12,585 bases of DNA from an uncultured Ruminococcus sp. Lineage in GTDB: Bacteria > Bacillota > Clostridia > Oscillospirales > Ruminococcaceae. The translations under genes were made by a program, and so were the position numbers. Numbering within the stretch: position 1 is the first letter of the stretch; the number at the start of each line of letters is the position of its first letter. The notes beneath the pieces were generated by a model. That model was not told the origin of the DNA. It made no database searches and was given only the letters and a program-made list of their open reading frames with translations. Below are positions 1-12,585 of this stretch, one piece after another. The DNA is taken from contig CAMWLD010000030.1 of NCBI GenBank assembly GCA_947175005.1, forward strand, positions 1 through 12,585. Direction: 5' to 3'.

Positions 1-31
1 TCGTTGGGTCGGTGAGGTGTATAAGAGACAG
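1..31 (+). other. Residual Illumina Nextera adapter (assembly artefact)
   Basis: Compared by eye with the 31 terminal bases of the Nextera read-2 adapter, 27 of 31 positions agree (differences at 5, 8, 13 and 16), and bases 17-31 (GTGTATAAGAGACAG) are identical to the transposase mosaic end. Read on the minus strand it is the familiar CTGTCTCTTATACAC read-through signature. It lies exactly at the contig tip and interrupts an open coding frame. It is sequencing-library DNA, not biology, and should be trimmed. Conclusions about bases 1-31 should be discarded. Confidence 0.93.
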
Positions 32-533
32 GAGGACTGTCAATGTCAACATATTCGTCCACAGGTTCAAACATTCCCGAAGCAATGCCCCTTGGTATAC
101 ACGTGGTGTCAAAAGGGAAAAAGTCTATCCCCTCGCCGCCCAAAACATAGGTGGAAAGGTCCGTCCAGCGCCCCTCCCAGGTGGTGGGAAAATACTCTAT
201 TTTTCCGCCGTACTTGCTCTCAAACATTTCCAGGGAGACCGATTTTGAGCCGCCCCTCGTGTCGGGGTTAAGGTCATAGTGGGCAAGCCATTTTACAGTC
301 TTGTTTTCCAGATCTTCATCTGTAAGCATGGAGTTCGCTGCCTCGGACACAGCCGCCTGCTGCTCCTCATTCAGCGCTTCGGTGTTTATGGCGACCGTTT
401 CACCGGGAGCGGCAGTATAAGCTGTTTCGGCAGGAGCGCTCTCCGCTGCGCCGCAGCCGCTCAAAGTCACCGCCAACAGAGCAGCGCTTGCAGCACGTAT
501 GGTGTAATTTTTTCCGTTAGATTTTCTTTTCAT
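32..533 (-). CDS. Extracellular solute-binding lipoprotein, N-terminal fragment (ABC sugar transporter type)
   Basis: This is the first 167 codons of a secreted lipoprotein; the rest lies beyond the contig end, where the frame runs into adapter. The N-terminus has basic residues (MKRKSNGK), a hydrophobic core and a lipobox LSGC with the lipidated cysteine at residue 27. A low-complexity Ala/Glu/Thr linker follows, as is usual after the lipid anchor. From about residue 80 the sequence (KWLAHYDLNP, then KYGGKIEYFPTTWEGRW, LGGEGIDFFPFD, GMFEPVDEYVD) has the pattern of family-1 extracellular solute-binding proteins, which capture sugars or oligosaccharides at the outer membrane face and hand them to an ABC permease. 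ATG at 533 is preceded by AAAAGGG at about 7-8 nt spacing. A near-consensus promoter lies 70-100 bp upstream. Substrate cannot be told. No permease genes are visible because the contig ends. Confidence 0.85.
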
Positions 534-603
534 ATAAATCAGCCCTTTTAATTTTTTAAACAATGCATTGTTGGCGTTTGCTTTGAAATTCGCCTTTAAC
601 AAA

Positions 604-632
604 AGTATAACTTATATTTAAGACAATGTCAA
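604..632 (-). promoter_or_regulatory. Sigma-A promoter of the solute-binding lipoprotein gene
   Basis: On the minus strand, TTGACA (627-632) and TATACT (604-609) are separated by exactly 17 bp. It points at the lipoprotein start at 533, giving a leader of roughly 60 nt. The -35 is a perfect match and the -10 matches five of six positions. Confidence 0.82.
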
Positions 633-707
633 TTTTAAATTTTGAAAGAACTTTTGATTTTTGAACATACAGTTTTTGAACAAATGACCGATTGCCGCGG
701 AATAAAC

Positions 708-755
708 AATAACCCCTGCGGACACAGCTTTACAGTTATGTCCGCAGGGGTTATT
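708..755 (-). terminator. Strong hairpin downstream of purB
   Basis: The arms 708-724 and 739-755 are perfectly complementary over 17 bp (core CCCCTGCGGACA), with a 14-nt loop. It lies 67 bp past the purB stop and before the lipoprotein promoter, so it probably ends purB transcription. The stem is self-complementary on both strands. The plus side is followed by TTTTC and the minus side by a weak T-rich TTGTTTATT. There is no long U run on either side, so termination efficiency is uncertain. Confidence 0.7.
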
Positions 756-821
756 TTCTGCAGTAAACTATGTCGGAAATTTTATACGGGCATTTGCCTT
801 AAATGCTGTTATGCTTTTTAC

Positions 822-2255
822 TCATACACTAAGCTCTGCCTGTTCACCCACGCAGTCGGGATATTTTTCCAGCAAAGGCTTAACGCATTCCGAGATAAAT
901 TCCTCAACCTGTTCGCCGCTTCTGCCCGTGTAATTTTCGGGAACAAGTATGTTTTCTATATCCTCACGCTTGAGGCCAAACATATCGTCCGCCAAAATGC
1001 GCTCAATAAGGTCATTGTCCAGCCCGTCCTCTTTTACCCTCTTGCCTGCCGCCATGGAATGCTCCCTTATCCGCTCATGAAGCTGCTGACGGTCGCCGCC
1101 TTTTTCTACTGCGTCCATCATAATGTTTTCGCTTGCCATAAAGGGCAGCTCTGCCATTACCCTGCGGCGGATTATCTTGGGATATACAACCAGTCCCGAG
1201 GTCACATTTATAAGAATATTAAGGATAGCGTCACAGGCAAGGAAGCCCTCGGCAACGGATATTCTCTTGTTTGCGCTGTCGTCAAGAGTGCGCTCGAACC
1301 ACTGAGTGCCCGCTGTAAAGGCAGGGTTAAGAGAATCTATCATAAGATAACGTGCAAGAGCCGTGATACGCTCGCAGCGCATGGGATTTCTCTTATAGGG
1401 CATAGCGGACGAGCCTATCTGATTTTTCTCAAAGGGCTCTTCCATTTCCTTGAAATTCTGTAGAATGCGAAGATCGTTGGCAAATTTCATAGCCGACTGG
1501 GCAATATTTGAGAGAGTATTCAGCACCATGGTATCGGCCTTTCTCGAATAGGTCTGTCCCGAAACGGGCACTACTCCCTCAAAGCCCATTTCCTCCGCAA
1601 TAAGCCGCTCCAGCTCCTTTACCTTGCCGCTGTCCCCGTGGAAAAGCTCCTTAAAGGAAGCCTGCGTGCCCGTTGTTCCCTTTGAGCCGAGAAGCTTTAA
1701 GCTCTTTATCCTGAACTCCAGCTCCTCCATATCCATAAGCAGCTCGTTTATCCAAAGGGACGCACGCTTGCCCACAGTGGTAAGCTGGGCGGGCTGCAAA
1801 TGGGTATAAGCAAGTGCAGGCTCGTCCTTCCACTTCATGGCAAAATCCGACAGCTGTGCAATGACCGTGACCATTTTCCTGCGGATAAGGTTAAGCCCCT
1901 CACGCATAATTATAACGTCGGTGTTGTCCCCCACATAGCAGGAGGTCGCCCCCAGGTGGATTATCCCCGCCGCCTTGGGGCAGCATTTTCCGTAAGTGTA
2001 TACATGCGCCATTACATCATGGCGGACTTGCTTTTCACGCTCCGCAGCGCACTCATAGTCGATATTGTCAATATTCGCCTCCAGCTCCGTCACCTGCTCC
2101 TCTGTAACAGGCAGACCCAGCTTCATTTCCGCCCTTGCCAGCGCCACCCACAGCCTGCGCCATGTGGTGAATTTCTTGTCCGCCGAAAAAATATACTGCA
2201 TTTCCTTGCTTGCATACCGTGTGCAGAAAGGGGATTCATAGCTGTTTGTGTTCAT
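822..2255 (-). CDS. purB: Adenylosuccinate lyase
   Basis: Cytoplasmic enzyme of the fumarase/aspartase superfamily. It acts twice in purine synthesis, releasing fumarate from SAICAR to give AICAR and from adenylosuccinate to give AMP. The 477-residue protein shows the superfamily signature GSSAMPYKRNP at residues 281-291 (flexible catalytic loop), THLQPAQ at about 151-157, LGATSCYVGDNTD at about 101-113, RHDVMAH at about 79, and TQASF at about 197. The N-terminus (FTTWRRLWVALARAE) is that of the longer, eukaryote-like class found in many clostridia. The frame is open upstream to 2348, but ATG at 2255 has AAAGGA about 9 nt upstream and matches the family's usual N-terminus, so it is chosen. 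It is monocistronic by its surroundings, with its own promoter at 2400-2428 and a hairpin after the stop. The leader contains a large palindromic element. No other pur gene is in the window. Confidence 0.96.
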   Translation of the reverse strand: MNTNSYESPFCTRYASKEMQYIFSADKKFTTWRRLWVALARAEMKLGLPVTEEQVTELEANIDNIDYECAAEREKQVRHDVMAHVYTYGKCCPKAAGIIHLGATSCYVGDNTDVIIMREGLNLIRRKMVTVIAQLSDFAMKWKDEPALAYTHLQPAQLTTVGKRASLWINELLMDMEELEFRIKSLKLLGSKGTTGTQASFKELFHGDSGKVKELERLIAEEMGFEGVVPVSGQTYSRKADTMVLNTLSNIAQSAMKFANDLRILQNFKEMEEPFEKNQIGSSAMPYKRNPMRCERITALARYLMIDSLNPAFTAGTQWFERTLDDSANKRISVAEGFLACDAILNILINVTSGLVVYPKIIRRRVMAELPFMASENIMMDAVEKGGDRQQLHERIREHSMAAGKRVKEDGLDNDLIERILADDMFGLKREDIENILVPENYTGRSGEQVEEFISECVKPLLEKYPDCVGEQAELSV

Positions 2256-2280
2256 TTTAACCAATCCTTTCGGAATTTTC

Positions 2281-2385
2281 TTATAGTAAACGACATTAGA
2301 AATTGGACAATGAAGCCTTGCAAAAATTTGCATATATGGTTTTTGCAAGAGCTGAATGTTGCAATTTCAATGTCGTTTACTATAA
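2281..2385. repeat. 105-nt near-palindromic element (MITE-like) in the purB leader
   Basis: Perfect 17-bp terminal inverted repeats, TTATAGTAAACGACATT (2281-2297) and its complement (2369-2385), are extended inward by GAAATTG/CAATTTC with one unpaired base. A second inner pair CTTGCAAAAA (2317-2326) / TTTTTGCAAG (2340-2349) flanks a short loop, and the stretch between is partly complementary. The whole element can fold into one long hairpin. It has no coding capacity. The termini contain TA at both ends, compatible with TA-targeting (Tc/mariner-like, IS630) non-autonomous elements; that assignment is inference. It lies between the purB promoter and its ribosome binding site, so it should be transcribed. 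Confidence 0.72.
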
Positions 2386-2399
2386 ATTTCACTTTTTTA

Positions 2400-2428
2400 A
2401 GTATACCACATATTTTTCCTTTTGTCAA
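2400..2428 (-). promoter_or_regulatory. Sigma-A promoter of purB
   Basis: On the minus strand, TTGACA (2423-2428) and TATACT (2400-2405) have a 17-bp spacer. Predicted transcription begins near 2393, giving a leader of about 140 nt that includes nearly the whole palindromic element. No purine riboswitch consensus is recognisable in that leader. Confidence 0.82.
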
Positions 2429-2438
2429 ATTCTTTGCC

Positions 2439-2480
2439 GTTAACGCAGTTAACACAATTGACGAAGTTAATGACGTTCGT
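2439..2480. repeat. Degenerate 9-nt tandem repeat upstream of the purB promoter
   Basis: Starting at 2439, 2448, 2457, 2466 and 2475 there are five 9-nt units: GTTAACGCA, GTTAACACA, ATTGACGAA, GTTAATGAC, GTTCGTCCA. The first two differ at one base and later units decay. The array straddles the stop codon of the adjacent cysteine-rich protein gene and ends about 10 bp before the purB -35. GTTAAC is itself palindromic. Confidence 0.45.
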
Positions 2481-2907
2481 CCAGATATTTTTCCGCCTCT
2501 TCCTCCGTCAGCCTCCGAACCGCAGTTTCGGGAAATTCCCTGTATTCGGAGGCTGTAAATACAGGGGACATTTTTTCGCAGGATTTATCCTTGTTTTTAT
2601 CCAGAAAAATTTTAAGCTCATCATTTCCCGGGAAAATTTTGTAGGAAATTCTGCCGCCCTTGCTTTTTATTTCATATATACCGCAGGATTTTTTCACGGT
2701 ATAGTCGGCAGTGCGCAGATAAAGCTTTGCAATATCGAGGCTTTTAAAGGGAAAATTCCACCGCTGTAAATTACGCTTAGGGTCATGTTCAATGCAAATA
2801 CATCTGCCGCAAGTTCCGCAAATATATTGGGTGTGATCTTTAAGGCACTGTGCAGGGCGAAGCAGGGGAGTTATCCTGTTGTTATCTGAATAGCATTCGG
2901 GACACAT
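2467..2907 (-). CDS. Small cysteine-rich (zinc-ribbon-like) protein of unknown function
   Basis: A 146-residue soluble protein. The first 41 residues hold two CxxC knuckles (C2-C5 and C30-C33) plus C21, C36, C38 and H41, an arrangement suited to binding one or two zinc ions. The remainder is basic and aromatic in the middle (KRNLQRWNFPFKSL, about 44-57), then charged, ending in a Glu-rich helix-like tail (RRLTEEEAEKYLDERH). I recognise no named family. The ribosome binding site GGAGGA (2915-2920) is 7 nt before ATG and lies in the 15-bp gap after the stop of the regulator gene upstream, so the two are almost certainly co-transcribed. That context suggests a partner or target of the regulator. 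No terminator is evident between its stop and the purB promoter. Confidence 0.82.
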   Translation of the reverse strand: MCPECYSDNNRITPLLRPAQCLKDHTQYICGTCGRCICIEHDPKRNLQRWNFPFKSLDIAKLYLRTADYTVKKSCGIYEIKSKGGRISYKIFPGNDELKIFLDKNKDKSCEKMSPVFTASEYREFPETAVRRLTEEEAEKYLDERH

Positions 2908-2922
2908 TTTTTAATCCTCCTT

Positions 2923-3732
2923 TTATGTATTGCCGCTTTCTGTTTTCCCCGAAACAAAGCAGACAAAGGCAATTATCAGAAATATGAACATTGTCAGCAT
3001 ATCCCACACATCAAAGAGCGGTTCGCCTATCAGCCTCGAAAGCAGCAGATTTACAGTAAATTCAAAGGGCACAGCCAGCAAAAACGATATGCCGAAAGCC
3101 GCCCTTTTGCGAGTTTTTCCCATTTTGATAAACACCGCCGCAATTATCCACATGAATATCAAGGACGCCGCCGCTGTCGCAGTCCCGATAACAAAGACCA
3201 TATGCACTCCCGTTAAAACCGACAGCATATACAGATAGGGGACAGTGAAAACACTTGCGCTGCCAAGGCTTGCCGTAAGTTTTCTTTTTCTCATAATAAG
3301 CCCCGGAAAGATTATTGCCCACGCATAAGCCATGGAGGCTATGGGTATGAGAGACCATGTCAAGCCCCCGGATATAGCAATATTGCAGATAATGCAGACG
3401 AACATACCTATGGCAATGGCTGCGGAAAAAATTACGGAAATGACAGTGTTTGCCGGAATCCTATTTTTTCTTTTAGGTGCAATAGGAGCTTCGACTGCTT
3501 TTTCGGGAGGAGGTGCAGCTTCACTTTCACAGCCGTTTAAAAGCTCGTCCGCCGTTATCCCCAGTATTTCGCATAGGGGGAGCATAAGAGAGGAATCCGG
3601 CAGGTTTAAACCCCTTTCCCATTTGGAAACAGCCCTGTCGGATACGTTCAGCATTTCCGCAAGCTGTGCCTGTGTAAGATTTTTTGCCTTCCGACGGCGT
3701 GCTATGAATTTCCCGATCACGACCTGATCCAT
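2923..3732 (-). CDS. XRE-family HTH regulator with C-terminal multi-spanning membrane domain
   Basis: A 269-residue protein. Residues 5-64 form a Cro/C1-type helix-turn-helix (IGKFIARRRKAKNLTQAQLA, then VSDRAVSKWERG, then the closing LCEILGITADELL). A Pro/Ala/Glu linker (about 70-92) leads to about six hydrophobic segments (about 96-260) with basic loops, so the DNA-binding head should sit in the cytoplasm tethered to the membrane. This architecture is common in Firmicutes; the signal sensed is generally unknown. Two starts are possible. ATG at 3732 has AAGGAG 8 nt upstream and the family's usual MDQ..IGKFI N-terminus. ATG at 3777 has GGAG 8 nt upstream and adds 15 residues. I prefer 3732, with 3777 a real alternative. 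It is the first gene of a pair with the cysteine-rich protein 15 bp downstream. Confidence 0.88.
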   Translation of the reverse strand: MDQVVIGKFIARRRKAKNLTQAQLAEMLNVSDRAVSKWERGLNLPDSSLMLPLCEILGITADELLNGCESEAAPPPEKAVEAPIAPKRKNRIPANTVISVIFSAAIAIGMFVCIICNIAISGGLTWSLIPIASMAYAWAIIFPGLIMRKRKLTASLGSASVFTVPYLYMLSVLTGVHMVFVIGTATAAASLIFMWIIAAVFIKMGKTRKRAAFGISFLLAVPFEFTVNLLLSRLIGEPLFDVWDMLTMFIFLIIAFVCFVSGKTESGNT

Positions 3733-3773
3733 ACTATCCGCTCCTTCCGGCGCTTTTTGATTTTCCCATAGTA

Positions 3774-3837
3774 TCATTGCAAATTCTCCTTTTCATATAT
3801 GAACTTACTTTCTTAAATCATACATCATTTGCAATGA
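3774..3837. promoter_or_regulatory. Promoter and inverted repeat upstream of the membrane-bound HTH regulator
   Basis: An 11-bp inverted repeat, TCATTGCAAAT (3774-3784) and ATTTGCAATGA (3827-3837), flanks the probable promoter region. On the minus strand a good -10 (TATGAT) lies 17 bp from a weak -35 (TTTCAA) whose spacer contains one repeat arm. The repeat could be an operator for autoregulation, which is common for XRE proteins. The binding role is inference. Confidence 0.45.
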
Positions 3838-3943
3838 AATTGAAACAAACCTGCGGTTGAGTGCCGAAAATCAACCGAGGATTGTGAGGCCAAGAGAGGC
3901 TTTGACCATTGACTTGTTTATAGGTAGATGTTTATAGGCAGAA

Positions 3944-3974
3944 ATGTTTCCGCCTTATATAACAGGGGAAACAT
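3944..3974 (-). terminator. Probable terminator of the AGCS symporter gene
   Basis: ATGTTTCC (3944-3951) pairs with GGAAACAT (3967-3974). The stem is extended by CC/GG across one bulged base, closing a loop of about 10 nt (TTATATAACA). On the minus strand it starts 23 bp past the symporter stop and is followed by TTTCT. The U tract is short. The rest of the gap between 3733 and 3996 holds only the regulator's upstream region and a weak 7-bp hairpin (CGGTTGA/TCAACCG). Confidence 0.5.
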
Positions 3975-3996
3975 CTCCGTCAGAGTTTAAAGCCGT

Positions 3997-5436
3997 TCAC
4001 TCGGTGATTTCGCCGTTACCCAGTCTCTTGAAATAATCCTTTGTATCCCTCGCCACAACGCTGCTTAGTGCAAAAAGGGCTACAATATTGGGCAGCGCCA
4101 TAAGCCCGTTAAAAATATCCGCAATGGTCCATACCGCCGACACCGTCATGTAAGGGCCTATGAAAACCGCAGCAATGTAAAGTATGCGGTAGACAGTCAC
4201 AGCCGTTTTGTTTTTTCCGCTGAGGTATTCGAGGCAGCGCTCGCCGTAATAATCCCAGCCTAAAATCGTGGTGAACGCAAAGAACACCAGACACAACATC
4301 AGAATAAACGCCGCCGCACCCGAGGGCAGGAAGTAAAGTCCCTTTGAGAATGCGTCGGTGGTCACCTGCACTCCCTCAAGGCTTGCGTCCGACCATGAGC
4401 CCATCATTACTATGGAAAGCCCCGTCATGGTGCAGATAACGATAGTGTCGATAAACGTCCCCGTCATGGAAATAAGTCCCTGTCTTACAGGCTCTTTTGT
4501 CTTTGCCGCCGCCGCCGCAATGGGAGCGGAGCCAAGCCCCGATTCATTGGAGAATATCCCTCGGGAAACGCCGCTTTTCATGGATATCATGACCGAGGCA
4601 AGCGCACCGCCCGCTATGGGCTTTATCCCGAATGCTCCCCCGATTATATCCCCCACAGCAGCGGGTATTCTCGTAATGTTTGCAATAAGCAGCACCAGCA
4701 CCGCCGCAATGTAAAGTATCGCCATAAAGGGCACGATTATTTCCGCAACACCGCTTATCCGCTTGATTCCGCCGATTATGACCAGCCCTGCGCAAATTGC
4801 CAGTACAAAGGCGGAGATGACCGTTACCACCGAGTAGCTGTTTCCGAAAAGCATGATAGTGTTTTCCCCGTTAGGGTCGAAAAATCCCGTCACCGCCGAG
4901 GAAATGCCGTTTACCTGGGAGAATGTGCCTATGCCCATAAGTCCCACGCACGCCCCGAAAAACGCAAACACCTTTGCCAGCCATTTCCACTTTTTGCCCA
5001 TGCCGTTTTCGATGTAATAGAAAGGCCCTCCCAGCACGTGCCCGTCACTGTCAACAGTGCGGTATTTTACCGCAAGGAAACCTTCCGAATATTTTGTTGC
5101 CATGCCGAAGAACGCAGCTATCCACATCCAAAAAAGCGCCCCGGGGCCTCCCGCCAAAATTCCTATCGCCGTTGCAACACCCACGATATTTCCCGTGCCT
5201 ATTGTGGCGGAAAGGGCTGTGCAAAGGGAAGCAAAGCCGCTGACTTCTCCCTTTATCTCCCCCTCAACCTCGCTTTTTTCCTCCTTGAAAAGCAGCCGCA
5301 GCGCCCGCGGCAGATGCCTCACCTGTATAAAGCCCGTGCGCATCGTCAGCAGCAGTCCCGCCGAAAGTATAAGCACTATCAGGGGCACGCCCCATACATA
5401 GCCGTCGATTTTTTCAAGAATTTCGTCAAAGGTCAC
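3997..5436 (-). CDS. AGCS-family sodium:alanine/glycine symporter
   Basis: Integral membrane carrier that takes up alanine or glycine with sodium (alanine/glycine:cation symporter family, AlsT/AgcS/DagA type). The protein has about 479 residues and 10-11 hydrophobic segments. Family hallmarks are an N-terminal amphipathic DEILEKIDGYVWG then a hydrophobic helix; the conserved TALSATIGTGNIVGVATAI at about 74-92; GGPGALFWMW...FFGMATKYSEG at about 96-120; SGVSRGIFSNESGLGSAPIA in the middle; and FTTILGWDYYGERCLEYL near the end. Start choice: ATG codons at 5478 and 5445 lack a well-placed ribosome binding site, whereas GTG at 5436 has GGAG exactly 9 nt upstream and matches the family N-terminus, so GTG is chosen. 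The substrate could be either amino acid. The upstream 168-bp gap has a hairpin but no promoter I can defend, so its transcription start is unclear. Confidence 0.94.
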   Translation of the reverse strand: MTFDEILEKIDGYVWGVPLIVLILSAGLLLTMRTGFIQVRHLPRALRLLFKEEKSEVEGEIKGEVSGFASLCTALSATIGTGNIVGVATAIGILAGGPGALFWMWIAAFFGMATKYSEGFLAVKYRTVDSDGHVLGGPFYYIENGMGKKWKWLAKVFAFFGACVGLMGIGTFSQVNGISSAVTGFFDPNGENTIMLFGNSYSVVTVISAFVLAICAGLVIIGGIKRISGVAEIIVPFMAILYIAAVLVLLIANITRIPAAVGDIIGGAFGIKPIAGGALASVMISMKSGVSRGIFSNESGLGSAPIAAAAAKTKEPVRQGLISMTGTFIDTIVICTMTGLSIVMMGSWSDASLEGVQVTTDAFSKGLYFLPSGAAAFILMLCLVFFAFTTILGWDYYGERCLEYLSGKNKTAVTVYRILYIAAVFIGPYMTVSAVWTIADIFNGLMALPNIVALFALSSVVARDTKDYFKRLGNGEITE

Positions 5437-5504
5437 ATTTATCATCTCCGTAAATATTTTTTTGGGGGTCCTGTACATTCGCCGTGAAATTTTTCTCGGA
5501 AACA

Positions 5505-5534
5505 GACAAGGCAGGTATATATTGCCTGCCTGTC
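5505..5534 (-). terminator. Hairpin after the dynamin operon
   Basis: GACA-A-GGCAGG (5505-5515) pairs with CCTGCC-TGTC (5525-5534), a 10-bp stem with one bulged A and a 9-nt AT-rich loop. It lies about 70 bp past the stop of the second GTPase gene and before the symporter. The minus strand has an A-rich run before the stem and TGTTT after it. The plus side is followed by ATTTTAATTTTTTATAA, which is the better terminator tail although no plus-strand gene enters here. It may work in both directions. Confidence 0.5.
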
Positions 5535-5604
5535 ATTTTAATTTTTTATAATAATTATCCGTTTTGGAAAAGCATATGAGGTAAGTAAAATTTCTAACCT
5601 CTTA

Positions 5605-7341
5605 TCAGTACTGCTTCAGCACATTCACAGCCCCGATAACGATCTCCGAAGCCCGCTCCAGATTGCGGCAGGTCTGTTCGGTGTCGCTGCTCGACCTTGC
5701 CATTTCCATAGCCTGGGCAACGGTCTCTCTGCCCGCCTCCACCTGGTTTTTGTAAATATCGTCCAGCTGCGCCTGGGCAAATTCCACGAAATTGTTATAG
5801 CAGTCCTTGAGGTCCTTGATAGCGCTGTTGCGGATATCGTCGTAATTTTCCAAAGCCGAGTCGATTATCTCCGACTGCTGCTTTTTCTTCAGAATATTCC
5901 CGAAGAAAGGCATGGTAGCCGAGGGGAAGCCCATTACACGGTCAGCCCCTTGACTGGCAGCTTCCTTTATCTTGTCCGCCACAAAGGTGTTCACATTCAC
6001 CGATTCGCTGCACGAGATACGGACTCCCGCAAGGTTGACTATCCCCAGCTTTCTCGAAAGCTCCGCGCCCATGTCGTTGATGATGTCATTGAGCCGCTGC
6101 TGATGAATCTCCAGGCATTTTCTGTATGCCTCGCCAACCTTGTCCATAAGGTAGGAGTAGAAGTGTCTCTCCACGTCCTCGTCATTGGCAGTGGTGCGGC
6201 AGGCAAGAATATCCTCACGGAGCTTGGTGAAGAACTCATACATCCAGTGCTCCGCCTCCTGCTGCATTTCGGTAATGGAGAGTATGATCTTGGGCTTTTT
6301 GCTGTCCAGCGCCGCAGCCAGTGTGGTGCATTCCCGCTCAAAGTCCTCCGAAAGCTTGTCAAGCTTCTGCCTGTCCATTTTCATCATGTCGCTTATCATG
6401 TTGAGCCTTGTAAGAGTGTCTGTCAGCATAAGCCGCAGCATGGAGAATACCCTGTGAGTGCGGATAGTGTCCTTCTGCACGATTATTTCACGGGACAAAG
6501 CCAGCTCGAATTTTAAGAACTGGTTCTCGTAATAATCCTGGAAGCCCTTTATATCAGGGCGGTTAAGTCCTATCTTGCGGCGGTACTCGTCAATGCCGCT
6601 TATGCCGTAGACTTCAGCCCCGGGGATTATCTGTGAGCATTTTTCCTTTATGCGGTCAACTACCCTTTCAATATCCTCCATGGTGTTCATGGCGTCGATC
6701 ATATTTACCAGCACAAACACCTTGCTGAAATTCTGGGGCACGATATTTCCCGCAATGAAATACTGCTCGCTTTCGGAAAAGGGAGAGAGCGCCGACGCCA
6801 CATAGATAACAGCGTCCGCCTTTATAAGGAAATCCTTTACCTGATTGTCAAGGTCGTCAAGGTCGGAAAGACCCGGAGTGTCCACTATCTGAATTTCTTT
6901 AAGTATGGGAGCGTCGCTGCGAACATCAATGTATTCCAGCTCCCCCGGGAAAAAGTCCAGCAGACCGTAAAGCCGTTCTCTGCTTAGATCGTCCTGCGTT
7001 AAAGTCACACGCTTGCCGTTTTTGAGCACCGCCTCCACAGAGGGAGTTTCCCCGTAGGAAATGCAGTTTACCGTAAAGGTCTCGGGGGCTACGTTCACAG
7101 GGGCAATGGAACGCCCTAAAATAGCGTTGATTATGGTGCTCTTGCCCCGCTTGAAGTCACCTATGACCATAAGGTAAAAGGGTTCGTTCATTTTCTTGCC
7201 GATTATCCCGTCCCATTTGGACATTCTTTCCACTACCTCGTCGCCAAGTATAGCGGAAAGCTCGGGGTCGGTTATAAGCCTTGTAAGCTCTCCTCGGACA
7301 AATGCTATGTCCTCGGAGGCGTTGTCGTAATTTTTACTCAT
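5605..7341 (-). CDS. Dynamin-like GTPase, soluble-looking partner
   Basis: A 578-residue dynamin-superfamily protein. The GTPase domain has P-loop GDFKRGKST at 61-69, a switch-I region with conserved Pro/Thr (NVAPETFTVNCISYG, 83-97), G3 DTPG at 154-157 and G4 NMID at 213-216. Downstream (about 280-578) is almost all predicted helix (stalk and bundle type) rich in Glu/Lys/Gln/Met. A small apolar stretch MGFPSATMPFFGNILKKK at about 464-481 could act as a membrane-touching loop; there is no clear transmembrane segment. Bacterial relatives hydrolyse GTP to assemble on and remodel or fuse membranes. ATG is preceded by AAAGGAGG at 9 nt, located beside the stop of the M48-like gene 15 bp upstream, so translation of the two is probably linked. 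It is the last gene of the operon. It differs from the larger GTPase in length and lacks its membrane segment, which suits a hetero-oligomeric pair. Specific function unknown. Confidence 0.9.
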   Translation of the reverse strand: MSKNYDNASEDIAFVRGELTRLITDPELSAILGDEVVERMSKWDGIIGKKMNEPFYLMVIGDFKRGKSTIINAILGRSIAPVNVAPETFTVNCISYGETPSVEAVLKNGKRVTLTQDDLSRERLYGLLDFFPGELEYIDVRSDAPILKEIQIVDTPGLSDLDDLDNQVKDFLIKADAVIYVASALSPFSESEQYFIAGNIVPQNFSKVFVLVNMIDAMNTMEDIERVVDRIKEKCSQIIPGAEVYGISGIDEYRRKIGLNRPDIKGFQDYYENQFLKFELALSREIIVQKDTIRTHRVFSMLRLMLTDTLTRLNMISDMMKMDRQKLDKLSEDFERECTTLAAALDSKKPKIILSITEMQQEAEHWMYEFFTKLREDILACRTTANDEDVERHFYSYLMDKVGEAYRKCLEIHQQRLNDIINDMGAELSRKLGIVNLAGVRISCSESVNVNTFVADKIKEAASQGADRVMGFPSATMPFFGNILKKKQQSEIIDSALENYDDIRNSAIKDLKDCYNNFVEFAQAQLDDIYKNQVEAGRETVAQAMEMARSSSDTEQTCRNLERASEIVIGAVNVLKQY

Positions 7342-7356
7342 TACATCGATCCTCCT

Positions 7357-8334
7357 TTATGATCCATAGCTTCCGTCCGTATCTGCGATAATGTCGCAGC
7401 GGATCTCCAGCGCCTGCTTGTTGCCCACATGGCTTTGAGGCTTTTCCAGATCGGGACGCCATATGTACAGTATCTCGCAGCCTATAAATTCCATTCCCGC
7501 CACAAGCCGCCGCTCGTCCGAGGAACACTGGGGGCTTATTTTAAGGTCGCGCACAGGGGTAACGTGCAGCGCCTCATAATGAGTGGTGATCTCCTCCAGA
7601 TCAATGTTGGGGTTCGGGTTGCCCATGGAATCGGGAATGCCCTTTTTGCGCACGCTTGCGAAGATCTCCGCAAATTTATCCGGGCTGTCCAGGCAGATTA
7701 TACCCGCCCTGTCCGCGGTTATGTCTCCTGCTAACAGCCATTTGTTAAGGCTGTAGTTAAGCTCTCTGATATTGTTTTTGGTGCTCTCGGCGCTGCTTTG
7801 GGTTATATCGCCCCTGCTTATGCCGGGATAGGTAAAGGCATAGTTAAAGGCACAGTGGCGGTTTTGCAGCCTGCCGCATTCGCAGCCTATCAGAAAGCAC
7901 AGCTCGTCATGGGTAAATTCCTCGGCAACGTCCGCCGTCATGATTATGCAAGGCTCGATCCCGTCCCCGGAAAGTGAGCTTATTTCGGGTATTTCTCCCG
8001 CTTTTCTCACCAGTACCACGGGAATGCTTATCTGAAGCCGTTCGCTGCATTTTTTTGCAGCCTCGTACGCCTTGGCGTATTTCATTGACGAGGCGCTGTC
8101 GCTGGACTGGAAAAATCTCTTGAATTTATTGGGAATGTCATTTCCCGTAATGGTCTTGTATAATCTCGACCACCCCGAAAAGCCGCCTATTTTCTGCCTC
8201 ATGGCAAAGTCGGCGTCAAAGGCGTAATCAAGCACGCCTCCGACCACGTGATCCTGAAAGGAACGCGTCCTCGCAACCAGGTAATCGGAAAATGATGTAT
8301 TTATATCCATCAGCGGATTAAAAGAATTTGTCAC
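7357..8334 (-). CDS. M48-peptidase-like protein with degraded zinc site
   Basis: A 325-residue protein with the shape of an M48 (HtpX/OMA1-type) metallopeptidase domain. DELCFLIGCECGRLQNRH at about 143-160 lines up with the family's helix ..EL.F.IGHELGHI.N.H. WLLAGDITADRAGI at about 199-212 matches the E..ADRAG third-ligand helix. LHVTPVRDLKI at about 257-267 resembles the late HP....R...L motif. The ligands have changed: HExxH reads CECGR (residues 151-155) and the third-ligand Glu appears to be Asp (204). It is therefore probably catalytically inactive, possibly a scaffold or regulator. No signal peptide or clear transmembrane segment. Start: an ATG at 8430 would translate through a heptamer repeat array, whereas GTG at 8334 has AAAGGTGG 7 nt upstream, so GTG is chosen. 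MDIN at 8310 is another option. It sits between two dynamin-like genes, 129 bp after one and 15 bp before the other. Confidence 0.78.
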   Translation of the reverse strand: MTNSFNPLMDINTSFSDYLVARTRSFQDHVVGGVLDYAFDADFAMRQKIGGFSGWSRLYKTITGNDIPNKFKRFFQSSDSASSMKYAKAYEAAKKCSERLQISIPVVLVRKAGEIPEISSLSGDGIEPCIIMTADVAEEFTHDELCFLIGCECGRLQNRHCAFNYAFTYPGISRGDITQSSAESTKNNIRELNYSLNKWLLAGDITADRAGIICLDSPDKFAEIFASVRKKGIPDSMGNPNPNIDLEEITTHYEALHVTPVRDLKISPQCSSDERRLVAGMEFIGCEILYIWRPDLEKPQSHVGNKQALEIRCDIIADTDGSYGS

Positions 8335-8352
8335 AATATAACCACCTTTACT

Positions 8353-8437
8353 ACCGGAAGCAGGAAGCAAGAAGCAAGAGGCAAGAAGCTCTGTTGCTGT
8401 ACTGCTTTCCTGCTCATTTAAAACCTGCACTGCCGGT
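8353..8437. repeat. Heptamer-repeat element A, between the large GTPase and M48-like genes
   Basis: From 8357 the plus strand reads GAAGCAG, GAAGCAA, GAAGCAA, GAGGCAA, GAAGC: 4.7 tandem 7-nt units. TACTGCTTTCCTGCT (8400-8414) follows and is complementary to part of the array (AGCAGGAAGCA, with one bulge). Outer sequences ACCGG (8353-8357) and CCGGT (8433-8437) can also pair, as can CAGG/CCTG just inside, so the region can fold. It occupies most of the only sizeable gap in the operon and shares its layout with the element near 10627. Confidence 0.7.
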
Positions 8438-8463
8438 TATCGTTATAAATATTCTCTGATAAC

Positions 8464-10533
8464 TTATGCCGACTGTTCTTCCTCATCTTCATCGGAAAGA
8501 ATATCGGTCAGAGCCTTGTGCAGATTATAAGTGCCTGCCAGCATTTCGCCCACATTTTCCGCAATGGACTGGAGGCGTATTTTTTCATTGTCCGACATGG
8601 TTTTCTTCTGCTGTTTTTTCTCGTTGAGGTCGTCAAGGGTTTTCTGTGTGTCTTTAAGGATAATTTCGGTTTCCTCTTCAATTTGAGTTTTAAGTCCCGA
8701 GAATGAATTAAATACCTGCTGACGAACTGATTCGGTAAAGTCGGAATTTATCTTCATTTCATGGAACTGCTTTTTAACGTTTGCTTTCATGCTTGCCTTG
8801 TACTTGTCAATTCGTTCCTGAACCAGGAATTTGTCCACTGCAAACTTGCCCGTAAACGTGCCCGCAAAGCCCGCCAGAGCCATAATGCACAGCGAAGCAG
8901 GGGACAGCAGCACGCCGCCCGCAACCGTTGTAACAAGCAGGAAAGATGTAGCAAGCCATGTGGTAAGTCCTGTAAGTCCGCCAAGGAGTGCACCTTTAAC
9001 GCCCGCTTCTCTGAAACCGATGAACAGGCCGCCTATACCGCCCGTGCCGATAACAGAGCCTATAATGCTGTCCGCCACGCCGCCGTTGCGGGTGTTCTGG
9101 GCAGGCACCGAGAAAAGCTCCTGAATGCGCGCCAGCGACTCGAAGAACTCGTCCTCGAAGGACTGTAATCTCACAGCCTCTTCCTGGAGTCCCACGTTAA
9201 TATCCTTCTGGATCTGCTCGCAGATAAGCTGCGCTTTGTTTTCGATATTTTCCTTTATTTTTTGAGTCATACGCTCGTAAACGCTCTTTAGCTTTTCGCG
9301 TTTGAGATCCTCCGCACCCATCTGATACTCGTCAATTACCTGCTCTGCGGTCTCCTCGATCTTTACCCAGTACTCGTCAAGGATAGGCTGGAGCTGCTCA
9401 AACACCTTGTTTGCGGCATTGTTTATCCGAACGAATTCCTCACGCTTTTTGGTGCGTATCTCCTCGATCTCCTCAATAGCAAGCTGATACTTCTCCATAA
9501 ATTCGTCGGTTTCCATAACAAGAGCGTTTTCGTGGAGAACTATGGAGTTGATTATTTCCGAGCCGGAGCTGATTATCTTGTTGGCGAGAATTTGCAGGGT
9601 TATAGAGCCTCTTTCCTTTGTAAGCATGGTCTCCAGCACATTCTCAAACCTGGGGAAATTGCTGTCCGCCAGCATTTCGGAATCTCCCGATTCCTTTGCC
9701 ATAAGGGCTTTCTTGGCGTATACCCCGATAACCTTGGGCTTGCCTATCTTCCTCTTGTAAACGGCGAATTCCTTTGACCCCTCGCCCATTACCTTTTTGG
9801 CTTTGTCCATAACGTAGGAGCAAATACGCCTCTCCACGGTCTCGACTATCCTGTCCTCATCCTCCTTGGAGAATGTGCCGAAGCAGTTTACCGCAAAGAT
9901 GATACGCCCCAGATCGCTGGTGAGCATCTTATTTTCCAAAAATTCCTTTTCAAACTGTGAAAAAGGCGAATTGGCGCTTATAACGAACACCGCAGCGTCT
10001 ATCTCGGGCAGAATTGACATGGTGACGTTTGTCATCTGCTCATCATCGTTAAGCCCCGGAGTGTCAATGATATCCACATGATTTTTGCAGAAAGCAGTGT
10101 CATAGTAAACGGTGGCTTCCTTGACCGTCTCCGCCTTTTTTTCCGATTCATAGGAAAGCTTTGTGACATAGTCCGAAAGCTTGTTTATATCCACCCTTTC
10201 GGAATTTCCGTCCTTATACTCCACGACAACATAAGGCTCTTCGCTGTATGTAACCCTGTTAAGGGTGGCAGTGGCGGGCAGTACATCCGCAGGCAGTACC
10301 TCCTGCCCCAAAAGGGCGTTTATCAGCGTACTTTTTCCCCTTTTGAACTCGCCCACAATGGCAACCTCAAAGTGATTCTCCACAGCCTTTTCCACAACGT
10401 CGCCTATGGATTTGGCTGTGTTTTCCAAATTGAGTGAGCTTGCGTATTCTTTAAGCTGCCCCAATGATTCCGCCAGATCGTTGACCGTTTCACGGAATGA
10501 GGCATAACTGCCGAAATCGTAAGTTTGCTCCAT
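8464..10533 (-). CDS. Dynamin-like GTPase with hydrophobic membrane segment
   Basis: A 689-residue dynamin-superfamily protein. P-loop GEFKRGKST lies at 61-69, switch I around VLPADVLPATATLNRVTY (79-96), and G3 DTPGLNDDE at 157-165. The usual guanine-specificity NKxD position reads NCFG (about 216-219), so the expected Asp is missing. Long, highly charged helices (about 340-480) form the stalk. A Gly-rich hydrophobic region at about 485-566 (IIGSVIGTGGIGGLFIGF, then LLGGLTGLTTWLATSFLLVT, then ASLCIMALAGFAGTFTG) looks like a membrane-inserting paddle or hairpin. The C-terminus returns to helix and ends in an acidic tail. ATG at 10533 has GGAGGAG 8 nt upstream; the frame extends to an ATG at 10569, but that would place this ribosome binding site inside the gene. 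First gene of the three-gene operon, with a long leader from a promoter near 10765-10794. Confidence 0.9.
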   Translation of the reverse strand: MEQTYDFGSYASFRETVNDLAESLGQLKEYASSLNLENTAKSIGDVVEKAVENHFEVAIVGEFKRGKSTLINALLGQEVLPADVLPATATLNRVTYSEEPYVVVEYKDGNSERVDINKLSDYVTKLSYESEKKAETVKEATVYYDTAFCKNHVDIIDTPGLNDDEQMTNVTMSILPEIDAAVFVISANSPFSQFEKEFLENKMLTSDLGRIIFAVNCFGTFSKEDEDRIVETVERRICSYVMDKAKKVMGEGSKEFAVYKRKIGKPKVIGVYAKKALMAKESGDSEMLADSNFPRFENVLETMLTKERGSITLQILANKIISSGSEIINSIVLHENALVMETDEFMEKYQLAIEEIEEIRTKKREEFVRINNAANKVFEQLQPILDEYWVKIEETAEQVIDEYQMGAEDLKREKLKSVYERMTQKIKENIENKAQLICEQIQKDINVGLQEEAVRLQSFEDEFFESLARIQELFSVPAQNTRNGGVADSIIGSVIGTGGIGGLFIGFREAGVKGALLGGLTGLTTWLATSFLLVTTVAGGVLLSPASLCIMALAGFAGTFTGKFAVDKFLVQERIDKYKASMKANVKKQFHEMKINSDFTESVRQQVFNSFSGLKTQIEEETEIILKDTQKTLDDLNEKKQQKKTMSDNEKIRLQSIAENVGEMLAGTYNLHKALTDILSDEDEEEQSA

Positions 10534-10626
10534 TAAATTAACTCCTCCCATTAGAATTTTATATATCAAAAAACGTATATGTTCTTGTGAATGTTAGTTT
10601 GTAGGTTGATGTATGTTTGCTGCCGA

Positions 10627-10665
10627 GAGGCAAGAAGCAGGAGGCAAGAGATTTACTGCCCTGCT
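10627..10665. repeat. Heptamer-repeat element B in the dynamin operon leader
   Basis: The plus strand reads GAGGCAA, GAAGCAG, GAGGCAA, GAG from 10627, then TACTGCCCTGCT (10654-10665), matching element A (near 8357-8414) in both the 7-nt unit and the trailing TACTGC...CCTGCT arm. The trailing arm can pair with the array (GCAGG/CCTGC and GGCA/TGCC with a short bulge). Copy number differs (3.4 units here, 4.7 there), as expected for a dispersed family that varies by slippage. Confidence 0.68.
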
Positions 10666-10710
10666 GTTTGCTCTTTATGTTGACTTTGTTAGCATATTAT
10701 TTATGCCGAA

Positions 10711-10729
10711 TTAACGTACTGTACATTAA
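10711..10729. promoter_or_regulatory. Operator-like palindrome in the dynamin operon leader
   Basis: TTAACGTACTGTACATTAA is a 19-bp palindrome around a central T with a single mismatched pair. It lies about 30-50 nt downstream of the predicted transcription start of the dynamin operon, a position where a bound repressor could block elongation. The regulator is unknown; a role is inferred from symmetry and placement only. Confidence 0.4.
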
Positions 10730-10764
10730 TGTATCTGTGTTTGCATAAAATTTCACTTATTATC

Positions 10765-10794
10765 ATTATAACACAAAATTGTCAAATTTGTCAA
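10765..10794 (-). promoter_or_regulatory. Sigma-A promoter of the dynamin operon
   Basis: On the minus strand, TTGACA (10789-10794) and TATAAT (10765-10770) are both perfect consensus hexamers with an 18-bp spacer. A second TTGACA overlaps the spacer but is too close to the -10 to serve. Predicted start near 10758 gives a leader of about 225 nt before the first GTPase. Confidence 0.78.
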
Positions 10795-10946
10795 TGATAT
10801 TTTAAGTTTAAATCATACAAATTCACTGCTTGTTTTTTGTAGATTTATACTAAATTTCTTGGGCATGGGGAGATATTTTTGTAAGGGATACAAATATAAG
10901 GTTGTCCGTCTAATGTGAAATTTTCGGGAAATGCTTTGTAAAATTA

Positions 10947-10975
10947 TTGACATTCGGTGGAAAATGCGGTATAAT
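10947..10975 (+). promoter_or_regulatory. Perfect-consensus sigma-A promoter for the plus-strand genes
   Basis: TTGACA (10947-10952), a 17-bp spacer and TATAAT (10970-10975): both hexamers and the spacing are ideal. Transcription should start near 10982, about 100 nt before the small acidic protein gene. It is back to back with the dynamin operon promoter, about 150 bp away. Confidence 0.87.
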
Positions 10976-11080
10976 ATTTTTGTATGACAAAGGGCTTTGA
11001 CGGCGGTGCTTAACAAGTCAGGGAAGTGCTTTGGCGGAGCAGCGGAGCAAGATTACGATGAATTTGCGGAGGAATTTTAT

Positions 11081-11494
11081 ATGGCGTATAAATATTATAA
11101 ATTTGATGATCGGACAGAGATGTATGAATTGTTTGAAAAATGGCTTGATAAAGCTTTGGCACAACCTTTTCCCGAGGGGCTTGCGGCGGTTTCGTTCAAT
11201 ATATATGAGGATGTAGGTGACGGGTGCTGGTCAATGGATTTTGTAGGAACAGACCGTTTTGACCCGGACGACGACGGTGACTGGGCTTGTTTTGAGATAA
11301 CGACCTTTGACACCCGTGACGAGCCTTTCGGCTGGATAACGCACAAGGAATGGGAGGATATAGAGAAAGAGGCTATAGATATGGTTATGAAATATCTTGA
11401 ATGCGGGAAATACGCAGAGAAGATCAAAGAATGTAAGGGTGTGGGCTTGGGACATGTGAACGGTGACTTGAACATACTGTATAAAAAAGAATGA
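11081..11494 (+). CDS. Small acidic protein of unknown function
   Basis: A 137-residue protein, rich in Asp, Glu and aromatic residues. It begins with an amphipathic helix region (YELFEKWLDKALAQ), followed by a strand-like AAVSFNIYEDVGDGCWSMDFVGT, an acidic patch FDPDDDGDWACFE (about 64-76), and a basic C-terminal helix (KYLECGKYAEKIKECKGVG). There is no signal peptide or membrane segment. I do not recognise the family. The acidic, compact, Trp-rich character resembles bacterial immunity-type or small cytosolic binding proteins, but this is only an impression. Start: GGAGG (11068-11072) lies 8 nt before ATG at 11081. The same frame is open back to a TTG at 10997, which has no ribosome binding site. 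It is driven by an ideal promoter, so it may be well expressed. The lipid kinase gene follows 99 bp later and may share its transcript. Confidence 0.78.
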   Translation: MAYKYYKFDDRTEMYELFEKWLDKALAQPFPEGLAAVSFNIYEDVGDGCWSMDFVGTDRFDPDDDGDWACFEITTFDTRDEPFGWITHKEWEDIEKEAIDMVMKYLECGKYAEKIKECKGVGLGHVNGDLNILYKKE

Positions 11495-11593
11495 TGTTCG
11501 GACTCGGCTGTTCAAGGTCGTTTCCTTGAAAATGCAATATCTGCAACCAATCATGGACACATTAACTCATTTTAATTAACTCGGAGGTTCACA

Positions 11594-12514
11594 ATGAAGA
11601 AACTGCTTTTTGTTTATAATCCCCATTCGGGAAAAGGACAGGTAAATACTTACCTGCCGGAAATAATCGACATATTCACCAAAGGAGGATATCTTACCTC
11701 GGCTCATCCCACGCAGTTCAGGGAGGACGCTTACCAAACGGTAAAGAATATGGCGGGGGACTACGACCTTGTGGTCTGTTCGGGGGGCGACGGCACTACG
11801 AATGAAACTATCAAGGGCATTATGGACGGGGGACACCATGTGCCTGTGGGGATAATTCCCGCAGGGACTATGAACGATTTTGCTTCAAGTCTCGGGATTC
11901 CGCGGAATATGCCCGACGCTGCAAGGCTGATTATTGACGGCAGTCCCGAGTTTGTGGACGTGGGGGCTTATAATGAGAGGTATTTTACCTATGTGGCGGC
12001 GTTCGGAGCGTTTACCAAGGTAAGCTATGCCACGGACCAGCAGCTGAAAAATTCCATAGGGGCTATGGCATACATTATCGGGGGGATAAACGAAGCTGTG
12101 CAGCACGCCAGTGAACCGCCCAAATATCATCTTACCATTGAATGCGGAGGTAAAAAGGCGGAGGGGGACTATATGTACGGCATGGTGGCGAATTCTCTTT
12201 CGGTGGGCGGAATAAAGGGGCTTGCGGGCAGGGATATACTTATGAATGACGGTATTTTTGAGGGGATATTCATAAAAAGTCCGGGCAGTATCATAGAGCT
12301 TCAGCGTGCGCTGAATGCCCTTATCAAGAAGGATTTTGACGATCCCTGTTTTGATTATTTTAAGGGTTCGGATTTTGCGTTCCGGGCGGACGGGAACGTG
12401 CCGTGGACATTGGATGGCGAGTACGGCGGCAACAGCAGTGAGATAAGCCTCTGTGTTATACATGACGCATTGCAAATCGTGGTGGATAAGTCCAAAGCGG
12501 ACGGGCTGGGATAA
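11594..12514 (+). CDS. Diacylglycerol kinase family lipid kinase (DagK/YegS-like)
   Basis: A 306-residue soluble or peripheral enzyme that would phosphorylate a lipid alcohol such as diacylglycerol to phosphatidic acid, using ATP and feeding it back into phospholipid synthesis. The N-terminal catalytic domain starts with the family's LLFVYNPHSGKG (4-15) and has the nucleotide-binding SGGDGTTNE at 63-71 and IPAGTMNDFA at 88-97. The C-terminal beta-rich domain has ND(G) at 219-220 and LDGE at 273-276, a conserved acidic motif of this family. Length is typical. GGAGG lies 6 nt before ATG. No own promoter is evident in the 99-bp gap upstream, which contains only a 7-bp hairpin (TTCAAGG/CCTTGAA, 11511-11530), so it probably follows the small acidic gene in one transcript. 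Exact lipid substrate cannot be read from sequence; YegS-type proteins can have other lipid substrates. Confidence 0.92.
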   Translation: MKKLLFVYNPHSGKGQVNTYLPEIIDIFTKGGYLTSAHPTQFREDAYQTVKNMAGDYDLVVCSGGDGTTNETIKGIMDGGHHVPVGIIPAGTMNDFASSLGIPRNMPDAARLIIDGSPEFVDVGAYNERYFTYVAAFGAFTKVSYATDQQLKNSIGAMAYIIGGINEAVQHASEPPKYHLTIECGGKKAEGDYMYGMVANSLSVGGIKGLAGRDILMNDGIFEGIFIKSPGSIIELQRALNALIKKDFDDPCFDYFKGSDFAFRADGNVPWTLDGEYGGNSSEISLCVIHDALQIVVDKSKADGLG

Positions 12515-12550
12515 CAAAAGCATTCAAGCGCACTCACTCCAAGCGGGTTT

Positions 12551-12572
12551 CCAAAGGGGTGCGCCCCTTTGG
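12551..12572. repeat. GC-rich palindrome at the contig end
   Basis: CCAAAGGGG (12551-12559) pairs perfectly with CCCCTTTGG (12564-12572) across a TGCG loop, 37 bp after the lipid kinase stop. It is followed by GGCGGGGACGGGGGC, not by T residues, so it is a poor intrinsic terminator. It resembles a dispersed intergenic palindrome, and the contig stops 13 bp later, as often happens at repeats. Confidence 0.55.
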
Positions 12573-12585
12573 CGGGGACGGGGGC

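What the first reader, a model, noticed from the sequence alone, without database searches (positions are those of the whole stretch)
5605..10794. Three-gene module: two unequal dynamin-like GTPases with an M48-fold protein between them
Seen: a promoter, then a membrane-segment dynamin-like GTPase (689 aa), an M48-like protein, and a shorter soluble-looking dynamin-like GTPase (578 aa), with the last two 15 bp apart. Known: paired bacterial dynamins act as hetero-oligomers (LeoA/LeoBC, the Eleos defence system; DynA-type proteins protect membranes during phage attack), and in mitochondria an M48 peptidase (OMA1) processes a dynamin (OPA1). Inference: this may be a membrane-stress or antiphage module in which a peptidase-fold protein senses or scaffolds the dynamin pair. 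The combination is not one I recognise as a named system.
Basis: partly seen in the sequence, partly recalled or inferred. Interest (0 to 1): 0.8.

Follow-up and report, generated by a model that had tools for sequence, protein, structure and literature searches.

The report
Dynamin pair with dead M48 protease
Gut Clostridia keep a fixed three-gene operon in which two membrane-shaping dynamin-like proteins flank a protein that is built like a protease but has lost its metal-binding active site, while rarer relatives of the same operon still carry the intact protease.

Summary
The trio is real: GTPase A (8464-10533), M48-like protein (7357-8334), GTPase B (5605-7341), all minus strand, behind a perfect-consensus promoter. 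In 80 loci the M48-like gene has GTPase A before it in 77 and GTPase B after it in 76; the gaps are contig ends. In 148 family genomes the same 20 carry M48 and GTPase B. Both GTPases are BDLP/mitofusin-type dynamins; A has the hydrophobic paddle.

The M48-like protein keeps the M48 fold but has lost all four zinc ligands. Three complete trios from other lineages keep all four. The loss is one change on the tree, nested in the intact family. The dead form is under purifying selection and in 19 of 20 species of the genus; intact trios are rare (1 of 11, 1 of 38, 1 of 16).

Inferred: an accessory dynamin-protease module was taken over once as a core membrane-maintenance machine, the protease kept as non-catalytic partner. 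Flanking genes show no defence island. My searches found no paper on the combination.

The parts
10765..10794 (-). promoter TTGACA-18-TATAAT with TG before the second hexamer
   Evidence: 12 of 12 consensus match; consensus match only
8464..10533 (-). GTPase A: 689 aa BDLP-type dynamin-like GTPase with hydrophobic paddle
   Evidence: Dynamin_N 2.9e-31; profile of 12 family members matches BDLP1 2j68 over positions 29-672, 9.7e-57
9877..9891 (-). G4 motif of GTPase A, changed to VNCFG
   Evidence: VNCFG in 79 of 89 GTPase A rows; VNKID, VNRID, LTGID in the three trios with intact M48; 7 rows not parsed
8905..9069 (-). hydrophobic paddle of GTPase A, residues 489-543
   Evidence: two hydrophobic segments by Kyte-Doolittle; 89 of 89 GTPase A rows have at least one such segment, GTPase B 4 of 89
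8356..8390 (.). dispersed short repeat in the A to M48 spacer
   Evidence: 145 matches in the genome with up to 3 mismatches (overlaps included), 0 for the reversed pattern
7357..8334 (-). M48-like pseudopeptidase, 325 aa
7870..7884 (-). CECGR in place of HExxH (both His ligands lost, Glu kept)
7723..7725 (-). Asp203 in place of the third zinc ligand Glu
   Evidence: E in all 128 intact rows and in 1 of 208 degenerate rows
7525..7527 (-). Cys269 in place of the His of the HPX4R active-site plug
   Evidence: H in 128 of 128 intact rows, 0 of 208 degenerate rows; role of this His from PMC7950410 (passages)
5605..7341 (-). GTPase B: 578 aa dynamin-like GTPase without hydrophobic paddle
5509..5531 (.). 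stem-loop after the trio, terminator-like when read on the plus strand
   Evidence: 9 pairs; 7 such sites found against 6.1 expected by shuffling, so weak

Best explanation
A three-gene membrane-remodelling operon. Shown by sequence: GTPase A is a BDLP-type dynamin with a membrane paddle, GTPase B a mitofusin/BDLP-fold dynamin without one, and the gene between them encodes an M48-fold protein that has lost all four zinc ligands but is kept under purifying selection and inherited as a unit with the two GTPases. Inferred: A and B form a heterotypic oligomer, as the Campylobacter DLP1/DLP2 pair does, with A binding the membrane and B acting as adaptor; the M48 protein binds one or both of them and regulates or scaffolds the assembly without cutting. 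In the ancestral form, which survives as a rare module with an intact site, the M48 protein probably cut or trimmed a partner. The dead-protease form was fixed once in the Ruminococcus-type lineage and became a core membrane-maintenance or membrane-stress machine.
For: Order and strand: 80 genome-contig loci, GTPase A upstream in 77 and GTPase B downstream in 76 (a 131-aa piece of B also in L026); every partner found is on the same strand; the seven missing ones fall off contig ends with 2-397 bp of room. Median gaps, from longest-ORF starts, 35 bp (A to M48) and -1 bp (M48 to B) over 92 loci, four of which repeat one of the 80. Family sample of 148 genomes: trio-type M48 in 20 and strong GTPase B in the same 20, 18 of them with the site lost and 2 intact. 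Site loss: 208 of 336 aligned M48 rows have lost His1 and the plug His, 207 the Glu ligand; 128 keep all four. One change on a tree of 106 rows, SH-aLRT 100, nested in the intact family; the same split in masked M48, GTPase A and GTPase B trees at 100, 99, 100. Distances of A, B and M48 over 80 loci correlate at r 0.81-0.94. dN/dS of M48 0.04-0.07. Core status: 19 of 20 species, 8 of 8 good genomes. Intact form: 1 of 11, 1 of 38, 1 of 16. Folds. YceG next to it in ten loci.
Against: No physical contact between the three proteins was tested; complexes could not be predicted here. Co-operonic genes need not form one complex. The core-versus-rare contrast rests on one genus for the dead form and one genus plus two families for the intact form, each chosen because its centre had the trio. 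Only three complete trios with an intact site were seen in context (L096, L097, L104); 117 of the 128 intact rows came from the protein database without context, and 8 of the other 11 are not in trios. The trio is absent from most of the family (128 of 148 genomes). In single cases the order is loosened or a frame is broken: 992 bp and a 189-aa ORF between M48 and B in L080, M48 in two ORFs in L032, GTPase A in two in L049; two of the 20 family rows list one TAA inside the M48 match (G491, G509). YceG adjacency is limited to one subclade, and five loci of that range with over 8 kb of room lack it. PADLOC's LeoA and LeoBC models match both GTPases weakly, so a defence origin is not excluded. 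The tree programme warned of long branches.
Confidence: 0.5

Rival explanations
1. Antiphage system related to Eleos (LeoA/LeoBC) or acting like DynA: the dynamin pair delays lysis or blocks infection and the M48 protein senses the attack.
For: PADLOC LeoA and LeoBC models match the window GTPases (best 1.5e-19 for A, 2.2e-11 for B) and those of the intact trios (best 2.7e-26). Intact trios are sporadic, and one (L096) lies beside a kinase-NACHT protein. DynA delays phage lysis in B. subtilis (PMC8844932, passages).
Against: The dead form is core in its genus (19 of 20), under purifying selection and mostly flanked by ordinary genes; among 122 flanking proteins 39 PADLOC families matched at 1e-10, and each of the 25 shown matched a single protein, most of them PD-T4-6 models (a kinase family, recalled). 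Viral contigs and phage records hold one short and one full match.
Confidence: 0.2
2. The M48-like protein still acts, using a changed metal site (Cys, His, Asp, Cys) or a cysteine chemistry.
For: The catalytic Glu is kept in 335 of 336 rows; 67 of 208 degenerate rows combine His2 with Cys at the plug position, and Cys at both changed positions occurs together in 104 rows.
Against: The position of His1 tolerates C, S, R, A, G and I, the plug position many residues, and His2 is Arg in 112 rows including the window. No set of ligands is common to the clade. The NA substrate-edge motif is also replaced (its role is recalled).
Confidence: 0.08
3. The M48-like gene has its own function (for example as a chaperone-like protein) and is only co-transcribed with a dynamin pair.
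For: Physical association is untested. Generic M48 proteins were found without a dynamin neighbour in the stretches examined.
Against: Trio-type M48 and GTPase B coincide in 20 of 20 genomes of the family sample; gene order is constant and M48 and B usually touch; the association holds in the distant intact relatives and, in another order, in L118, L172 and L180.
Confidence: 0.14
4. A secretion or membrane-vesicle system like LeoABC of E. coli.
For: leoA and leoB knockouts cut vesicle release by roughly half (PMC4159319, passages); same class of paired dynamins.
Against: LeoA was located in the periplasm of a double-membrane cell, while these are Bacillota; no secretion family stands out among the recurrent neighbours shown.
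Confidence: 0.08

Closest known systems
Cj-DLP1/Cj-DLP2 pair of Campylobacter jejuni (PDB 5owv, 5oxf; PMC6104087, abstract and passages)
   Different: no M48-fold gene described beside the pair in the passages read
LeoA/LeoBC, Eleos (PMC4159319, passages; the Eleos name is recalled)
   Same: paired bacterial dynamins; PADLOC models match
   Different: GTPase B scores 21 bits against the LeoA cut-off 325 and GTPase A has no NF041922 row; extra M48-fold gene
BDLP1 of Nostoc (PDB 2j68, 2j69; organism recalled)
   Different: a single dynamin in the solved structure; its genomic neighbours were not examined
DynA of Bacillus subtilis (PMC8844932, passages)
   Same: two dynamin units in one Bacillota system; membrane protection
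   Different: fused in one chain; NCBIfam DynA model scores 42.7 (B) and 47.7 (A) against cut-off 1600
M48 peptidases BepA and HtpX (PMC7950410, passages)
   Different: all four zinc ligands replaced
OMA1 and OPA1 of mitochondria (recalled)
   Same: an M48 peptidase paired with a dynamin
   Different: the window protein cannot be expected to cut; homology of OMA1 to this family not tested
Metallopeptidase pseudoenzymes (review PMC11266112, passages)
   Same: inactive peptidase kept for binding
   Different: the term M48 does not occur in that review's main text

Membership tests
Peptidase family M48 | M48 fold | tested here: met
Peptidase family M48 | HExxH, distal Glu and HPX4R zinc site (as listed in PMC7950410) | tested here: not met
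   window CECGR, Asp203, Cys269; so a non-peptidase homologue
Bacterial dynamin-like proteins | Dynamin_N domain with P-loop and G3 | tested here: met
   both over the Pfam cut-off; P-loop and DTPG in 89 of 89 GTPase B rows, 84 and 85 of 89 GTPase A rows, the remaining 5 and 4 not matched by the search
Bacterial dynamin-like proteins | canonical G4 (N/T)KxD | tested here: not met
   GTPase A VNCFG, GTPase B mostly VNMID (61 of 89); G4 varies among dynamins (recalled), so this is not taken to exclude membership
Bacterial dynamin-like proteins | helical neck/trunk | tested here: met
   A by profile over BDLP1, positions 29-672; B by model
Eleos (LeoA/LeoBC) | LeoA family score | tested here: not met
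   NF041922 21 bits against cut-off 325
Eleos (LeoA/LeoBC) | PADLOC LeoA and LeoBC matches | tested here: inconclusive
   weak to moderate E-values, PADLOC cut-offs not shown
Eleos (LeoA/LeoBC) | antiphage activity | not testable with these tools
   needs plating assays
OMA1/OPA1-type regulated dynamin | peptidase with an intact site beside the dynamin | tested here: not met
   site lost in the window clade; intact in L096, L097, L104 and the related proteins
OMA1/OPA1-type regulated dynamin | cleavage of the dynamin | not testable with these tools
   needs an enzyme assay

The most novel reading that the evidence does not exclude
An ancient bacterial counterpart of protease-gated dynamins: a patchy accessory operon in Clostridia (dynamin A, active M48 peptidase, dynamin B, in two of three cases with a third dynamin and in all three with zinc-ribbon proteins upstream) was taken over once in the Ruminococcus-type lineage; the protease became a pseudoprotease and the G4 motif of dynamin A changed in the same clade, turning an accessory module into a core machine for membrane maintenance in which a dead protease gates dynamin assembly.
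Probability: 0.35. Interest if true: 0.82.

Novelty: new variant of a known kind. Interest (0 to 1): 0.7.

Why it matters
Bacterial dynamins usually come in pairs and their regulation is poorly known. Here is a third partner that is as constant as the pair itself and that exists in both a catalytically equipped and a dead version. The natural contrast allows a direct test of whether peptidases gate bacterial dynamins, as OMA1 does for OPA1 in mitochondria (recalled), and how a protease is converted into a regulator. Two of the 80 loci with the dead form bear strain names without a metagenome label (Ruminococcus sp. YE71 and Marseille-P6503, loci L063 and L067) and may be available for study.

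Tried and rejected
Defence island: 122 of 137 listed flanking proteins were scanned (15 left out: 12 from the intact loci, most of them scanned later in A8, and three more); 39 PADLOC families at 1e-10, the 25 shown matched by one protein each; of 123 Pfam families the 25 shown are mostly metabolic or transport families. The 28 flanking proteins of intact loci gave LeoA/LeoBC (the third dynamins among them), kinase and other hits. No random-region control was run.

Phage or plasmid carriage: no relative of the dead form in viral contigs; one short match (43 residues) of the intact form; one unverified faecal 'Bacteriophage sp.' record holds a whole trio beside an integrase-like ORF (those ORFs named by eye). 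Plasmid hits are distant.

tmRNA integration for L104: a tmRNA lies about 0.8 kb past the trio, but no second copy of 14 bases or more of its 3' end was found in the 20 kb.

Conserved Cys as a replacement metal site across the clade: rejected, the positions vary. L106 was dropped as a complete intact trio: its contig joins a glycosidase-like ORF (by eye) to a half M48 gene. L006, L062, L081, L083, L108 and L177 dropped out of the flank listing because the greedy gene caller did not keep a trio-type M48 ORF; they are counted except L108, a generic M48. Two of the 80 loci gave no full-length M48 row for the site tally (78 used).

Papers: searches found none on a dynamin-M48 operon in the held library (open-licence PubMed Central only). 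Searches were for TelA.

The Foldseek 'pdb' search was not accepted in two tries; only the VIA second look was used.
Full report
What is there. The window carries, on the minus strand, three adjacent genes: GTPase A (8464-10533, 689 aa), an M48-like protein (7357-8334, 325 aa, GTG start) and GTPase B (5605-7341, 578 aa). A promoter with 12 of 12 consensus bases stands at 10794-10765. The window's genome is a fragmented assembly of 2.47 Mb in 394 contigs, 83% complete; the window is its whole contig 30. Other window genes include a sodium/alanine symporter and an HTH protein on the minus strand and a lipid kinase on the plus strand.

The zinc site. In BepA zinc is held by two His of HExxH, a Glu and the His of HPX4R (PMC7950410, passages). 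The window has Cys150, Arg154, Asp203 and Cys269 at these places. I aligned 336 sequences: the window, 237 proteins listed, and 98 read from loci; some loci and proteins are the same gene. 128 keep all four ligands; the other 208 have all lost His1 and the plug His, keep Glu in one row, and keep His2 in 90. Nothing lies between the two states. The 128 intact rows are 117 database proteins without context and 11 from loci: three complete trios, three of the M48-dynamin order and five generic M48s. The 120 listed relatives of the window (of 181 found) are all degenerate; 117 of 117 listed relatives of the L097 protein that were long enough (of 302 found) are intact; 0 of 78 genome-contig loci keep His1. 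The active-site Glu remains in 335 of 336. The NA motif beside the active site of the intact rows is also replaced.

Conservation of the trio. Of 80 loci kept from 87 found with the M48 profile in species-representative genomes, 77 have GTPase A upstream and 76 GTPase B downstream (77 with a short piece in L026), all on the same strand; the missing partners lie beyond contig ends (2-397 bp left). Over 92 loci, four of them repeats of the same contigs (L110, L111, L112, L176), the median gaps are 35 and -1 bp; five loci have a gap over 150 bp, and L080 has a 189-aa ORF between M48 and B. Frames are broken in single cases: M48 in two ORFs in L032, GTPase A in two in L049. Anchoring on GTPase B gives the same answer: in 148 genomes of the family, 20 have a strong GTPase B (over 500 bits) and the same 20 have the trio-type M48; a 21st M48 hit (G484, 52 bits) is a generic M48. 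Of these 20, two have the intact site (G440, G431) and 18 the lost one. Two rows list one TAA inside the M48 match (G491, G509). In 391 genomes of the class the trio was seen in five (contexts).

Intact relatives. L096, L097 and L104, from three other lineages, have the same order A, M48, B with HECGH, a Glu ligand and HPX4R or HPX4K. L097 and L104 also have a third dynamin and zinc-ribbon proteins upstream; L096 has a zinc-ribbon protein upstream and a kinase-NACHT protein downstream. A more distant arrangement, intact M48 followed by one or two dynamin-like GTPases, occurs in L118, L172 and L180.

History. On a tree of 106 M48 rows rooted on eight M48s from outside the trios, the degenerate rows form one group (SH-aLRT 100, stem 1.26 changes per site) inside the intact family, next to L104 and two database proteins. 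With active-site columns masked, the split stays (100), and GTPase A and GTPase B trees of the same 31 loci show it too (99, 100), with only three intact loci in those trees. The programme warned of long branches (L105, and the stem meeting L177). Distances over 80 loci correlate: A-B 0.94, B-M48 0.93, A-M48 0.81. In the same clade GTPase A reads VNCFG at G4 (79 of 89 rows; the three intact loci read VNKID, VNRID, LTGID; seven rows not parsed).

Selection and spread. Pairwise dN/dS of the M48-like gene is 0.04-0.07 where dS is below 1.2, against 0.02-0.03 for the GTPases: two to three times looser than its partners, but not decaying. The dead form is in 19 of 20 species of the genus (8 of 8 good genomes; the miss is 69% complete). 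The intact form is in 1 of 11 species of G440's genus, 1 of 38 genomes of G016's family and 1 of 16 of G363's family (at E limits of 1e-40, 1e-70 and 1e-70). Fisher test for 19/20 against 1/11: 2.6e-6; each group was chosen through a member that has the trio, so each count includes its own centre.

Context and function. Flanks of the dead form are mostly ordinary genes that differ between lineages (the lists are capped). In ten loci of one subclade (L025, L027-L032, L037, L038, L041) YceG follows on the same strand, 81 to about 190 bp after GTPase B except in L028 (751 bp); TelA follows YceG in nine, and L032 ends before it could be read in full. Five other loci of that range (L033, L034, L039, L040, L043) have over 8 kb of room without it. 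In B. subtilis yceG and yceH lie in an operon controlled by sigma W, B and M (PMC3498285, passages); that yceH is a TelA homologue is recalled. This is the only positional hint to function, and it points to envelope stress. Defence models give no cluster, though LeoA/LeoBC models match the GTPases.

Verdict. Inferred, not shown: physical complex, regulation of dynamin assembly, membrane maintenance, and peptidase action of the intact form on a dynamin. The searches behind the statement on prior work are listed under Tried and rejected.

Noticed in passing
window 1-31: The contig starts with a stretch ending GTATAAGAGACAG, like a Nextera transposon adapter (recalled), so the first bases are probably not genomic.
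   Followed up: no
window 8357-8386 and 10627-10649: Short repeat built of 7-base GARGCAR-like units; 145 matches (up to 3 mismatches, overlapping ones included) in the genome, none for the reversed control. It lengthens the A to M48 spacer.
   Followed up: partly
window 10947-10975: A second perfect consensus promoter on the plus strand, divergent from that of the trio, before the 165-aa ORF 10997-11494 that matches no Pfam or NCBIfam family.
   Followed up: no
L029 5399-8229 and nine more loci: YceG_bac gene after GTPase B, followed by TelA in nine of the ten.
   Followed up: partly
L097 5459-7805, L104 4233-7185: Third dynamin and zinc-ribbon proteins upstream of intact trios; possibly part of the ancestral module.
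   Followed up: partly
L096 8344-12135: 1264-aa protein kinase plus NACHT protein downstream of an intact trio.
   Followed up: no
L118, L172, L180: Intact M48 followed by dynamin-like GTPases; in L118 and L172 its C-terminus looks like a zinc ribbon (by eye).
   Followed up: partly
L106 1-2621: Contig that joins a glycosidase-like ORF (by eye) to the second half of an intact M48 gene: truncation or misassembly.
   Followed up: partly
L212 (MT836781.1) 175-8678: Record named Bacteriophage sp. that holds a whole trio next to integrase-like, HTH and MazF-like ORFs (by eye); probably a bacterial contig with an inserted element.
   Followed up: partly
L080 10943-11934: A 189-aa ORF lies between M48 and GTPase B in this lineage.
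   Followed up: no
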